A program made the position numbers and the translations under genes. Shown here one piece after another: positions 1 through 64,000 of a DNA stretch of 64,000 nt. Position 1 is the stretch's first letter. Every line of letters starts with the position of its first letter. The DNA comes from Lachnospiraceae bacterium (GTDB lineage: Bacteria; Bacillota; Clostridia; Lachnospirales; Lachnospiraceae), in NCBI GenBank assembly GCA_024684085.1, contig JAIKXM010000039.1, forward strand, positions 1-64,000, given 5' to 3'. The notes below the pieces were generated by a model that worked only from the letters and a program-made list of their open reading frames with translations, did not search any database and had not been told where the DNA came from.

Positions 1-129
1 ATCTCCGCTCATTCATCAAAAGAATCTCAGGCTGCGTATAAGGCATTGGGATGCGTGCATGCCGAGGAGATAATACCTTCGATCGCAGATGAAGAACCAT
101 TTGATGTACAGATGGAATATGTATTATGA
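1..129 (+). CDS. GNAT family N-acetyltransferase, C-terminal fragment (5' end outside window)
   Basis: An open frame runs from base 1 to the TGA at 127-129 without a start, so only the last 42 residues are visible. The tail contains SSKESQAAYKALGC followed by EPFDVQMEYVL, which resembles the end of GNAT acetyltransferases, where the acetyl-CoA-binding region is followed by a short acidic tail and a final beta strand. This is recognition by eye of a short fragment. The substrate cannot be guessed. The gene is followed by decayed sequence, so it may mark the edge of an accessory region. Confidence 0.6.
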   Translation: MSAHSSKESQAAYKALGCVHAEEIIPSIADEEPFDVQMEYVL

Positions 130-567
130 AAGGTGAGAAAGGGACGTATGGATATGAATTATGAGATTGTAGATAAAGCAGTGTATTACCGGAGCGGAGT
201 ATTCCGCCATTTTACGGAAGATTGCAAGTGTTCAACTTCTATGACCGCGAGAATAGATGTAAGCCTTCCGGATCTGGCAGTTTCAACGGTTGTCTCTGTA
301 TTGTTGAAACCGTATAGGCATGACGGCAAAAGCAAGAACTCTGTTGATTGAGTAAGTGTCAGTTGTCCATCTGCTTCGGTTCGTATATAATCCATGATAT
401 AGGATCCTCCTGTTGATTGGGTTTGTACATCCGGCAAGATGCAACTCAACCTTATAGGAAGATCCTTTTTTATGCAACTGTCAAGGTACTATGCCGTCGG
501 GTCAGCGGCTGATGTATCACATAGAAAAAATGAGTGACCCATTATTATTACAGATGTGGATTGATAT
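130..567. other. Decayed intergenic stretch with gene remnants
   Basis: No convincing intact gene is visible. A 67-codon plus-strand frame from ATG 148 begins MDMNYEIVDKA, like the start of a small effector-binding (GyrI-like) domain, but then runs into sequence without family character. Minus-strand frames at 186-477 (87 and 64 codons) overlap each other and read like pieces of one broken gene split over frames. A 26-codon frame at 491-571 is also present. I read the stretch as remnants, consistent with the pseudogene immediately downstream. The identity of the broken genes is unknown. Confidence 0.4.
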
Positions 568-906
568 ATGAAGAATATTTGGCAAGAAATAGTAAATATA
601 ACAGAAAAATCAGATAGAAATATAAATATTTTAAATTGTAATAATACTAATGTGAACGAAGAATGTGAAAGATTAGGAATACCTTCGGATTCTGTTTTAT
701 TTTAAGGAGTTGCCAATTCTAATGGAATAGTAATTGATGATTGGATACGAATTTGAGGGCAGCGTAATTCCATGAATGCAGGAGTTTATTATTATAATTC
801 AAAATTTAAGGATTATATTTCTGGGATGATTCTTGTTGCTGGTGATGTTGTTGGTGGATTATTTGCAATAAATGTAAATACTGATGATTGAGGACTTACG
901 ATGTAG
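568..906 (+). pseudogene. DUF2625-like protein, broken by in-frame stops
   Basis: Reading from ATG 568 in one frame gives a protein-like sequence interrupted by TAA at 703, TGA at 754, TGA at 889 and TAG at 904. The pieces NGIVIDDWIRI, GVYYYNS and LVAGDVVGGLFAINVN match the core of DUF2625 proteins, which have an IDxGWIRI-like segment and a DDVLGGFFAING-like segment. No frameshift is needed over about 110 codons, so decay is recent or only by point substitution. Immediately after, frame 897-971 reads YDVGVRCGEAGDGEFISLYA and stops. That looks like the 3' end of another, unrecognised gene. Family assignment is by eye. Confidence 0.55.
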
Positions 907-1017
907 GCGTTCGATGCGGTGAAGCAGGTGATGGAGAGTTTATTAGCCTGTATGCGGATATTGAATACTAAAGAAAGGGCGAACGGGAGATGATCCCCTA
1001 ATGATAGAAAGAACGAT

Positions 1018-1425
1018 ATGTGTTATTTTATGTATGGAGCTTTATTGGGAGATGTTCCACAATATGAATATGATTGTATTAAGAATAGATATGACTTGAA
1101 AATAGCTCGTGGAACAAAACATGATATTAAAACAGCAGTGAAAACTGCAGCTGATTGCGTTCAGGAGGATTTCCGTATCACTGAAGGAATCTGTGACTGC
1201 GGAGGTCCTTTTGGGATGCATGATACATCTGACGCTGATATTATTGAACTTAGTAATCTGATCAGGGATCTATCGGTACTTCCCGGTGCTAAACAAATTA
1301 ATATCTGCATAACATGGACGGGAAAACAGAACAAAAGAGAGATTAAGTTAAAGCTTAGCGAGATAGATTTAGAGCAAACGCTTGCTGATATGTCTGAAAA
1401 CACTATGTATTCTATTTATCTATAG
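1018..1425 (+). CDS. Conserved hypothetical protein, cysteine-containing, 135 aa
   Basis: The frame encodes 135 residues with good amino acid composition. It has a CDCGGPFGMHD segment near residue 59 and a LPGAKQINICITWTGK segment near residue 92, which look like conserved motifs of a small soluble protein. I do not recognise a named domain and give no function. There is no strong Shine-Dalgarno before ATG 1018, and ATG 1033 (residue 6) is an alternative start. It is the only intact gene between the decayed region and the AI-2E-type permease, which faces it from the other strand. Confidence 0.6.
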   Translation: MCYFMYGALLGDVPQYEYDCIKNRYDLKIARGTKHDIKTAVKTAADCVQEDFRITEGICDCGGPFGMHDTSDADIIELSNLIRDLSVLPGAKQINICITWTGKQNKREIKLKLSEIDLEQTLADMSENTMYSIYL

Positions 1426-1520
1426 AGCACATGCAACTATTCGCAAAAGAATAGTTTAACGAAAAGATATTATGCAAAAATAGGCTAAAACAGATTATAC
1501 TTACAGTATTTCCTTATTCT

Positions 1521-1560
1521 AATATGCGCCCAAGACCATATTCCGGACTTGAGCGCATTT
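1521..1560. terminator. Bidirectional intrinsic terminator-like hairpin
   Basis: AATATGCGCCCAAG pairs with CTTGAGCGCATTT around a 13-base loop. It lies between the convergent hypothetical gene (plus) and the AI-2E permease (minus), two bases after the permease stop codon. Flanking A and T runs are short, so termination strength is uncertain. Confidence 0.6.
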
Positions 1561-1561
1561 A

Positions 1562-2974
1562 TTAATTATTCTTATGGAACTTTTCTTTGATCTTCTGGAT
1601 AAATCTGATCAAGCGACTCTTCAGACTCTTTTCGCTATCTTCGGATCCATCATTTAAGCCGTCCTGCTCGGAATTCATGCTTAATTTGATATAATTCTTC
1701 GTATACTCATTATCTTCATTCATTTCATCAAAAGTTACGAAGCGTTCGTCATCATCAATATGATCAAGTTCTATATATTCCGAAGAATTAAGTGTCAGAT
1801 CTTTTTTTATCAATCGATTATTGATATTACGTCTGATAAATGCATATATTATGGCAAATACAGGCACTCCTATGAGCATACCGGTGAATCCGAAATAACC
1901 GCTGAATATTGTGATGGCAACGATGATCCAGAAGCTCGATATTCCGATGGAATTACCAAGGATCGCGGGTCCGATTATATTACCGTCGAGCTGCTGTAAT
2001 GCAAGAATAATTATAAGGAAGACCAAGCATTTTTTGGGATCGACCAATAATATGAGAAAAGCTGATGGGATCGCCCCAAGTAAAGGTCCGAAAAAAGGAA
2101 TTATATTGGTAACGCCGATGATAACACTTACAAGCAAAGCATATGGCATCTTGGCTAATAAAAGCAAAATAAAGCATAATATCCCGATAATGATGGAATC
2201 TATTATCTTGCCGATAAGAAAGCCACCAAAAGTATCATTGATGAATCTGAGGTCCATGATCAGATTATTTGCCTTTGTTTTATTGCACAATGAATATATT
2301 ACTTTTTTTGCCTGGCCAATGAACTTTTCCTTACTGATCAACAGATAGATCGCCATGATAAGACCGATCAGGATATCCATTATGGTATTGACCAGATTAA
2401 CGACACCTGAGTATATATTGACAGCATACTCCTTAAGATTGGGAAGGATCGTATTCTCTGTCAGATTCTCAAGGAATTCACTCACACTGTCAAAAGCCTC
2501 ATCAATATTCTTAATGGGAATAAAATCGGTATTTGTTAAAAACTTATCAATCTGAGTGATCACATTATCATAATATGTAGGGAAGTTATTAATGATACTC
2601 TCTATACTTGTGAATAATTCAGGAAGAACATTCATAAAGAACAGATAGAGTAAATAGATAACAAAGATCAGAGAAAAAAATACGCAGATCACACGAAATC
2701 TCTTCTTATCCTTTGGCTTGATGGCGATCTTTTTGTGATCATAGTATTTCTTGATTATCTTGGTCTCAAGGAAATTAACGATAGGCCAAAGCAGATAAGC
2801 GATAACAAAACCATATATAAAAGGCATCAGGACATTAAAAAACTTATTGACATTGAATACAAAGACCTTACTTCCGTTATTTAACAGATAGTTAAAACTG
2901 ATAGATATCATAGCTACTATCAGTAAGGTGAATCCCATCTTAAAATACTTGTTTTTCCTTAATCTCTTGAACAT
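1562..2974 (-). CDS. AI-2E family transporter (permease)
   Basis: This is a 470-residue polytopic membrane protein of the AI-2E exporter-like family (PF01594). The N-terminus has a hydrophobic helix at about 12-32 and another near 48-66. A helix near 98-115 is followed by a long soluble segment (about 120-195), and then a C-terminal block of helices at about 200-375 contains GVTNIIPFFGPLLGAIPSA, a hallmark stretch of the family. The tail after about 385 is acidic and cytoplasmic. Members export small molecules or exchange ions; the substrate here is unknown. The start has GGGGAG upstream. It is divergent from ttcA across a 400-bp region that holds a small mobile element. Confidence 0.88.
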   Translation of the reverse strand: MFKRLRKNKYFKMGFTLLIVAMISISFNYLLNNGSKVFVFNVNKFFNVLMPFIYGFVIAYLLWPIVNFLETKIIKKYYDHKKIAIKPKDKKRFRVICVFFSLIFVIYLLYLFFMNVLPELFTSIESIINNFPTYYDNVITQIDKFLTNTDFIPIKNIDEAFDSVSEFLENLTENTILPNLKEYAVNIYSGVVNLVNTIMDILIGLIMAIYLLISKEKFIGQAKKVIYSLCNKTKANNLIMDLRFINDTFGGFLIGKIIDSIIIGILCFILLLLAKMPYALLVSVIIGVTNIIPFFGPLLGAIPSAFLILLVDPKKCLVFLIIILALQQLDGNIIGPAILGNSIGISSFWIIVAITIFSGYFGFTGMLIGVPVFAIIYAFIRRNINNRLIKKDLTLNSSEYIELDHIDDDERFVTFDEMNEDNEYTKNYIKLSMNSEQDGLNDGSEDSEKSLKSRLIRFIQKIKEKFHKNN

Positions 2975-3041
2975 TTATACTACTCTCCCCTGTCGGATAA
3001 ATATTGAGAAATGAAACATAATTCCAACATGCAATTTACGA

Positions 3042-3122
3042 GTTATTGTTCACACCCGTGTTTTTGTAAATAGCTACAGGAAATATATTTCCTGTAGCGG
3101 ACAGACACCTGTGAACACTAAC
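3042..3122. mobile_element. 81-bp palindromic MITE-like element, simple form
   Basis: The ends GTTATTGTTCACA and TGTGAACACTAAC form 13-bp terminal inverted repeats with one mismatch. The element is flanked by perfect 8-bp direct repeats, ATTTACGA at 3034-3041 and 3123-3130, which is the signature of transposition. Its centre is a perfect 26-bp palindrome, GCTACAGGAAATATATTTCC plus TGTAGC. It encodes nothing and must be moved by a transposase supplied elsewhere. It is the empty version of the 185-bp elements at 6556 and 60356. Confidence 0.9.
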
Positions 3123-3154
3123 ATTTACGACTCATAGATTAAAGTATATCACAT

Positions 3155-3183
3155 TTGTACTTTTTAGTGAACTTTATTATAAT
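3155..3183 (+). promoter_or_regulatory. Candidate promoter for ttcA-xer
   Basis: TTGTAC at 3155-3160 and TATAAT at 3178-3183 are separated by exactly 17 bp, as in sigma-A promoters. Transcription would begin near 3190, giving a leader of about 190 nt before the ttcA start at 3383. That leader contains the 36-bp tandem repeat. Assigned by sequence only. Confidence 0.55.
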
Positions 3184-3237
3184 TATATGCGGAGCATAAA
3201 CAACATATATAATTCAGTATGTAATATGGTAAAGAAT

Positions 3238-3309
3238 GCAGTGATCGGTACTAAATATTGTTAAGCAAAAAATACAGTGATAGGTACTAAATAATGTTAA
3301 TCAAAAAGT
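3238..3309. repeat. Two 36-bp imperfect tandem repeats in the ttcA leader
   Basis: Unit one (3238-3273) and unit two (3274-3309) share the core GGTACTAAATA and then TGTTAA and CAAAAA, with about five differences in 36 positions. Only two units are present with no spacer, so this is not a CRISPR. It could be a duplicated regulatory site or neutral duplication. Confidence 0.75.
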
Positions 3310-3382
3310 AAAGCAAAAGATCAACAAAACTAACAATGAATTGTTTTGTATTCAGAGTGGATATTAATAACAGAGACCAATT

Positions 3383-4117
3383 ATGAAACTACAGAAATTA
3401 TGCAGTTATACAAGAAGAGCTATTCAGGATTATAACATGATCAGTGAAGGCGATAAGATCGCTATCGGAGTATCGGGTGGCAAGGATAGTCTTACTTTGC
3501 TCATGGCACTCTCTTCCTTACAAAACTTTTATCCTCTTTCATTTGAGATCTGCGCCATATCTGTTGATCTTGGACTTCCCAACATGGACTTTTCACCGAT
3601 ACGTAAGCTCTGTGAAGACCTTAATGTACCGTATTTTGTTGAAGAGACTCAGATATCCGAGATTGTCTTCGAAAGACGCGAAGAGAAGAATCCCTGCGCA
3701 TTATGTTCTAATCTTCGTAAGGGTGCGCTTAATGATCTGGCAAGGGAAATCGGATGTAATAAAGTGGCATATGCTCACCACAAGGATGATGTGATCGAGA
3801 CCATGATGCTATCCCTTCTCTATGAGGGAAGATTTCACTCATTTGCTCCCGTCACAGAATTGTCCGAATCGGATATCACTCTTATAAGACCATTGATATA
3901 TGTAAGCGAGGCCGAGGTAAAGGGGTTCGCTAAACGCTATGAACTGCCCGTAATGGTCAACACCTGTCCGGTTGACGGCGCTACAAAGCGTGAAGAAGTC
4001 CATAACATTGTAAGTGATTTAACACGTAATATCCCTGATGTAAAAAAGAGGCTATTCAAATCCGTAACAAGCAGCAATATCGAAGGCTGGTACGGAGACA
4101 AGATCGCAAGATATTGA
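3383..4117 (+). CDS. ttcA: TtcA-family tRNA thiolation ATPase (PP-loop)
   Basis: The 244-residue protein has the PP-loop pyrophosphatase motif SGGKDS near residue 31, used to adenylate the target base. It also has a CxxC motif (CALC, about 110) and a later cysteine (NTCPVDG, about 195) that match the iron-sulfur cysteines of TtcA/TtuA enzymes. YAHHKDDVIETM is the second conserved family stretch. The family makes 2-thiocytidine or related thiolated bases in tRNA; many Firmicutes members have untested targets, so the exact nucleotide is inferred. The next gene follows after 16 bp, suggesting an operon. Confidence 0.83.
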   Translation: MKLQKLCSYTRRAIQDYNMISEGDKIAIGVSGGKDSLTLLMALSSLQNFYPLSFEICAISVDLGLPNMDFSPIRKLCEDLNVPYFVEETQISEIVFERREEKNPCALCSNLRKGALNDLAREIGCNKVAYAHHKDDVIETMMLSLLYEGRFHSFAPVTELSESDITLIRPLIYVSEAEVKGFAKRYELPVMVNTCPVDGATKREEVHNIVSDLTRNIPDVKKRLFKSVTSSNIEGWYGDKIARY

Positions 4118-4133
4118 ATTGGAGTAATCAAAA

Positions 4134-5189
4134 TTGAGAGATAACAGTAATTATCATGATCAGATAAACAGATCACAGATAGAGAAACTCAGAGAGATAC
4201 TTAATACTCTCCCATCCTTCTGTAAAATATATTTCAGAGGAATGAATGATATAATCGCAGCAAGGACCAAGATCGCATATGCATATGATCTCAGAGTCTT
4301 CTTCGAATATGTCCGTAACAACACGGACTATTGTAATAATTATGAGATGCAGGATATCCCAATGAGTATTCTCGATAAGATCAAACGCGAAGATATCGAA
4401 GAATATCTTGAGTATCTGTCCCTTTATAAGAAGGATGATGACAATGATGTAATGAATGAAGAAAGAGGAAAGAGCAGGAAGCTTGCTTCCCTTCGAAGCT
4501 TCTATAACTATTTCTATAAGAATGAACTTATAGAGACTAATCCACCTTCTCTTGTACCCATGCCCAAGCTTCATGAAAAAGAGATAATCCGTTTGGATAC
4601 TGATGAAGTGGCTATCCTTTTGGATCAGGTTGAAGCAGGAACCAATCTTACACGCAAACAGCTTGAATATCATTCCAAAACAGTTACAAGAGACCTGGCC
4701 ATTCTTACTCTTCTGCTCGGAACCGGTATTCGAGTATCTGAATGTGTAGGTATCAATATATCGGATGTTGATTTTAAGAATAATAAGATTAAGATCATCA
4801 GAAAAGGTGGATATGAAGATGTTGTCTACTTTGGAGAAGAAGTTGAAAAAGCGCTTAATGACTATCTTGAACAAAGAAGGATGATAATTCCGGTTGATGG
4901 ACACGAAGATGCATTATTCTTATCAATGCAGAATAAACGTATCTCCGTAAGAAGCGTTGAGATCCTGACCAAAAAATACGCATCTAATGTAACAGCACTT
5001 AAGAAGATCACTCCTCACAAATTACGTTCTACCTTTGGCACGAATCTGTACCAGGAAACCGGAGATATCTATCTTGTGGCAGATGTTCTCGGACATAAGG
5101 ATGTTAATACGACAAGAAAGCACTATGCTGCTATGAAGGATGAACATAAGAGAAAGGCCGCTAAGGCTATTAAACTTCGTGAAGACTAA
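4134..5189 (+). CDS. Tyrosine recombinase, XerC/XerD-like
   Basis: This is a 351-residue phage-integrase-family recombinase. An N-terminal SAM-like DNA-binding domain (about 20-120) is followed by the catalytic domain. The catalytic residues are visible: Arg in GTGIRVSE (about 204), HKLRS (about 302-306), His in LGHKDVNTTRKHY and the nucleophilic Tyr at the end of that motif (about 336). It is somewhat longer than a standard 300-residue Xer protein. The start is TTG with GGAG 9 bases upstream, because the frame has no better-placed ATG. It lies beside lexA without phage genes, so a role in chromosome dimer resolution is more likely than a prophage integrase. Confidence 0.85.
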   Translation: MRDNSNYHDQINRSQIEKLREILNTLPSFCKIYFRGMNDIIAARTKIAYAYDLRVFFEYVRNNTDYCNNYEMQDIPMSILDKIKREDIEEYLEYLSLYKKDDDNDVMNEERGKSRKLASLRSFYNYFYKNELIETNPPSLVPMPKLHEKEIIRLDTDEVAILLDQVEAGTNLTRKQLEYHSKTVTRDLAILTLLLGTGIRVSECVGINISDVDFKNNKIKIIRKGGYEDVVYFGEEVEKALNDYLEQRRMIIPVDGHEDALFLSMQNKRISVRSVEILTKKYASNVTALKKITPHKLRSTFGTNLYQETGDIYLVADVLGHKDVNTTRKHYAAMKDEHKRKAAKAIKLRED

Positions 5190-5284
5190 AGAATAGCATC
5201 ATAGTCTCGATCACATCGCACTTATGATGAACATAAGACATTATATTTCATACGTTATAGCTTATAAGCATTTTCATATTAAGA

Positions 5285-5644
5285 TCATTTGAACTCTGAA
5301 GAATAATAAGGGATCACAAGACTCATACCTCTTGTAAGATCATCACTGCTCAGATTATTGATAAATAATACTTCCTTCTTAAAAGCAGAGTAATTCTTGA
5401 AATTAAATCCATACTTCTCATAGAGATCATTCATATCCTCATGCGGATGTATAACGGTTGAAGTATAGTACTTATAATAATTGACAGTATCATCACCGCT
5501 TGCATTAACTGCAAGTCTTACTGCCATTACCGTAATAAAGATAACTGAAGCAAGAAGAACTATGGCAGATGTTATATGCCTTCTTATCTGCTGCTTACGT
5601 CTGTAATTGATATATCTTCCGTTTGTATCCTTAAGAGTCTTCAT
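5285..5644 (-). CDS. yneA: YneA-like SOS cell-division inhibitor (small membrane protein with LysM-like tail)
   Basis: The 119-residue protein has a basic N-terminus, one transmembrane helix at about 25-48, and an extracytoplasmic tail whose end (LTRGMSLVIPYY) resembles the last strand of a degenerate LysM domain. It is divergent from lexA, and its own promoter has a perfect LexA box between -35 and -10. This matches Bacillus yneA, which is divergent from lexA and blocks division during the SOS response. Sequence similarity to YneA is weak, so the name rests on layout, size, topology and regulation. CGGAGG precedes the ATG. Confidence 0.7.
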   Translation of the reverse strand: MKTLKDTNGRYINYRRKQQIRRHITSAIVLLASVIFITVMAVRLAVNASGDDTVNYYKYYTSTVIHPHEDMNDLYEKYGFNFKNYSAFKKEVLFINNLSSDDLTRGMSLVIPYYSSEFK

Positions 5645-5676
5645 AATAACCTGTTTCCTCCGATTGACAATAATGC

Positions 5677-5783
5677 AAACAAATGTTTGTTACATGGTCA
5701 TTATATAGAACAAATGTTCAAAAGTCAATAGATAAATCGAACATATTTTCTATTAACAGAACATATTTTTGGAATATATGTTT
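5677..5783. promoter_or_regulatory. Cluster of LexA-type operator boxes
   Basis: Five 12-bp sites of the form GAAC-N4-GTTC or close variants lie in 107 bp: AAACAAATGTTT (5677), GAACAAATGTTC (5708, perfect), GAACATATTTTC (5739), GAACATATTTTT (5759) and GAATATATGTTT (5772). Start-to-start distances are 31, 31, 20 and 13 bp. The known Gram-positive LexA consensus is CGAAC-N4-GTTCG. Only the 5708 site is a full match; the others are inferred weaker sites. Confidence 0.75.
5700..5728 (-). promoter_or_regulatory. yneA-like promoter with embedded LexA box
   Basis: On the minus strand, TTGACT (5728-5723) and TATAAT (5705-5700) are 17 bp apart. The perfect LexA palindrome GAACATTTGTTC at 5708-5719 lies wholly in the spacer, so LexA binding would block RNA polymerase directly. 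This is a textbook SOS promoter. Confidence 0.85.
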
Positions 5784-5810
5784 GCCCTATCGAATAATTA
5801 ATGCTATAAT
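5782..5810 (+). promoter_or_regulatory. lexA promoter
   Basis: TTGCCC (5782-5787) and TATAAT (5805-5810) are spaced by 17 bp, 44 bp ahead of the lexA ATG. The weak LexA-like site at 5772-5783 touches the -35, as expected for autoregulation. Confidence 0.75.
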
Positions 5811-5853
5811 AGCCATGAACAAACCAAAGATGTTCGTTCGGAAGGAGAAGTTA

Positions 5854-6480
5854 ATGAGAAAGAAAAGTGAAGGTATTTCATCTAAGCAACAGGAGATTCT
5901 CGATTATATTAAGGAAGAGGTTTTGAAAAGGGGTTATCCCCCGTCAGTAAGAGATATATGTTCAGCTGTTGATCTCAAGTCCACTTCTTCTGTTCATTCG
6001 CACCTTGAGAAGCTTGAGAGTCTGGGTTATATACGTCGTGATCCTACCAAGCCTCGTGCTATTGAGATCGTAGATGACAGCTTTAATATTGTCAGAACAG
6101 AGACTACTTCTCTTCCCGTTATAGGTACTGTTGCAGCAGGTTCACCTATCTTAGCCGAAGAGAATATCAGTAATTATTTTCCGGTTCCTGCTGATATGGT
6201 TCCCCGTGGAGAGCCCTCCTTTATTCTCAAGGTAAAGGGCGATTCCATGATCAATGCCGGTATTTTCAACGGAGATCAGATCTTCGTACAGTGCTGTAAT
6301 ACCGCACATAACGGTGATACTGTAGTTGCACTCATTGATGATTCCGCAACGGTTAAGACTTTCTATAAGGAACAGGGACATATACGACTTCAGCCTGAGA
6401 ATGATACCATGGATCCTATCATCGTAGATGACTGCCGTATCCTGGGTAAGGTATTTGGCGTATTCAGATTGTATCGTTAA
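5854..6480 (+). CDS. lexA: LexA, SOS transcriptional repressor
   Basis: The 208-residue protein has an N-terminal winged helix (SSKQQEILDYIKEE, then the recognition helix in STSSVHSHLEKL) and a C-terminal S24 peptidase domain. The self-cleavage site Ala-Gly is in VAAGSP (about 95-96), the nucleophile is Ser in GDSM (about 131) and the general base is Lys in TVKTFY (about 168), so the protein should be cleavable on RecA activation. The ORF track starts at 5683, but ATG 5854 has GGAAGGAG in good position and begins with the family N-terminus; the longer form would include the operators. It controls itself and yneA. Confidence 0.95.
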   Translation: MRKKSEGISSKQQEILDYIKEEVLKRGYPPSVRDICSAVDLKSTSSVHSHLEKLESLGYIRRDPTKPRAIEIVDDSFNIVRTETTSLPVIGTVAAGSPILAEENISNYFPVPADMVPRGEPSFILKVKGDSMINAGIFNGDQIFVQCCNTAHNGDTVVALIDDSATVKTFYKEQGHIRLQPENDTMDPIIVDDCRILGKVFGVFRLYR

Positions 6481-6555
6481 GTACTGTATTCTTTGATCAC
6501 ATACTTATTCTTAAAGTAAGTGACCGTTATTTTACAATCTTTATATCAGGATTTG

Positions 6556-6740
6556 ATTACGGTTCACACCCGTGTTTTTGTAAATAGCTACAGAAAATAT
6601 ATTCACAATAAACGCCTATGTGAGCGTCGGCACTTAGCGAGGCAAAGCCGAGCTTAGTGTCCGCTACGCTCACATAGGAGCGAAAGCGCCGTTTCGGTGA
6701 ATATATTTCCTGTAGCGGACAGACACCTGTGAACAGTAAC
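6556..6740. mobile_element. 185-bp MITE-like element carrying the 96-bp cassette
   Basis: The ends ATTACGGTTCACA and TGTGAACAGTAAC are imperfect inverted repeats, and perfect 8-bp direct repeats AGGATTTG flank them (6548-6555, 6741-6748). The outer part is the same element as at 3042. Its AATATATT centre is duplicated (6596-6603, 6700-6707) around a 96-bp cassette at 6604-6699. The cassette folds into a long hairpin, with CTATGTGAGCGT pairing exactly with ACGCTCACATAG. It lies between the convergent lexA and rsfS genes, where it disrupts nothing. The rest of 6481-6815 is AT-rich spacer plus the rsfS terminator. Confidence 0.9.
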
Positions 6741-6800
6741 AGGATTTGTCGATCATCAATATACGTAATTCAATATTCATTTATATCCTATAAGAGAAGG

Positions 6801-6833
6801 AAAAAGGTTAGCACTTTATATGCTAACCTTTTT
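6801..6833 (-). terminator. Intrinsic terminator of the rplU-rsfS operon
   Basis: GGTTAGCA (6806-6813) and TGCTAACC (6821-6828) form an 8-bp stem. On the minus strand it is followed by a U-run. The rsfS stop codon (6816-6818) lies in the hairpin loop, so gene end and operon end coincide. Confidence 0.85.
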
Positions 6834-7148
6834 TCCGTCTGACCAGATATGATCTATATCATAATATGCTCTGTCATCTTTGCAGAACAGATGAATGATG
6901 ATATCTTTATAGTCCATTAATATCCAATTACCTGATCGGTAACCTTCAATATGATCGTAATACTTACCTATCTCCTTCATCTTCTCTTCTATGTTGTCAC
7001 ACATAGCCTGAATCTGATTAACATTAGCGGCAGTAGCGATCACCATTATATCAGCCATAACAGATATCTGAGATATATCCAGGATACTGATATCTTCGGC
7101 TTTTTTATCATCTAACGCTTCTTTAATGAGTCTGATTGTCTTTTCCAT
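6816..7148 (-). CDS. rsfS: Ribosomal silencing factor RsfS
   Basis: The 110-residue protein belongs to the RsfS/Iojap/YbeB family, which binds ribosomal protein L14 and prevents subunit joining during slow growth. Conserved stretches include DISQISVMADIMVIATA near the N-terminus, HIEGYRSGNWILMDYKDIIIHLF in the middle, and the YYDIDHIW end. I chose ATG 7148, which has AGGAGAAC just upstream; the longer frame to 7175 extends into yqeK. It overlaps the yqeK 3' end by 26 nt, as is usual for translationally coupled genes, and is the last gene of its operon. Confidence 0.92.
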   Translation of the reverse strand: MEKTIRLIKEALDDKKAEDISILDISQISVMADIMVIATAANVNQIQAMCDNIEEKMKEIGKYYDHIEGYRSGNWILMDYKDIIIHLFCKDDRAYYDIDHIWSDGKKVSI

Positions 7149-7749
7149 TGTTCTCCTGTTTAGCATAATATTCATATGCTATCATTGTTGTTGTATCTAT
7201 GGGTGAATCCGTATCCTGCAAATGCTTAATGGTATTGACATATATATGCAGAATAGTCTTATTCAGATCGTTGAACGCTTCCTTTCTAATGACAGGAAGC
7301 TCCGGATCATGAGTACGACCGGGTTCTATATAATCTGCTACGAATATAATGGATTCAAGCAGCCCCATACCGGCTTTGCCTGTCGTATGGTAAAAAATAG
7401 CGTCGGCTATCTCTTTGTCCTTGATCTCATATACCTCATCCGCCAGATAACTGCCAACCTTGGAATGAAGTAATGAAGGATTATCATATTCAACCGGCTT
7501 GATCGGAAGATTATGATCCTTGCAATACTTTAGTTTCTCCGAATCCGTCATACCCTTTGCGCAATCATGCAAAAGACCGGCGATATAAGCTTTCTCCATA
7601 TCCGCATCATGACACATTGCAAGAGCGGCCGCTGTATATGCAACTCCCAGAGTATGTTCAAATCGTTTGCGTTCAAGTGTTTTCTTAAGCTTAATGATTA
7701 TATCACTTTTTTTCATGTCAGTATATTCGCGTAAGTTTACTAACCACAT
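7123..7749 (-). CDS. yqeK: YqeK family HD-domain Ap4A hydrolase
   Basis: The 208-residue HD-superfamily hydrolase shows the metal-binding residues in order: EHTLGV (His, about 32), LLHDCAKG (HD, about 61-62), HSKVGSYLA (His, about 95) and FYHTTGK (His, about 119). YqeK enzymes cleave diadenosine tetraphosphate symmetrically to two ADP. The start is uncertain: ATG 7749 and ATG 7716 (MKKSDIII) both lack a strong Shine-Dalgarno, and family alignment favours the shorter form. It lies between nadD and rsfS, the standard Firmicutes order. Confidence 0.9.
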   Translation of the reverse strand: MWLVNLREYTDMKKSDIIIKLKKTLERKRFEHTLGVAYTAAALAMCHDADMEKAYIAGLLHDCAKGMTDSEKLKYCKDHNLPIKPVEYDNPSLLHSKVGSYLADEVYEIKDKEIADAIFYHTTGKAGMGLLESIIFVADYIEPGRTHDPELPVIRKEAFNDLNKTILHIYVNTIKHLQDTDSPIDTTTMIAYEYYAKQENNGKDNQTH

Positions 7750-7761
7750 TAATAGGGCTTA

Positions 7762-8364
7762 TCACTTATATAACCCGTTCTTCTGGATAAAGTTCAGAGT
7801 GGATTCATCCACCATATACCTGATACTAAGGCCTTTTTTCACTCTTTCACGTATCTCTGTTGAAGATATATCGATATATGGCATCTTAAGTACATTGATC
7901 GTGGCATTATACCTGGCTCTTAATTCATCAGCCTTAAGCTTGAGCGAATCAAGAGACTGGCCTTCACGTACGGATACTAGGATTATAGCATCCTTCATGA
8001 TGATATGAGGATCTTTCCATAATTCGATCTGAAACAGAGAATCTGCGCCGATGATAAAATAATACTCAGTATCGGGATTTTCCTTCTTAAGGATCTCGAG
8101 AGTCTCTGATGTATATGAATTACCCGGACGATCCGTCTCAATTGTTGATAATGCAAAATGGGGATTGGAACCAATGGCATCTCCTGTCATTGAGATCCTC
8201 ATTTTTTTATCAATTACGATCTTGGGATCCTTGAAATGCGATATACCTGTGGGCACAAAGAGGATCTCATCAAGCTCATATTCATCTCTTGCTCTCTCGG
8301 CAAGAATCAGGTGACCTATATGAATAGGATTAAAAGTTCCGCCGATTATACCTACTTTTTTCAT
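7762..8364 (-). CDS. nadD: Nicotinate-nucleotide adenylyltransferase NadD
   Basis: The 200-residue nucleotidyltransferase makes deamido-NAD from nicotinate mononucleotide and ATP. The HxGH-type motif GGTFNPIHIGH (about 7-17) and the C-terminal ISSTEIRERVKKG motif, which binds ATP phosphates, are both present. The start at ATG 8364 has AAGGAG 9 bases upstream; the track's TTG three codons earlier abuts that site. It is placed between yhbY and yqeK. Confidence 0.94.
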   Translation of the reverse strand: MKKVGIIGGTFNPIHIGHLILAERARDEYELDEILFVPTGISHFKDPKIVIDKKMRISMTGDAIGSNPHFALSTIETDRPGNSYTSETLEILKKENPDTEYYFIIGADSLFQIELWKDPHIIMKDAIILVSVREGQSLDSLKLKADELRARYNATINVLKMPYIDISSTEIRERVKKGLSIRYMVDESTLNFIQKNGLYK

Positions 8365-8388
8365 GACGATCAACTCCTTATACGGCTA

Positions 8389-8685
8389 TCATTTTGGAAG
8401 CATTATACGAGGCTTATCCTTGTCCTGCTTGTACAGAACGATCTTCTTGCCTATCACCTGTACAACAACAGAACCTGTTCTGTCGGCAACCACTGATGCG
8501 ATCTCGCGCGGGTCGTCCATACAATTCTTAAGCACCGTGATCTTAAGCAATTCTCTTGTATTAAAAGCTTCTCTTATCGCTTCAATGAACTCAGGTGTGA
8601 CCGAACCCTTGCCTATCTGGAAAAGAGGTTCCGTTGTCATTGCGAGCCCCTTGAGATATGATCTCTGCTTGCTTGTCAAATTCAT
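8389..8685 (-). CDS. yhbY: YhbY family RNA-binding protein (CRM domain)
   Basis: The 98-residue protein is a single CRS1-YhbY domain that binds pre-50S ribosomal RNA. The N-terminal LTSKQRSYLKGLA and the middle QIGKGSVTPEFIEAI, with the GxxG-type loop, are diagnostic. The product ends soon after the IGKKIVLYK strand, as usual for a minimal member. ATG 8685 is preferred because AAGG sits about 9 bases before it. It is between obg and nadD. Confidence 0.92.
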   Translation of the reverse strand: MNLTSKQRSYLKGLAMTTEPLFQIGKGSVTPEFIEAIREAFNTRELLKITVLKNCMDDPREIASVVADRTGSVVVQVIGKKIVLYKQDKDKPRIMLPK

Positions 8686-8724
8686 CTCTAACACCTTTCA
8701 TGTAAATGAGAGACACGCGCCTCA

Positions 8725-10011
8725 TCACTTATAGTAATCAAACTTTAGTCCATACAATCTTACGGTATCGCCTTCCTGGATACCAAGATCCTCAAGTTCT
8801 TTGAGTATACCGTTATCTTTAAGAAAACGCTGGAAGAACATGAAGCCTTTCTCACTCTCGAGATTGGTATATCCGAGCATCTTCTCGATCTTAGGACCTT
8901 CGATCACATACTCTTCGTTCTCTTCGTCGTAAGTAACTGTATAAGGCTCATCCGCTGCCATCTTACTCTCCGGGAAAAATTCCTGCTCAAAGATCTTAGG
9001 CTCATCGGGGATCTCGTCCAGCATATTACGAACTTTATACAGGATCTCTTTTATGCCTCTACCCGTAGCTGCGGACATGGGATAGATAAGATATCCTTCT
9101 TCGCTGAATTCATCGCGTAATCGCTGCAATACGTTCTCTTCTTCATCCGAAATAAGATCGAGCTTATTGGCTGCGATGATCTGTGGACGGGATAATAATT
9201 CCTCATTATAGAGCTTCAGCTCATTATTGATAGTCCTTATATCTTCTATCGGATCTCTGCCTTCCTGTCCGGAAGCATCCACTATATGGATAAGGACTTT
9301 TGTTCTCTCAATATGTCTTAAGAACTCATGACCGAGTCCGATACCGTCAGAAGCACCTTCGATAAGTCCCGGAATATCAGCCACAACAAAGCCCTTAGCA
9401 TCCTTAAGATCAACAACACCAAGATGAGGACTTAAGGTCGTAAAATGATAATTGGCTATCTCAGGTCTTGCATTCGATACCTTGGTTAGGAAGGTACTCT
9501 TACCGACATTAGGAAATCCCACAAGTCCTACATCTGCGATCACCTTAAGCTCCAATAAAAGAGTGAGCTCCTGAGCGGGCTGACCGGGCTGGGCATACTT
9601 CGGAGCCTGCATGGTACTTGTGGCATAATGCTGATTGCCGTTACCGCCCTTACCGCCTTTAAGAAGCGTATATGTCCTGTTATCACCTGACATATCAACG
9701 ATGACCTTACCTGATTCAGCTTCCTTAACAACAGTTCCTTCGGGCACTTTAAGTATAATGTCCGAACCGTTCTTGCCACGGCAGTTCTTCTTACCGCCTT
9801 CAGCACCCGGAGTCGCATTATATTTTCTGATATGACGGAACTCAGCGAGAGTATTGACACCGTTATCTATCTGAAGGATAACGCTTCCGCCGTCTCCTCC
9901 GTCACCACCGTCGGGACCGCCGTCAGGCACATATTTCTCTCTTCTGAATGAGACATGACCGTCTCCGCCTTTACCGCTTTTTACGTATATTGTAGCTCTG
10001 TCTGCAAACAT
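8725..10011 (-). CDS. obgE: Obg family GTPase
   Basis: The 428-residue GTPase acts in 50S assembly and stress control. The N-terminal glycine-rich Obg fold (1-158) starts MFADRATIYVKSGKGGDG. The G domain has GFPNVGKST (P-loop, about 165), DIPGLIEGA (about 212) and ANKLDL (about 282). The C-terminal OCT domain (about 345-428) is present, as in Firmicutes Obg. It follows rpmA after an intrinsic-terminator-like hairpin, so its level may be set by read-through. Confidence 0.96.
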   Translation of the reverse strand: MFADRATIYVKSGKGGDGHVSFRREKYVPDGGPDGGDGGDGGSVILQIDNGVNTLAEFRHIRKYNATPGAEGGKKNCRGKNGSDIILKVPEGTVVKEAESGKVIVDMSGDNRTYTLLKGGKGGNGNQHYATSTMQAPKYAQPGQPAQELTLLLELKVIADVGLVGFPNVGKSTFLTKVSNARPEIANYHFTTLSPHLGVVDLKDAKGFVVADIPGLIEGASDGIGLGHEFLRHIERTKVLIHIVDASGQEGRDPIEDIRTINNELKLYNEELLSRPQIIAANKLDLISDEEENVLQRLRDEFSEEGYLIYPMSAATGRGIKEILYKVRNMLDEIPDEPKIFEQEFFPESKMAADEPYTVTYDEENEEYVIEGPKIEKMLGYTNLESEKGFMFFQRFLKDNGILKELEDLGIQEGDTVRLYGLKFDYYK

Positions 10012-10039
10012 AAATGAATACCAACCTCAAATTAAACAA

Positions 10040-10068
10040 ACAGACCCCAAGATAATCCTGGGGCCTGT
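10040..10068 (-). terminator. Intra-operon terminator/attenuator between rpmA and obg
   Basis: Minus-strand RNA forms ACAGGCCCC-loop-GGGGTCTGT followed by UUGUUUAAUUU. The stem is about 9 bp with one offset. It probably reduces obg expression relative to the ribosomal protein genes upstream. Confidence 0.6.
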
Positions 10069-10073
10069 GGATA

Positions 10074-10358
10074 TTACTTTTCTACCGGATAAACAGAAGC
10101 CTGCTTCTTGTCTCTTCCCAATCTTTCGAATCTGAGAACGCCGTCTGTAAGAGCGAATAATGTATCATCGCCACCACGACCTACATTAACGCCCGGATGA
10201 ATCTTAGTTCCGCGCTGTCTGTAAAGAATATTACCGGCCTTTACGAATTGTCCATCAGCTCTCTTAGCTCCAAGTCTCTTGGATTCTGAGTCTCTACCGT
10301 TCTTGGTAGAACCAACACCCTTCTTATGAGCAAAGAATTGAAGGTTTAAATTCAACAT
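10074..10358 (-). CDS. rpmA: 50S ribosomal protein L27
   Basis: The 94-residue L27 starts with [17 protein letters not shown]. The first nine residues (ending FF before AHKKG) are the Firmicutes-type extension removed by the Prp protease, and its gene lies directly upstream. The rest matches L27, whose N-terminal tail reaches the peptidyl-transferase centre. CAGGAGG precedes the start. Confidence 0.97.
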
Positions 10359-10362
10359 GGTC

Positions 10363-10683
10363 TTATACCTCCTGAAATTCTAATTGCAAATATTTGTCAC
10401 CGTACTGTTCTACGATGCTCTTTAAGCCCAAAATATATGAATCTATCAGTACTGAAGCCTTATCACCATAACCGTCATCGAACATACAACTGATAATACC
10501 TTCTTCGGTCGAGACTCTCATCGGAGTATCTGTAAGAGCTTCGATGCTGTTGACCGTATTAATGGTAAGTATCGAAATAGCTGAACATACGATATCGCGA
10601 CCTCTTCTGTCGAACCCTGAATGGCCGCTGGTAACAAAACCTTTATAATTATCACCGGACTTAAAGAATGTAACTTTGGTCAT
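10363..10683 (-). CDS. prp: Ribosomal-processing cysteine protease Prp
   Basis: The 106-residue protein has the catalytic His in GFVTSGHSG (about 22) and Cys in [10 protein letters not shown] (about 34). Prp cleaves the N-terminal extension of L27 in Firmicutes, and the substrate gene rpmA follows 4 bp downstream with exactly that extension. The rpmA ribosome-binding site lies within the prp 3' end, so the two are probably coupled. Confidence 0.95.
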
Positions 10684-10704
10684 ATCTAACCTGCAAACAT
10701 ATAA

Positions 10705-11010
10705 TTATGCGTTAATCTTGTCGATCTTAACTTCTGTGTATGCTTGTCTGTGACCATTCTTCTTGTGGTAACCGGTCTTTCTCTTGTACTTGTATACAAT
10801 AACCTTCTTACCCTTGCCCTGGTTCATAACTGTTGCAGAAACTGTTGAGTTAGCTACTGCATCACCAACCATAAGCTCGTTATCCTTGATAGCGATAACC
10901 TGATCAAATGTAACAGTATTGCCGGCTTCCTCGTTGAGCTTCTCAACCTTGATCACATCACCTTCTGAAACCTTATACTGCTTACCACCTGTTGCTATAA
11001 TTGCGTACAT
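10705..11010 (-). CDS. rplU: 50S ribosomal protein L21
   Basis: This is a 101-residue L21 beginning MYAIIATGGKQYKVSEGDVI, with the conserved KRKTGYHKKNGHRQ segment that contacts 23S rRNA. AAAGGAGG precedes the ATG. It is the first gene of the operon and has a structured leader upstream of the type that autoregulates L21 operons. Confidence 0.97.
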   Translation of the reverse strand: MYAIIATGGKQYKVSEGDVIKVEKLNEEAGNTVTFDQVIAIKDNELMVGDAVANSTVSATVMNQGKGKKVIVYKYKRKTGYHKKNGHRQAYTEVKIDKINA

Positions 11011-11092
11011 GAGGTTAATCCTCCTTTTTCTAAATCTCGCTAACTATGGCGCTGCATATATGCAGACTTATAGCCTCGTTATGCGGCATACT
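11011..11092 (-). ncRNA. L21 leader (ribosomal protein leader RNA)
   Basis: The 5' UTR of rplU contains GCCGCATAACGAGGCTATA and then GCGCCATAGTTAGCGAG ahead of the Shine-Dalgarno. Its order and position match the Firmicutes L21 leader (Rfam family L21_leader), thought to bind L21 and repress the operon. Recognised by eye from its position and conserved blocks; a covariance-model search would settle the boundaries. Confidence 0.7.
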
Positions 11093-11097
11093 CATAA

Positions 11098-11126
11098 ATA
11101 ATACCAATACTCCCTCTTAAAGTCAA
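11098..11126 (-). promoter_or_regulatory. rplU operon promoter
   Basis: On the minus strand TTGACT (11126-11121) and TATTAT (11103-11098) are 17 bp apart, directly upstream of the L21 leader. Confidence 0.75.
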
Positions 11127-11135
11127 TAACATTTT

Positions 11136-11175
11136 ACAAATTTATTATTTATTTATTATTTATTATTTATTATAG
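11136..11175. repeat. AT-only short tandem repeat (TTTATTA-like)
   Basis: This is a run of TTTATTA / TTATTTA units of nearly pure A and T between the rplU promoter and the palindromic cassette. It may act as an UP-element-like sequence for the strong rplU promoter, or may simply be a slippage tract. Confidence 0.6.
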
Positions 11176-11198
11176 TTTCATGAGGTAAGTTACTAAGA

Positions 11199-11330
11199 GT
11201 TGCAGGACAATATATTCTCAAGAAACGCCTATGTAAGCGTCGGCACTTAACGAGCCACCGGCGAGTTTAGTGTCCGTTACGCTTACATCGGAGCGAAAGC
11301 GCCGTTTCGGTGAATATATTGTCCTGCAAC
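11199..11330. mobile_element. 96-bp cassette copy inside a different palindrome
   Basis: GTTGCAGGAC (11199-11208) and GTCCTGCAAC (11321-11330) are perfect inverted arms. Each is followed inward by AATATATT (11209-11216, 11313-11320), enclosing a 96-bp cassette at 11217-11312. Removing the cassette and one AATATATT leaves a perfect 28-bp palindrome. Sequence outside the right arm (to about 11355) looks like a degraded relative of the outer element's right end, but no target duplication is visible. It lies downstream of the his genes and upstream of the rplU promoter. Confidence 0.85.
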
Positions 11331-11356
11331 GAAAAAACACATATGAAAAATAATCT

Positions 11357-12646
11357 TTACCTTCGAGCAAGTTCTTCGGTGATGTCTTCCCAGGTGATAT
11401 CCTTCTCAGCCATAAGTACCATACAATGATACAGGAAATCACTTATCTCATACTTGATCTCATTGGGATTGGGATTCTTGGCTGCAATAACGATCTCTGT
11501 GGCCTCTTCTCCCACCTTCTTAAGGATCTTATCGATTCCCTTATCGAAGAGATAATTGGTATAAGAACCTTCCTTTGGATGGATCTTACGATCTTTGATA
11601 ACATCGAAAACATCTTCGAATACTTTAAGAGGATTATCTTTTACATTAATATTCTTCTCATAAACAGGTGTATAGAAACAACTCTTATTACCTGTATGGC
11701 AGGCAGCACCTATCTGAGTTACCTTGGCAAGCAGTGTATCCTTGTCACAGTCAACTGAAAGCGACTGCAGATACTGGAAATGACCGCTTGTCTCGCCCTT
11801 GATCCACTGGCTCTGTCTGCTTCTGCTGAAATATGTCATCCTCCCTGTATTAAGTGTCGCATTGTAGGCTTCCTCATTCATGTAAGCCAACATAAGGACT
11901 TCTGAGGTGTGAACATCCTGAACGACAACAGGAACGAGCGAGTCGGAGTTCTTCTTAAGCTCATCCCAGCTAACCATGATCTTACGCTTTGAAGTCTCGA
12001 TACCGTTCTCCTCAAGAAGAGTCTTGATCTTCTCAAGATCGTCGGCATTATCGCTTATTACATCGCCTGCAATACCGATTACCTTATTCTCGGCGCTTAT
12101 GTTCAGTATCTTATCAAGGCTTACCTCGGGAAGCATAGCCATGATCCCGACAGGGGTGATCTCAAGCGCCTCTCGTACAGTCTTGGCATCCATATAGATT
12201 ATGCCATCGGCATATTTTTTAATAAGATCTGCTCTTGAACCACTGATCTCTTCACAGCTTCCGGCACAGACCATGATCTTATCCTTGCCGAACTTCTTGC
12301 TGACTTCTTCCGTGATCTCAACATTATCTTCCTTGGAATAATTAAGCACGCCCTTGGCACATCCGGCATAGAGAAGCTTCTTGATATCTTCCATACGCTT
12401 AACATTACCTGCGCCAACTACGGGAATATCGATGGACTCACATATCTCCTTGATCATATCGAGTGAGGCTTCGTGCTGTTCATCCGTCTCGGATTTGTCC
12501 CAGATGATTATCTCATCGCAACCCGAATCACAATATTTGATGGCAAGTCTTACAGGGTCCTCTGCGATAACCGTATCATCTTTGAAGCCCTTTACAGCCT
12601 TCTTGTCTTTTAAAAAAATGCTTGCACTGAATCTAATGGATTTCAT
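11357..12646 (-). CDS. hisIE: HisF-like domain fused to HisI-HisE (phosphoribosyl-AMP cyclohydrolase / phosphoribosyl-ATP pyrophosphatase)
   Basis: This 429-residue protein has three parts. Residues 1 to about 215 form a TIM-barrel domain like HisF/HisA. Residues about 222-325 are HisI, with the metal-site cysteines in [11 protein letters not shown] and [11 protein letters not shown]. Residues about 335-429 are HisE, with [16 protein letters not shown]. HisI and HisE perform the second and third steps of histidine synthesis. By eye, the HisF catalytic aspartate at position 11 is Phe here (ASIFLKD) and the second one (in VVAIDA) is Gly (VCAGS), so the barrel is probably not catalytic. AAGGAG precedes the ATG. 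Confidence 0.9.
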
Positions 12647-12758
12647 TCAATAACTCCTTAATCTAATGTTCATCAGGTCACTGCCCCCGAACCAAAGCCT
12701 TAAGTAAGGCATGAAGAGATACTATACAAGGCTTTAATTAACGGTCCCAATGACTTGT

Positions 12759-13349
12759 TTATGCCAGATAACCCTTTGTGCTCAAGACATCCTTGATACG
12801 GGGATCTGCCTGTGTGGCTTCATCAAGAGCCTTACCGAATGCCTTGAATACGGCTTCTGCAATATGATGCGAATTGGATCCGCTGATCATCTTGATATGT
12901 ATGTTCATCATCGCGCTGTAACTGATGGCGGTGAAGAACTCTTTGATAAGCTCAGTATCAAGATCACCGATCTTCTCGGTATTAAAAGTAACATCATAAT
13001 CGATATACGGTCTGCCACAGAGATCGATAGAGCATAATACAAGGGCGTCATCCATGGGAAGGATGAAATAACCAAATCTCTTGATACCCTTCTTGTCTCC
13101 AAGTGCCTGCTTGATAGCTGTACCTAACACGATACCTGTATCTTCTACCGTATGATGACAGTCAACATCAAGATCTCCGTTAACGTTACACTTCATATCG
13201 AAGAATCCGTGCTTGGTAAATCCCTGTAACATGTGATCGAAGAAGCCGATACCTGTATCGATAGTGTAACTGCCTTCTCCGTCAATATTAAAATCAAGTG
13301 AGATCTGAGTCTCTTTAGTATCTCTTGTGATAGTAGCAACTCTGGTCAT
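12759..13349 (-). CDS. hisB: Imidazoleglycerol-phosphate dehydratase HisB
   Basis: The 196-residue enzyme catalyses dehydration of imidazole glycerol phosphate. The metal-binding motifs FFDHMLQGFTKH (about 36) and DCHHTVEDTGI (about 66) are in the first repeat, and SNSHHIAEAVFKA (about 160) is in the second. It is the monofunctional form without the phosphatase domain. GGGGAG lies before the ATG. The 110-bp gap to the downstream fusion gene has only a small inverted repeat (GCCTTAAGTAAGGC). Confidence 0.96.
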   Translation of the reverse strand: MTRVATITRDTKETQISLDFNIDGEGSYTIDTGIGFFDHMLQGFTKHGFFDMKCNVNGDLDVDCHHTVEDTGIVLGTAIKQALGDKKGIKRFGYFILPMDDALVLCSIDLCGRPYIDYDVTFNTEKIGDLDTELIKEFFTAISYSAMMNIHIKMISGSNSHHIAEAVFKAFGKALDEATQADPRIKDVLSTKGYLA

Positions 13350-13368
13350 GTTACTCCCCTTTCTTATC

Positions 13369-14658
13369 TCAATCTTCGAACCTTATCTTAACTGAATTAG
13401 CGTGTGCCGTAAGCTGTTCCTTCTCGGCAAAGTACTCAACCTTCTTGTATACATCCCGAAGACCTGCCTCGGAATAAGCGATTATACTTGTCTTCTTGGT
13501 GAATTCATCCACATTGAGCGGTGAGAAGAATTTCGCTGTACCGTTTGTAGGTAATATATGATTAGGACCAGCGAAATAATCACCAAGAGGCTCTGATGAA
13601 TAAGGACCTATAAAGATCGCACCTGCGTTCTTAATCTTAGTCATCACTTCAAAGGCATTATCAGTCTGGATCTCAAGGTGTTCGGAAGCTATCTCATTGG
13701 CAGTCTCTATCAGCTCATCCATTGAACTTCCAACAAGTATATATCCGTAATTATCCAAAGACTTGGTAATGATATCCTTACGTGAAAGCTCTGATGTGAA
13801 TCTGTCAGTCCATTCAGATACCTTCTTGGCCAATTCCTTCGAATCGGTTAATAAGATCGCGCTTGCAAGTTCATCATGCTCTGCCTGACTTAAGAGATCC
13901 GCAGCAACGAACTTGGGATTGGCATTCTTATCTGCTATTATAAGTATCTCACTCGGACCGGCAATGGAATCTATACCTACAGAACCGAAACAAGCCTTCT
14001 TGGCAAGGGCTACAAATATATTACCGGGACCTGTGATCTTATCTACCTTTGGGATTGATTCCGTTCCGTAAGCCAGTGCCGCTATCGCCTGAGCACCACC
14101 AACTTTTATCACCTTATCAACTCCTGCTATATCAGCAGCAACGAGTGTTGCGGGAGCAACCTTTCCGCCGAGAGCCGGAGTCATAAGCACGATCTCTTCA
14201 ACGCCTGCAACCTTGGCAGGTATAACGTTCATCAGCACGCTTGAAGGATAAGCTGCCTTACCGCCCGGAGCATAACATCCGACAGAAGCTATGGGTGTGA
14301 TCTTCTGACCGAGGATACTTCCATCAGGCTTGGTTGTGATCCAGCTTTCTTTCACCTGTTTCTTGTGAAAGTCCTCTATATTGGATGCCGCTTCCTTAAG
14401 AATAGAGATAAGCTTATCATCAACTTCCTTATAAGCTTCTTCTATCTCTTCCTTTGTAGCAAATACATTGGAAGCATTAACATCCCATTTATCGAATTTT
14501 GAAGTAAGCTCAAAGACTGCTTTATCTTTGTTAAGTCTAACATCTTCAACGATCTTATTAACAGTCTCTTCATATTCGGCATACTGATTGGGACTTCTCT
14601 TAAGAAGGTCATTCAGTATATTCTTCTTAGTACTTTCATTTAATTCTACTATTCTCAT
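13369..14658 (-). CDS. hisD: Histidinol dehydrogenase HisD
   Basis: The enzyme (429 residues from the chosen start) oxidises histidinol to histidine in two NAD-dependent steps. Recognisable segments are GCYAPGGKAAYPSSVLMNVIPA, AALAYGTESIPKVDKITGPGN, and QAEHDELA carrying the catalytic Glu-His. GPNHILPTNGTAKF is the C-terminal zinc and substrate region. I prefer ATG 14658 (MRIVELNES) because GGAAGG is 9 bases upstream; the track's start at 14694 has no such site. It lies between hisZG and hisB. Confidence 0.95.
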   Translation of the reverse strand: MRIVELNESTKKNILNDLLKRSPNQYAEYEETVNKIVEDVRLNKDKAVFELTSKFDKWDVNASNVFATKEEIEEAYKEVDDKLISILKEAASNIEDFHKKQVKESWITTKPDGSILGQKITPIASVGCYAPGGKAAYPSSVLMNVIPAKVAGVEEIVLMTPALGGKVAPATLVAADIAGVDKVIKVGGAQAIAALAYGTESIPKVDKITGPGNIFVALAKKACFGSVGIDSIAGPSEILIIADKNANPKFVAADLLSQAEHDELASAILLTDSKELAKKVSEWTDRFTSELSRKDIITKSLDNYGYILVGSSMDELIETANEIASEHLEIQTDNAFEVMTKIKNAGAIFIGPYSSEPLGDYFAGPNHILPTNGTAKFFSPLNVDEFTKKTSIIAYSEAGLRDVYKKVEYFAEKEQLTAHANSVKIRFED

Positions 14659-14677
14659 ACAATCATTCCTTCCGAAT

Positions 14678-14800
14678 TTATTCGGGTATAACACTTTTAT
14701 GCTTAGCTATAAAACCCTATTATGCCAAGACATTATAAATAGCCCGGACCTTATTGAACCGGATCTATTCCGGTATAACGGTCTTAAGCTTAGCTATCAG
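14678..14800. repeat. Echo of the hisZG 3' end in the hisD-hisZG spacer
   Basis: The stretch at about 14678-14714 (GGTATAACAC, then GCTTAGCTAT) resembles the last codons of hisZG at about 14765-14800 (GGTATAACGG, then GCTTAGCTAT), roughly 28 of 37 positions. It looks like an old partial duplication of the gene's 3' end. Confidence 0.5.
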
Positions 14801-16393
14801 CTCTCTTATTCTTGTTGCCTGCATCTGCATACTTACCTTATTGACAACAACTCTTGCAGACAGAGGACAGATCTCTTCAAGAACAGTCAGCCCGTTCTCC
14901 CTGAGTGTAGAACCTGTCTCAACTATATCAACTATAACATCTCCGAGACCGACGATCGGTCCGAGCTCAACAGAACCGTTCAATTTGATGAGCTCAACAG
15001 TCTGGGCTTTTTTGTTATAGAAATAATCCTTAGCGATCTTTGGATATTTGGTACATACCCGGATCTTCTCATGATGCTTAAGGAGCTCTGAAGCCTCAGC
15101 GGGACCGCATACGCACATTCTGCACTTACCGAAGTTAAGGTCAAGAACCTCATATATACTTCTGTCTTCCTCAAGAATGGTATCTTCGCCTACAACGCCG
15201 ATATCAGCCGCGCCATACTCCACATAGGTCGGCACATCGGGGCCTTTGGAAAGGAAGAACTTAAGCTTAAGATCCTCATTAACGAAGATAAGCTTTCTTG
15301 TGTCCTTATCTTTCATCTCTTCACAGGTGATACCGATGGACTCTAAGAGTGACAGTGTCTTATCAGCAAGCCTGCCCTTTGTAAGTGCAAAGGTTATATA
15401 ATCATCCCCGGCATTATCGGCATTCTTAAGTGCCTGAAGCAGATCATCGATCAATATCACAAAACCGATTGCAGCTGAGTCCTTGCCGAATTTAGCGAGC
15501 AAATTATCGTAGCGACCGCCCTTAAGGATACAGTCACCGACTCCATATGTATAAGCTCTGAAGACCATACCTGTATAATATCTGTATTTGTTGACCATGC
15601 TCAGGTCGAAGGTAATATAATCCGTATAACCGCCATCCTTAAGGATATCATAGAGAGCCTTAAGATGGTTGACAGCTTTTACAGACTCATCATTACTGAT
15701 AAGAGAGCCTGCCTTGTCAAGAACATCAAGACCGCCGTAGAGATCCTCAAGACCAAGGATAATATCCATATCTTCCGATGATATATTGCATTCCTTAAGA
15801 TACTCTTCCGCTTCGAAATACTTCTTGGAATTGATATAATCCCTAAGGGTATATTCCTGCTGGGTTGTAAGACCGAACTGCAAGCAGAGCCCCTTGAAGA
15901 AATCGATATTACCGATTGTCAGCTTGAAGGTCTTAAGTCCTGATCTTACAAGCGCGTCGATCGCAAGTCTGATAACTTCGGCATCAGCCTCGATAGAACT
16001 GTCACCGATAAGTTCAACACCCATCTGGGTAGTCTCTTTTAACTTACCCTGAAGTTCCGAAGTCTGCGAAAAAGTATTGCCCTTATATGTGAATCTTATG
16101 ATATCGGCATCTTCCATAAAATACTTCGCTGCGCATCTTGCGACCGCCGGAGTAAAATCGGATCTGAGCGCCAATATCTCGCCGTCTCTGTCGCTGAATT
16201 TATAGAGATCCTTGGAAGGTGTCGTACCTATTTCATTACCGAATATATTGAGAAATTCAAAGGTCGGGGTCTGAATATCCCTGTAATTGTGCTCTTTGAA
16301 CACACGATGAATGGCATCCTCAACCGATACCTTCTTCTCATAATCCTGATCATATATATCCTGAACACCGTCGGGAGTATGTAAAATCTTCAT
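14765..16393 (-). CDS. hisZG: HisZ-HisG fusion: ATP phosphoribosyltransferase with regulatory subunit
   Basis: The 542-residue protein joins HisZ (1 to about 325) to short-form HisG (about 333-542). HisZ is a histidyl-tRNA-synthetase paralogue: TPDGVQDI, ALRSDFTPAVARCAA and KGGRYDNLLAKFG are seen. HisG shows FALTKGRLADKTLSLLE, GAADIGVVGEDTI and the phosphoribosyl-binding IVDIVETGSTLRENGL. Short HisG needs HisZ for activity and histidine feedback, normally as separate proteins. The linker is short (ADNAGDDYI) and the frame is uninterrupted. GAAGGAG precedes the start. First gene of the his group here. Confidence 0.93.
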   Translation of the reverse strand: MKILHTPDGVQDIYDQDYEKKVSVEDAIHRVFKEHNYRDIQTPTFEFLNIFGNEIGTTPSKDLYKFSDRDGEILALRSDFTPAVARCAAKYFMEDADIIRFTYKGNTFSQTSELQGKLKETTQMGVELIGDSSIEADAEVIRLAIDALVRSGLKTFKLTIGNIDFFKGLCLQFGLTTQQEYTLRDYINSKKYFEAEEYLKECNISSEDMDIILGLEDLYGGLDVLDKAGSLISNDESVKAVNHLKALYDILKDGGYTDYITFDLSMVNKYRYYTGMVFRAYTYGVGDCILKGGRYDNLLAKFGKDSAAIGFVILIDDLLQALKNADNAGDDYITFALTKGRLADKTLSLLESIGITCEEMKDKDTRKLIFVNEDLKLKFFLSKGPDVPTYVEYGAADIGVVGEDTILEEDRSIYEVLDLNFGKCRMCVCGPAEASELLKHHEKIRVCTKYPKIAKDYFYNKKAQTVELIKLNGSVELGPIVGLGDVIVDIVETGSTLRENGLTVLEEICPLSARVVVNKVSMQMQATRIRELIAKLKTVIPE

Positions 16394-16462
16394 AAACAGC
16401 TCTCCTTCACTTTAGCGTGCTAATGTGCTAATAAGTTAACAAAATGAATTATAACCAAAATA

Positions 16463-16990
16463 TTATCTACCGTCAATATCTTTTTGGACATAATTCAGAT
16501 AAGGAATTATACCATTTTCGTTCATTTCTATAAAAAAATCCGGATCTAACTCTTCTATCCTTATGCTCTTCCTGCCACCGTTTTTCGACCTGTCATAGAA
16601 GATCAGCATCTCTCTGAGTGTCATATAATAAAAGCGGTCGCTTCCGGTGAAATTGATAAGAAAAAAAGCAACGCCGTCCTGTTTCTCGAACTTATTCATA
16701 AAATCCACCTGATGTTCGTGGATATTTTGGAGTGAAAAAGTATCAGTAGCACTCTCTTTTGCATCGAAACAGATGGGAATGCCTTGTACGGCGCCTATGT
16801 AATCAACGGTACTCTTGGTATTGAAATAGGCAAGAGTGATCTGTCGGTTCTTATTCATCTCCACAGGCGTGATCGGTGTGGGGATCTTCTGAACAAGAGC
16901 CAGTTCTTCCATCATATACAGTTCGTTAGTGCGGTTAATGATATTCTCAAGAGCCGATCCTCTTAAGCCTCTTGTTTTCCAGGTTGACAT
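16463..16990 (-). CDS. recU: Holliday junction resolvase RecU
   Basis: The enzyme (175 residues from the chosen start) cuts four-way junctions in recombination and repair of Gram-positive bacteria. The RecU core is visible: RGLRGSALENIINRTN, STVDYIGAVQGIPICFDAKES (catalytic Asp, Glu and Lys) and HEHQVDFMNKFEKQDGVAFFLI. I chose ATG 16990 (MSTWKTRG), which matches family starts; the track's start is six codons longer. It overlaps the pseudouridine synthase gene by 44 nt. Confidence 0.93.
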   Translation of the reverse strand: MSTWKTRGLRGSALENIINRTNELYMMEELALVQKIPTPITPVEMNKNRQITLAYFNTKSTVDYIGAVQGIPICFDAKESATDTFSLQNIHEHQVDFMNKFEKQDGVAFFLINFTGSDRFYYMTLREMLIFYDRSKNGGRKSIRIEELDPDFFIEMNENGIIPYLNYVQKDIDGR

Positions 16991-17981
16991 AACTATTTGG
17001 AACCTCACATATAATATTTAGATCGTCTAATTCAGGGAAGCCTTCATTGGCTGAGGGGAAGCTCACCCTTGCGCAGTGAAGGAGCTGATATTTAATTCCA
17101 TATTGTTGAAGTATCTGGTTGACCTTCTTGTCGCCGTATTTGGTATCGCCCAGGATCGGATGCCCCAGAGAAGCCATATGGGCTCTGATCTGATGCGTCT
17201 TACCCGTGAACAGTTCGATCTCGCAATCGGTACAATCAAAGCCGTAAAGATCGTTGTGATATTGTAATGGCTTAACTCCGGTCTTGATCTCGTCGTAATC
17301 TCCTTGATCTGTATCAACTATAGTTACGGTGTTAGTATCGCTTTCTTTAGTGATATAAGCCTTGTATATCTTCTCTTCCTTCACTTTGCCAAGGAGAAAA
17401 GTACGATAAAACTTACCGAGATTCCGGTTACGTAAAAGCTCAGAAAGATATATACTGCCCGCCAGAGTCTTCGCCGTAAGTATTATACCGGAAGTATTCC
17501 TATCAAGGCGGTTCATTACAGAAGGACGATATATACGAAGCAAATCCTTGGATATCTTATCATGAGTGTTCAGATATCCAATAAGCCATTCATTGATACT
17601 TAAAGTTGCGCGGTCTGCCTTTTGGGAGAGAACTCCGGCAGGTTTATTGAGGAATAGGAAATTATCGCTTTCGTACAGGATCTGAACGCCCTTTATCTTA
17701 TCATAAGCCGTTATTCCTTCAACAATAATATCATCATATATCGAATCTGAAGTGTCATTAATTCCTCTGAATGAATCGAAAGTCTCATCTTTCAGAAACA
17801 GCCTGATCTCATCTCCGGCTTTCAGATGTTCACTCCCGTCAGCCTTCTTACCGTTTAGAGTGATATTCTTATTGCGAAGCTGCTTGCGCAAGAGACCTTT
17901 CGGTATCTTAGGCATGAGCTTCATAAGATACTTATACAGCGTTATTCCGTTTTCAGATCTGTCTATAGTCTTAAGTATCAT
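16947..17981 (-). CDS. RluA-family pseudouridine synthase with S4 domain
   Basis: The 344-residue protein has an N-terminal S4-type RNA-binding region (about 15-70, GLLRKQLRNKNITLNGKKAD) and the RluA catalytic domain. The catalytic Asp is in MNRLDRNTSGII (about 155) and a conserved late segment is GKTHQIRAHMASLGHPILGDTKYG. It isomerises uridines in ribosomal RNA; RluC/RluD-type specificity cannot be decided from sequence. GGGAG lies at good distance from the ATG. The cytidylate-kinase-like gene lies upstream, separated by a terminator. Confidence 0.9.
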   Translation of the reverse strand: MILKTIDRSENGITLYKYLMKLMPKIPKGLLRKQLRNKNITLNGKKADGSEHLKAGDEIRLFLKDETFDSFRGINDTSDSIYDDIIVEGITAYDKIKGVQILYESDNFLFLNKPAGVLSQKADRATLSINEWLIGYLNTHDKISKDLLRIYRPSVMNRLDRNTSGIILTAKTLAGSIYLSELLRNRNLGKFYRTFLLGKVKEEKIYKAYITKESDTNTVTIVDTDQGDYDEIKTGVKPLQYHNDLYGFDCTDCEIELFTGKTHQIRAHMASLGHPILGDTKYGDKKVNQILQQYGIKYQLLHCARVSFPSANEGFPELDDLNIICEVPNSYVNLENKRLKRIGS

Positions 17982-17993
17982 GGATATACTCCC

Positions 17994-18020
17994 AAAAAAA
18001 CCGGAATCCGTAGATTCCGG
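17994..18020 (-). terminator. Intrinsic terminator after the cytidylate-kinase-like gene
   Basis: CCGGAATC-CGTA-GATTCCGG is a perfect 8-bp stem. On the minus strand it is followed by seven U residues. It separates the kinase-like gene from the recU/pseudouridine synthase pair. Confidence 0.9.
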
Positions 18021-18031
18021 CTCTTAGATCA

Positions 18032-18652
18032 TTATCTTGATTCCAAATCTTCCACTGCCTGGATCAGAAGCCTGACCGTTCCGTCTATACCGAGTAAAGA
18101 ACTGTTGATACAGAGATCGTAACTGTCGGCTCTTCCCCATTTCTTGGATGAATAATAATTATAATAGCTCTGACGCTGCTTATCGGTCTTAACGCTAAGT
18201 TCCTTGGCTTTCTTCTCATTAACGTTCATACGCTCACAGATACGCTTAACCTTGCATTCCTCATTACCGTAGATAAAGATATTAAGAGTATTATCCATAT
18301 CGGCAAGTGCATAATCGGCACATCTGCCTACAATAACGCAGGGACCTTCACTTGCGATCTTCTTGATAGTATCAAACTGAGCCAGGAATATCTTATGGCT
18401 TATCGGCATATCCACAAAGGAGGACTGATTATAACCAAAAGAATATGTGTCCATTACAAGGTTATACAGGAATGAACTTGTAGGACGCTCATCATGAACT
18501 TCTATTATCTCTTCACAAAAACCGCTCTCTTTAGCAGCTCTTGAGAGGAGTTCTTTATCATAATACTTGATATTGAAATACTCAGCTAACTTCTCGCCGA
18601 TCTCTCTGCCGCCGGAACCGAATTGTCTGCTTATCGTAATCACCGTATTCAT
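18032..18652 (-). CDS. Cytidylate kinase-like P-loop protein
   Basis: The 206-residue protein starts MNTVITISRQFGSGGREIGE, the P-loop form of the cytidylate kinase-like family (PF13189, AAA_26). It then has the YYDKELL segment and VIVGRCADY near residue 108. These proteins resemble Cmk but are distinct from the housekeeping enzyme, and their substrate is mostly untested. GGAGG precedes the ATG, and it stands alone with its own terminator. Confidence 0.87.
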   Translation of the reverse strand: MNTVITISRQFGSGGREIGEKLAEYFNIKYYDKELLSRAAKESGFCEEIIEVHDERPTSSFLYNLVMDTYSFGYNQSSFVDMPISHKIFLAQFDTIKKIASEGPCVIVGRCADYALADMDNTLNIFIYGNEECKVKRICERMNVNEKKAKELSVKTDKQRQSYYNYYSSKKWGRADSYDLCINSSLLGIDGTVRLLIQAVEDLESR

Positions 18653-18742
18653 ATAAATACCTCCAATCCAGAAGCAATATTTACATGTACAATTATATCA
18701 AAAACGACCTATATTGGCAATTATCAGTAAATTACAAACAAT

Positions 18743-19417
18743 CTATAGTCGCTTTTTACTGATACCTTTAATAAATGTTTTCTTTAATTCGTTAGGTTTA
18801 TAGAAGAATTGTATTTCACTTTTGCTCAATCTGTTCTCTTCTCTTTTAATTTTTAGTAAGTCTATTGAACACAAGAAATCGGCAGCTTGTAATAAACGAT
18901 ACTTTTGTGGTTCAGCTTTTCTAAATTCAACATTTGATAGTTGAATGGAAAAAATAGCATTTAGAATTGATCCCAATTCTCGTTGACCATTATCATAGTA
19001 TACAATTACCTTATCAAAAGCATTCAGATAATCTATATGTTCAGTAATCATTTGGTTAATTGCCTTGCCTATCTTGCCTGATAATTGAACTCTGTCAATT
19101 GCTTCCTTCCTCTTTATTGATATAGTGCAAAAAACAATTGGACATTTCATAACAAAATTGAACATCTTATAAAGCAGTTGTCTTCTTTCGTCTAATGAAT
19201 AGTTTTCAAATATTCCCTCTTTTCTTATAACCGGACCTGTATGAATATACTCAATATCCCAACCTGATTCCTTTACACTATTCTCTAGTCTTTTGGTATT
19301 ATCTGAAATATCTTCATTTTGATCATGAAAAACAAAAGTGACAAGATAATAATCTCTAACATCTCTTGTTTCACCAAAATCTCCAGATTCATCTATAAAT
19401 ACACTTAATTCTTTCAT
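18743..19417 (-). CDS. DUF3800 domain-containing protein
   Basis: The 224-residue protein begins MKELSVFIDESGDFG, the acidic motif that defines DUF3800, which has an RNase H-like fold. A second acidic site is KVIVYYDNGQ (about 137), and YRLLQAADFLCSI (about 173) is the conserved C-terminal motif. The function is unknown; the family is common in mobile and defence-rich regions. The start is ATG 19417, with GGAG seven bases ahead; the track's longer form would translate through the hairpin leader. The gene is more AT-rich than its neighbours and has its own promoter and structured leader, which suggests a transferred unit. Confidence 0.85.
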   Translation of the reverse strand: MKELSVFIDESGDFGETRDVRDYYLVTFVFHDQNEDISDNTKRLENSVKESGWDIEYIHTGPVIRKEGIFENYSLDERRQLLYKMFNFVMKCPIVFCTISIKRKEAIDRVQLSGKIGKAINQMITEHIDYLNAFDKVIVYYDNGQRELGSILNAIFSIQLSNVEFRKAEPQKYRLLQAADFLCSIDLLKIKREENRLSKSEIQFFYKPNELKKTFIKGISKKRL

Positions 19418-19428
19418 TCTTCTGCTCC

Positions 19429-19488
19429 AAAAAAAAATGACGGGAAATTCTTCCCGTCTGCGGTGTTCCAAAGAGCTTTCGCCCAGAT
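19429..19488 (-). ncRNA. Structured leader/small RNA upstream of DUF3800, ending in an intrinsic terminator
   Basis: Minus-strand RNA of about 60 nt can fold as a compact junction: CUG/CAG closes two small hairpins, GGGC-GAAA-GCUC (GNRA tetraloop) and UGG-AACA-CCG (19458-19486). A strong hairpin GACGGGAAGAAUUUCCCGUC and nine U residues follow (19458-19429). The DUF3800 ribosome-binding site starts directly after the U-run. Published work describes several RNA motifs (DUF3800-I onward) found upstream of such genes; membership here is inferred. Confidence 0.6.
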
Positions 19489-19495
19489 CAATATT

Positions 19496-19524
19496 ATAAT
19501 ACCATATATTGGTCTATCTTTCAA
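19496..19524 (-). promoter_or_regulatory. Promoter of the DUF3800 leader RNA
   Basis: On the minus strand TTGAAA (19524-19519) and TATTAT (19501-19496) are 17 bp apart. Transcription would start about seven bases later, just at the 5' edge of the folded RNA. Confidence 0.65.
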
Positions 19525-19637
19525 TAATAATTTATTACATCCTATAATCCTTAATGCTTAAAAAGGCTAATAGAGTATTGAATATTAATTATGTCGTAAA
19601 GCATAATTAAATTAATTCAGCGAGAATAATAGAATTA

Positions 19638-20570
19638 TTATTTTGCTCTCAATACACTTAAGATCTTCTCAAAATACTCAGGTAGCGGTGCGACGGTCTC
19701 CACATATTCTCCCGATACAGGATGAATGAAGCCAAGCTTATATGCATGAAGGCACTGTCCTTCGGTCTTAAACGGACACTTGCGTGTTGAATATACATTA
19801 TCTCCGGCAAGCGGATGTCCTACAGAAGCCATATGAACTCTTATCTGATGAGTCCTTCCGGTCTCAAGCCTGCATTCGATATAGGTAAAATCATTGAATC
19901 TCTCAAGCACCTTGACATGAGTAATAGCACACTTTCCTTCATCAGGAGATACCACTGCCATCTTCTTTCTGTCATTTTTACTTCTGCCGATATTGATATC
20001 TATAGTCATCTCATCTTCAGATATGCGTCCGTGACAGATGGCTCTGTATGTTCTGTTAAGGCTGTGGCTTTTAAGTTGATCGGCTATGTTGTTGTGAGAC
20101 GCATCATTTTTGCAAGCGATAATGGAACCGGTCGTATCCATATCGATCCTATGGACAATACCGGGACGCAAGATTCCATTAATGCCCGAAAGACTGTCCT
20201 TGCAATGATACATGAGGGCATTGACCATGGTGTTGGTGTAATGACCGTTGGCGGGATGTACGACCATCCCCTTGGGCTTGTTGATCACTATCACGGAATC
20301 ATCCTCATACAGGATATCAAGAGGGATGTCCTCCGGCAGAATGTCGATCGGGGCAGCATCCGGAACGTCGAACTCTATACGATCGCCGACCTTTAATGAC
20401 AGTCCGGCCTTGGCTTTCTTATCATTGACCTTGACGGCATCTGATTTGATCAGTTTCTGAATATAAGATCTGGTAAGATCCAATTCCGATAATGAAGTTA
20501 TAGCTTTATCAAGACGTATACCGTCGTATTCCTCATCGATCAGGAAACTGTAATGCTCCATATGTACCAA
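19638..20570 (-). CDS. rluD: RluD-like pseudouridine synthase
   Basis: The 310-residue protein has an N-terminal S4 domain (about 15-75: RLDKAITSLSELDLTRSYIQKLI) and the RluA-family catalytic domain. The catalytic Asp is in VHRIDMDTTGSII (about 143), and the late motif is GRTHQIRVHMASVGHPLAGDNVY. RluD-type enzymes modify helix 69 of 23S rRNA. The gene follows lspA, the usual lspA-rluD order. The start is uncertain: TTG 20570 and ATG 20561 are both possible, with AAGG upstream. It is a paralogue of the synthase at 16947. Confidence 0.9.
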   Translation of the reverse strand: MVHMEHYSFLIDEEYDGIRLDKAITSLSELDLTRSYIQKLIKSDAVKVNDKKAKAGLSLKVGDRIEFDVPDAAPIDILPEDIPLDILYEDDSVIVINKPKGMVVHPANGHYTNTMVNALMYHCKDSLSGINGILRPGIVHRIDMDTTGSIIACKNDASHNNIADQLKSHSLNRTYRAICHGRISEDEMTIDINIGRSKNDRKKMAVVSPDEGKCAITHVKVLERFNDFTYIECRLETGRTHQIRVHMASVGHPLAGDNVYSTRKCPFKTEGQCLHAYKLGFIHPVSGEYVETVAPLPEYFEKILSVLRAK

Positions 20571-20697
20571 TCTACCTTCTGTGACAATTTAAAAATAGCG
20601 GATATTGATCTGTCTTACATAGCTGCCATACTTCATGAAGCAACCCGCACGGATCACAATTGATTCTCAGGATGCCAAATATCTGTTACGGCATAAA

Positions 20698-21207
20698 TCA
20701 TTCCTCATTATGATTCTTATAGAAGAACAACTCTTCCTCACTGTAGACGAAGAACACCGCGATCAGCATAAGTATACACGCCACTGTAACATAGATGTCC
20801 GCAACATTGAACACCGGGAAGTTGATCAAAGAGAAATTGAAAAAATCAACGACATAATTGTTCATAACCCTGTCAATGAGATTGCCAACCGCGCCGGACG
20901 CAATAAGCAGGAGTATAAAGTTAAGCAGATAATACCTCTTGCTCAATGGCATCCTGATAAGCAGATAGATCACGACCATTAACATTGCAACAGCGATGAT
21001 AACGAATAATATCAGCCTGTTCTGAAGCATACCGAAAGCCGCTCCACTGTTCTCAAGATAGGTGAGCTGGAACACGCCTTTGAAAATGACTATGTCAGTC
21101 TGATCCTTAAGATACTTAACAGCGAGATGTTTGGTATACTGATCTATCGCGATAAGTGCAAGCCAGAGCAAAGTATTTAAGCACACACGTCTTATCTTAG
21201 TATTCAT
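20698..21207 (-). CDS. lspA: Lipoprotein signal peptidase (signal peptidase II)
   Basis: The 169-residue aspartic protease of the membrane removes signal peptides from prolipoproteins. Four transmembrane helices are visible (about 10-25, 64-86, 92-110, 132-150). The catalytic aspartates are in GAVGNLIDRV (about 116) and FNVADIYVT (about 137), and the conserved ENSGAAFG is at about 53. It overlaps the upstream AroB-like gene by 11 nt. Confidence 0.96.
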   Translation of the reverse strand: MNTKIRRVCLNTLLWLALIAIDQYTKHLAVKYLKDQTDIVIFKGVFQLTYLENSGAAFGMLQNRLILFVIIAVAMLMVVIYLLIRMPLSKRYYLLNFILLLIASGAVGNLIDRVMNNYVVDFFNFSLINFPVFNVADIYVTVACILMLIAVFFVYSEEELFFYKNHNEE

Positions 21208-22321
21208 CTTCGAAATTAATCTCCTTCAAAGCATTAATTACATCCTCACGAGATATATCATTACGTATCACAACTTTTCCTGCCGACTTAAGAAGCGGGA
21301 ATGAGTTGTCGCTTGTAACGCCGATCAGCTCCATTACTTTATCGGCAGCCTGTTCGATATCAAGCTTATCGATGGATATAGGAAGATTGTAAGGAACGAA
21401 CATATCCCTGAATTCATAGAACTCATCCATAGATAAGAGTTCTTTCTTCCATGACATATAAGCTATGCAGATAACTCCGAGAGCAAGTGCATGTCCTCTT
21501 GACAGTGAACCTGAGGTCTCATATATCGCAGTGGCAGGAATTGTACCCAATTGTCTGAATAGAGTAACTTTCCCGTCACATTCCTTATCCAATATCTTCT
21601 TCTGAGAATTAACGGCATATACGCAGATATCGGTTATCGCTTCTGTCGTCCTGTTGTCGATCTCATATAACTGATCAAGAAGATAAACATAGAACTTAAC
21701 ATCCTGACTAATCGCTCTGCGCATCACATATGCAATACCGTCATAGAACGGAATGTTATCCATCTCCTTGAACACATCGATATTGATGTAAGTGAACAAA
21801 GGTACAGACATGAATATCTCATCTTTGTTGTTATATATATGTCTTACTGAAATATCCGTTACTGCATCCCATAATAAAGGAACAATAATATAATCAACCT
21901 TTGTTCCAAGCACATTAAGTGCCTTAACCGAAGCCTCGATCAGCATAGAATCTCCGCATAATACGAAGATCACGCCGGAATCAATATAACGGCTTATCTT
22001 GTCTTCTTCGATAACGCCTGCAGGAACGGATACCGACTCGCAACTATATCCTTCTTGTGAAAAATACTCCGATACTGGATTTTTCTCCGTTTCCCTGTCA
22101 ATAAATACAAGCTTACGACCGCCAAAGACGGCTTCACCTTTTTCGCCTTCCTCTTTACCGCCTTCTTTGTTACCTGTAACTTCCTTACAGCGATCAGCCT
22201 TGCCCGCCTCTGTCTTAACCAACAGTTCTTTAAGCGGCTCAAATCCTTCAGCTATATGTACATCAAATCCTGCTTTTCGGCCTGAATCACCCGGACTTAC
22301 ATTAACAGCAATACTCTTCAT
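21197..22321 (-). CDS. AroB-like (3-dehydroquinate synthase superfamily) protein, probably non-catalytic
   Basis: The 374-residue protein resembles 3-dehydroquinate synthase in layout: a nucleotide-binding first half (RYIDSGVIFVLCGDS, VDYIIVPLL) and a helical second half (RGHALALGVICIAYMSW). By eye, the key motifs are altered. GHTFGHAIE is replaced by LGTIPATAIYE, and the second metal histidine of SHGEAVALG is Arg. A charged, glycine-rich insert (about 50-65, EGGKEEGEKGEAV-like) is unusual. It is probably a pseudoenzyme in the lspA-rluD operon. The start is ATG 22321 with GGAGG; the start region is tandemly duplicated upstream. Confidence 0.65.
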   Translation of the reverse strand: MKSIAVNVSPGDSGRKAGFDVHIAEGFEPLKELLVKTEAGKADRCKEVTGNKEGGKEEGEKGEAVFGGRKLVFIDRETEKNPVSEYFSQEGYSCESVSVPAGVIEEDKISRYIDSGVIFVLCGDSMLIEASVKALNVLGTKVDYIIVPLLWDAVTDISVRHIYNNKDEIFMSVPLFTYINIDVFKEMDNIPFYDGIAYVMRRAISQDVKFYVYLLDQLYEIDNRTTEAITDICVYAVNSQKKILDKECDGKVTLFRQLGTIPATAIYETSGSLSRGHALALGVICIAYMSWKKELLSMDEFYEFRDMFVPYNLPISIDKLDIEQAADKVMELIGVTSDNSFPLLKSAGKVVIRNDISREDVINALKEINFEDEY

Positions 22322-22408
22322 GCAGGATACCTCCAATAATCACATTAACAGCAATACTCTTCATGCAGGATACCTCCAATAATCATATTAACAGCATTCC
22401 TCTTCCTG
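22300..22408. repeat. 43-bp tandem duplication covering a ribosome-binding site and start codon
   Basis: Two identical 43-bp units (22300-22342, 22343-22385) are followed by a partial, diverged third (22386-22408, about 19 of 23 matches). Each full unit contains, on the minus strand, GGAGG, ATG and the first codons of the AroB-like gene. The upstream start opens a 20-codon frame (22364-22302, MKSIAVNVIIGGILHEEYCC) that overlaps the true start out of frame. Confidence 0.9.
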
Positions 22409-22428
22409 TTTATCTTTCACGCGAGTAC

Positions 22429-22510
22429 GCATCCTTAGCGGAGCGTTTTTATGTAAAGGAAGCAATTTCCTATTACATAAAAAACTCCCTGCCGTTTATG
22501 ACAGAGAGTT
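22429..22510 (-). terminator. sepF terminator fused to a palindromic repeat (family with 58232-58309)
   Basis: On the minus strand, AACTCTCTGTCA-loop-GGCAGGGAGTT is followed by a U-run. The U-run is also the start of a second hairpin, TTTTTATGTAATAGGAA with TTCCTTTACATAAAAA, and then GCTCCGCTAAGGATGC. The same hairpin and the same 16-mer recur at 58232-58288, again merged with a terminator. Confidence 0.8.
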
Positions 22511-22515
22511 GTTCT

Positions 22516-22980
22516 TTAATAACCGGAGTCCATTGATTCCCCTGTAACTCCCTGGAAATCACCTGAGACTTCAACAGATGCAGGTGTCAAGATAAATATA
22601 TAATGAGCTATCTTCTGAAGGTTACCGCCTATAGCATAGGTTGCTCCCGAAGAATAGTCCAATATACGCTGTGCGATATCCGAATCAAGGCTCTCCATAT
22701 TAAGCACTACAGGCCTGTTGGATAAGAGCGTATCAATGATCTCTCTTGCATCCTCTATACTGGTAGGCTTGATGGAACAAACCTGCATTCCTGTTCCGTT
22801 CGAAGTCCTCTTCCTGGCTACACTCTGGCTGAACTTAGGCTTCTTATCAGCCGGCTCACTATCCTGCTTATTAGATCTTGCTGTTTCTTCCTGATAATCT
22901 TCATCATCAAGATATTCTTCTTCATCTACATTCTCATCGTTAAGCTTAAGAGCCGTCACAAATGATTCCATCAAACTCAT
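22516..22980 (-). CDS. sepF: Cell division protein SepF
   Basis: The 154-residue protein helps anchor and align FtsZ at the septum. It has a short N-terminal membrane-targeting helix (MSLMESFVTALKL), an acidic linker (about 18-55), and the SepF core (about 65-150): VCSIKPTSIEDAREIIDTLL, PVVLNMESLDSDIAQRILDYSSGATYA and ILTPASVEVSGD. GAAGGAG precedes the start. It follows yggS, the common order in Firmicutes. Confidence 0.95.
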   Translation of the reverse strand: MSLMESFVTALKLNDENVDEEEYLDDEDYQEETARSNKQDSEPADKKPKFSQSVARKRTSNGTGMQVCSIKPTSIEDAREIIDTLLSNRPVVLNMESLDSDIAQRILDYSSGATYAIGGNLQKIAHYIFILTPASVEVSGDFQGVTGESMDSGY

Positions 22981-22991
22981 TGTCTTTCTCC

Positions 22992-23705
22992 TTACTGTTG
23001 TCTTGCATAATTACGCTGTCCGAAGATGCCTGTTCCTACTCTTATGAAGGATGCCCCTTCTTCAATGGCGATCTCATAATCACCTGTCATACCCATGGAC
23101 AAAAAATCCATACTGATATTATCAATGTTTTGGTTCGTTATGTCAACAGATAATTGCTTTAATTGCTTAAAATATACGCGGTTCTCTTCCGGATCATCGG
23201 TATACGGAGCAACTGTCATAAGCCCACTTACCTTAATACCCGGAAGCGCTGAACATTCCTTGCAAAAATCACTGACTTCGGATGGCTTCAAGCCGAACTT
23301 GGACTCCTCTTCCGCTACATTAACTTCTATAAGAACAGGAATACATCTGCCTGCGGCAACCGCTCTTTTACTGATCTCTGTTGCCAGCTTAACAGATTCA
23401 ACGCTGTGTATCATATAGACTTTATCAGCGATATACTTAACCTTATTGGTCTGAAGATGACCGATCATATGCCATCTTATATCCTTGGGTAGAACAGGGT
23501 ACTTATCCATGATCTCCTGCACCTTATTCTCGCCAAAGTCTCTGATGCCTGAATCGTAAGCCTCTTCGATATCGGTTACAGGCTTAGTCTTGCTAACGGC
23601 TATAAGCACCGGATCGTTATGACTCATCTCGGGATGAAGATCATTACGCCTTTTCACAGCCTCAGTGACGGTATTTTTTACATCTGTAATATTGTCTTTA
23701 ATCAT
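22992..23705 (-). CDS. yggS: YggS/PLPBP family pyridoxal-phosphate homeostasis protein
   Basis: The protein (237 residues from the chosen start) carries the PLP-binding Lys in LIAVSKTKPV (about 37), FGENKVQEIMDKYPVLP, WHMIGHLQTNKVKYI, and the phosphate-binding LSMGMTGDYEIAIEEGASFIRVGTGIFG. Members buffer PLP and have no known reaction. ATG 23705 overlaps the HlyD-like stop by 8 nt; the track's start lies four codons earlier. It lies upstream of sepF. Confidence 0.93.
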   Translation of the reverse strand: MIKDNITDVKNTVTEAVKRRNDLHPEMSHNDPVLIAVSKTKPVTDIEEAYDSGIRDFGENKVQEIMDKYPVLPKDIRWHMIGHLQTNKVKYIADKVYMIHSVESVKLATEISKRAVAAGRCIPVLIEVNVAEEESKFGLKPSEVSDFCKECSALPGIKVSGLMTVAPYTDDPEENRVYFKQLKQLSVDITNQNIDNISMDFLSMGMTGDYEIAIEEGASFIRVGTGIFGQRNYARQQ

Positions 23706-25086
23706 AGATAAACTCATCTAATTCCACACTTTCCGCGTCTAATACAATGTAATCGTAAGCCACAAGACCATACTCGGTATTGGACTTAACGATGGAGTAT
23801 TCATCATTGGAGTTGAGCACCTGTATCTCCTTGAAATCGGCATATCCCTTATTGATATTGTATACGCCTATAAGGGTTGCAGACTTGCTTATGGTATATT
23901 CCTCATTGGAATCGGGCTTAAATATCCTGTCGCCGATCTGAAGGATATCGTTATCGACATAATATGAACCGTCTTCCTCATGATAGATGGTTATATTGAT
24001 GTTGGTGACAGTTGAGTTGCCTTCTTCATCAAAGGTCTGCTTAAGGACGGTATCGGCATTGTTGATACCGCTCTTGGTCACATATTCCGTAGGGATCAGG
24101 AAAAATTCCTTCTCAAGTATACTTGAATTGGGAACCTTCAGGCCGACTTCGGAAGCGGTTATAAGCTCTACACTGACATATCTGTCAGCCACAAAATTGA
24201 GCATTGAATTATTAAAGTGAAGTTCGATATACGACTTACCGTCAGCACCTGTAATAGCTTCAATCTGCGCCCAGGAAGTGGTCTGATTCTTAAGGAACTT
24301 GACCTTGATATACTCTTCCGCAACAAGTTCAGGTATCCTGTCCTCATCAACGGATATGATGACTGACCACTTTTCATCATCTGTAAGCTTGTAGATGGGA
24401 TCGCCGTTGCTGACGAGATTATTGCCTACAAGCTGAGTCTTCTCGTAATCTTCCTTCTTGAACCAGTCCGCGGTAACATCCGTCGACTTATAATCTTCAA
24501 AACCGTCTATGGAATATACCACAATTCCCGACTTCGGAGAATTGACAATATTGATAAGTCCTTCACCGCTCTGTGCATAGAGATCCTCGAGACTGTTCAT
24601 CAATGTTCTGTTGGCGTACTTGGTTACATTACCCTGCAATTCGTACTTAAAATCATATACTTTAAGGAAATTACCGTTATCGAAGCTTCCCGAGAACTCG
24701 GTGATAGCGTTCTTGATCTCCGAATAATCCGCATTTGTGAGCTTCGATTTGTTCTCTCCCGTATCGGATTCCAGCATATCCATCAGTTTTCCGGTCTCAT
24801 CAATGGAACATACTATCTTACCTGCACCGGTCTTCTCGCCTTCTGTAGCGAAGTAATTGATATATCCTGTATGATCGCTCTTAACGATCGTCTCATGCCG
24901 GATCGCTATTCCTTCAAATACGTTGGAGACAGATAACGAACCTGTCTTAACTTCATATCCTACTATGTGCTTGGACGTAAAATACATAAACACACAGACG
25001 ATGATATACAGCATAATGACCGTGAATAAGATCATTCCGATATTAAGATTTAGGGGGCGTCTGTATTTCCTGATGTTGTCGGCCAA
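23698..25086 (-). CDS. HlyD-family adaptor-like membrane protein
   Basis: The 462-residue protein has one N-terminal membrane helix (about 15-36) and a large extracytoplasmic part. HlyD-like elements are the early lipoyl-like half (GSLSVSNVFEGIAIRHE, GYINYFATEGEKTGAGKIVCSID) and later beta-barrel segments (DKWSVIISVDEDRI-like, VKFLKNQTTSW, VPNSSILEKEFFLIPTEYV). Adaptors of this type join an ABC exporter to outer structures; no transporter gene is nearby, so the partner is unknown. The start is TTG, with CAGGAG 6 bases ahead. It lies directly upstream of yggS-sepF, hinting at an envelope role. Confidence 0.78.
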   Translation of the reverse strand: MADNIRKYRRPLNLNIGMILFTVIMLYIIVCVFMYFTSKHIVGYEVKTGSLSVSNVFEGIAIRHETIVKSDHTGYINYFATEGEKTGAGKIVCSIDETGKLMDMLESDTGENKSKLTNADYSEIKNAITEFSGSFDNGNFLKVYDFKYELQGNVTKYANRTLMNSLEDLYAQSGEGLINIVNSPKSGIVVYSIDGFEDYKSTDVTADWFKKEDYEKTQLVGNNLVSNGDPIYKLTDDEKWSVIISVDEDRIPELVAEEYIKVKFLKNQTTSWAQIEAITGADGKSYIELHFNNSMLNFVADRYVSVELITASEVGLKVPNSSILEKEFFLIPTEYVTKSGINNADTVLKQTFDEEGNSTVTNINITIYHEEDGSYYVDNDILQIGDRIFKPDSNEEYTISKSATLIGVYNINKGYADFKEIQVLNSNDEYSIVKSNTEYGLVAYDYIVLDAESVELDEFIYD

Positions 25087-25120
25087 AGTAAACTCCTGCT
25101 GCGATGAATAATCTCAACTC

Positions 25121-25144
25121 AAGCCCCGGATCTCTCCGAGGCTT
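25121..25144 (-). terminator. Hairpin between the P-loop gene and the HlyD-like gene
   Basis: AAGCCTCGGA-GAGA-TCCGGGGCTT forms a stem of about 10 bp on the minus strand. No strong U-run follows, so it may be a weak terminator or an RNA-stabilising structure. Confidence 0.4.
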
Positions 25145-25178
25145 GGTTAAAATACATTATCTTTTTAGTAAAAAGTAT

Positions 25179-25598
25179 TTATAATGATACGATCACATAC
25201 TTGCATATGCTGTCGTCTAATTCGCTTTCATCAATTGATGCACTTACGATCAGATCAAAGTTGAATTTCTCTGTTATAGTATTAAGTTTTTCGATCAAAG
25301 CTGTAAATTCATCTTTATCAATACCAAGGATCTTGAACATTCCGTCGATATATACCTGCTGGAGATCATGATCCTGTGAGAGCAGTCCGTAGATGAATCC
25401 GACGAGCTCTGAGCTGTTCTCGAAGTTATAGTCGTTCACATTGATGAGTCTGACTTTATTGTTAAGCTCAAACATGTGCTTGTTACCCCTGTCAAGAAAG
25501 GCGATATTACCGGATGCTGTCTTGATCTCGGCGTTAACTTTCTCTAACAGATGCTTAGTCTTACCTTTACCTTCTTTACCTACAATTAATTGTATCAT
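25179..25598 (-). CDS. Small P-loop protein of unknown function
   Basis: The 139-residue protein starts MIQLIVGKEGKGKTKHLLEK, a clear Walker A motif. A hydrophobic strand ending in Asp (DLQQVYIDGM, about 84) could be Walker B. The last third (FNFDLIVSASIDESELDD) resembles the final strand of RecA-like or thymidine-kinase-like folds, but I do not recognise the family. GGAGG precedes the ATG. It lies between dacF and the HlyD-like gene and is probably soluble. No function is assigned. Confidence 0.7.
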   Translation of the reverse strand: MIQLIVGKEGKGKTKHLLEKVNAEIKTASGNIAFLDRGNKHMFELNNKVRLINVNDYNFENSSELVGFIYGLLSQDHDLQQVYIDGMFKILGIDKDEFTALIEKLNTITEKFNFDLIVSASIDESELDDSICKYVIVSL

Positions 25599-25707
25599 TG
25601 GACGGCCCTCCTAAGTATTATACTAATACAATCGGTGAATGTATTTGTATTTAAATTATACAAAAAATTAACTGAAAAAACAACCTGTTATCTAACAATT
25701 TGAACAA

Positions 25708-26682
25708 TCACTCTGCGGTAATCTCTTGTAATAATTCTTCCATTTCGGAATTGATAATATCTCTCTCACTGACATGCAGGATGATGGCTATATATGTCTT
25801 ATTCTGCTTATCCCCGACAACCTGTATAAGGCAGTTAAGTGCTGCATTGGTAGTACCCGTCTTACCACCGATAACGGTCACGGTGTCCGGTGAAGAATAG
25901 TCACCTTTTAAGAAAAGATTGGTAGTCTTAAGCTCCAGTTTTTTATCATTGCCTTCAGAATCCTTATAGATACTCTGATACTCTATATCGGAGATGATAT
26001 TTATGAAATAATCATACTTAACGGCCGCATTGGTGATAAGATAAAGATCATATACGGTAGTATAATGCTCCTCATCGTTAAGACCGTTGGGATTGACGAA
26101 ATTGGTGTTGGTAGCCCCCAACGCCCTGGCTTCCTTATTCATCAGTGCGACAAAGCCTTCCGTCGTGCCCGAGACATGCTCAGCTATCGCTATCGCCGCA
26201 TCATTGGCCGAGCTTACAAGCAGGGCATGCAGTGCATCATCCATGCTTATACGGTCGCCCGGCTTAAGTCCGCACCTGCTCGCTCCCGATTCAAGCTTAT
26301 CGACATTCTCGCTGCATACAATGGTATCGGTCATATTGCCGTATTTGATGGCTACAAGAGCTGTCATGACCTTGGTAAGCGATGCCGGATAGAATGTCTT
26401 ATGTACATCCTTGGCATAGAGTACCGTTTTATCATCCACGCAAAATAGCCCCGCGGCTGCGGTATCCTCAACATCGTTACCGAGCTTCCCCCTCTCATCA
26501 TCATTGATAACACACAGATCTTTGCTGAAGGTATCTGCCGTTCCGAGGATAACTCCGTCTGTTGAATAATTATATGAATCCCTGTAAGCGAGATTCAGTC
26601 CCGAATTTCCGCATCCCGTAAGAGAGATAAGGATGATCAGAGACAGATATATAGATAGTAGTCTTTTATTTGTACATTTCAC
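25708..26682 (-). CDS. dacF: D-alanyl-D-alanine carboxypeptidase (DacF-like, peptidase S11)
   Basis: The low-molecular-weight penicillin-binding protein trims pentapeptides in peptidoglycan. Catalytic motifs are [11 protein letters not shown] (SxxK, about 101-104), [11 protein letters not shown] (SxN) and [10 protein letters not shown] (KTG). The N-terminus is a lipoprotein signal with lipobox LTGC, so it is likely anchored by lipid rather than a C-terminal amphipathic helix. The start is uncertain: GTG 26682 has GAGGAG 12 bases upstream, and the track's TTG at 26706 lies upstream of that site. It overlaps the mgsA 3' end. Confidence 0.9.
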
Positions 26683-27061
26683 GCCACTCAAGATCTCCTC
26701 TGTCAAGGGATTTGATCAGTAATTCCGCGCTTGCCAGATTCGATGCAAGCGGTATGTTATGCATATCGCAGAGTTTCACGATATTGTTGATATCAGGCTC
26801 ATGCGACTTGGGATTGAAGGGATCGCGCAGGAAGATAACAAGGTCGATCTCATTATGCTCGATTGATGCACCTATCTGCTGGTCACCGCCCAGGTGTCCC
26901 GCCAAGAACTTATGAACGTTCAGATTGGTAACCTCTTCTATAAGCCTTCCGGTCGTTCCGGTGGCATATAATACATTCTTACTTAAAATCCCTCTGTAAG
27001 CTATACAGAAGTTCTGCATGAGCTTTTTCTTGGCATCATGAGCGATCAATGCGATATTCAT
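26666..27061 (-). CDS. mgsA: Methylglyoxal synthase
   Basis: The 131-residue enzyme converts dihydroxyacetone phosphate to methylglyoxal, bypassing lower glycolysis when phosphate is short. Conserved parts: [36 protein letters not shown] (with catalytic Asp) and [18 protein letters not shown] 27061 has GGAGG 8 bases upstream, so I prefer it over the track's start. It lies between rodA and dacF inside a cell-wall elongation cluster; the metabolic connection is not evident from sequence. Confidence 0.95.
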
Positions 27062-27065
27062 ATCA

Positions 27066-28196
27066 TCATCCTCCAAAAAAATCAGTGGTATTTTTTCTCT
27101 TGCTTCCCTGCAGGCCTACATTGAGCACAACACCTATACCCATGTACAGACTAACAAGACTCGTCAGTCCGTAGCTTACGAATGGCAACGGAATACCTGT
27201 ATTGGGTAACAGTCCTGTTGCAACAGCAATATTCATGAATCCCTGGATACATATCAGACACCCTACGGCATCGGCTATTATGGCTCCGCTAAGATCCTTG
27301 GATCTGTGAGCTATGATAAAACATTCGATGGCAATGAGCAGAAGTAAGATGATCACTGCCGCAGATCCAATAAAGCCAAGCTCCTCTCCTATTACAGCGA
27401 AGATAAAGTCGGTCTGAGGCTCTGATATGAAGTTACCGTTCTTAACAGAAGCAATAACATTATTGTTAAGACCTTTGCCGAATAACTGTCCGGAACCGAT
27501 TGCAGTAATGGAATTGATCTGCTGATAGGCTTCGGCATCCGCATATTTCTCGGGATCAAGCCATGCACGTATTCTTAAGACCTGATAACCTTCCAGGATC
27601 GTATTCTTCTCATTAAGTATGAACACAAGACCGCCTATGACAATAGGTATAACCGTAGCGAGTACGAGAATTACGGTCTTATAATTCAGACCACCGATAA
27701 AGATCATGATACAAAATGTAATAACGATCATTATCGAAGTTGAAAGGTCAGGCTCTTTAAATACAAGCAACAAAGGGACAAGCATAAGTGCACACAATAT
27801 GCCTATCATAGGGAGTGAATTAAGCTTCTCTCTAACCTCCATAATAAACTGTGAAAAGAACAAAATCAACATTATCTTGGCAAGTTCGGAGGGCTGAAAC
27901 TGAAATCCGATATTGATCCAACGGGTCGAACCGTTAACATTGACACCGGCCACAAGAACCATGATGAGAAGTACTATATTAATGCCGTAAATAAACCACT
28001 TTACCTTCCCGTAGAGATCGTAATTGATGAACGAGATGATGATCATCGCTGCAACACCGACAAATATACCGTACAACTGTCTTGACTGCACGGATTCCTT
28101 GGCAGAGCCTATCGCAAGATAGCCGATCACAGACAGTGCGATAACGAAAAAGCATAGCATGAAATTGTAATTCTTGAATTTGTATGTTCTTAACAT
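27066..28196 (-). CDS. rodA: RodA, SEDS-family peptidoglycan glycosyltransferase
   Basis: The 376-residue protein has about ten transmembrane helices of the SEDS family. Landmarks are [15 protein letters not shown] (about 98), [12 protein letters not shown] (about 147, with the conserved Asp essential in RodA), and [18 protein letters not shown] (about 335). SEDS proteins polymerise lipid II glycans together with a class B PBP, and that partner gene lies immediately upstream, supporting RodA over FtsW. Confidence 0.94.
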
Positions 28197-28201
28197 TATT
28201 A

Positions 28202-31108
28202 TCAGTCTCCGGCAGACATAATTGCATCGGGTACTTCCGCAGTACCTGTAAGGATATTGTCTTCATCTTCCAAATGGAAATAATACTTGTATATATCTCG
28301 TGTAAGGTTGGCGGCATAATCGGAAGAATAACCGAAAGCTATTCTTGTGGCAACCGCCACTTCGGGATTCTCATAAGGCGCATAGCTGACAAACAGAGCG
28401 TGGTTGGCTCTCGACTTGTTCTCCTGTGCCGTTCCGGTCTTACCGGCAACATTGACACCAAGATCATTGTAATAAGCCTTTTTCTGTACCACTCTTCTCA
28501 TGCCAGAATGTAAGGAATCCCAGTATGTCTGAGGCATATCGATGGTATTCCTGACTGAAGGTGTAAAGTCCTTGATCAGATTACCGTTGGAATCGGTTAT
28601 CTTATCGATAAGACTTAGATTATAGCAGGTTCCCTCATTTGCGACCGTAAGCACGTATCTTGCAAGTCCGGCGGTCGTGAAGTTATTCGTGCCCTGACCG
28701 ATGGCCGACAAAACGGGATATTCATCAGATATCTCGGGATCCGACTCTTCAATCTCAAGTCCTGACTTTTCCGTCAGTCCAAAGAGATCAGCATATTTCT
28801 CAAGTTCTTTCAGGCCCTTCTCTTCATCGTAATTACCGTCCTGATCCAGTGAGAGCTGATAACCGACTTCATAGAAGAAGCTGTTGCAGGAGTTTTCTAT
28901 AGCACCGCTTACATTAAGAGCGCCGTGACTGCCGGGATATATCCAGCACTTATACTGCTCATTGGCGAACCTGTTGAAATATCCCTTACATATAAGCGTC
29001 TGAGTGGTATTGACTATTCCCTCATTCATAGCTGCCGTGGATGATACCATCTTAAATGTAGATCCCGGAGCGGTCTTCTGCTGAGTGGCATAATTCCACA
29101 GAGGCTTAGAGAGGTCATTCTGTAATTTTGAATAGTATTCCGAATCAATGCTGTTGGCAAGACGGTTATTGTCATAACTCGGATAAGATACGACCGCAAG
29201 CGCCTCTCCGTCCATATTGGTTATGACACAGGAAGCGGAATACGGATCAAGCGCAAGCTCTCCGGGCGTAAGATAAAGGTTCTCTATAAGATACAGAAGG
29301 AAGCTGTATGGTGAGATCGCACCGCTTGTGAACCTGTCTTCTTCCGCAGCCGTAATGGATATCGCATCCTGTTCAAGAAGGCAGGTAAGTATCTGCTTGC
29401 CCGTGATCTCTTCGGATTTGATCATATACTTATACAGCCTCTTGGCGAAGGCATTACTCGTCTCAAGATGCTCGTTTATATATTCGCATAATCGGTCGAA
29501 GACCTCGGACGAATCCGAATATTCCTGATCAAGGCTTATCTTGGATACGTCTATCCACCTTTTCGCTATAAGGTATTCCAGATAATCTCTTAAGCTTATT
29601 GTCTCTTCGACCTTCCAGTTAAGATAGGTCTCATCATTCTTATCGATCTCTTTATCCTTGATGACACCTGTCTCTATGAGCATATTAACAATAAGACTCT
29701 CATAGACCTGATACTCCTGTGGAAGATCCTTGTAAGGCGTGCTCAATGTCTGTAACTCCTCATTAAGTCTCGAATATACTCTTTCCTTCTTACTGCAAAA
29801 AGCAGAATATATGGCCTTCTCATTCTCACCTGCATCTTCGCTCTTAAGACTCTTAAGATCTATGATCGAGTTATTAAACAGCGCAAAATAAACATCCGTA
29901 ACAGGAATTATATACTTACTCGCAGGCGTTCCCTCCGGCGGATTGTATTCCTTGATATTCTGGATCTTACTTACCAGAATGCCTGCGAGCTTCTGCTCAA
30001 GGATATCATAGACTGCGATCTGAAGCTTCTTATCAATGGTAAGGTACACGTCATTACCCGCGATCGGATCGATCGTCTTCTTACTCTCGATCACTCTTCC
30101 GAGGTTATTAACATAGACAGTCTCACTACCCTTCACGCCCTGAAGATAGGTCTCCAGAGTCTTCTCGATACCGGCTTTACCTACCATATCGGTTAAGATA
30201 TAGTCGTTTCTCTTTTTAAAGGTATCAGGTGCTTCCTCGCTCTCGTAACCGCCGTTTAATTCCTTGAGCTCTTCTTCCGAGATCTTGCCCGTATAACCCA
30301 TCATCTGGGAAAAATAGAGGGCATCCTCGTATTTCCTGATATTATCTTCCTGAATAGCGATACCGGTCAACGCATCCGAGTTCTCCATGATCACAGCAAC
30401 GGTCTCAGGACTCACATCCGTAGCGAGAACGGTAGGGATATACTTCTGATAACTGTTAAGGCTCATCGCATATCGGATATTGATAAGCTTGATGATATCG
30501 GTCTTCGTAAAGCCTTCACGCGGAATGAAACTGTCGCGCGGATTAAGAGGATCTGTTGATACTCCGATTCCAAACTTGGAATAACTGCATAGATAATCAA
30601 TGACTTCATCGGGAGTTGCAGTCTCTTCTTCGTATTTCAATTCGCTGATCTCCCTGTGACCGTAGATATCGGCAAGGAATCTTAAGAGTCTGCTGTCACT
30701 TACGGTAAATTCAAATTCATTATTGTCATTAAGGATGATATTGAAATCACTGATGACCGAGTCGTTATTGGCTTCTACAATCTTAATGACATCCAGCAGA
30801 GTGTTATTGATATTGGTATTCTTCTCACTGCCCGATTCATATATATCTTCAATGGTTATGTTGTAGGCAAGCTCATTGTAGGCAAGTAATTGACCATTGC
30901 GGTCATAGATCTTACCGCGGCTGGAATTGATGGTCCTCTCCTTCTGGATCTTAAGAGTGAAGTTAAGCAGGGTCTCTTCCCCCCTAACTATCTGTAGCAC
31001 AAAAATTCTCGATATCATGACTATCGCAAGAAGCAACAGTACGATCCCGAGAATTAGTGTCCTTATGGATGATGAATTGATCGAATTATCATTATTATTC
31101 TTATTCAT
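28202..31108 (-). CDS. mrdA: Penicillin-binding protein 2 (class B, elongasome), with large insertion
   Basis: This is a 968-residue transpeptidase, much longer than typical PBP2 of about 600-700. An N-terminal membrane helix (about 15-40) is followed by the dimerisation domain. The catalytic motifs come late: STFK (SxxK, about 684), NSCNS (SxN, about 739) and GKTGTAQ (KTG, about 889). Roughly 250-300 extra residues (about 370-650), rich in charged helices, lie before the SxxK motif. ATG 31108 has AAGG 9 bases upstream and is favoured over 31114. The start region overlaps mreD. Confidence 0.93.
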   Translation of the reverse strand: MNKNNNDNSINSSSIRTLILGIVLLLLAIVMISRIFVLQIVRGEETLLNFTLKIQKERTINSSRGKIYDRNGQLLAYNELAYNITIEDIYESGSEKNTNINNTLLDVIKIVEANNDSVISDFNIILNDNNEFEFTVSDSRLLRFLADIYGHREISELKYEEETATPDEVIDYLCSYSKFGIGVSTDPLNPRDSFIPREGFTKTDIIKLINIRYAMSLNSYQKYIPTVLATDVSPETVAVIMENSDALTGIAIQEDNIRKYEDALYFSQMMGYTGKISEEELKELNGGYESEEAPDTFKKRNDYILTDMVGKAGIEKTLETYLQGVKGSETVYVNNLGRVIESKKTIDPIAGNDVYLTIDKKLQIAVYDILEQKLAGILVSKIQNIKEYNPPEGTPASKYIIPVTDVYFALFNNSIIDLKSLKSEDAGENEKAIYSAFCSKKERVYSRLNEELQTLSTPYKDLPQEYQVYESLIVNMLIETGVIKDKEIDKNDETYLNWKVEETISLRDYLEYLIAKRWIDVSKISLDQEYSDSSEVFDRLCEYINEHLETSNAFAKRLYKYMIKSEEITGKQILTCLLEQDAISITAAEEDRFTSGAISPYSFLLYLIENLYLTPGELALDPYSASCVITNMDGEALAVVSYPSYDNNRLANSIDSEYYSKLQNDLSKPLWNYATQQKTAPGSTFKMVSSTAAMNEGIVNTTQTLICKGYFNRFANEQYKCWIYPGSHGALNVSGAIENSCNSFFYEVGYQLSLDQDGNYDEEKGLKELEKYADLFGLTEKSGLEIEESDPEISDEYPVLSAIGQGTNNFTTAGLARYVLTVANEGTCYNLSLIDKITDSNGNLIKDFTPSVRNTIDMPQTYWDSLHSGMRRVVQKKAYYNDLGVNVAGKTGTAQENKSRANHALFVSYAPYENPEVAVATRIAFGYSSDYAANLTRDIYKYYFHLEDEDNILTGTAEVPDAIMSAGD

Positions 31109-31601
31109 CTGCATAAACCTTTTCTAACTTCGTAAATATAAGATTGAACATCGGGTATAGCAGAATCGCGGCAATACCGGTACTGATAAGCTCAGGGATG
31201 ATCTTATGAGTAAAATAAAACAGGTAATTAAAGTCTCCCTGAAGCAGATAAAGGCAAACGTATATAAAATTACAATATACAAAATCACTCAGCAGTATGA
31301 TACCTATGGGAAGTGCAAAATCTCCCGTAAACAGAACTCTTTTTACATAACCGTTAAGGAAACCGATATACATAAACGCAATAGCATACAGGCCGATGAG
31401 CGGACCGTAGAATATATCAAGGATAAGTCCTGCAAGGAATCCAAAGATCAGTCCCATCTTCCTTCCTCTCGAGAATCCGATCGAAGAGATAAGGATGATG
31501 ATGAGATTCGGTATTATCCCACCGATATTAACGGTTGCGAATATGGTCGTCTGTAATAACAATATTATGAGTAGCAATAATGTTGTAACAAATATATACA
31601 T
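31101..31601 (-). CDS. mreD: Rod shape-determining protein MreD
   Basis: The 166-residue membrane protein has about five helices. GFSRGRKMGLIFGFLAGLILDIFYGPLIGLYAI is the family signature region (about 43-75). It links MreC and the cytoskeleton to wall synthesis enzymes. It sits between mreC and the PBP2 gene, overlapping the latter by 8 nt. Confidence 0.92.
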   Translation of the reverse strand: MYIFVTTLLLLIILLLQTTIFATVNIGGIIPNLIIILISSIGFSRGRKMGLIFGFLAGLILDIFYGPLIGLYAIAFMYIGFLNGYVKRVLFTGDFALPIGIILLSDFVYCNFIYVCLYLLQGDFNYLFYFTHKIIPELISTGIAAILLYPMFNLIFTKLEKVYADE

Positions 31602-31609
31602 TTACTGTC

Positions 31610-32482
31610 CTATTCAAAGCTTGCTTTTTTCTTGGTCTTCTTGATCACAAGCACTTCTTCAAGATGTTTGAAGTCGGCCGCAGGGATCAGAGTCCCCGAT
31701 TTTGTAAGGTTATTGGAATCCGTAGCTATTGTATTGACATAGCCTATGAAGATCCCCTCAAGATACTTATCACTGATATTGGATGTAACTATCTTATCTC
31801 CGGGGCCCACCTTATTATCCTTATCCACGAGCTGTCCGAAACTGATAAGATTGGAATCCATCAGCTTAAGTGAACCGGATACGATAAGAGTATCGCCTGT
31901 AGAGAGGATCATTCCGCTCGTATTGCTCGTATCGGATATGATCGACACGACCTTGGCAAAGTCCGGTCCGACATCGGTAACACGGCCAACAAGTCCGCTT
32001 CCTGCGATAACATTACAGTCCACACTGATGCCGTCATTACTTCCTTTATCGATCACAAAAGAGGAATACCAGTTACCGGCATCCCTTGATATAACTCTTG
32101 CTCCGACAGTATCGAGATCATCATATTCCGAATCAAGTTCCATAAGCTCACGCAAATGGGTGAGCTCGTACTGATCCTGCTGTAGTCTTGCATTATCGAT
32201 TGTAAGTCTGTCCACTTCAGCCTTGAGTTCTTCATTCTCCGCGATGACCGACTCCATATTACGAAAATTATCAGTTACATTGAGTATTCCCGTACTTACA
32301 TTGTTAAGTCCCTTCTGGAAAGGGATCAGAGTATAATTGCCTATTAGATTCAAAGGTCCTGACAAAATATCAGTTGTAAAAGACAGGATCATGAACAGCA
32401 CACAGACCAATGTAAGTATGAAGAGCCAGTATCTCGTCGGAAGCGAATAGTGAACCTTCTTCTTTTTGACTATGGGGCTCAT
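31610..32482 (-). CDS. mreC: Rod shape-determining protein MreC
   Basis: The 290-residue protein has one N-terminal helix (about 15-38), a coiled coil (about 72-110, ENEELKAEVDRLTIDNARLQ), and two beta-barrel domains with VISRDAGNWYSSFVIDKGSNDGI and GLVGRVTDVGPDFAKVVSI. MreC scaffolds the elongasome outside the membrane. GGAAAG lies in the mreB 3' end just before its ATG, so the pair is coupled. Confidence 0.95.
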   Translation of the reverse strand: MSPIVKKKKVHYSLPTRYWLFILTLVCVLFMILSFTTDILSGPLNLIGNYTLIPFQKGLNNVSTGILNVTDNFRNMESVIAENEELKAEVDRLTIDNARLQQDQYELTHLRELMELDSEYDDLDTVGARVISRDAGNWYSSFVIDKGSNDGISVDCNVIAGSGLVGRVTDVGPDFAKVVSIISDTSNTSGMILSTGDTLIVSGSLKLMDSNLISFGQLVDKDNKVGPGDKIVTSNISDKYLEGIFIGYVNTIATDSNNLTKSGTLIPAADFKHLEEVLVIKKTKKKASFE

Positions 32483-32483
32483 T

Positions 32484-33491
32484 TTACTTCTTTCCTTCTA
32501 TCGTATAAGCGAGCTTACGATACTTGTCCTCATTGATAACCTTGGACAATCCGAGAACAACACTGTTGATCGGATCTTCACACATATTGACCTTGATACC
32601 TGTTCCCTTGGCAATAAGTGCGCCAAGATTAGACACCTGGCTCGCACCACCCGTAAGATAGATACCATGTCTGTATATATCCGCACCAAGTTCCGGAGGA
32701 GTTCTCTCAAGTATCACTTTGATATTATCGATTATATGTGCAAAAGAGTCCGTCATGCAGTTATCGATAAAGTCAGTGGGTATGCTCTGCTCGATCGGAA
32801 GACCGGTGACGATATCCCTGCCGAAGCAAAGAGCTGAGTCACCCGATTTTTCAAGTTCTGTAAGATTGATCTTGATACGCTCCGCACTCTTCTTACCGAT
32901 TATCAGATTGTATTCTTTCCTGATGGCGTTGGCGATATCATTATCAAAGGCAAAACCGCCGATCTTAATAAGCTTGCTGAGTACTATGCCGCCCAATGAA
33001 AAAATTGAGATCTCTGTAGTAGCGTAACCGACATTAACGACCATTACACCGCGTGAGTTCTTAACATCGATACCAAGTCCGAGTCCGTCAGCTACAGCCT
33101 TCTCAACAACAAGGATCTTACGAGCCTTAACTCCGGCATCCTTGATAAGATCATAGAAGGCTCTCTTCTCAACTTCGGTAACATCAGTAGGAACACTGAT
33201 GACATAATCAGCAGGCTTGGGTGAACCGCCTGACAAGTCGGATATGAATCTCTTAACCAGAGTCTCCATATTATTGATATCGGCGATAACACCATTGGTA
33301 ACCGGGAAGCTGGTATGGATGTTGCCCGGTGCTTTCTCGAACATATCATAAGCGGAATCACCATAGGCAAGAAGTGTATTCTTATTCTCAATGGCGATCA
33401 TGTTCTTCTCCATGAAGAAGCTGTTATCCGCCTGATTGTAGATACGGATATTACTTGTTCCTATGTCGATTCCAAATGTATTATTGATCAT
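32484..33491 (-). CDS. mreB: MreB-family actin-like protein
   Basis: The 335-residue actin fold shows phosphate-1 NTFGIDIGTSNIRIY (about 3-17), phosphate-2 GVMVVNVGYATTEISIF (about 148), and adenosine motif IYLTGGASQVSNLGALI (about 277). It forms membrane-associated filaments that orient wall synthesis. NVGYATTE rather than the commoner DIGGGTTD is a variation seen in some MreB-like proteins. It is the first gene of the mreBCD-PBP2-rodA-mgsA-dacF run. Confidence 0.93.
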   Translation of the reverse strand: MINNTFGIDIGTSNIRIYNQADNSFFMEKNMIAIENKNTLLAYGDSAYDMFEKAPGNIHTSFPVTNGVIADINNMETLVKRFISDLSGGSPKPADYVISVPTDVTEVEKRAFYDLIKDAGVKARKILVVEKAVADGLGLGIDVKNSRGVMVVNVGYATTEISIFSLGGIVLSKLIKIGGFAFDNDIANAIRKEYNLIIGKKSAERIKINLTELEKSGDSALCFGRDIVTGLPIEQSIPTDFIDNCMTDSFAHIIDNIKVILERTPPELGADIYRHGIYLTGGASQVSNLGALIAKGTGIKVNMCEDPINSVVLGLSKVINEDKYRKLAYTIEGKK

Positions 33492-33512
33492 TACTTTGTC
33501 CTCTTTTGATTA

Positions 33513-34784
33513 TTATTTGATAAGTCCAGCATTTTTTACGGACTGATAAGCTTTCATTATACCGAACTTGGCGTGTTCGAAGGTAAGTCCCCCCTGGAAG
33601 TATACTGCATACGGCGGCTTAATAGGGCCATCTGCGCTAAGTTCGATCGATGAACCTGACACGAAGGCTCCGGCTGCCATTATGACAGGAGCGTCATATC
33701 CGGGCATATCCCAAGGCTCGGGAGTAACGAAGCTGTCTACCGGTGCCGCACTCTGTATACCTTCACAAAAGGCTATAACGCCTTCGGGCGTGCCGAACGT
33801 TACTGACTGGATTATGTCATGCCTGCTCTCTTTGCTGTCGGGCACAACCCTGAATCCTGCCTGCTCGAACATTGCTGCGGCAAAGATCGCTCCCTTCAGA
33901 GCATTGGATGCAACTCTGGGTGCCAGGAAGAATCCCTGATAGAAGTCTTTAAGCACACCGAGCGAAGCTCCAACTTCCTTGCCAAGTCCCGGAGAAGTAA
34001 GTCTGTATGCTGCATTCTCGATACAATCCTTACGACCTGCGATATATCCGCCTATAGGGGCAAGTCCACCACCCGGATTCTTGATAAGGGAACCAACCAC
34101 CATGTCTGCACCAACATCTGATGGTTCGATGGTCTCAATAAATTCTCCGTAACAATTATCTACCATACATATAAGATCGGGTTTGATACTCTTGGCGAAT
34201 GATATCAGCTCTCCGATCCTCTTAACGGAAAGAGTCTTCCTCGTCTCATATCCTTTAGACCTCTGTATGGTCATCATACGAGTCTTATCGTTAATAGCGT
34301 TCTTAATGCCTTCATAATCAAATTCGCCATCAGGTAACAGATCCACCTGCGAATAGGTTATCCCATATTCCTTAAGCGAACCTTTGCTCTCTCTGATACC
34401 GATAACTTCCTCAAGTGTATCATAGGGCTTACCTACCGGTGATAAGAGTTCGTCACCCGGACGAAGATTACTCATAAGAGCCAGAGCCAATGCGTGCGTT
34501 CCACAGGTGATCTGCGGACGGACAAGTGCATCTTCAGTATGGAAGTATTCTGCATAGACTCTCTCAAGAGTATCACGGCCTATATCATTATATCCATACC
34601 CTGTCGTTCCGTACAGACAGGCTTCACTAACCTTCGCATCCTGCATGGCCTTAATGACTTTCAGCTGATTGATCTCGGCATTGCGATCTATCTCGTCAAA
34701 ACGCTCACGTAAGGTTGCAAGCGTACTTTCTGCCAGTTTGCTTGTATCAGGATCAATACCTAACTGCTGATACAATCTGTCCAT
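33513..34784 (-). CDS. ynbB: YnbB/aluminium-resistance-type PLP enzyme (methionine gamma-lyase family)
   Basis: The 423-residue fold-type I PLP enzyme is a Cys/Met-metabolism relative annotated as an aluminium resistance or methionine gamma-lyase family protein. Hallmarks are YGTTGYGYNDIGRDTLERVYA (about 58), PQITCGTHALALALMSNLRPGDELL, VDNCYGEFIE, and the Lys in VGSLIKNPGGGLAPIGGYIAG that should bind PLP (about 234). The true reaction is not established. It overlaps the miaA 3' end by 25 nt, and the order miaA-ynbB is common in Firmicutes. Confidence 0.88.
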   Translation of the reverse strand: MDRLYQQLGIDPDTSKLAESTLATLRERFDEIDRNAEINQLKVIKAMQDAKVSEACLYGTTGYGYNDIGRDTLERVYAEYFHTEDALVRPQITCGTHALALALMSNLRPGDELLSPVGKPYDTLEEVIGIRESKGSLKEYGITYSQVDLLPDGEFDYEGIKNAINDKTRMMTIQRSKGYETRKTLSVKRIGELISFAKSIKPDLICMVDNCYGEFIETIEPSDVGADMVVGSLIKNPGGGLAPIGGYIAGRKDCIENAAYRLTSPGLGKEVGASLGVLKDFYQGFFLAPRVASNALKGAIFAAAMFEQAGFRVVPDSKESRHDIIQSVTFGTPEGVIAFCEGIQSAAPVDSFVTPEPWDMPGYDAPVIMAAGAFVSGSSIELSADGPIKPPYAVYFQGGLTFEHAKFGIMKAYQSVKNAGLIK

Positions 34785-35740
34785 ATATTCTTATCCTCTG
34801 CAATCTCTAATATTTTATTCAAAAGTACATCTTCTGAATTATAATCGGATTTATTCAGGAATACCACATCTTTTTCTCTTCTGAGCCAGGTAAGCTGTCT
34901 CTTGGCAAAATGCCTGGTATCCAGTTTGATGCGTTCAACAGCTTCGTCAAGCGTTATCAAACCGTCGAGATGATCCAGTAATTCCTTATACCCAATGCCC
35001 TGCATGGAATTATATGATCGATTATAACCCATTTGATGTAATTTGGTAACCTCGCCAAGAAGTCCCTTATCCATCATGATATCAACGCGCTTATCTATCC
35101 TTGAATAGATTTTCTCTCTATCATCGGTAAGTGCGATATACAGATAATTGAATGGCGATATCTTTTCCCGCTGCTCCTCATTATATTCCGAGAACTTCCG
35201 TCCTGTATATCTGTAGTACTCAAGCGCCCTTATAACACGCCTGCTGTTATTGGCATGAAGTCCTTTAGTGTATTCGGGATCGGTCTTACACAGCTCATCA
35301 AAGAGCCTTAACTTACCTTCTTCAGTCTCCGCGATCTGCTCAAGTTCCTTGCGATATATATCATCATGCGGGGTTTCTTCAGTGAAGTCTATCTCATAGA
35401 GAAGCGCCTGAATATAGAATCCTGTCCCGCCTGTTATGATGGGAATACGACCTTTGGAATAGATATCATCCAGTGCCTTATATGCCATCTGCTGGAAGAT
35501 ATTGACACCGAACTCTTCATTTGGTTCAAGTTCGTCAATAAGGTAATGCGGAACACCTCTCATCTCCTCAGGCATGATCTTGGCAGAACCTATATCCATA
35601 TATTTATATATCTGCATCGAATCGGCACTGATTATACTACCATTTATCTTCCTTGCCAGATCGATCGACAGATCAGTCTTTCCGACTGCCGTCGGTCCTC
35701 CGATTATGATCAGTGGTTTGTCATTGTATTTATCACTCAT
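34760..35740 (-). CDS. miaA: tRNA dimethylallyltransferase MiaA
   Basis: The 326-residue enzyme adds a dimethylallyl group to A37 of tRNAs reading UNN codons. The P-loop IIIGGPTAVGKTDLSIDLA (about 10), ISADSMQIYKYMDIGSAK and GGTGFYIQALLY are visible, and DTRHFAKRQLTWLRRE ends the core. Its start overlaps the mutL stop (TGATG). miaB, the gene for the next tRNA modification step, is in the same cluster. Confidence 0.96.
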   Translation of the reverse strand: MSDKYNDKPLIIIGGPTAVGKTDLSIDLARKINGSIISADSMQIYKYMDIGSAKIMPEEMRGVPHYLIDELEPNEEFGVNIFQQMAYKALDDIYSKGRIPIITGGTGFYIQALLYEIDFTEETPHDDIYRKELEQIAETEEGKLRLFDELCKTDPEYTKGLHANNSRRVIRALEYYRYTGRKFSEYNEEQREKISPFNYLYIALTDDREKIYSRIDKRVDIMMDKGLLGEVTKLHQMGYNRSYNSMQGIGYKELLDHLDGLITLDEAVERIKLDTRHFAKRQLTWLRREKDVVFLNKSDYNSEDVLLNKILEIAEDKNIWTDCISS

Positions 35741-37641
35741 CAGACTATTCTCTTAAATCTCTTTTCAAGTTCATATTTGCTCATGATGATAACAGTCGGT
35801 CTTCCGTGCGGACAGTTATAAGGATTTTCGAGAGTAAACAGATCCTGCAATAGAGCTACAAGCTCCTGTTCGGACATGTTATTATTACCCTTTACGGCAG
35901 ACTTACATGCCATCGAGGCGATCTTATCCTTAATGACTTCAGGGACGGCACGGATCTGTCCTTCAAGCAGTTCATCAAGAATATCCTTGAACAATTCCTC
36001 AGGATCTCTTCCGTAGAGTTCCATCGGAATACCTCTTAAGGCAACTTCATTACCGCCAAAATCTTCCAGTCTGAATCCGATAGCTTCAAAAGCACTCTCG
36101 TATTCTCTGACTATCGTACTCTCCCTGCCGGTAAGCGTAAGTACAATGGGCGGTGCCAGCAGCTGAACATCCACCGTATTATCCTTCATCTTCTTAAGCA
36201 GGCGCTCGTACTTAACTTTCTCATGAGCGGCATGCTGATCCATTAATATCAGCTTCTCTTTGTACTCTATTATCCAAAAGGTTTTGAAGACCTGACCTAT
36301 AACTTTATAATCTGCAAAAGAATCCCGACTTAAGATCTTGTCATCAAAGAGGTTCATCTGAACAGGTTCACGAACCATCACCGTCTTCTCTGACTTGATC
36401 ACATTGGAAGTCTCATTTGTGGGAGTCAGATTCTTAGCTGCAAGAGTCTCTCCTATTATCCTTTGAAGCGGTGAGAGATTCTCGGTATTACCTGTAACCA
36501 AAGATACCTGATCCATATGATCTTTTTTATCTGCAACTGAGTTATGTACAGAATCCTGGATCTCGGCCATTCGCTTTAATTCAAAAGGTTCCGGCAATGG
36601 TGTGGCAGATGTCTCATCTTCACTTTTATTCAGCAATGTCTCAGGGATCATCTCATTGACTTTAAGCGTACTTGAGATGGCACTGCTTATGAAATCACAT
36701 ATCTTCTGCTGATCATCGAATCTCACATCCATTTTGGACGGATGAACATTGATATCAGTTTTCTCCGGATCGATACTAAGATGCAGAACAGTAAAAGGGA
36801 ACTTATGCTGCATCAGATACTCTCTGTATCCTTCTTCCACAGCAAGACTTACAGTATTATTCCTGACGAATCTTCCGTTGATATAATAATTCTCGAAGTT
36901 TCTTGAACTTCGATTGATCAAAGGCTTACCAAGATAGCCTTCCAATACAAGACCGTCATCTTCCTTATGTATGGGAACAAGCTGAGAAGCAATATCCCGT
37001 CCGTATATATTATATATGACTTCCTTAAGATCTCTGCGTCCCGAAGTCTGGAATCTCATCTGTCCGCCATTGATGAACCTGAATGAGATATCCGGTCTTG
37101 CCATCGCAAGGTGCTCACAGATATCCGCTATAAGATTGCCTTCGGTCGTAGCAGTCTTTAAGAACTTTCTTCTCGCAGGCACATTAAAAAAGATGTTTCT
37201 TACGATCATGGTAGTACCTACGGGAACACCAACCTCCAAGAAATCTTTTTCTACAGAACCCTCGATCACATATTTGTAACCCATAAGATCCTTTTCGGAT
37301 CTTGTGATAAGCTCAACCTGACTTACCGCAGCGATCGAACTTAAGGCTTCTCCGCGGAAGCCAAGCGATAAGATCCTGTCAAGATCTTCCACTCCGGATA
37401 TCTTACTTGTTGCATGACGCAGAAATGCGGTACGTATATCTTCCTTGCGTATACCCGAGCCGTTATCTGTTACTCTGATAAAGGTGATACCGCCCTGTTT
37501 GATCTCAACAGTGACAGAGGTCGCCCCTGCGTCGATCGCATTCTCAACAAGTTCTTTAACAATATTGGCCGGTCTCTCAACAACTTCTCCGGCAGCTATC
37601 TTATCGATAGTTGCTTCATCCAAGACATGAATCAAAGGCAT
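35740..37641 (-). CDS. mutL: DNA mismatch repair protein MutL
   Basis: The 633-residue protein has an N-terminal GHKL ATPase: ELVENAIDAGATSV, VTDNGSGI, and HATSKISGVEDLDRILSLGFRGEAL. The C-terminal domain has DQHAAHEKVKYE, the DQHA(X)2E(X)4E endonuclease motif, and CPHGRP, so it should nick DNA as in most bacteria lacking MutH. GGAGGTGG lies before the ATG. It follows mutS. Confidence 0.97.
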   Translation of the reverse strand: MPLIHVLDEATIDKIAAGEVVERPANIVKELVENAIDAGATSVTVEIKQGGITFIRVTDNGSGIRKEDIRTAFLRHATSKISGVEDLDRILSLGFRGEALSSIAAVSQVELITRSEKDLMGYKYVIEGSVEKDFLEVGVPVGTTMIVRNIFFNVPARRKFLKTATTEGNLIADICEHLAMARPDISFRFINGGQMRFQTSGRRDLKEVIYNIYGRDIASQLVPIHKEDDGLVLEGYLGKPLINRSSRNFENYYINGRFVRNNTVSLAVEEGYREYLMQHKFPFTVLHLSIDPEKTDINVHPSKMDVRFDDQQKICDFISSAISSTLKVNEMIPETLLNKSEDETSATPLPEPFELKRMAEIQDSVHNSVADKKDHMDQVSLVTGNTENLSPLQRIIGETLAAKNLTPTNETSNVIKSEKTVMVREPVQMNLFDDKILSRDSFADYKVIGQVFKTFWIIEYKEKLILMDQHAAHEKVKYERLLKKMKDNTVDVQLLAPPIVLTLTGRESTIVREYESAFEAIGFRLEDFGGNEVALRGIPMELYGRDPEELFKDILDELLEGQIRAVPEVIKDKIASMACKSAVKGNNNMSEQELVALLQDLFTLENPYNCPHGRPTVIIMSKYELEKRFKRIV

Positions 37642-37661
37642 ATCCCACCTCCGTTACAGGA

Positions 37662-40337
37662 TCAGACTAAGGTCCACCTGTTTTTCAGATTATTCTGTAA
37701 TTTGTATAAGGTATTAAGCGCATCCAAAGGAGTCAGATTGGATATATCAAGCTCCTTAAGTTCATTGATAACATCTTCATCCTTCACTGTATCGAAAAGA
37801 GACATCTGATTGAGATCCACGGCATCGAGATGCTCATGCTTGACCTTTTTATCATTGGGAGCGATGCTTCCGGCGATCTGCTGAACTTTCTGAACGATAT
37901 CATTATCCGCAAGATCAGCTGCGATCTCTTTTGCCCTGTCTGTGACGATATCGGGGATACCGGCAAGCTTGGCAACCTGTATACCATAGCTTCGATCGGC
38001 ACCGCCCTTTATTATCTTACGCAGGAATACGATCGAGTCGCCCTTTTCTTTGACAGCGATACAGTAGTTGACTACATTATCCATATTACCTTCAAGCTCT
38101 GTAAGTTCATGATAATGTGTAGCGAACAGGGTCTTGGCTCCGAGAAGCCTTGTGTTGGCTATATGCTCTACAACGGCCCATGCAATGCTAAGACCGTCGA
38201 AGGTCGAAGTACCCCTTCCTATCTCATCAAGGATGATCAGGCTTTTTGAGGTTGCATTACGCAGGATATTGGCCACTTCATTCATCTCGACCATGAAGGT
38301 TGACTGACCGCTGGCAAGATCATCACTTGCGCCGACTCTTGTGAATATCCTGTCAACAAGACATATATCCGCGCTGTCGGCGGGTACAAAGGAGCCTATC
38401 TGAGCCATAAGCACAATAAGTGCCACCTGCCTCATATATGTTGACTTACCTGCCATATTAGGTCCGGTGATTATCGATATTAAATGCTTCTTATTGTCAA
38501 GATAGGTATCATTACTGACAAACATGTCATTACTGATTATCTTCTCAATTACAGGATGTCTTCCGTTCTTGATATTGATAACGCCCTTCTCATTGATAAC
38601 CGGCTTACAGTAGTTATTCTGAGAAGCCACAAGCGAAAGTGACGCATACACATCAAGAGCCGCAACAGCCTTGGCTGTTCTCTGAATCCTCTCCGTCTCA
38701 TTAAGGACATAATCCCTGATCTCAGTAAAGAGATCATACTCGAGAGTCACAAGCTTATCTTCCGCATTAAGGATCGTATCCTCAAGTTCCTTAAGTCTGG
38801 TATTGGTAAAACGCTCACCGTTGGTGGTCGTCTGTTTGCGAACATAATCTTCGGGAGCCATATCCTTATATGAATTGGATATCTCAATATAATAACCGAA
38901 GACTTTATTGTATTTCACGTGAAGAGTTTTGATCCCGGTTCTCTCCTGTTCCTCACTTTCGAAGGCTGCAAGATATTTTTTACCGTCAGTACGTATGGAT
39001 CTTAATTTATCGACATCTTCACTGTATCCGTCCCGGATGATCCCGCCTTCCCTTACTGTAAGCGGAGGTTCATCCGTAATACCCTTATCTATAAGCTGAT
39101 ATATCTCTTCCAATCCGTCGATCTCATCACTTAATCTGCGGATAAGCTCGCTTTTGAATCCTGCAGTCTGCTTCTTGATATCCGGAAGCATTGAAAGTGA
39201 ACTCTTAAGTGCTATAAGATCTCTTGCATTGGCAGTTCTGAAGCACACCTTACCCATCAGACGCTCAAGATCATAGATAGTATTAAGATACTCTCTGATC
39301 TCATCTCTGTCGATAGGATTGAGAGTGAGATCTTCGACTGCATCAAGGCGCTCAGTAATAGCAGTCTTTTCTATCAAAGGCTGACGCAACATACTCATGA
39401 GCATTCTTGATCCCATGGCCGTCTTTGTCTTATCAAGCACCCACATAAGAGACCCTCTCTTCTGTTTCTCCCTGAGAGTCTCTGTCAGCTCAAGATTGCG
39501 CCTTGTCGCGCTGTCAAGCAACATATATGTACTCGTAAGATATGGGTAAATATGCGTGATATTACCGAGTTCGTTCTTCTGAGTATCGTAGAGATATTTC
39601 AACAATGCTCCTGCGGCAACAGTCCCTGCGGGGAAATCAGCTATTCCAAGTCCGTTAATGCCGTTAACCTTGAAGTGTCCGGTGATAACATTCCTGCATG
39701 TGTCTTCGTCATAATAATGCGGTTCAAGAGCCGATATAGCGATACCAAGCCTGTCTCTTATTGTCTCGATATCTATACCGCTTATAAGAAAAGCATCATT
39801 GCATATGATCTCCGCCGGCATATATTTGTTGATCTCATCCATAACTGTCTTCAGAGAATCAACTTCCGTCAGATAGAAATCTCCTGTCGAAATATCGATG
39901 ACTGACAGGCCTGTAATATCGGCCTCATACAGAACAGACATAAGATATCTGTTAACCTTCTCTGACAGGTTGCGTTCGCTCAAGTTGGTTCCGGGGGTAA
40001 CAACCCTGATGACCTCTCTTTTTACAAGACCTTTTGCAAGCTTGGGATCTTCAACCTGTTCGCAGATAGCCACTTTATGGCCGCTTGCCACCAATCTGTC
40101 CAGATATGTCTCAAGAGCATGAAAGGGAATACCACACATGGGAGCGCGCTCTGCGAGACCGCATTGCTTGCCGGTAAGTGTCAGCTCCAATTCTCTCGAT
40201 ACCTCTAAGGCATCATCAAAAAACATCTCATAGAAATCACCGAGCCTGTAGAAAAGAATACAGTCGCTGTATTCTTTCTTGGTATCCATATACAGTTTCA
40301 TCATCGGCGATAAACTATCGTAATCTATGTTATCCAT
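37662..40337 (-). CDS. mutS: DNA mismatch repair protein MutS
   Basis: The 891-residue protein recognises mismatches through the Phe-x-Glu motif in YRLGDFYEMFFDDA (about 25-38). The ATPase has GPNMAGKSTYMRQVALI (Walker A, about 620), ILDEIGRGTSTFDG (Walker B) and TLFATHYHELTELE. The length is typical. It is preceded by miaB and followed by mutL in a long co-directional run. Confidence 0.98.
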   Translation of the reverse strand: MDNIDYDSLSPMMKLYMDTKKEYSDCILFYRLGDFYEMFFDDALEVSRELELTLTGKQCGLAERAPMCGIPFHALETYLDRLVASGHKVAICEQVEDPKLAKGLVKREVIRVVTPGTNLSERNLSEKVNRYLMSVLYEADITGLSVIDISTGDFYLTEVDSLKTVMDEINKYMPAEIICNDAFLISGIDIETIRDRLGIAISALEPHYYDEDTCRNVITGHFKVNGINGLGIADFPAGTVAAGALLKYLYDTQKNELGNITHIYPYLTSTYMLLDSATRRNLELTETLREKQKRGSLMWVLDKTKTAMGSRMLMSMLRQPLIEKTAITERLDAVEDLTLNPIDRDEIREYLNTIYDLERLMGKVCFRTANARDLIALKSSLSMLPDIKKQTAGFKSELIRRLSDEIDGLEEIYQLIDKGITDEPPLTVREGGIIRDGYSEDVDKLRSIRTDGKKYLAAFESEEQERTGIKTLHVKYNKVFGYYIEISNSYKDMAPEDYVRKQTTTNGERFTNTRLKELEDTILNAEDKLVTLEYDLFTEIRDYVLNETERIQRTAKAVAALDVYASLSLVASQNNYCKPVINEKGVINIKNGRHPVIEKIISNDMFVSNDTYLDNKKHLISIITGPNMAGKSTYMRQVALIVLMAQIGSFVPADSADICLVDRIFTRVGASDDLASGQSTFMVEMNEVANILRNATSKSLIILDEIGRGTSTFDGLSIAWAVVEHIANTRLLGAKTLFATHYHELTELEGNMDNVVNYCIAVKEKGDSIVFLRKIIKGGADRSYGIQVAKLAGIPDIVTDRAKEIAADLADNDIVQKVQQIAGSIAPNDKKVKHEHLDAVDLNQMSLFDTVKDEDVINELKELDISNLTPLDALNTLYKLQNNLKNRWTLV

Positions 40338-40357
40338 TGAACTAAAGACCGAACAGA

Positions 40358-41752
40358 CTATTCGATCATCTCTCCTATATAATAAAAGCCTTTTGCTTCA
40401 TTTAGTCGAACCTTAACGAGCTGTCCGATAAGACCTGCATCGCCCTTAAAATGAACAAGGGAAGCATTGGACAGTCTGCCGCTTAACATAGCGGCATCAT
40501 GTTCATTGATCTCTTCCACGAGCACCTCTTCAATGCATCCGAGAAGCTTACCGTTCCTCTTGTCTGCCTCTTCCTGAACTGCCGTAAGAACCCTGTTGAA
40601 CTGTTCCTTAACAAAAGCCGGATCAAGCTGCGGCATGGATGCGGCAGGCGTTCCGGTACGCTTGGAATATATAAAAGTGAAGGCATTGTCGAATCCGACT
40701 TTTCTAATCACATCGATAGTCTCATTGACATCTTCGACTGTCTCACCCGGATATCCGACGATTATATCCGTCGTAATCGATATATCAGGAATTGCGGTCC
40801 TTATCTTATCAACAAGATTGAGATACTGCTCCTTGGTATATCTTCTGTTCATTGACTTAAGCAGTCTGTCGGATCCCGACTGAAGAGGCAGGTGCAGCTG
40901 TCTGCATATCTTCTTGGAATCTTTCATTACTTCAATAAGCTCATCCGACAGATCCTTAGGATGACTTGTCATGAACCTGATACGCTTAATGCCTTCAACC
41001 TTCTCAACTTCCTTAAGAAGTTCTGCGAATGACATCTCATCAGGCAGACCTTTTCCGTAAGAGTTGACATTCTGACCGAGCAGCATGACTTCCACAACAC
41101 CGTCACGAGATAACTGCTCTATCTCACGGATTATATCCTTGGGATCTCTGCTCCTCTCGCGCCCTCTTACATAAGGCACGATACAGTAAGAACAGAAATT
41201 ATTACATCCGAACATTATATTAATGCCCGATTTAAAAGAATACTTACGATCAACAGGAAGGTCTTCCACTATCGAATCGGTATCCTTCCATATATCGATT
41301 ATCTGTGATGAAGAAGTCAGGCTTCTGTACAGTAATTCGGCGAATTTATAGAGATTATGTGTACCGAATACAAGATTAACAAACTTATACTTCTCTCTGA
41401 TGATCTCTATGACCGACTCTTCCTGCATCATACAACCGCAGAGTGCGATACACAAATCCGGATTCTTCTTCTTCCTTGCCTTAAGCATTCCAAGGTGTCC
41501 GTATACCTTCTGATTGGCATTATCCCTTACAGTACAGGTATTATATATCACAAAATCGGCCGACTCTTCATCGGGAGTCTCTATATAACCTATCTCCTTA
41601 AGGATACCGGACAATTTCTCCGAATCTCTTGCGTTCATCTGACAGCCGAAGGTGGTCACATGATAAGTCAGAGGTGCTCCGCCGTTGGCAGTTATCAGTT
41701 GCCTGCATTTTTCAATATATTCATGTTGTAACTTGGTTTCATCAATAGCCAT
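40358..41752 (-). CDS. miaB: tRNA-2-methylthio-N6-dimethylallyladenosine synthase MiaB
   Basis: The 464-residue radical-SAM methylthiotransferase has an N-terminal UPF0004 domain (TFGCQMNARDSEKLSG and CGCMMQ with cluster cysteines). The radical-SAM motif is CNNFCSYCIVPYVRGRERSR (about 185), and a C-terminal TRAM domain follows (about 395-460). It acts on the MiaA product. The start overlaps the proA stop by one base (TAATG). Confidence 0.97.
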   Translation of the reverse strand: MAIDETKLQHEYIEKCRQLITANGGAPLTYHVTTFGCQMNARDSEKLSGILKEIGYIETPDEESADFVIYNTCTVRDNANQKVYGHLGMLKARKKKNPDLCIALCGCMMQEESVIEIIREKYKFVNLVFGTHNLYKFAELLYRSLTSSSQIIDIWKDTDSIVEDLPVDRKYSFKSGINIMFGCNNFCSYCIVPYVRGRERSRDPKDIIREIEQLSRDGVVEVMLLGQNVNSYGKGLPDEMSFAELLKEVEKVEGIKRIRFMTSHPKDLSDELIEVMKDSKKICRQLHLPLQSGSDRLLKSMNRRYTKEQYLNLVDKIRTAIPDISITTDIIVGYPGETVEDVNETIDVIRKVGFDNAFTFIYSKRTGTPAASMPQLDPAFVKEQFNRVLTAVQEEADKRNGKLLGCIEEVLVEEINEHDAAMLSGRLSNASLVHFKGDAGLIGQLVKVRLNEAKGFYYIGEMIE

Positions 41753-42999
41753 TAACTTCTCACCTGTCCGTTACCGGTTACATTGTACTTATATGTGGTC
41801 AATTCTCTGAGTCCCATAGGACCGCGGGCATGCAATCTCTGAGTCGAGATACCGATCTCAGCACCGAGACCGAACTCGAATCCGTCAGAGAAACGTGTCG
41901 ATGCATTAACGTATACGCAGGCAGAATCGATCTCCTTAAGGAACTTCTCGGCATTCGCGGTATCGGCAGTGATGATACACTCCGAATGGTGTGTACTGTA
42001 CTTGTTAATATGAGCGATGGCCTCATCGATATCATTAACTGTCTTAACCGAGAGAATAAGATCGAGATACTCGGTTCCGTAATCTTCTTCGGTAGCGATC
42101 TTAGAGTCTGTAAGAATGGCTCTCGCACTTTCATCGGCTCTGATCTCAACATCTTTTACCGATAATCTCTCCTTCATTACGGGCAAAAATGCCTCGGCTA
42201 TGTTCTTGTGTACAACGATGGATTCGCAGGCATTGCATACACCGGTTCTCTGAGTCTTGGCATTGAAGATGATATCGGCAGCCATCTGCATATCGGCTGT
42301 CTCATCAACGAATACGTGACAGTTACCGGTTCCTGTCTCGATCACGGGTATTGTTGCATTGGCTACTACATTCCGAATAAGACCTGCACCGCCTCTGGGA
42401 ATAAGAACATCGATATAATCCTTCATCTTCATAAAGGTTGTGGTATCATTTCTGTCGGTCGAATCGATCACCTGTATCACATCAGGCTCGATACCAACCG
42501 AAGCAAGTGCCTTTCTGATACTCCCGGCAATAGCAAGATTGGAATTGATGGCATCGCTTCCGCCCTTAAGTACAACGGAATTACCTGCCTTGAAGCACAG
42601 AGCAAAGGCATCAGGTGTTACATTTGGACGCGATTCATAGATAATACCGATACAGCCCAAAGGAACAGATACCTTCTTAAGTTCAAGACCGTTGGGAAGG
42701 ACTCTCTCTTCGAGTACAAGCCCTGTAGGATCATCAAGATCTGCCACCTGTCTTATACCTTCAGCAATAGCATTGACCCTGTCTACAGTCAGCTTAAGTC
42801 TGTCCATAAGAGAAGCCTTAACGTTCTTCTCAGCAGCATTCTTCATATCGATATCGTTGGCTGCAAGGATCTCGTCCATATCCGCAACGATAGTCTCGGC
42901 TACTTTTAAAAGAGCCTTATTCTTGGTCTGTGTATCAAGACCGTTCATAATGTATTTGGCAGCTTTGCCTCTTTCACATATCTGTTTAATGTCTGACAT
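41752..42999 (-). CDS. proA: Glutamate-5-semialdehyde dehydrogenase (gamma-glutamyl phosphate reductase)
   Basis: The 415-residue aldehyde-dehydrogenase family enzyme performs the second step of proline synthesis. Key parts are [34 protein letters not shown], and [14 protein letters not shown] with the catalytic Cys (about 253). [22 protein letters not shown] closes the core. proB lies 1 kb upstream in the same direction, separated by two small genes. It overlaps the 5-FCL gene by 14 nt. Confidence 0.97.
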
Positions 43000-43606
43000 A
43001 AGTATTCCTTTCCGTTATGATAATATCCATTGGTCTGTCATATTCCGATGGGATTATAGAGTCACTCAACTGCATTTCATAGCAAAGGCCGACAGATGTA
43101 ATATCGAACCTCTGAAAGAAACGATCATAATAACCTTTTCCATATCCCACTCTGTTTCCTTTAGTATCGAAGATCACTCCGGGAGTTATGCATATGCAAT
43201 CACCTTCACCGGTAAATATCTCTTCTTTATACGGTTCCAATATGCCATAGGCTCCCTCGTGAAGGGATTCGAAACCGTTTATCTTATAAAAATCAAGCCT
43301 GCATTCAGGTTCGCACACAGGCATATATACCTTCTTACCCGATCTCAATGCATCTTCGATGATCATATCGGTCTTAACCTCATGATTGTAATCGGCATAC
43401 AACAGACAGGTATCCGCCTCCCTGTATTCATCAAGCTCAAGAACTTTTTTCTGAATGATGAGGCTTAAGTCTTCATAATCTGCCAGTTCTTTACGCCACT
43501 TTATATATATGCTTCTGAGACTTTTAAGATCTGAATGCTCATCGTTTATCTGTAGGTTGGGGCAATCGACATTCTCGAGCCTACTGTATTCCGTTCTTTG
43601 CTGCAT
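42986..43606 (-). CDS. 5-formyltetrahydrofolate cyclo-ligase
   Basis: The 206-residue enzyme converts 5-formyl-THF to 5,10-methenyl-THF with ATP. The folate/ATP motifs are [14 protein letters not shown] (about 105), GAYGILEP (about 133), and [24 protein letters not shown] (about 157). I prefer ATG 43606, which has GGAG at good distance; the track's start is four codons longer. It overlaps the DUF896 gene by 26 nt. Confidence 0.93.
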
Positions 43607-43808
43607 ATTTATCTCCAAGATTGGTTATAGTACCGTCCTTCTCAAGGATATCAATATTATTCATCTGGCTTCTCAGATTAGCTCTGACGCTCATAATATA
43701 CTCTTTACGAAGCATTGCCTGCTCTTCCTTCTCCTCGGGAGTAAGGCCTACATCAACCGATTTGTGATACAGTTCGTTAATTCGTTTGATCTTGTCTTCT
43801 ATACTCAT
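43581..43808 (-). CDS. DUF896 (YnzC/YozC-like) small protein
   Basis: The 75-residue protein matches DUF896: a helical hairpin KIKRINELYHKSVDVGLTPEEKEEQAMLRKEYI followed by VRANLRSQMNNIDI. Bacillus YnzC is in the SOS-regulated yneA operon and its structure is a simple helical pair, but its function is unknown. No LexA box is seen here. It lies between proB and the 5-FCL gene. Confidence 0.92.
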   Translation of the reverse strand: MSIEDKIKRINELYHKSVDVGLTPEEKEEQAMLRKEYIMSVRANLRSQMNNIDILEKDGTITNLGDKYAAKNGIQ

Positions 43809-43833
43809 TATATTCCTTCAATCCGATCTCAAT

Positions 43834-44730
43834 CTAATTACATTCCTCAATAAACTTAAGGATATCAAAGTTCTCATCCTTATGTGCCTTGAACAGTGTA
43901 CCTACCTGTCGGCCATCCATTATCCTGTGTATGATCCTGATATCTTCGCTGTTGGCGATTATCATATCTGCTCCGCAGGAAGTAGATATCTTAGCCGCAT
44001 TCATCTTGGTATTCATGCCACCTGTACCGACATTGCTTCCGGTGCTCTTCTTACCCATATTCATATACTCTTCGGTCAGCTCATCAACCTCGTATATATA
44101 CTGCGCATCGGGATTCGTACGCGGATCATCTGTATAGAGTCCGTCCACATCCGATAAGAGGATGAGAAGATCAGCTCCCACAAGTGCGGCAACAAGCGCT
44201 GAAAGAGTATCATTATCTCCTATGAGCACATCCTTATCATCAACGATGATCTCATAGGTCGAAACGGTATCATTCTCATTGACTATCGGAACAACCCCAA
44301 GGTTAAGAAGCTCATTAAATGTATTATAAGCATTCTCACGATTAACCGGATCGGTGATGATATTCTTGGTCATCAGGATCTGAGCCGAAATATTGTTATA
44401 CTCAGAGAATAATCTGGAATATACACTCATAAGTCTTGCCTGACCGATAGCAGCACAGGCCTGCTTGAATCCCATATTCTTACTCTCTATTCTTGCAGCC
44501 ACCGAGCCGATAGCCTGTTTGCCGGCAGCGATCGCACCCGAACTGACAAGGATGACATCCATACCTGCATTATGCATATTACATAACTCACGTACAAGAA
44601 CATCAAGCTTTGTATAATTAAGGTCGCCTGTCTCCGGATGTACAAGAGATGAAGATCCGATCTTAACTACAACTCTCTTTTTCTCCCTCATCGAAGGCCT
44701 TGTTATCTCTTCATATTCACAATTCATCAT
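43834..44730 (-). CDS. proB: Glutamate 5-kinase
   Basis: The 298-residue kinase starts proline synthesis by phosphorylating glutamate. Motifs seen are VVVKIGSSSLVHPETGDLN, ILVSSGAIAAGKQAIG, NENDTVSTYEI (about 197), LIGDNDTLSALVAALVGADLLILLSDVDGLY, and GTGGMNTKMNAAKIS. The C-terminal PUA domain found in many ProB proteins is absent, a known shorter form. GAGG lies upstream of the tandem ATG codons. Confidence 0.95.
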   Translation of the reverse strand: MMNCEYEEITRPSMREKKRVVVKIGSSSLVHPETGDLNYTKLDVLVRELCNMHNAGMDVILVSSGAIAAGKQAIGSVAARIESKNMGFKQACAAIGQARLMSVYSRLFSEYNNISAQILMTKNIITDPVNRENAYNTFNELLNLGVVPIVNENDTVSTYEIIVDDKDVLIGDNDTLSALVAALVGADLLILLSDVDGLYTDDPRTNPDAQYIYEVDELTEEYMNMGKKSTGSNVGTGGMNTKMNAAKISTSCGADMIIANSEDIRIIHRIMDGRQVGTLFKAHKDENFDILKFIEECN

Positions 44731-44743
44731 TAAATCCTCTTTG

Positions 44744-46369
44744 TTATTTTCTATATCTTTCTGCGATCTTTTCGGCTATATACAATCCGTCCATCGCAGC
44801 CGAAGTGATCCCGCCGGCATAACCGGCACCCTCACCGCAGGGATATAACCCTTTCAATTCAGACATTCCGTCGGCTTCTCTTAATATCCGTATCGGAGAC
44901 GATGTTCTCGCTTCCACGCCGGCTAGCAACGAATGCTCATTATCAAAGCCATCAATTACTGCTCCGTACCTGTCAAATGCCTCAACGATATCTTTGTTCA
45001 GTTCATCCGGAAGCAATTGCGTTAAGTCCGCATACCTCGTCCTGCCCTTAAGCGTTCCGTAGCTCTCGGGATCTTCCTCATAATCCTTTCTGAACTCAGC
45101 ATCTGCAAAAGATACCGTCCTTCGGATCGTGCCCTCGTAATCACCTAAGAACTCCACCGGAATATCTCCGTTACCAAGCTTAAAGGCTTTCTCTTCAAGC
45201 CTCCTTTGGAACTCCACACCGGCAAGAGGTGAATCATCCGGGTAGTCATCAGGACTTACAGTAACAACGATCGCACTGTTGGCGAATCCCGAATCTCTTG
45301 CGTGATCACTCATTCCATTAATGCATAGTCGTCCTTCTTCACTTGATGCATTTACCACATAACCGCCCGGACACATACAGAATGAATATACTCCGCGTCC
45401 GTCAGAAGCACTATATGTAAGCTTATATGAGGAAGCAGGCAGGTCCATCTTATCAGAACCGTATTGATTGATATCTATCAAACTCTGCGGATGTATGACC
45501 CTAAGTCCTACTGCAAAGGGTTTCTTCTCCATAGGTATATTACTGTTATGGAGCATTGCAAAAGTATCTCTTGCACTATGACCTATTGCCAATACACAAT
45601 CATTGGTATGTATCACATCATCCTTATCGGTTCTTACTCCGATAAGTCTTCCGGATTCAATGACAAGACCTGTGACCTTCTCATCGAATCGGATCTGAGC
45701 CCCCATTTCAATAAGAGCTTTTCTCATACTGACGATGACCTTTTTGAGGACATCTGTTCCTATATGAGGCTTATTGATATAGGTGATCTCCGGATCGGCT
45801 CCATATTCGGTGAATATCTCAAGGACTTTTTTATTGCGTCCGTATTTATCCTTAACAAGGGTATTAAGCTTGCCGTCAGAAAATGTTCCGGCACCGCCTT
45901 CGCCGAATTGTACGTTTGTCGGTTTAAGTATGCCTGTTTTCCAGAACTCATTGACCGCCTCATCACGTTTTTCTATCGAAGAACCCCTTTCGATAATAAT
46001 GGGCTTAAGTCCGGCCTTACATAAGGAATATGCGCAAAAAAGTCCGGCAGGTCCCATACCTATGACCACCGGCGCAACTTGCATGCTATTCTCATCAATT
46101 TTTGGAAATACATATTCTGAAGGAGAATATCTCTCGATGTTGCGATTCTTATTCTTCTTCAGTATCTTATCTTCATTGACAATCGTCACGGCGATAACAT
46201 ATACATAAAAGATATCACTTTTTCTTGCATCCAGAGATTTCTTAAGGATCTTCATATCATGAATATCTTCAGCCCTGACTCTGAGAAGCTCGGAAGCCTT
46301 ATTGATCAGGATATCTCTTTCTCTATCAATATATTCAGGTTTGATCTTAATCTGGTTAATCTTAATCAT
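44744..46369 (-). CDS. NAD(P)/FAD-dependent oxidoreductase (uncharacterised dehydrogenase family)
   Basis: The 541-residue flavoprotein has an N-terminal domain of about 85 residues before the dinucleotide fold PVVIGMGPAGLFCAYSL (about 99). It then shows QFGEGGAGTFSDGKLNT, GHSARDTFAML, CMCPGGYVVNASSEEGRL and GEGAGYAGGITSAAMDGLYIAE at the C-terminus. This is the family annotated as FAD-dependent or NAD-utilising dehydrogenase in Clostridia; the substrate is unknown. It lies next to another flavoprotein gene. Confidence 0.85.
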   Translation of the reverse strand: MIKINQIKIKPEYIDRERDILINKASELLRVRAEDIHDMKILKKSLDARKSDIFYVYVIAVTIVNEDKILKKNKNRNIERYSPSEYVFPKIDENSMQVAPVVIGMGPAGLFCAYSLCKAGLKPIIIERGSSIEKRDEAVNEFWKTGILKPTNVQFGEGGAGTFSDGKLNTLVKDKYGRNKKVLEIFTEYGADPEITYINKPHIGTDVLKKVIVSMRKALIEMGAQIRFDEKVTGLVIESGRLIGVRTDKDDVIHTNDCVLAIGHSARDTFAMLHNSNIPMEKKPFAVGLRVIHPQSLIDINQYGSDKMDLPASSYKLTYSASDGRGVYSFCMCPGGYVVNASSEEGRLCINGMSDHARDSGFANSAIVVTVSPDDYPDDSPLAGVEFQRRLEEKAFKLGNGDIPVEFLGDYEGTIRRTVSFADAEFRKDYEEDPESYGTLKGRTRYADLTQLLPDELNKDIVEAFDRYGAVIDGFDNEHSLLAGVEARTSSPIRILREADGMSELKGLYPCGEGAGYAGGITSAAMDGLYIAEKIAERYRK

Positions 46370-46382
46370 TCTTAATCTATCT

Positions 46383-47609
46383 TTATGGTTCAGATGCCGC
46401 TGCTCTTCCTGCTATATAACCTGTCGTCCAGGCCCACTGCAGATTATAGCCTCCGCATATACCATCAACATCAATGATCTCACCGCAATAATATAAGCCA
46501 TCATTAATAAGTGACTCACATGAATCATCTATCTCATCAAGACTTACACCACCGCAACAGCACTGCGCATGAGGATAACTCTTTACAGAAGTCGGATGCA
46601 TGGTAAAGCCTTTGATCAGTGAAGCCAACTCATCCAGTCTCTGAGAAAGCTCGGATTCATGATCAGCCTCCGGGTCGATCTTCATAATATCAAGAAGCAC
46701 TTCATTGACAGCTTTATTGAACATTCCCATAAGGAAATCCCCGGCTGTCATATATATCCCTGTAATATCGCGAAAATGAAGGAAGTTCTTAAGTTCTTCC
46801 TCACTCATATCCGGCATAAGATCAAGAATGAGCAGTTTGTTACGCTCTTTCTCCATGGCAATATACCTGCTTAACTGGAATACCACTATCCCGCTTATGC
46901 CATAATCGGTAAACTGAACTTCGCCGTATTCTTCAGCTGCAGGCGCATCATCGAGAGTAAGCGTTACTTTAGCGTTCATCCTGACGCCTTTAAGCTTCTT
47001 ACAGAAGTCATCAGAACAATTAACAGGTACAAGTGAAGGCCTTACCTTAACGATACTGTGTCCAAGATGATAACTCAATGAATAACCGTCATCATTACTA
47101 TCTATCCTGTCGTTATCATTGATACCCGCATAACTTCCGCAGGCCATGATCACTCTGTCAAATTCATATCCGGTACCGTTAGCACAAACCGTATAAACAG
47201 AATCCTTCAGACTAATATCATTCACCGTATGATCGGTAAGTATCTTCACACCGTTCTCACGGCATCTGTGAAGCAGTATATCTCTCACAACATAAGCCTG
47301 ATTACACAACGGATATACATATGTATCTTTCTCATACATCATAAGACCGCTTTTACGGAAAAACATGAGCGCGTCTTCCTGATCAAACTGTCCGAAATAC
47401 CTGTTAAGATCCTTGTCCGAAGAAGAATGATATGCAGACGATCGAAGAAACGTATTGGTCAGATTACACTTTCCGTTACCGGTAGCCTTGATCTTCCTGC
47501 CACATTCATTATTATGTTCAAATACAGTAACTTTTGCTCCGGCTTCTGAGGCACTGATCGCCGCCATAAGTCCAGAAGCACCGCCACCTATGATTCCGAT
47601 TCTCTTCAC
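46383..47609 (-). CDS. HI0933-family flavoprotein (aminoacetone oxidase/YhiN-like)
   Basis: The flavoprotein (408 residues from the chosen start) begins with RIGIIGGGASGLMAAISASEAG, then ECGRKIKATGNGKCNLTN, GSYAGINDNDR-like, and the C-terminal CCGGVSLDEID and YYCGEIIDVDGICGGYNLQWAW. These mark the HI0933/YhiN family, some of which are proposed to act on RNA or aminoacetone; the role is unproven. I favour GTG 47609, with GGTGGGAG five bases ahead; the track's ATG 47645 lacks a binding site. Confidence 0.87.
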   Translation of the reverse strand: MKRIGIIGGGASGLMAAISASEAGAKVTVFEHNNECGRKIKATGNGKCNLTNTFLRSSAYHSSSDKDLNRYFGQFDQEDALMFFRKSGLMMYEKDTYVYPLCNQAYVVRDILLHRCRENGVKILTDHTVNDISLKDSVYTVCANGTGYEFDRVIMACGSYAGINDNDRIDSNDDGYSLSYHLGHSIVKVRPSLVPVNCSDDFCKKLKGVRMNAKVTLTLDDAPAAEEYGEVQFTDYGISGIVVFQLSRYIAMEKERNKLLILDLMPDMSEEELKNFLHFRDITGIYMTAGDFLMGMFNKAVNEVLLDIMKIDPEADHESELSQRLDELASLIKGFTMHPTSVKSYPHAQCCCGGVSLDEIDDSCESLINDGLYYCGEIIDVDGICGGYNLQWAWTTGYIAGRAAASEP

Positions 47610-47722
47610 GCGAACTCCCACCTCTGACAGGGAATTGATCATCATGTCTGTGTTAAGGATTACAGTAACCTATAACCCTGTAAACTTATCAATATACTAT
47701 CCTGTAACAATCCAATCCCACA

Positions 47723-49327
47723 TCAGAACTTTCGATCCAGCAGATTCTTGAAAAAGAAAGCCGGATAATATGTAACAGTACCTTTAAGAGAATTGATATC
47801 TCTTGATTTAATACCATGAAGCAATACAACAATGCTCATATATACACCGGTAATAATGGCAATCGTAATGACAAAATGAATGATATTCATTACGAATATC
47901 TTATCGATGATCACAGCAACAATGCTCGCTGCCGCCCCGGCCACAATGCACTTAACTGCTTTGATGAGCAGATCATACATGTTGACCTTAAGACTGCTGT
48001 GAACAAAATACGCCATAACCAACATATCAGTAGCGTAATATATAACCATCGCCCATATAACAATCGAAGGTACCGCTGTTTTATGACATGCAATACATGT
48101 ATAGGCAAGTCCGCTCACTGAAGCTATCACAGATCCCGTAAGAATGATCCTGTTCATATTGAAAGCCTTAAGAATGGTCTTATACGAGATTGACAGACCG
48201 CCAATCAGTATGATAACCGCAGCCTTTGATAACAGCTTTATACCAAGACTCATCTTACCGTCAAAGAATATCTTAACGATCGGAGTCCTTAAGAAAAATA
48301 CGGTAAGCATAACAGGAATAAGTATGAATAATGCGTTCTTAAGCATAAGATTGACTCTTATCCTGAAGTTCTTCTCATCCTGATGTTCATAATCGACTAC
48401 AAGCTTACGACCTTCGCGGTTCATATATTCGTTGAACAGATACAGCGGAACAAGAATAACAGTTATAACCTTGCTCGCAATAACACCGTTATTAATAAAC
48501 AGCGTCTTAATACTGTCTGCATGTCTGATTCCAAAATGCATATAGGCTATTATAAAAGCAGCCAATGCGGTCGCCGGAAAAGCTCGCTCAAGTGTCACTG
48601 CAAATGATCCTATGATCATCCTTCTCCTGAGATTATCATTATACTCTCCGCCCTTGAATGCGCTCGCCCCACGCTTGTGTCCGTTCACCTGACTGATATA
48701 TACAGCCACAAGATAAACATCCGCAACAAGCAAAGCAACGCACTGCAGGATCACCGCTCCGAAAGCGGAATAAGCATTCATTATAATGGGTTCATGCAAC
48801 AGAAGCGCCGCTTTTTCTCCATAGGTGATAAATCGCTTAATGAAGACAGCTACCAATATCACGAACAACAGCCCGTTGATCAGATCGGATATATAGATAA
48901 TCAACTGATCATTCTCGCCCTGATAATATCCCTTGAAACAACCGTTCACTCCGTACAGCAGCAGCAGAAAGCCGAACGCTGCAAATATCATATCCCCGAC
49001 GTAAGTCCCAAGGAACAACTCACTGAGCTTACCACCCAATACAAGTGTAACGAGAAGGTACAAGCCCGTAAGTGCAACCGAGACGGCAAGTCCCATCTTC
49101 AATATCTTCTCACCGCCCGAACCTGACATCTTCTTCTTCTGAACACGTATCAGCCTTGCGGTCGTCTTCTTAACACCGCCCACAAGCCAGAAGAATATAC
49201 TCATAGAGATGATCCCTATTGAAAAATATATTCCCATTGAGGTATCACCCGCACGATATCCTATGAGCATGAAAGCGATCAACAATAATATTCTGTTGGC
49301 ATATCTTATAAGATCGTTTATTTTCAT
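47723..49327 (-). CDS. MOP-superfamily flippase (SpoVB/MurJ-like)
   Basis: The 534-residue protein has about 13-14 hydrophobic helices. An early basic loop (KKTTARLIRVQKKK) and FKGYYQGENDQLIIYISDLING (about 130) resemble the RGYFQG region of SpoVB and MurJ-like exporters. It probably flips a lipid-linked sugar such as lipid II; the precise substrate is not determined. Its start overlaps the ybeY stop (TAATG). No sporulation genes are nearby. Confidence 0.72.
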   Translation of the reverse strand: MKINDLIRYANRILLLIAFMLIGYRAGDTSMGIYFSIGIISMSIFFWLVGGVKKTTARLIRVQKKKMSGSGGEKILKMGLAVSVALTGLYLLVTLVLGGKLSELFLGTYVGDMIFAAFGFLLLLYGVNGCFKGYYQGENDQLIIYISDLINGLLFVILVAVFIKRFITYGEKAALLLHEPIIMNAYSAFGAVILQCVALLVADVYLVAVYISQVNGHKRGASAFKGGEYNDNLRRRMIIGSFAVTLERAFPATALAAFIIAYMHFGIRHADSIKTLFINNGVIASKVITVILVPLYLFNEYMNREGRKLVVDYEHQDEKNFRIRVNLMLKNALFILIPVMLTVFFLRTPIVKIFFDGKMSLGIKLLSKAAVIILIGGLSISYKTILKAFNMNRIILTGSVIASVSGLAYTCIACHKTAVPSIVIWAMVIYYATDMLVMAYFVHSSLKVNMYDLLIKAVKCIVAGAAASIVAVIIDKIFVMNIIHFVITIAIITGVYMSIVVLLHGIKSRDINSLKGTVTYYPAFFFKNLLDRKF

Positions 49328-49836
49328 TAATCCGGAATCTCTCTGGTTATATTGATCATGGACAGGGCAAGTTCCTGTCTCTTCTCCATTTCTTTGGCCT
49401 CATCTTCAGTCATGTGGTCGTATCCGCACAGATGATACATACTGTGAGCTATAAGAAAAGCATATTCTCTCAGCTTACTGTGGCCGTATTCTACAGCCTG
49501 AGATATGACCCTCTCAAGATTGATGATTATATCTCCAAGGATCACAAGATCCGTTTCGGGATCGATAATATCTGCCATCTCTTCTTCTTTTACCTGAAAA
49601 AGAGCGGGCTTATCAAAGAACAGATTAGGGAAGGATAATACATCCGTCGGCGAATCAATATCTCTGGCAGACAGATTGATATCATGGATCCCCTTATTAT
49701 CTGTGAGCAGAATATTGACCTCAGCTTCAAAAGGGCAAGATTCATTGATCAATACCTGACTGACAACCTGTTCTGCAATATCCAAGTAATCTATATTCAA
49801 TTCAATTGAAGTCTCATTCTCAAGAAAGACCATCAT
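49327..49836 (-). CDS. ybeY: Endoribonuclease YbeY
   Basis: The 169-residue metalloprotein is needed for 16S rRNA 3' maturation and quality control. The zinc motif HSMYHLCGYDH (HxxxHxxGxDH, about 131-141) and DVLSFPN (about 66) are diagnostic. ATG 49836 and ATG 49833 are equivalent candidates. It overlaps phoH by 4 nt, the usual phoH-ybeY order. Confidence 0.96.
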   Translation of the reverse strand: MMVFLENETSIELNIDYLDIAEQVVSQVLINESCPFEAEVNILLTDNKGIHDINLSARDIDSPTDVLSFPNLFFDKPALFQVKEEEMADIIDPETDLVILGDIIINLERVISQAVEYGHSKLREYAFLIAHSMYHLCGYDHMTEDEAKEMEKRQELALSMINITREIPD

Positions 49837-50852
49837 CTTCTTACATATCCTCTTTGGTTACCATGTGATGAATGCTCACCTTTTGTCTGCTCCCTCAGAT
49901 GCTTATTCTTAGACTCATAATCGTCATAAGCCTTGACGATCTTCTGTACAAGAGGATGTCTGACTACATCTTTGCTGGTAAGCTTAACGAAAGATATACC
50001 TTCTATTCCTGACAATACCTTAAGAGCTATATCAAGTCCGGATACTGTTCCGGCAGGAAGATCCTTCTGCGTAGCATCACCTGTAACTATGACCTTGGAA
50101 CCGAATCCGATTCTGGTGAGGAACATCTTCATCTGAGCAGGAGTTGTATTCTGTGCTTCGTCCAGAATGATATATGCATTATCAAGAGTTCTGCCTCTCA
50201 TATATGCCAGTGGAGCGACCTCTATGAGGCCTTTTTCCATATTCTTCTGGAAACTCTCTCCTCCCATTATCTGATAAAGTGCATCATATAGAGGTCTGAG
50301 ATAGGGATCAACCTTACTCTGAAGGTCTCCCGGAAGAAATCCAAGCTTCTCACCGGCCTCAATTGCAGGTCTTGTAAGAATGATACGTTCAACCTCGCCA
50401 TTCTTAAAAGCTGTGATTGCCAAGGCCATTGCGAGATAAGTCTTACCTGTACCTGCAGGTCCAAGACCGAACACGATCATATTATCCCTTATAGCAGATA
50501 CATAATTCATCTGCCCGAGAGTCTTGGGCTTAACCGGCTTACCTGAAACGGTATGGCATATCAGTTCCTTATCTATCTCAAGAATCTTCTCTCTTTGTTC
50601 GGACATATTCATTGCAAGACAATAATCAACGTTCTGCTCGGTTATGACATTCCCTCTCTTGGATAATTGAACAAGAGTATCTATAACCTTGGTAGCAGCT
50701 TCAACTTTCTCAGGTGCTCCGCTAATATTAACACTGTCATCTCTGAATACTATATTAACCGAGAGTGCCCTCTCTATTTTCTTCAAAAATACATCAAGAT
50801 CACCGAACACATTCTGGGCATGTCCGGCTTCGATCATAATCTTATCTTCCAT
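49833..50852 (-). CDS. phoH: PhoH-like ATPase
   Basis: The protein (339 residues from the chosen start) has an N-terminal KH-like region (about 1-75) and the PhoH ATPase with GLGPAGTGKTYLAMALAI (about 130), LGFLPGDLQSKVDPYLRPLYDAL, ILDEAQNTTPAQMKMFLTRIGFGSK and VTGDATQKDLP. It is linked with RNA metabolism alongside ybeY. The start is ambiguous among GTG 50861, ATG 50852 and ATG 50837; none has ideal spacing. Confidence 0.93.
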   Translation of the reverse strand: MEDKIMIEAGHAQNVFGDLDVFLKKIERALSVNIVFRDDSVNISGAPEKVEAATKVIDTLVQLSKRGNVITEQNVDYCLAMNMSEQREKILEIDKELICHTVSGKPVKPKTLGQMNYVSAIRDNMIVFGLGPAGTGKTYLAMALAITAFKNGEVERIILTRPAIEAGEKLGFLPGDLQSKVDPYLRPLYDALYQIMGGESFQKNMEKGLIEVAPLAYMRGRTLDNAYIILDEAQNTTPAQMKMFLTRIGFGSKVIVTGDATQKDLPAGTVSGLDIALKVLSGIEGISFVKLTSKDVVRHPLVQKIVKAYDDYESKNKHLREQTKGEHSSHGNQRGYVRR

Positions 50853-50879
50853 AATCTCCACATTACCCCAATCTAAATT

Positions 50880-50908
50880 ATTGTACCATTATAGACTGAA
50901 TCATACAA
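50880..50908 (-). promoter_or_regulatory. Candidate phoH promoter
   Basis: On the minus strand TTGTAT (50908-50903) and TACAAT (50885-50880) are 17 bp apart, about 30 bp before the phoH start. A TATAAT in the spacer offers an alternative -10. Confidence 0.4.
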
Positions 50909-51000
50909 GATAAAGAAATATAACCGGCTACGCCTATATAAACTGTATATCAAAATATTTTAACACTGATCAACAAAAATCGATAACTAAGACAAACGTA

Positions 51001-51036
51001 AAGAGCCGCCGCTAAATAGCGACGACCCTTTACTGT
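51001..51036 (-). terminator. Terminator-like hairpin after the giant surface protein gene
   Basis: The minus strand reads AAAGGGTCGTCGCTA-TT-TAGCGGCGGCTCTTTA, a stem of about 13 bp with two G-T pairs. The U-run is short and interrupted. It lies 70-100 bp after the stop codon at 51104. Confidence 0.6.
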
Positions 51037-51103
51037 TTAAATCCAAGAGTTAATCAGTATTAACCGATTTCGCTCTTTCATTGATCAATAATCATGATCA
51101 TTA

Positions 51104-54100
51104 TTATTTTGCCCAGAGTAATGTACCCTTTTCAATTGTGAAGGTAAACTTCTTGCTACCGTATACACGTTCATTATAAGCATTCAATACTATAGTAGCT
51201 TTTCCTGCATTAACGTTATTACTATACTCAACATAGAAGTCTTCATTTTCAATAAGCTCTATAGGACTCTTCTTAGGTCCGATAGTTACATATAATTCAT
51301 AATCTTCGTATTCGCCTTCACCTATCCTAATTTCCTTACCGGTGAACTTGAGCTTGGTAACTTTCTTATGAGTAGAATCACCCTTCTTCTGGATAATAAC
51401 GGTTGCCTTAGACAGATCATTATCCTTATTGGCAGCAGTAATATAATACTGGCATGTTGACGCATAACCCTGATAATTACCTGTATCCTTAGCTTCGATC
51501 TCTACGTCAACAAGTATTGATTCGCCTTCAGCTAACTTCTTGTACATCTTATCCTTAGCTGTGACAACATCACCGTTAACGTAATATGTAACAGTATATT
51601 CCTTATCGCTTACGGTTACGTTATCCATATCAACTATAGGCTTAGAAAGTACATATTTAAGAGACTTATCAGGTGCAACGATCTTATCTTCTGCAAACGT
51701 ATTAGCCTCTTCAAGGTCAGCCTTGTCGATATAGAATTTCTTAATCTCCTTATTAAGCTTCTTATAGTTACCAAGGAAGGTGATCGTTGCTGTTGCAAGC
51801 TTATTCTTATTAGTTGCTGTTGCCTTCTTATTGTCTTTATATGCTACCTTATAATCCTTACCTGCAGAAAGAACTTCTGTAGAATCGTCAGATCTTGTAA
51901 CAATGATCTCAACAAGAGGAAGAACTCCGCCCGGCTTATATGTAAATGAATCAACTTCAAAGTCTTCATTGAAGTCATCAGCATCCGGGAACTTTATTGA
52001 GATATTTTTGATCTCGGCCACGTCGTTCTTGGCAGGATCTATCTTATATGACTTACTTACTGTTCCGGTATAGTCTCCGATACCAACGATCGTTATCTTA
52101 ACATTACCCGCACTTGTTATGTCATCGGGATATGCTATATAGTAATCCTCACCTTCTATAAGTGCAGTTGCAGGCTTAGACTTATCATTAGCACTTACAA
52201 CTATAAGTTCTTCAGCGGTAAGCTTCTGAGGCTGTCCGTTGAATGTACGATCTGCAGGTTTAAATGATGCAACCTTGATCTTAGGTACGCTCTTAGGATC
52301 TGTGACATTGATCCAAATCTCACGCTGACCTGTGAAGTTACCCTTACCTGTTACAGTTATTACTCGACTGCTTGTGAACTTATCCTTCTCATAAGGATTA
52401 GAGAAGTCCTTTGCTCCAAGCTTACTTCCACCGAAGTATAATACAGGCTTAGCTGTCTTTCCGGAAGCTATTGTAACATCAGGTGCAGCAATTGCTTCCT
52501 CATCACTGATATCCTTAGGAAGGATTCTGAAGTAAGCTTCAGCTGTAGCAGATACAGTCTTACCTGTTACTGTTACCTTAGGTGCCTTCTTAGGATCACT
52601 TCCATCGTTGGCAGCCTTATTATTAGCGTATTTAACTGTATAGTCGGTATCCTGCATAAGCATACGACCGCGGTTATATACGTTAACCTTAGGTGTAATA
52701 TTGAATCCTGTATAAATGAATTCTGATCCTTCAGCAAATTCTACATAAAGTGTATCACTGTCTTCGAATACTGTAAGTGTAACAGATGCTGACTTAGTCT
52801 TATCATCTAAAGCCTTGGCTGTTATATCAACTGTACCCTGTGAGATACCTGTTACATAGCCGTCTTCATCAACTGTTGCTATAGAAGGATTGCTGGTGTA
52901 CCATGTGATATCCTTTACTGAAGCATCCGCAGGAGCAATATCAGCTGTTAACTGGGTTCTCTTACCTATCGCAAGATAATTGTCTCCACCTGTCTTAGCA
53001 AGTGTAACATTAGTTACATTGATCTTATCGATCTTAAGTGCATATTCAGCCTTAGTACCATTTGTAGCTGTCGCTGTGATCTTTGACTCACCGTAACCCT
53101 TAACTGTTACGAGACCTGTCTGATCAACAGTAGCAACCTCTGCATTCGCACTTGTCCATGTGATAGCCTTGTCTGTTGCATTTGAAGGTTCTATAACTGC
53201 GGCAAGTCTGAATGTATCATTTATCTTAAGACCTGCTCTGTAATTCTTAGCATCAATTGCTACTGAAGTAACAGGATGCTCTTCTTTCTTAACCGTAAGA
53301 GCAACTGTAGCCTTCACACCATTAGCTGCTGTAGCAGTAACCGTGAACTCTATGGCATCTGTATCGCCCCACTGAATAGCATCCTCAGCCTTTGTTGTAA
53401 CAACGCCGTCTGTAACACTTGCAACACTCTCATCACTTACTGTCCATGTAAGTGTCTTATTGGCTGCATTTGCGGGCAGTACGGTCACATCGAGCTGCTG
53501 AGAAGTTGCGGGAACCATTATATCACCGTTAACTGCTCTGAGTCTGATCGATGATACTTCAACCTCTGCTACAGTAACCTTAACTGAACCAACAACTCCT
53601 GAACCGTCATTAGCCGTCGCATTAATAGTAGCCTCACCGTTAGCAACTGCTGTAATAAGACCTGCTTCATCAACAGTTACAACTTCTGCATTTGTCGTAG
53701 ACCATGTAACCGACATATCTGTAGCATTAGCAGGATTAACAACTGCAGCAAGCTTCAGAGTAGTACCGGGCTGCATTGATACAGGTGCAACTGTATAACC
53801 TGTTATCTGGATATTAGTTACAGGTATATTAACAACAGTAATCGTTATTGTCTTTTCAAGTTTTCCGGCCTTAGCCTTAATAACAGCTTCGCCCTTTGCT
53901 ACTGCAGTTACAAGACCGGCAGAATCAACTGTTGCGACGCTTGTATTGGATGATGTCCATGTAACACTTGTGTCAGCGCCTTCTTCAGCCTGAACATTAG
54001 CCTGTAACTGAAGTGTGCTGCCGATCTTAAGGTTAGTACTTCCTTCATATTCAACAGTAAGTCTTGTAACCTGAGGTTCATGAGACTCTACTACTATACT

Positions 54101-57100
54101 AACAGTATCGCTGATCGAACTGTTTGCAACTGATGTAGCAGTAACCTTAACAGTTCCTGCCTTAAGTGCTGTAACACGACCTGAACTTGATACAGTAGCA
54201 ACTGAAGAGTCATCAACAGACCAGCTTATTGCAGGATTAGTCGCATTGGAAGGTGTAACAGTTGCGCCCAGATCCAATGTCTCACCAACATTCATTGCAT
54301 CCTTTGCACCTGTTATCTTAACACTCTTAACAGCAACATCAGCAGATGCACTACCGCTTACTGTAATAGTTATCTCGTTAGATCTAACACCATATACATA
54401 AGCATATACGATAGCCTTTCCTGGATTAAGACCTGTTACCGTTCCGTTAGAACTGATAGATGCAACAGCATCACTGCTGCTTGAACTACTTTCGCTACTA
54501 CTTCCACTGCTGCTTGAGCTGCTATCACTTATAGTCTCAATATACCATTCTACAGGTCCCTTGCAAGTTGAAGGATTAACACTGGCATTGACCTTAACCG
54601 TCTTTCCTTTAGCAACTGATGTTGCTGAGGCGCTTAATGTAACCTTCTGAACGGGTTCATAATCAACCCAACCTGCATAGATTCTTGTCTCTTGCGCTGT
54701 AGGCTTAAATACAGCTGATGAATAATTATAGGTATATACAAGAGGTGTCTTACAATCGGCATCTGTATACCATCCGCCAAAGAGCTTATTACCATCTCTT
54801 CTTATACATGAAGCATATTCACTAAGATAGATAGATTCAAACTTACCAAGCTTATGGAATGAAACCGTATCTTCTCTCTGGTAGGCATAAGGAATATCTT
54901 CATATTCATACGTATTACCAAAGAATCCACCATTAGCATAGATCCACACCTTATATGCAGGTCCATACTTAGCATATAGATCAGTTATACCATAATCGGC
55001 TTCGGTAAGTTTTATTAAAACATGACCGTTACCTTCAACACGTATTCTGTCTTCAGGAACAGGTTTAGTGAGTGCCGCATCGTAATACCATCCGTAGAAT
55101 GCGAGATCATCGTCATCAATATTGACAACGGGACCGTAATTCCACATATAAGGATTCTTCTCAAGATCAACAGTTTCTTCCTTACGTGTAGAATCAAAGT
55201 ATAAGTAACCATCTCCTGCATGGAAAGTTACTTTTATATAGTTATCAGGATCATAAGAGTTCTCATATGTAGTCCACTTACAATATACCTTAAGATCATT
55301 ATTTACGACCGTATCATAAGGAACCGGCTGTTTACAAGCAGCATCATAATAACCCCAAAAGAAACTATCATAACCGTCCTTATAGTTTGAAATATTATAA
55401 GGTGCAGCTGCGTCACCGAATCTAACTCCCTTAGGTACTAAAACATTACATTCAGTATTATCAGCATTGAATTCAAAATCTACACCGCCATCATAATCCG
55501 GATTATATTTTCCGCCATTAGCATTATATGTAATGGTTACAAAGTCTGAAGTCCACTTTGCATACAGATCCATGTCCGAAACCGGTACAAAACCATTTCG
55601 TCCAAGAGACATACTGCTACCATCAGCTTTCACCAGATAGCATTCATAATCAAATATATAATAATTGCCGGTACAGGCTGCATTGGTATACCATCCCATG
55701 CATAACTTTTTGCCTGTGGGGGTTTCCTTAAAAGAAGGTACCGAAGTAGGAGTTGAATAACCCCATTCACCATATCTGTAAATCTGTCCCTTTACAACCT
55801 TTACCTTAACAGTATCTGTATTATTATTGAACTTTGCATTTGTATCATTAGCATGGAAAGTAATAACAAAACAGTCATCCCAACCTGCATACAGGGTGAG
55901 ATTACTATTTACAGGATAGTTGTAAAGGTTAGCAACTTCTGATGTACAGTCAGCATCTGTGAACCATCCTTTGAAAACCTTGTTCTCTGCACTATTGGCA
56001 ACATAAGGCAAATAAGCTCCTACACTATTACCTTCTGCCACACTTACCGTCTGATTATCGCTTGTGCTTTCGCCTTCAGCATTAATAAATGTACCGCCAT
56101 TAGCGACAAATGTTACGGAATAAGCTGTTGCGAAACCGGCATAATAAGTTACATCAGATGTAAAACGTGTATTCTCTATATCAGCAGTTGATATAGGATT
56201 CTTACAAGCAGCGTCTGTGAACCATCCCTTGAATACTTTATTTTCATCAGGGGATTCTACTTCTCTCGGAACAGGATAATTAAGAGCATCCCCCTGCGTT
56301 ACTTCATAAGAGACGCTTTCACTGCCGTTAATAACACCGCCATTACCATCAAATTTAACTGTCCAAATCTTATTATACTTGGCATAGAACTCAACGCTCT
56401 CATCAAATGTATCAAAATATGTGTTAAGTTGATGCTCTGTTCCATCTTTTACGTAATACCAACCGGCAAATCTATAACCGCCGTCTTTATAAGGATCAGA
56501 AGGGAAGTTAGAGTTCTCTCCAACGCAATCACCTTTTCGGAAATTCAAAGCTTCAACTGTAGACTCTCCTCCTATAGTACCGCCTCTAAGATCAAAGGTT
56601 GCTGTAAGAGGTGCTGCGTATCTGGCATAATATGTAATATTGCCTTTTACAACTGTCTCTTCAATCGCTTTCTTACTTATAGGATTCTTAAGTTCAGGGT
56701 CAGTACACCATGTATCAAAGAACAAAGTCTCATGCTCAGGTTCTCTAACCCAACCGAAATCACCAAATACATTACCATCTGTAACAGTAATATCTTCAGT
56801 TACAATTTTTATCTCAGGATAAGTATCATAACCATATTCATCAGGTATCGGTTCTGCCTGATAATCGTAGTCTGTATATAACCAACCGTCACCGGCATCG
56901 AATGTTACCGTATACTGAGGAGCATATCTTGCCCAAACTTCAGCATCACTTGTAACTTCAGTATTATATCTATCAACTTTCTGGGTGTATTCAGCATCAT
57001 AATACCAACCGTCAAAAACAAGACCTTCGGTATCTATTGTGATACCCTTACCTTCATCTAAGGCATAATAATTACTACCTTCGGGAATCTTAACGATCCG

Positions 57101-58048
57101 ATCACCGGTAATCTTCTCACCATAACTGTTTATATAATAACCGTCACCATAATGAGCAGTTATAGTGTAATTATTCTTATAAAATGCCGTAAGTGTTGTA
57201 TCTTCATACATAGTATAGTAATAAGCAGAATAAACCTCTTCTTCACCATGCATCCACTTATCAAACACCTTGGAATCGTTAGCATATTCAATGTCATAAG
57301 GAGTAGAGTCGGGATAATTACGACTATTTATTCTAAAGGAAGCAGTTCTTTCTGTCTTTTGACCTCCATAAATAGGATCCCAATAGCTAAGTGAATTAGG
57401 ATTACCTTCTTCATCAAAGCCGGCATCAAATGTTACAACATTATACTTACGCTCATAATGAGCATAGTAAGTCAGACTATTACCGCCGGTAAAAGAGTCT
57501 GAACTTATGTTAAAACTGGTAACAGATTGATCATAAACCTTTTCCCCACCTGTACGTGAAGTATACCAACCTGTAAATTCATAATGAAGATCTGACATAA
57601 CAGGAGCATATGGATAATCAATTTCAACATATACATAATCTTCGCCTGAATCATTCTTGAATGTCTTGGTAGTTCCGTCTTTAACAAGTACATTATAGTC
57701 TGAAGCTTCAGCCTGCTTTAAGAAAAAGCCTCCGTTAGCGTCAAAAGTAACTGAATAAGTGCCTTCACCTGATGGATCATACGCTCCCTGTCCATCAGCC
57801 ATGATATCCGTCTTGATTCCGCCATCAACAGTAACAACCTCTGTAACCGGGTCTGTCACATCACCTTCGGAATCAACCTCACTCGAAACATCTGTTTCGG
57901 CAACATTAATAGAATCCGGGAGTTCTTCACTCACGGCTTCGTTTTCATCCGGCAATCCACTTGCCATTGCGTTCAGTGAGTCTAAAGACACTGAACTCAT
58001 TGCAAGTACGATTGCGAGGATCATGGATAGAATCCTTCTAAACTTCAT
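51104..58048 (-). CDS. Giant secreted InlB-repeat / Big_2 surface protein
   Basis: The product has 2314 residues from ATG 58048, chosen because GAGGAGG lies 8 bases upstream. A signal peptide (1 to about 30) is followed by about eleven InlB B-type repeats (to about residue 1130) with variants of FKGWFTDADC and tyrosine/glycine-rich strands. A Ser-rich linker (SSSSSSGSSSESSSSSS) and seven Big_2 immunoglobulin-like domains follow (about 1140-1780), repeating ITWTSANAEVATVD-like cores. The last 520 residues hold several MBG-like units (YTVKYANN, YIAYPDD, FYVEYSNN). No sorting signal, S-layer or choline-binding motif is visible at the C-terminus, which ends IEKGTLLWAK. Probably an adhesin or wall-associated stalk. 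Confidence 0.88.
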   Translation of the reverse strand: MKFRRILSMILAIVLAMSSVSLDSLNAMASGLPDENEAVSEELPDSINVAETDVSSEVDSEGDVTDPVTEVVTVDGGIKTDIMADGQGAYDPSGEGTYSVTFDANGGFFLKQAEASDYNVLVKDGTTKTFKNDSGEDYVYVEIDYPYAPVMSDLHYEFTGWYTSRTGGEKVYDQSVTSFNISSDSFTGGNSLTYYAHYERKYNVVTFDAGFDEEGNPNSLSYWDPIYGGQKTERTASFRINSRNYPDSTPYDIEYANDSKVFDKWMHGEEEVYSAYYYTMYEDTTLTAFYKNNYTITAHYGDGYYINSYGEKITGDRIVKIPEGSNYYALDEGKGITIDTEGLVFDGWYYDAEYTQKVDRYNTEVTSDAEVWARYAPQYTVTFDAGDGWLYTDYDYQAEPIPDEYGYDTYPEIKIVTEDITVTDGNVFGDFGWVREPEHETLFFDTWCTDPELKNPISKKAIEETVVKGNITYYARYAAPLTATFDLRGGTIGGESTVEALNFRKGDCVGENSNFPSDPYKDGGYRFAGWYYVKDGTEHQLNTYFDTFDESVEFYAKYNKIWTVKFDGNGGVINGSESVSYEVTQGDALNYPVPREVESPDENKVFKGWFTDAACKNPISTADIENTRFTSDVTYYAGFATAYSVTFVANGGTFINAEGESTSDNQTVSVAEGNSVGAYLPYVANSAENKVFKGWFTDADCTSEVANLYNYPVNSNLTLYAGWDDCFVITFHANDTNAKFNNNTDTVKVKVVKGQIYRYGEWGYSTPTSVPSFKETPTGKKLCMGWYTNAACTGNYYIFDYECYLVKADGSSMSLGRNGFVPVSDMDLYAKWTSDFVTITYNANGGKYNPDYDGGVDFEFNADNTECNVLVPKGVRFGDAAAPYNISNYKDGYDSFFWGYYDAACKQPVPYDTVVNNDLKVYCKWTTYENSYDPDNYIKVTFHAGDGYLYFDSTRKEETVDLEKNPYMWNYGPVVNIDDDDLAFYGWYYDAALTKPVPEDRIRVEGNGHVLIKLTEADYGITDLYAKYGPAYKVWIYANGGFFGNTYEYEDIPYAYQREDTVSFHKLGKFESIYLSEYASCIRRDGNKLFGGWYTDADCKTPLVYTYNYSSAVFKPTAQETRIYAGWVDYEPVQKVTLSASATSVAKGKTVKVNASVNPSTCKGPVEWYIETISDSSSSSSGSSSESSSSSSDAVASISSNGTVTGLNPGKAIVYAYVYGVRSNEITITVSGSASADVAVKSVKITGAKDAMNVGETLDLGATVTPSNATNPAISWSVDDSSVATVSSSGRVTALKAGTVKVTATSVANSSISDTVSIVVESHEPQVTRLTVEYEGSTNLKIGSTLQLQANVQAEEGADTSVTWTSSNTSVATVDSAGLVTAVAKGEAVIKAKAGKLEKTITITVVNIPVTNIQITGYTVAPVSMQPGTTLKLAAVVNPANATDMSVTWSTTNAEVVTVDEAGLITAVANGEATINATANDGSGVVGSVKVTVAEVEVSSIRLRAVNGDIMVPATSQQLDVTVLPANAANKTLTWTVSDESVASVTDGVVTTKAEDAIQWGDTDAIEFTVTATAANGVKATVALTVKKEEHPVTSVAIDAKNYRAGLKINDTFRLAAVIEPSNATDKAITWTSANAEVATVDQTGLVTVKGYGESKITATATNGTKAEYALKIDKINVTNVTLAKTGGDNYLAIGKRTQLTADIAPADASVKDITWYTSNPSIATVDEDGYVTGISQGTVDITAKALDDKTKSASVTLTVFEDSDTLYVEFAEGSEFIYTGFNITPKVNVYNRGRMLMQDTDYTVKYANNKAANDGSDPKKAPKVTVTGKTVSATAEAYFRILPKDISDEEAIAAPDVTIASGKTAKPVLYFGGSKLGAKDFSNPYEKDKFTSSRVITVTGKGNFTGQREIWINVTDPKSVPKIKVASFKPADRTFNGQPQKLTAEELIVVSANDKSKPATALIEGEDYYIAYPDDITSAGNVKITIVGIGDYTGTVSKSYKIDPAKNDVAEIKNISIKFPDADDFNEDFEVDSFTYKPGGVLPLVEIIVTRSDDSTEVLSAGKDYKVAYKDNKKATATNKNKLATATITFLGNYKKLNKEIKKFYIDKADLEEANTFAEDKIVAPDKSLKYVLSKPIVDMDNVTVSDKEYTVTYYVNGDVVTAKDKMYKKLAEGESILVDVEIEAKDTGNYQGYASTCQYYITAANKDNDLSKATVIIQKKGDSTHKKVTKLKFTGKEIRIGEGEYEDYELYVTIGPKKSPIELIENEDFYVEYSNNVNAGKATIVLNAYNERVYGSKKFTFTIEKGTLLWAK

Positions 58049-58095
58049 ACACAATACCTCCTCTGTAATACTCCCCATTAAGGGGGTAGGATATA

Positions 58096-58140
58096 AACAT
58101 TATAATACTATACTCCGTAAAACGTGTAAATATCGTGTCT
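58096..58140 (-). promoter_or_regulatory. Candidate promoter region of the giant surface protein gene
   Basis: The minus strand shows a clear TATAAT about 55 bp before the start and TTTACA about 20 bp upstream of it. The spacer is longer than ideal. An AT-rich tract lies further upstream. Weak evidence. Confidence 0.35.
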
Positions 58141-58231
58141 GATAAATAATAATTTTTGTGATATTGTGCTATATTTTATTTTCATTTTACCACACTTTTA
58201 TACTTGACAAAGATGAAGAATGATCATATTT

Positions 58232-58309
58232 GCATCCTTAGCGGAGCTTTTTTATGTAATAGGAATTACTTTCCTATTACATAAAAAAGCCTATCATCAT
58301 CTGACAGGC
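58232..58309 (-). terminator. EAL-gene terminator fused to a palindromic repeat (family with 22429-22510)
   Basis: The minus strand has AAGCCTGTCA-loop-TGATAGGCTT, and its U-run begins a second, perfect 18-bp hairpin, TTTTTTATGTAATAGGAA with TTCCTATTACATAAAAAA. GCTCCGCTAAGGATGC follows. Both hairpin and 16-mer match the copy downstream of sepF. The A/T ends make it potentially bidirectional. Confidence 0.8.
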
Positions 58310-58332
58310 TTTCAATAATCCATATTTACATA

Positions 58333-60261
58333 TCATCCCGCATAAGCGTTCTTATCAATAAATGCAATGAATTCTGCACCGGGAACCGGTTTAGAGAAGA
58401 GATACCCCTGGAAATACTTACATCCGAGTTCCAATAGCATATCATAGCTTTCTTTATTCTCAACTCCCTCGGCCACACTCTCATATCCAAGACCGTTTAT
58501 AAGCGATACGATCGACTTAAGTATGATCTTACCGTCTTCGGATTCAAGCGCAGACCTCACAAGACTTATATCAAGCTTAACAAATCTCATGGGCAGCTTG
58601 ATCATGTTGATAACATTGGCATATCCTATGCCAAAATCATCCATCGCAAAGTTGAAACCACCTTTATTCATCTTAGTGATATTATTCTTCATGATCTTAT
58701 GATCATTGATGCAGGCAGTCTCATTAAGCTCGAGATTGATATAATTATGATCAATATTATATTTCTTCAGAATAGCATTGAACTTGTCATACAGATCACT
58801 CTGCATGCACTGCAGTGAAGAAAGGTTCACATCTATGAAGTCGACGCCTCTCTCCTTAAGATTATTCTCTGATGCGAATCTGCATACTTTCTCAAGGACC
58901 TTCTCTCCGATGGATATGATCAGTCCGTGCTTCTCCGCAAGCGGAATAAAGCTTGCCGGCGAGATAACCTGACCGTCTTCCGTGATCATTCTGACCAAAG
59001 CTTCTGCACCGACATGTCTGTTACCTTCGTTCGAATATATAGTCTGATAATATACATCCAGACGATCATGTTCAAGAGCATCAAGAATAGCATGAACCGT
59101 ATCCTCTTCCATCTTAACCAGACTCAACTGCTCTGCCGTTATAGGTGATATCTTATTATCGATCAGATCAACCGCACTCTTATTCTCAAAGATATCTATA
59201 GCTTTCCTTATCCATTCCGTCTTCTTATATCTTTCACAAGGAAGGAAACACGCATAAGAGAATAAGAATATCTTGGAGTTCTCCAGCTGAATACCTTCAT
59301 CGATCTTCTTAAGAACAGACTCTGCACTTTCATAAGGCGTGTCATGTGCAACACTCGCAAATGAACCGTTTCCAAGATAAAATACGTTATTCTTACCCAT
59401 TACGCTCTTTATTCGCTGTCCAAGTTCCTTATTCACCTCGAACAACAAAGTTCTTGAGAGCATGGTATTAAGATGATCTCTTTCGGCAACACCGAATAAC
59501 AGAATTACACTATTGGAATGGATATTGTCCATATTGTCGAGTTTAGACAAAAATCCTTTATAGTTATAACATTCTACTTCTTCATTAATGAATTTATCAG
59601 GATTCTCCAGAGACGTATACAGTATCATCAGCATAAGTCCGTTACCGAACGATATGATAAGTATATTCGGAAGTAAGAGCTGACCCACAATGAATACAAA
59701 GTCAATGATCAAACTGCAGTTAACGGCAAAGTAATCATTCTTACTGAACAAATTCTTATACTTCAGAAGAATGTAGATATTCAGAATAATATTGTAGAAT
59801 CCAAAACAGTATAACAGATAATAACACGGTCCTGTGGAATATACACCGTTGCGATCAACAGAAAACACCAGATGAGTAAGAGGTGAACTGACGATCAGTC
59901 CCGCAAGTACCACAAAGAATACTCTAAGCAACAGTATCAGCTTCCTACCGGTATTCTCATTAGCCGTCAAGAGCTTGATATATTCGGTATAACACAGATT
60001 AAGAAGTGGATATATCAACAGACTTATCATTCTGACTGCATACAGACTATAATTGGGAAATTCTCCCTTTGAAAGAAACAGATGCGAATTAATGTCGCCC
60101 GAGATCTGTAACAATACGAAGATGATCAACGCAAAGTAAAGCTTACCGGTTTTGAGAATGGAGCTCTTCCTTACCCGATACATGATTCCGAGTATTATCA
60201 ATAATACCGCTCCTGCGTAATCGATATACAATTCGGTCGACTGCATAAAACTCAGTTCCAT
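58333..60261 (-). CDS. Membrane-bound cyclic-di-GMP phosphodiesterase (7TM, degenerate GGDEF, EAL)
   Basis: The protein has 642 residues from ATG 60261, which has GAGGAG 7 bases upstream. About seven helices occupy residues 10-215, then a GGDEF-like domain (about 240-390) without a GGDEF motif, so cyclase activity is unlikely. The EAL domain (about 400-640) keeps GAEALVRM, LELNET, MDDFGIGYAN, VKLDISLV, AEGVENKE and YFQGYLFSKP, so catalytic metal ligands and lysine are intact. It should degrade c-di-GMP in response to a membrane or extracellular signal. It stands alone, downstream of a mobile palindromic element. Confidence 0.9.
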   Translation of the reverse strand: MELSFMQSTELYIDYAGAVLLIILGIMYRVRKSSILKTGKLYFALIIFVLLQISGDINSHLFLSKGEFPNYSLYAVRMISLLIYPLLNLCYTEYIKLLTANENTGRKLILLLRVFFVVLAGLIVSSPLTHLVFSVDRNGVYSTGPCYYLLYCFGFYNIILNIYILLKYKNLFSKNDYFAVNCSLIIDFVFIVGQLLLPNILIISFGNGLMLMILYTSLENPDKFINEEVECYNYKGFLSKLDNMDNIHSNSVILLFGVAERDHLNTMLSRTLLFEVNKELGQRIKSVMGKNNVFYLGNGSFASVAHDTPYESAESVLKKIDEGIQLENSKIFLFSYACFLPCERYKKTEWIRKAIDIFENKSAVDLIDNKISPITAEQLSLVKMEEDTVHAILDALEHDRLDVYYQTIYSNEGNRHVGAEALVRMITEDGQVISPASFIPLAEKHGLIISIGEKVLEKVCRFASENNLKERGVDFIDVNLSSLQCMQSDLYDKFNAILKKYNIDHNYINLELNETACINDHKIMKNNITKMNKGGFNFAMDDFGIGYANVINMIKLPMRFVKLDISLVRSALESEDGKIILKSIVSLINGLGYESVAEGVENKESYDMLLELGCKYFQGYLFSKPVPGAEFIAFIDKNAYAG

Positions 60262-60355
60262 ATAATAACTCCTCATCAAATAATCTCATTATATTATACC
60301 AAACACGAAATTGATATACAAGACAACAATTTATATATGAATTATATGACAATTT

Positions 60356-60540
60356 GTTACTGTTCACACCCGTGTTTTTGTAAATAGCTACAGGAAATAT
60401 ATTCACAAGAAACGCCTATGTGAGCGTCGGTACTTAGCTAGGCGAAGCCGAGCTTAGTATCCGCTACGCTTACCTCGGAGCGAGAGCGCCGTTTCGGTGA
60501 ATATATTTCCTGTAGCGAACAGACACCTGTGAACAGTAAC
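60356..60540. mobile_element. 185-bp MITE-like element carrying the 96-bp cassette, best-preserved copy
   Basis: The ends GTTACTGTTCACA and TGTGAACAGTAAC are perfect 13-bp inverted repeats. Perfect 8-bp direct repeats GACAATTT flank them (60348-60355, 60541-60548). Inside, AATATATT is duplicated (60396-60403, 60500-60507) around a 96-bp cassette at 60404-60499. It lies between the rlmH stop and the EAL gene, 95 bp from the EAL start, where it may affect transcription. Confidence 0.93.
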
Positions 60541-60551
60541 GACAATTTCCT

Positions 60552-61031
60552 CTACTTATGATATGGTTCGTTATTAATTATACGAAAAGATCTGTATATC
60601 TGCTCTGTAAGGATCACCCTCATCAACTGATGGGGAAAAGTCATATCCGAGAAACTGAGCATCATATCACTCTTTGACTTGATCTCCTTACACAGCCCCA
60701 ATGATCCGCCTATGATGAAGCTTATATTCCCCTGTCCCGAAGTCATAAGTCCGGATATTTTTCCGGCAAAATCAACCGAATCAAGCTTCTTACCCTCTAT
60801 AGCAAGTGAGCATATGTATGAACCCTCCGGGATCTTATCGAGTATCCGCTTCCCTTCCTTCTCCATAATGAGATCAGCCTGATGATCCGAGATATTCTCA
60901 GGTGTCTTCTCATCCGCCACCTCGATTATCTTAAGGTCACAATATTTAGAGAGGCGCTTGGCATATTCAGCCAGCGCCTCCTTATAGAAATTCTCTTTGA
61001 TCTTACCAACACATATGATGTTAATCTTCAT
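60552..61031 (-). CDS. rlmH: 23S rRNA (pseudouridine1915-N3)-methyltransferase RlmH
   Basis: The 159-residue SPOUT-fold methyltransferase begins MKINIICVGKIKENFYKEA and ends with MTFPHQLMRVILTEQIYRSFRIINNEPYHK, the family signature. FIIGGSLGLC (about 103) forms the SAM-binding knot. The track's 217-residue form starts inside the neighbouring gene; ATG 61031 with AAGG about 9 bases ahead is correct for the family. It overlaps the zinc-ribbon gene by 11 nt. Confidence 0.96.
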   Translation of the reverse strand: MKINIICVGKIKENFYKEALAEYAKRLSKYCDLKIIEVADEKTPENISDHQADLIMEKEGKRILDKIPEGSYICSLAIEGKKLDSVDFAGKISGLMTSGQGNISFIIGGSLGLCKEIKSKSDMMLSFSDMTFPHQLMRVILTEQIYRSFRIINNEPYHK

Positions 61032-61836
61032 TATCAAAAACCTTTGAATATACATCTTCAAGGATATACTCCTCGAAGTCTTTATCAAGATCGGTGAATG
61101 CTTCTTCAAGCTTCTTGCGTAAGAGATCCATCCTCGCAAAATAGACCGCCCCATCATCATCGTCAGCCTTATCAGCCGTGACAACATCAGACGGATCAAT
61201 AGCAAGTGCTTCCGCCCACTCCATTATCCTGTCACGAACCTCATCATCACTCTTCTGCTTAACTTTAAGCCTGGCAGCTGTTCTGTATGATGAGATACCG
61301 CTGTAGATAAATACAAGGAATAAGAATCCCATGACGATATTGAGCAGTATCTTCGATGAACCGATGGATAAGAACGGCAGCTTACCGAGATTCATAAGTA
61401 CTAACAGAACGATACCTGCAACGCCCACAAGGATAAGTGACCATGCGCCGGACTTATATTCCGTAGCAAGACTTTCCGGAGTCTCGTAAGGCTTAGCGAT
61501 ACTGATCTGTTCTTCCGCTTCATCTTCCGCGAGCTCATCGCCGTCTTCGGTATTGAGAAACTCTCTGATATAGACATTGATCCTTGTTATGATATCTTTT
61601 CGAATCCTCTCCGGAGCATATAATTCCCACTGCTCACTACCATCGTCATATCTTATCTCAAAGTCATTGATATCATTCGATCTAAGAAATTCTTCGATGC
61701 CATGCATTGTGGCTTCATCAGAGAAATACACAGGCTCCATTACATCTTCAAGATTCTCAACAAGAGTACATCCGCAATCACTGCAGACTTCATAGCCTTC
61801 TTTATATTCATTCTTACATATAGGGCACCAGGGCAT
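61021..61836 (-). CDS. Zinc-ribbon membrane protein of unknown function
   Basis: The 271-residue protein begins MPWCPICKNEYKEGYEVCSDCGC, a four-cysteine zinc ribbon. A DUF2007-like segment follows (about 40-95, EEFLRSNDINDFEIRYDD). Two membrane helices (about 130-150 and 160-182) separate it from an acidic C-terminal helix region (about 190-271). The zinc ribbon and the tail should both be cytoplasmic. I do not recognise a function. GAGAGG lies before the ATG; it is between nfnB and rlmH. Confidence 0.75.
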   Translation of the reverse strand: MPWCPICKNEYKEGYEVCSDCGCTLVENLEDVMEPVYFSDEATMHGIEEFLRSNDINDFEIRYDDGSEQWELYAPERIRKDIITRINVYIREFLNTEDGDELAEDEAEEQISIAKPYETPESLATEYKSGAWSLILVGVAGIVLLVLMNLGKLPFLSIGSSKILLNIVMGFLFLVFIYSGISSYRTAARLKVKQKSDDEVRDRIMEWAEALAIDPSDVVTADKADDDDGAVYFARMDLLRKKLEEAFTDLDKDFEEYILEDVYSKVFDNED

Positions 61837-61839
61837 ATC

Positions 61840-63231
61840 TTAACCTCTCTTTGCGCTTAAGTATTCGTCTATGCCCTTTGCTCCGGCCTTACCGGCACCC
61901 ATGGCAAGAATAACCGTTGCAGCACCTGTAACAGCATCTCCACCTGCAAAAACGCCTGTTTTTGATGTCTGGCCGTTCTCTTCGTCAGCGATGATACACT
62001 TATGCTTATTTATCTCAAGTCCTTCTGTTGTAGAAGATATAAGAGGATTGGGGCTTGTACCCAAAGACATTATAACCGTATCTACATCAATAATGAACTC
62101 TGAACCGGGAATCTCAACCGGACGTCTTCTTCCGGAAGCATCAGGCTCGCCGAGTTCCATTCTGATACACTTGATTCCGTTAACCCAACCGTTGTCATCT
62201 GAGAGGATCTCAACAGGGTTGGTAAGGAGATCAAATATAATTCCTTCTTCTTTTGCATGATGTACTTCTTCTACTCTGGCAGGTAACTCTTCTTCGCTAC
62301 GTCTGTAGATGATATGTACTTCACTGCCAAGTCTGAGAGCAGTTCTTGCAGCATCCATTGCTACGTTACCACCACCAACTACGGCTACCTTCTTGCCGAT
62401 CTTAACAGGAGTAGCACTCTCCGGATCAAAAGCCTTCATAAGATTGCTTCTTGTAAGGTACTCATTGGCTGAGAATACACCGTTGGCAGTCTCACCGGGA
62501 ATACCCATGAACTTGGGAAGACCTGCACCCGAACCGATGAAGATTGCCTCGAATCCTTCTTCAGCAAGCTCATCTATAGTAACCGATTTACCTATGATAA
62601 CATTAGTCTCGATCTTAACACCGAGAGACTTAACGTTCTCGATCTCTTTCTTAACGACCTTCTCCTTGGGAAGACGAAACTCCGGAATACCGTATACAAG
62701 AACACCGCCTGCCTCATGAAGTGCCTCAAAGATGGTAACATCATATCCCATCTTGGCAAGATCGCCGGCACATGTAAGACCTGCAGGACCTGAACCGATA
62801 ACCGCAACCTTCTGACCCTTCTTCTCAGCAGAAGAAACAGGCTTGATATTATTCTCTGAAGCCCAGTCAGCTACGAATCTCTCAAGCTTACCTATACTTA
62901 CAGGCTCACCCTTGATACCTCTGATACACTTACCCTCACACTGGCTCTCCTGAGGACACACACGACCACAGACAGCAGGTAAAGCACTTGATTCAGAAAT
63001 GATCTCATATGCTTTTTCAAAATCACCGTTCTTAACCTGCTCTACGAAGCCGGGAATATTGATCGATACGGGACATCCCTGTACACACTGGGGCTTATTC
63101 TTACAATTGATACATCTTGAAGCCTCTTCCATAGCTTCTTCTTTGTTATATCCAAGGCACACCTCTTCAAAATTGGTGGCTCTAACGCTTGCATCCTGTT
63201 CACGTACAGGAACCTTCTTAAGTACGTCCAT
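61840..63231 (-). CDS. nfnB: GltA-family NADPH flavoprotein, probable NfnB (large subunit of electron-bifurcating transhydrogenase)
   Basis: The 463-residue protein has an N-terminal double 4Fe-4S domain (CINCKNKPQCVQGCPV, about 40, and CGRVCPQESQCEGKC, about 89). An FAD site (VAVIGSGPAGLTCAG, about 143) and an NADPH site (VAVVGGGNVAMDAARTALRLG, about 285) follow. Such proteins are often annotated as homotetrameric glutamate synthase small subunits. The upstream partner is an NfnA-like subunit, so I favour NADH-dependent ferredoxin:NADP oxidoreductase. No glutamate synthase large subunit is visible. Confidence 0.88.
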   Translation of the reverse strand: MDVLKKVPVREQDASVRATNFEEVCLGYNKEEAMEEASRCINCKNKPQCVQGCPVSINIPGFVEQVKNGDFEKAYEIISESSALPAVCGRVCPQESQCEGKCIRGIKGEPVSIGKLERFVADWASENNIKPVSSAEKKGQKVAVIGSGPAGLTCAGDLAKMGYDVTIFEALHEAGGVLVYGIPEFRLPKEKVVKKEIENVKSLGVKIETNVIIGKSVTIDELAEEGFEAIFIGSGAGLPKFMGIPGETANGVFSANEYLTRSNLMKAFDPESATPVKIGKKVAVVGGGNVAMDAARTALRLGSEVHIIYRRSEEELPARVEEVHHAKEEGIIFDLLTNPVEILSDDNGWVNGIKCIRMELGEPDASGRRRPVEIPGSEFIIDVDTVIMSLGTSPNPLISSTTEGLEINKHKCIIADEENGQTSKTGVFAGGDAVTGAATVILAMGAGKAGAKGIDEYLSAKRG

Positions 63232-63264
63232 AAATCTATATTAACTCCTTTCGCGATCCTCTTA

Positions 63265-64000
63265 TCATTGACAATTGCCGCATCCGCCGTGATGAGTATC
63301 ACCCTCGGTTGCCTTGAGCATAAGTCTGCCCTCTTCTGTCTTATATAACTGCTGTCTCTTCATTGCTCCGTCCCAGTCAACGAGATGACCGTCAAATTCG
63401 GGACCGTCAACGCATGCGAACTTAACTTCATCACCGACAACCACACGACATGCGCCACACATACCTGTACCGTCAACCATAATGGGATTCATGCTGACTA
63501 CTGTCGGAATCTCAAGAGTCTTGGTAAGCTTGGCTACGAACTTCATCATGATCATGGGTCCGATCGCTATACATACATCATACTTATTGCCTTCAGCAAC
63601 AAGATCTTCTATAACCTTGGTAACCATACCGCTTCTGCCGTATGAACCGTCATCAGTTGTGATATACAGATTACCGGCCACCTTCTCCATCTCTTCGGTA
63701 AGGATGAGCAGATCCTTGGTCTTGGAACCAATAATAACATCAGCATCAACGCCCTGTTCCTTAAGCCACTTAACCTGAGGATAAACGGGAGCAGTACCGA
63801 CACCACCTGCAACGAAGAGGATCTTCTTATTCTTCAGAGACTCTACAGACTCATCGCATAACTCAGATGCACGTCCCAAAGGTCCTACAACATCATTGAA
63901 GGAATCTCCGGTCTTAAGTCCGGCCATAAGCTTGGTGCTTCCGCCCACTATCTGAAACACTATCGTTACCGTCTCGGCCTCTCTGTCATAATCGCAGATC
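63265..64000 (-). CDS. nfnA: NfnA-like FAD/NAD-binding subunit, partial (5' end beyond window)
   Basis: The frame stays open to the window edge, reading ICDYDREAETVTIV before the track's start, so the 5' part lies outside. Visible parts are the FAD region (VGPLGRASEL), NAD region (LFVAGGVGTAPVYPQVKWL) and the C-terminal 2Fe-2S motif (GTGMCGACRVVVGDEVKFACVDGPEFDG). This is the sulfide/dihydroorotate-dehydrogenase-like family. It pairs with the nfnB gene 33 bp downstream to link NADH, NADPH and ferredoxin pools. Confidence 0.88.
   Translation of the reverse strand, partial: ICDYDREAETVTIVFQIVGGSTKLMAGLKTGDSFNDVVGPLGRASELCDESVESLKNKKILFVAGGVGTAPVYPQVKWLKEQGVDADVIIGSKTKDLLILTEEMEKVAGNLYITTDDGSYGRSGMVTKVIEDLVAEGNKYDVCIAIGPMIMMKFVAKLTKTLEIPTVVSMNPIMVDGTGMCGACRVVVGDEVKFACVDGPEFDGHLVDWDGAMKRQQLYKTEEGRLMLKATEGDTHHGGCGNCQ

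What the first reader, a model, noticed from the sequence alone, without database searches (positions are those of the whole stretch)
19417..19524. Promoter - compact RNA - terminator - DUF3800 gene: a possible RNA-protein two-part system
A promoter with exact 17-bp spacing starts transcription at a roughly 60-nt RNA that can fold as a small junction with a GNRA hairpin and ends in a perfect terminator with nine U residues. The DUF3800 ribosome-binding site begins right after the U-run, so protein synthesis needs terminator read-through. The same promoter-RNA-terminator-protein order is used by type III toxin-antitoxin systems. Established knowledge: structured RNA motifs named DUF3800-I and onward have been reported upstream of DUF3800 genes. 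Whether this is one of them or a new class is open.
Basis: partly seen in the sequence, partly recalled or inferred. Interest (0 to 1): 0.75.

Follow-up and report, generated by a model that had tools for sequence, protein, structure and literature searches.

The report
DUF3800-XI RNA with its nuclease gene
This is a small structured RNA of a catalogued but unexplained kind (DUF3800-XI), made just in front of the gene for an RNase HII-like enzyme; the RNA is more strongly conserved than the enzyme gene and often remains after the gene is lost, which makes a toxin-antitoxin-like pairing plausible but unproven.

Summary
On the minus strand a promoter (TTGAAA-17-TATTAT), a 54-nt structured RNA, an 8-bp terminator with nine U, a ribosome-binding site and a DUF3800 gene follow each other. 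The RNA is not a new class: it is a divergent copy of Rfam DUF3800-XI (RF02975). It scores 31.0 bits against a cut-off of 37.8, with an A.A mismatch in the outer stem; homologous leaders in other Lachnospiraceae score 42-60. Covariation supports the stems. The RNA is 93% identical between homologues, against at most 83% for any 54-nt stretch of the gene. RNA-bearing DUF3800 proteins form one clade. The protein is predicted to be RNase HII-like, with invariant D9, E10, D142 and D180. The unit lies at unrelated chromosomal sites; ten sister species lack it at the window's site. The RNA often occurs without the gene or beside a broken gene, sometimes in tandem, and gene-less RNAs mostly keep their base pairing. 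I favour a dedicated RNA-nuclease pair in which the RNA restrains or controls the enzyme (type III toxin-antitoxin-like in layout, not a member). A purely cis-acting leader is less favoured. Nothing here shows toxicity, RNA binding or a discrete 60-nt transcript.

The parts
19496..19524 (-). promoter: -35 TTGAAA (19524-19519), 17-nt spacer, -10 TATTAT (19501-19496); predicted start at or next to the first base of P1
   Evidence: conserved 17-nt-spaced promoters in homologues
19437..19490 (-). DUF3800-XI-type RNA, conserved 54-nt core (Rfam match 19490-19443)
19464..19490 (-). bulged hairpin: P1 19490-19485/19469-19464 (A.A mismatch 19488/19466), P2 19484-19481/19476-19473, loop GAAA 19480-19477, bulge UUU 19472-19470
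19439..19458 (-). terminator hairpin (8 bp, loop GAAU); its sequence is conserved even where the U-tract is not
19429..19437 (-). U-tract, nine T
19425..19428 (-). ribosome-binding site GGAG, 7 nt before the ATG
18743..19417 (-). DUF3800 gene (224 aa), predicted RNase HII-like nuclease, D9, E10, D142, D180 invariant
18653..19637 (.). interval between rluD stop and cmk start that holds the unit; 39-119 bp in ten sister species

Best explanation
A self-contained two-part unit: a short structured RNA (DUF3800-XI type) and the gene of an RNase HII-like nuclease, driven by one promoter. Most transcripts should stop at the terminator and give the roughly 60-nt RNA; the few that read through give the mRNA of the protein. 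The RNA most likely binds its own DUF3800 protein and keeps it in check, or tunes it, in the way a type III antitoxin RNA does, and can be kept after the nuclease gene is lost. Shown here by comparison: homology to DUF3800-XI, conserved structure, promoter and order, association with one DUF3800 clade, intact catalytic residues, predicted RNase HII-like fold, presence at unrelated sites, many RNAs without the gene. Inferred: a discrete transcript, read-through expression, RNA-protein binding, nuclease activity, and the restraining role.
For: RNA identity: full-length RF02975 match, 31.0 bits, E 2.3e-5; leaders of homologues 41.7-59.6 bits, above the 37.8 cut-off. Structure. RNA identity 0.927 between homologues against at most 0.827 for any of 67 54-nt windows of the gene and 0.51 at third codon positions. 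Association: the RNA is upstream of homologues of the clade with readable upstream DNA; RNA-bearing proteins form one clade (support 96/98) and those with the window-type RNA a subclade (99/99), while the RNA-less DUF3800 proteins sampled fall outside. Protein: mean pLDDT 92.4; the best solved-structure matches are RNases HII, H2 and HIII, prob 0.99-1.00; invariant D9, E10, D142, D180. Gene lost, RNA kept: many orphan RNAs and decayed genes; in window-type orphans 16 of 22 changed pairs still pair (12 of 15 without the decaying L097), against 19% for random changes. Tandem RNAs. Patchy presence (R1 in 21 of 299 family genomes), unrelated flanks with ordinary genes, empty sites in sister species.
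Against: No toxicity, binding or transcript data. Orphans were found by searching for the RNA, so loss of the RNA before the gene would be under-counted on that side. Some pair-keeping changes in orphans may predate the loss of the gene. Some genomes have only gene-less RNA loci, so the RNA would have nothing to restrain there. The unit is not in PADLOC or PHROGs and almost absent from phages, plasmids and viral contigs, unlike many toxin-antitoxin systems. The U-tract is weak in many relatives.
Confidence: 0.5

Rival explanations
1. Cis-acting leader only: the hairpin and terminator form an attenuator by which the DUF3800 protein or another signal controls read-through into its own gene; the RNA does nothing in trans.
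For: Hairpin-terminator-RBS-gene order with no room for another promoter; the RNA precedes the intact genes of the clade; hairpin plus terminator resembles attenuator layouts.
Against: Gene-less copies keep promoter, stems and U-tract in many cases; tandem RNAs; no conserved anti-terminator pairing was noticed, though none was searched for systematically; Rfam types the family as an sRNA.
Confidence: 0.25
2. The RNA is an activating cofactor: RNA and RNase HII-like protein form an active ribonucleoprotein, for example in defence, rather than an inhibited pair.
For: RNase H-type fold with intact acidic residues; very strong RNA conservation; one actinobacterial relative lies near a BREX gene.
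Against: No variable or guide segment in the RNA; no PADLOC match; flanks of homologues are ordinary genes, not defence islands; an activator would not be expected to be kept when the enzyme is lost.
Confidence: 0.15
3. Small mobile element: the RNA and RNase H-fold protein move as a unit, and orphan or internally deleted copies are non-autonomous derivatives.
For: Unrelated flanks with sharp edges, empty sites, internally deleted genes, homology breaks at the edges of the RNA.
Against: No terminal repeats, target-site duplication or constant right end were seen; low copy number per genome; edges coincide with promoter and stop codon, as expected for a horizontally moved gene.
Confidence: 0.1

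Closest known systems
DUF3800-XI RNA, Rfam RF02975 (DUF3800 motifs of Weinberg et al. 2017; that paper is cited from memory, not held in the library)
   Same: Full-length match of P1, P2 and linker, upstream of a DUF3800 gene; leaders of close homologues exceed the Rfam cut-off.
   Different: Window copy is below the cut-off and has an A.A mismatch; window type has a CUCUUU stretch with a 3-nt bulge where the usual type has a 2-nt bulge; the Rfam model does not pair the terminator stem, which is conserved here.
Type III toxin-antitoxin systems (ToxIN, TenpIN, CptIN)
   Same: Promoter, short structured RNA, terminator, then gene of a putative ribonuclease.
   Different: Single RNA unit in this window (tandem pairs only in a few relatives), RNase HII-like rather than ToxN-like protein, no inhibition shown.
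RNase HII / RNase H2 / RNase HIII
   Same: Predicted fold; DExG motif and further aspartates.
   Different: About 10-16% identity, TM about 0.4-0.5, Pfam matches DUF3800 only.
TPR-DUF3800 proteins next to Cas12a2 (PMC10910872)
   Same: DUF3800 domain with predicted RNase H fold.
   Different: No Cas12, CRISPR array or TPR part seen here.

Membership tests
DUF3800-XI RNA (RF02975) | full-length alignment to the covariance model | tested here: met
   positions 1-48 of 48, E 2.3e-5 in a 301-base search
DUF3800-XI RNA (RF02975) | score above the curated cut-off of 37.8 bits | tested here: not met
   31.0 bits for the window copy; homologous leaders such as L033, 51 of 54 identical, score 43.4. Filed as a divergent homologue of members, not as a copy that passes the cut-off
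DUF3800-XI RNA (RF02975) | location upstream of a DUF3800 gene | tested here: met
   PF12686, 35.3 bits against 21
Type III toxin-antitoxin | promoter-RNA-terminator-gene order | tested here: met
Type III toxin-antitoxin | antitoxin RNA of tandem repeats | tested here: not met
   no direct repeats in 19380-19640
Type III toxin-antitoxin | toxin of the ToxN/AbiQ fold | tested here: not met
   RNase HII-like model; only DUF3800 in Pfam
Type III toxin-antitoxin | RNA binds, is cut by and inhibits the protein | not testable with these tools
   needs experiment
RNase HII | fold | tested here: met
   top PDB matches of the predicted model, prob 1.00
RNase HII | Pfam family match | tested here: not met
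   only PF12686
RNA-guided nucleases (OMEGA, IS110 bridge RNA) | variable guide or target-binding segment | tested here: not met
   RNA nearly invariant across species

The most novel reading that the evidence does not exclude
DUF3800-XI RNAs and their RNase HII-like partners are a separate class of RNA-controlled nuclease module (toxin-antitoxin-like, with a toxin fold that to my knowledge is not known from such systems), in which the RNA is maintained on its own, also in tandem, after loss of the nuclease; bulged-hairpin leaders before actinobacterial DUF3800 genes would be distant versions of the same arrangement.
Probability: 0.3. Interest if true: 0.8.

Novelty: new member of a known kind. 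Interest (0 to 1): 0.5.

Why it matters
I found no description of what the DUF3800-associated RNAs do in the papers that could be searched. The comparison gives testable predictions: the partner is an RNase HII-like nuclease, the RNA is under stronger constraint than the gene, and it is often kept when the gene decays. A knock-out, co-expression or binding test with this compact unit would decide between antitoxin, cofactor and attenuator.

Tried and rejected
Translated leader: an open frame starting at a TTG runs through the RNA into the gene, but RNA-to-ATG spacing is 18-32 nt with all three frames equally common, so it is not a coding extension. Phage or plasmid cargo: one partial phage match, one distant plasmid match, none in viral contigs, and no integrase among the commonest families of the flanking genes. 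Conserved downstream end: about 140 bp are shared in one clade of homologues only, so a transposon with fixed ends was not supported. Transfer of the R1 model to actinobacterial leaders: only 11.8 bits, E 0.13, at the right place in L074, and no Rfam match. Weak Rfam hits around 19550-19640 (CRISPR-DR53, nse_sRNA) were taken as chance.

Full report
What is there. On the minus strand the order is promoter (19524-19496), 54-nt RNA (19490-19437), nine-T run (19437-19429), GGAG (19428-19425) and the 224-aa DUF3800 gene (19417-18743). The scan scores alone are near chance for this A+T-rich DNA. The case rests on conservation.

Identity of the RNA. Against Rfam 15 the window gives no hit above gathering, but a focused search gives a full-length match to DUF3800-XI, RF02975, 31.0 bits, E 2.3e-5, with two non-standard pairs. 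The leaders of homologous genes in Butyrivibrio, Pseudobutyrivibrio and other Lachnospiraceae exceed the 37.8-bit cut-off in 12 of the 15 loci tested. The window copy differs from L033 (43.4 bits) at 3 of 54 positions, among them the A at 19466 that makes an A.A mismatch in P1. So this is a divergent copy of a known RNA family, not a new class.

Structure. In 25 distinct leaders the structure P1 (6 bp), P2 (4 bp), 3-nt bulge, 5-nt linker and 8-bp terminator stem has 99.6% of cells paired, five pairs with changes on both sides, and a covariation score that none of 500 shuffles reaches. Outside Butyrivibrio a further hairpin (AACTGTAA-CGAG-TTACAGTT in L038) sits between promoter and P1 and has changes on both sides at 6 of 7 pairs; a DNA operator would show the same pattern. 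The RNA core is 92.7% identical between homologues, against at most 82.7% for any 54-nt stretch of the coding sequence and 51% at third codon positions.

The protein. A 37-sequence alignment has D9, E10, D142 and D180 invariant. The AlphaFold2 model has mean pLDDT 92.4, and its best matches among solved structures are RNase HII, RNase H2 and RNase HIII (prob 0.99-1.00, TM about 0.4-0.5). An earlier paper predicted an RNase H fold with a catalytic rearrangement for a DUF3800 domain (PMC10910872). Active-site residues are therefore conserved, but activity is not shown.

Association. All homologous loci of the window's clade with enough upstream DNA carry the RNA (L135 of the sister clade read by eye). 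In a tree of 49 DUF3800 proteins the RNA-bearing ones form one clade (96/98), with window-type RNA in a subclade (99/99); the RNA-less DUF3800 proteins sampled lie outside. The Bifidobacterium protein L074 also falls in that clade on a long branch; it has an unclassified bulged hairpin rather than a recognised XI RNA.

Where it sits. Window and L032 are 87% identical from -118 to +667 around the ATG and unrelated outside. None of 43 homologous loci has the window's neighbour genes (the positive control worked). The genes flanking homologues are of mixed, ordinary families. In ten sister species rluD and cmk are separated by only 39-119 bp. The unit is thus most likely a horizontally acquired insertion in the window's lineage. 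Exact ends could not be fixed because the sister species are too diverged.

RNA without gene. The window's own genome has one intact DUF3800 gene but further RNA hits: two without the gene (L075, L076) and one before an internally deleted gene (L077). In the genus of G187, 22 of 29 genomes have XI RNAs; among the loci fetched, intact genes, decayed genes and gene-less RNAs all occur, gene-less ones slightly more often than intact ones by my reading. Some loci keep only the first codons of the gene. In gene-less window-type RNAs 16 of 22 changed pairs are still paired, or 12 of 15 without the decaying L097, against 19% for random changes. Part of this may predate gene loss, and RNA-based detection favours RNA-bearing loci. 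Tandem RNAs occur 58-59 nt apart in G609 and G595, and about 107-149 nt apart in L035, L036 and L045. Homology between related loci in several cases breaks at the edge of the RNA, which I cannot explain.

Mechanism. The layout lets one promoter make much RNA and little mRNA (inference). Together with the conserved nuclease residues, the close association, the strong constraint on the RNA and its survival without the gene, a restraining or controlling partner RNA is the reading I favour. A cis-only attenuator explains the layout but not the gene-less and tandem copies. An activating cofactor remains possible. Type III toxin-antitoxin membership fails on repeats and protein fold, although the unit may work in a similar way.

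Limits. The genome is an 85.7% complete assembly. Nothing here shows a transcript, binding, cleavage or toxicity. The 2017 description of DUF3800 RNAs was not in the held library and is cited from memory.

Noticed in passing
L077:284-807 (window genome, contig C2): A second DUF3800 gene with its own XI RNA and an internal deletion (model residues 1-25 joined to 99-223).
   Followed up: partly
L075:2922-2969 and L076:3979-4014 (window genome, contigs C39 and C31): XI RNAs without a DUF3800 gene; downstream of the one in L075 is an HTH/ATPase-like gene.
   Followed up: partly
L035:2724-2875 and L005:1501-1721: Skipping-rope RNAs (RF02924) lie directly upstream of XI RNAs; in L035 the XI RNA begins where the skipping-rope terminator would be expected.
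   Followed up: partly
L177/L178 and L005/L202/L006/L193/L204 around position 1501: Homology between loci starts or stops at the edge of the XI RNA, as if the RNA were a recombination or deletion boundary.
   Followed up: partly
L038:2890-2924 and equivalents: An extra covarying palindrome between promoter and P1 in non-Butyrivibrio loci; RNA hairpin or operator.
   Followed up: yes
L210:2925-3663 (Collinsella) and L074:2921-3675 (Bifidobacterium): Bulged hairpin plus terminator before DUF3800 genes of about 30% identity, with no Rfam match; the Collinsella gene is split and near brxL of a BREX system.
   Followed up: partly
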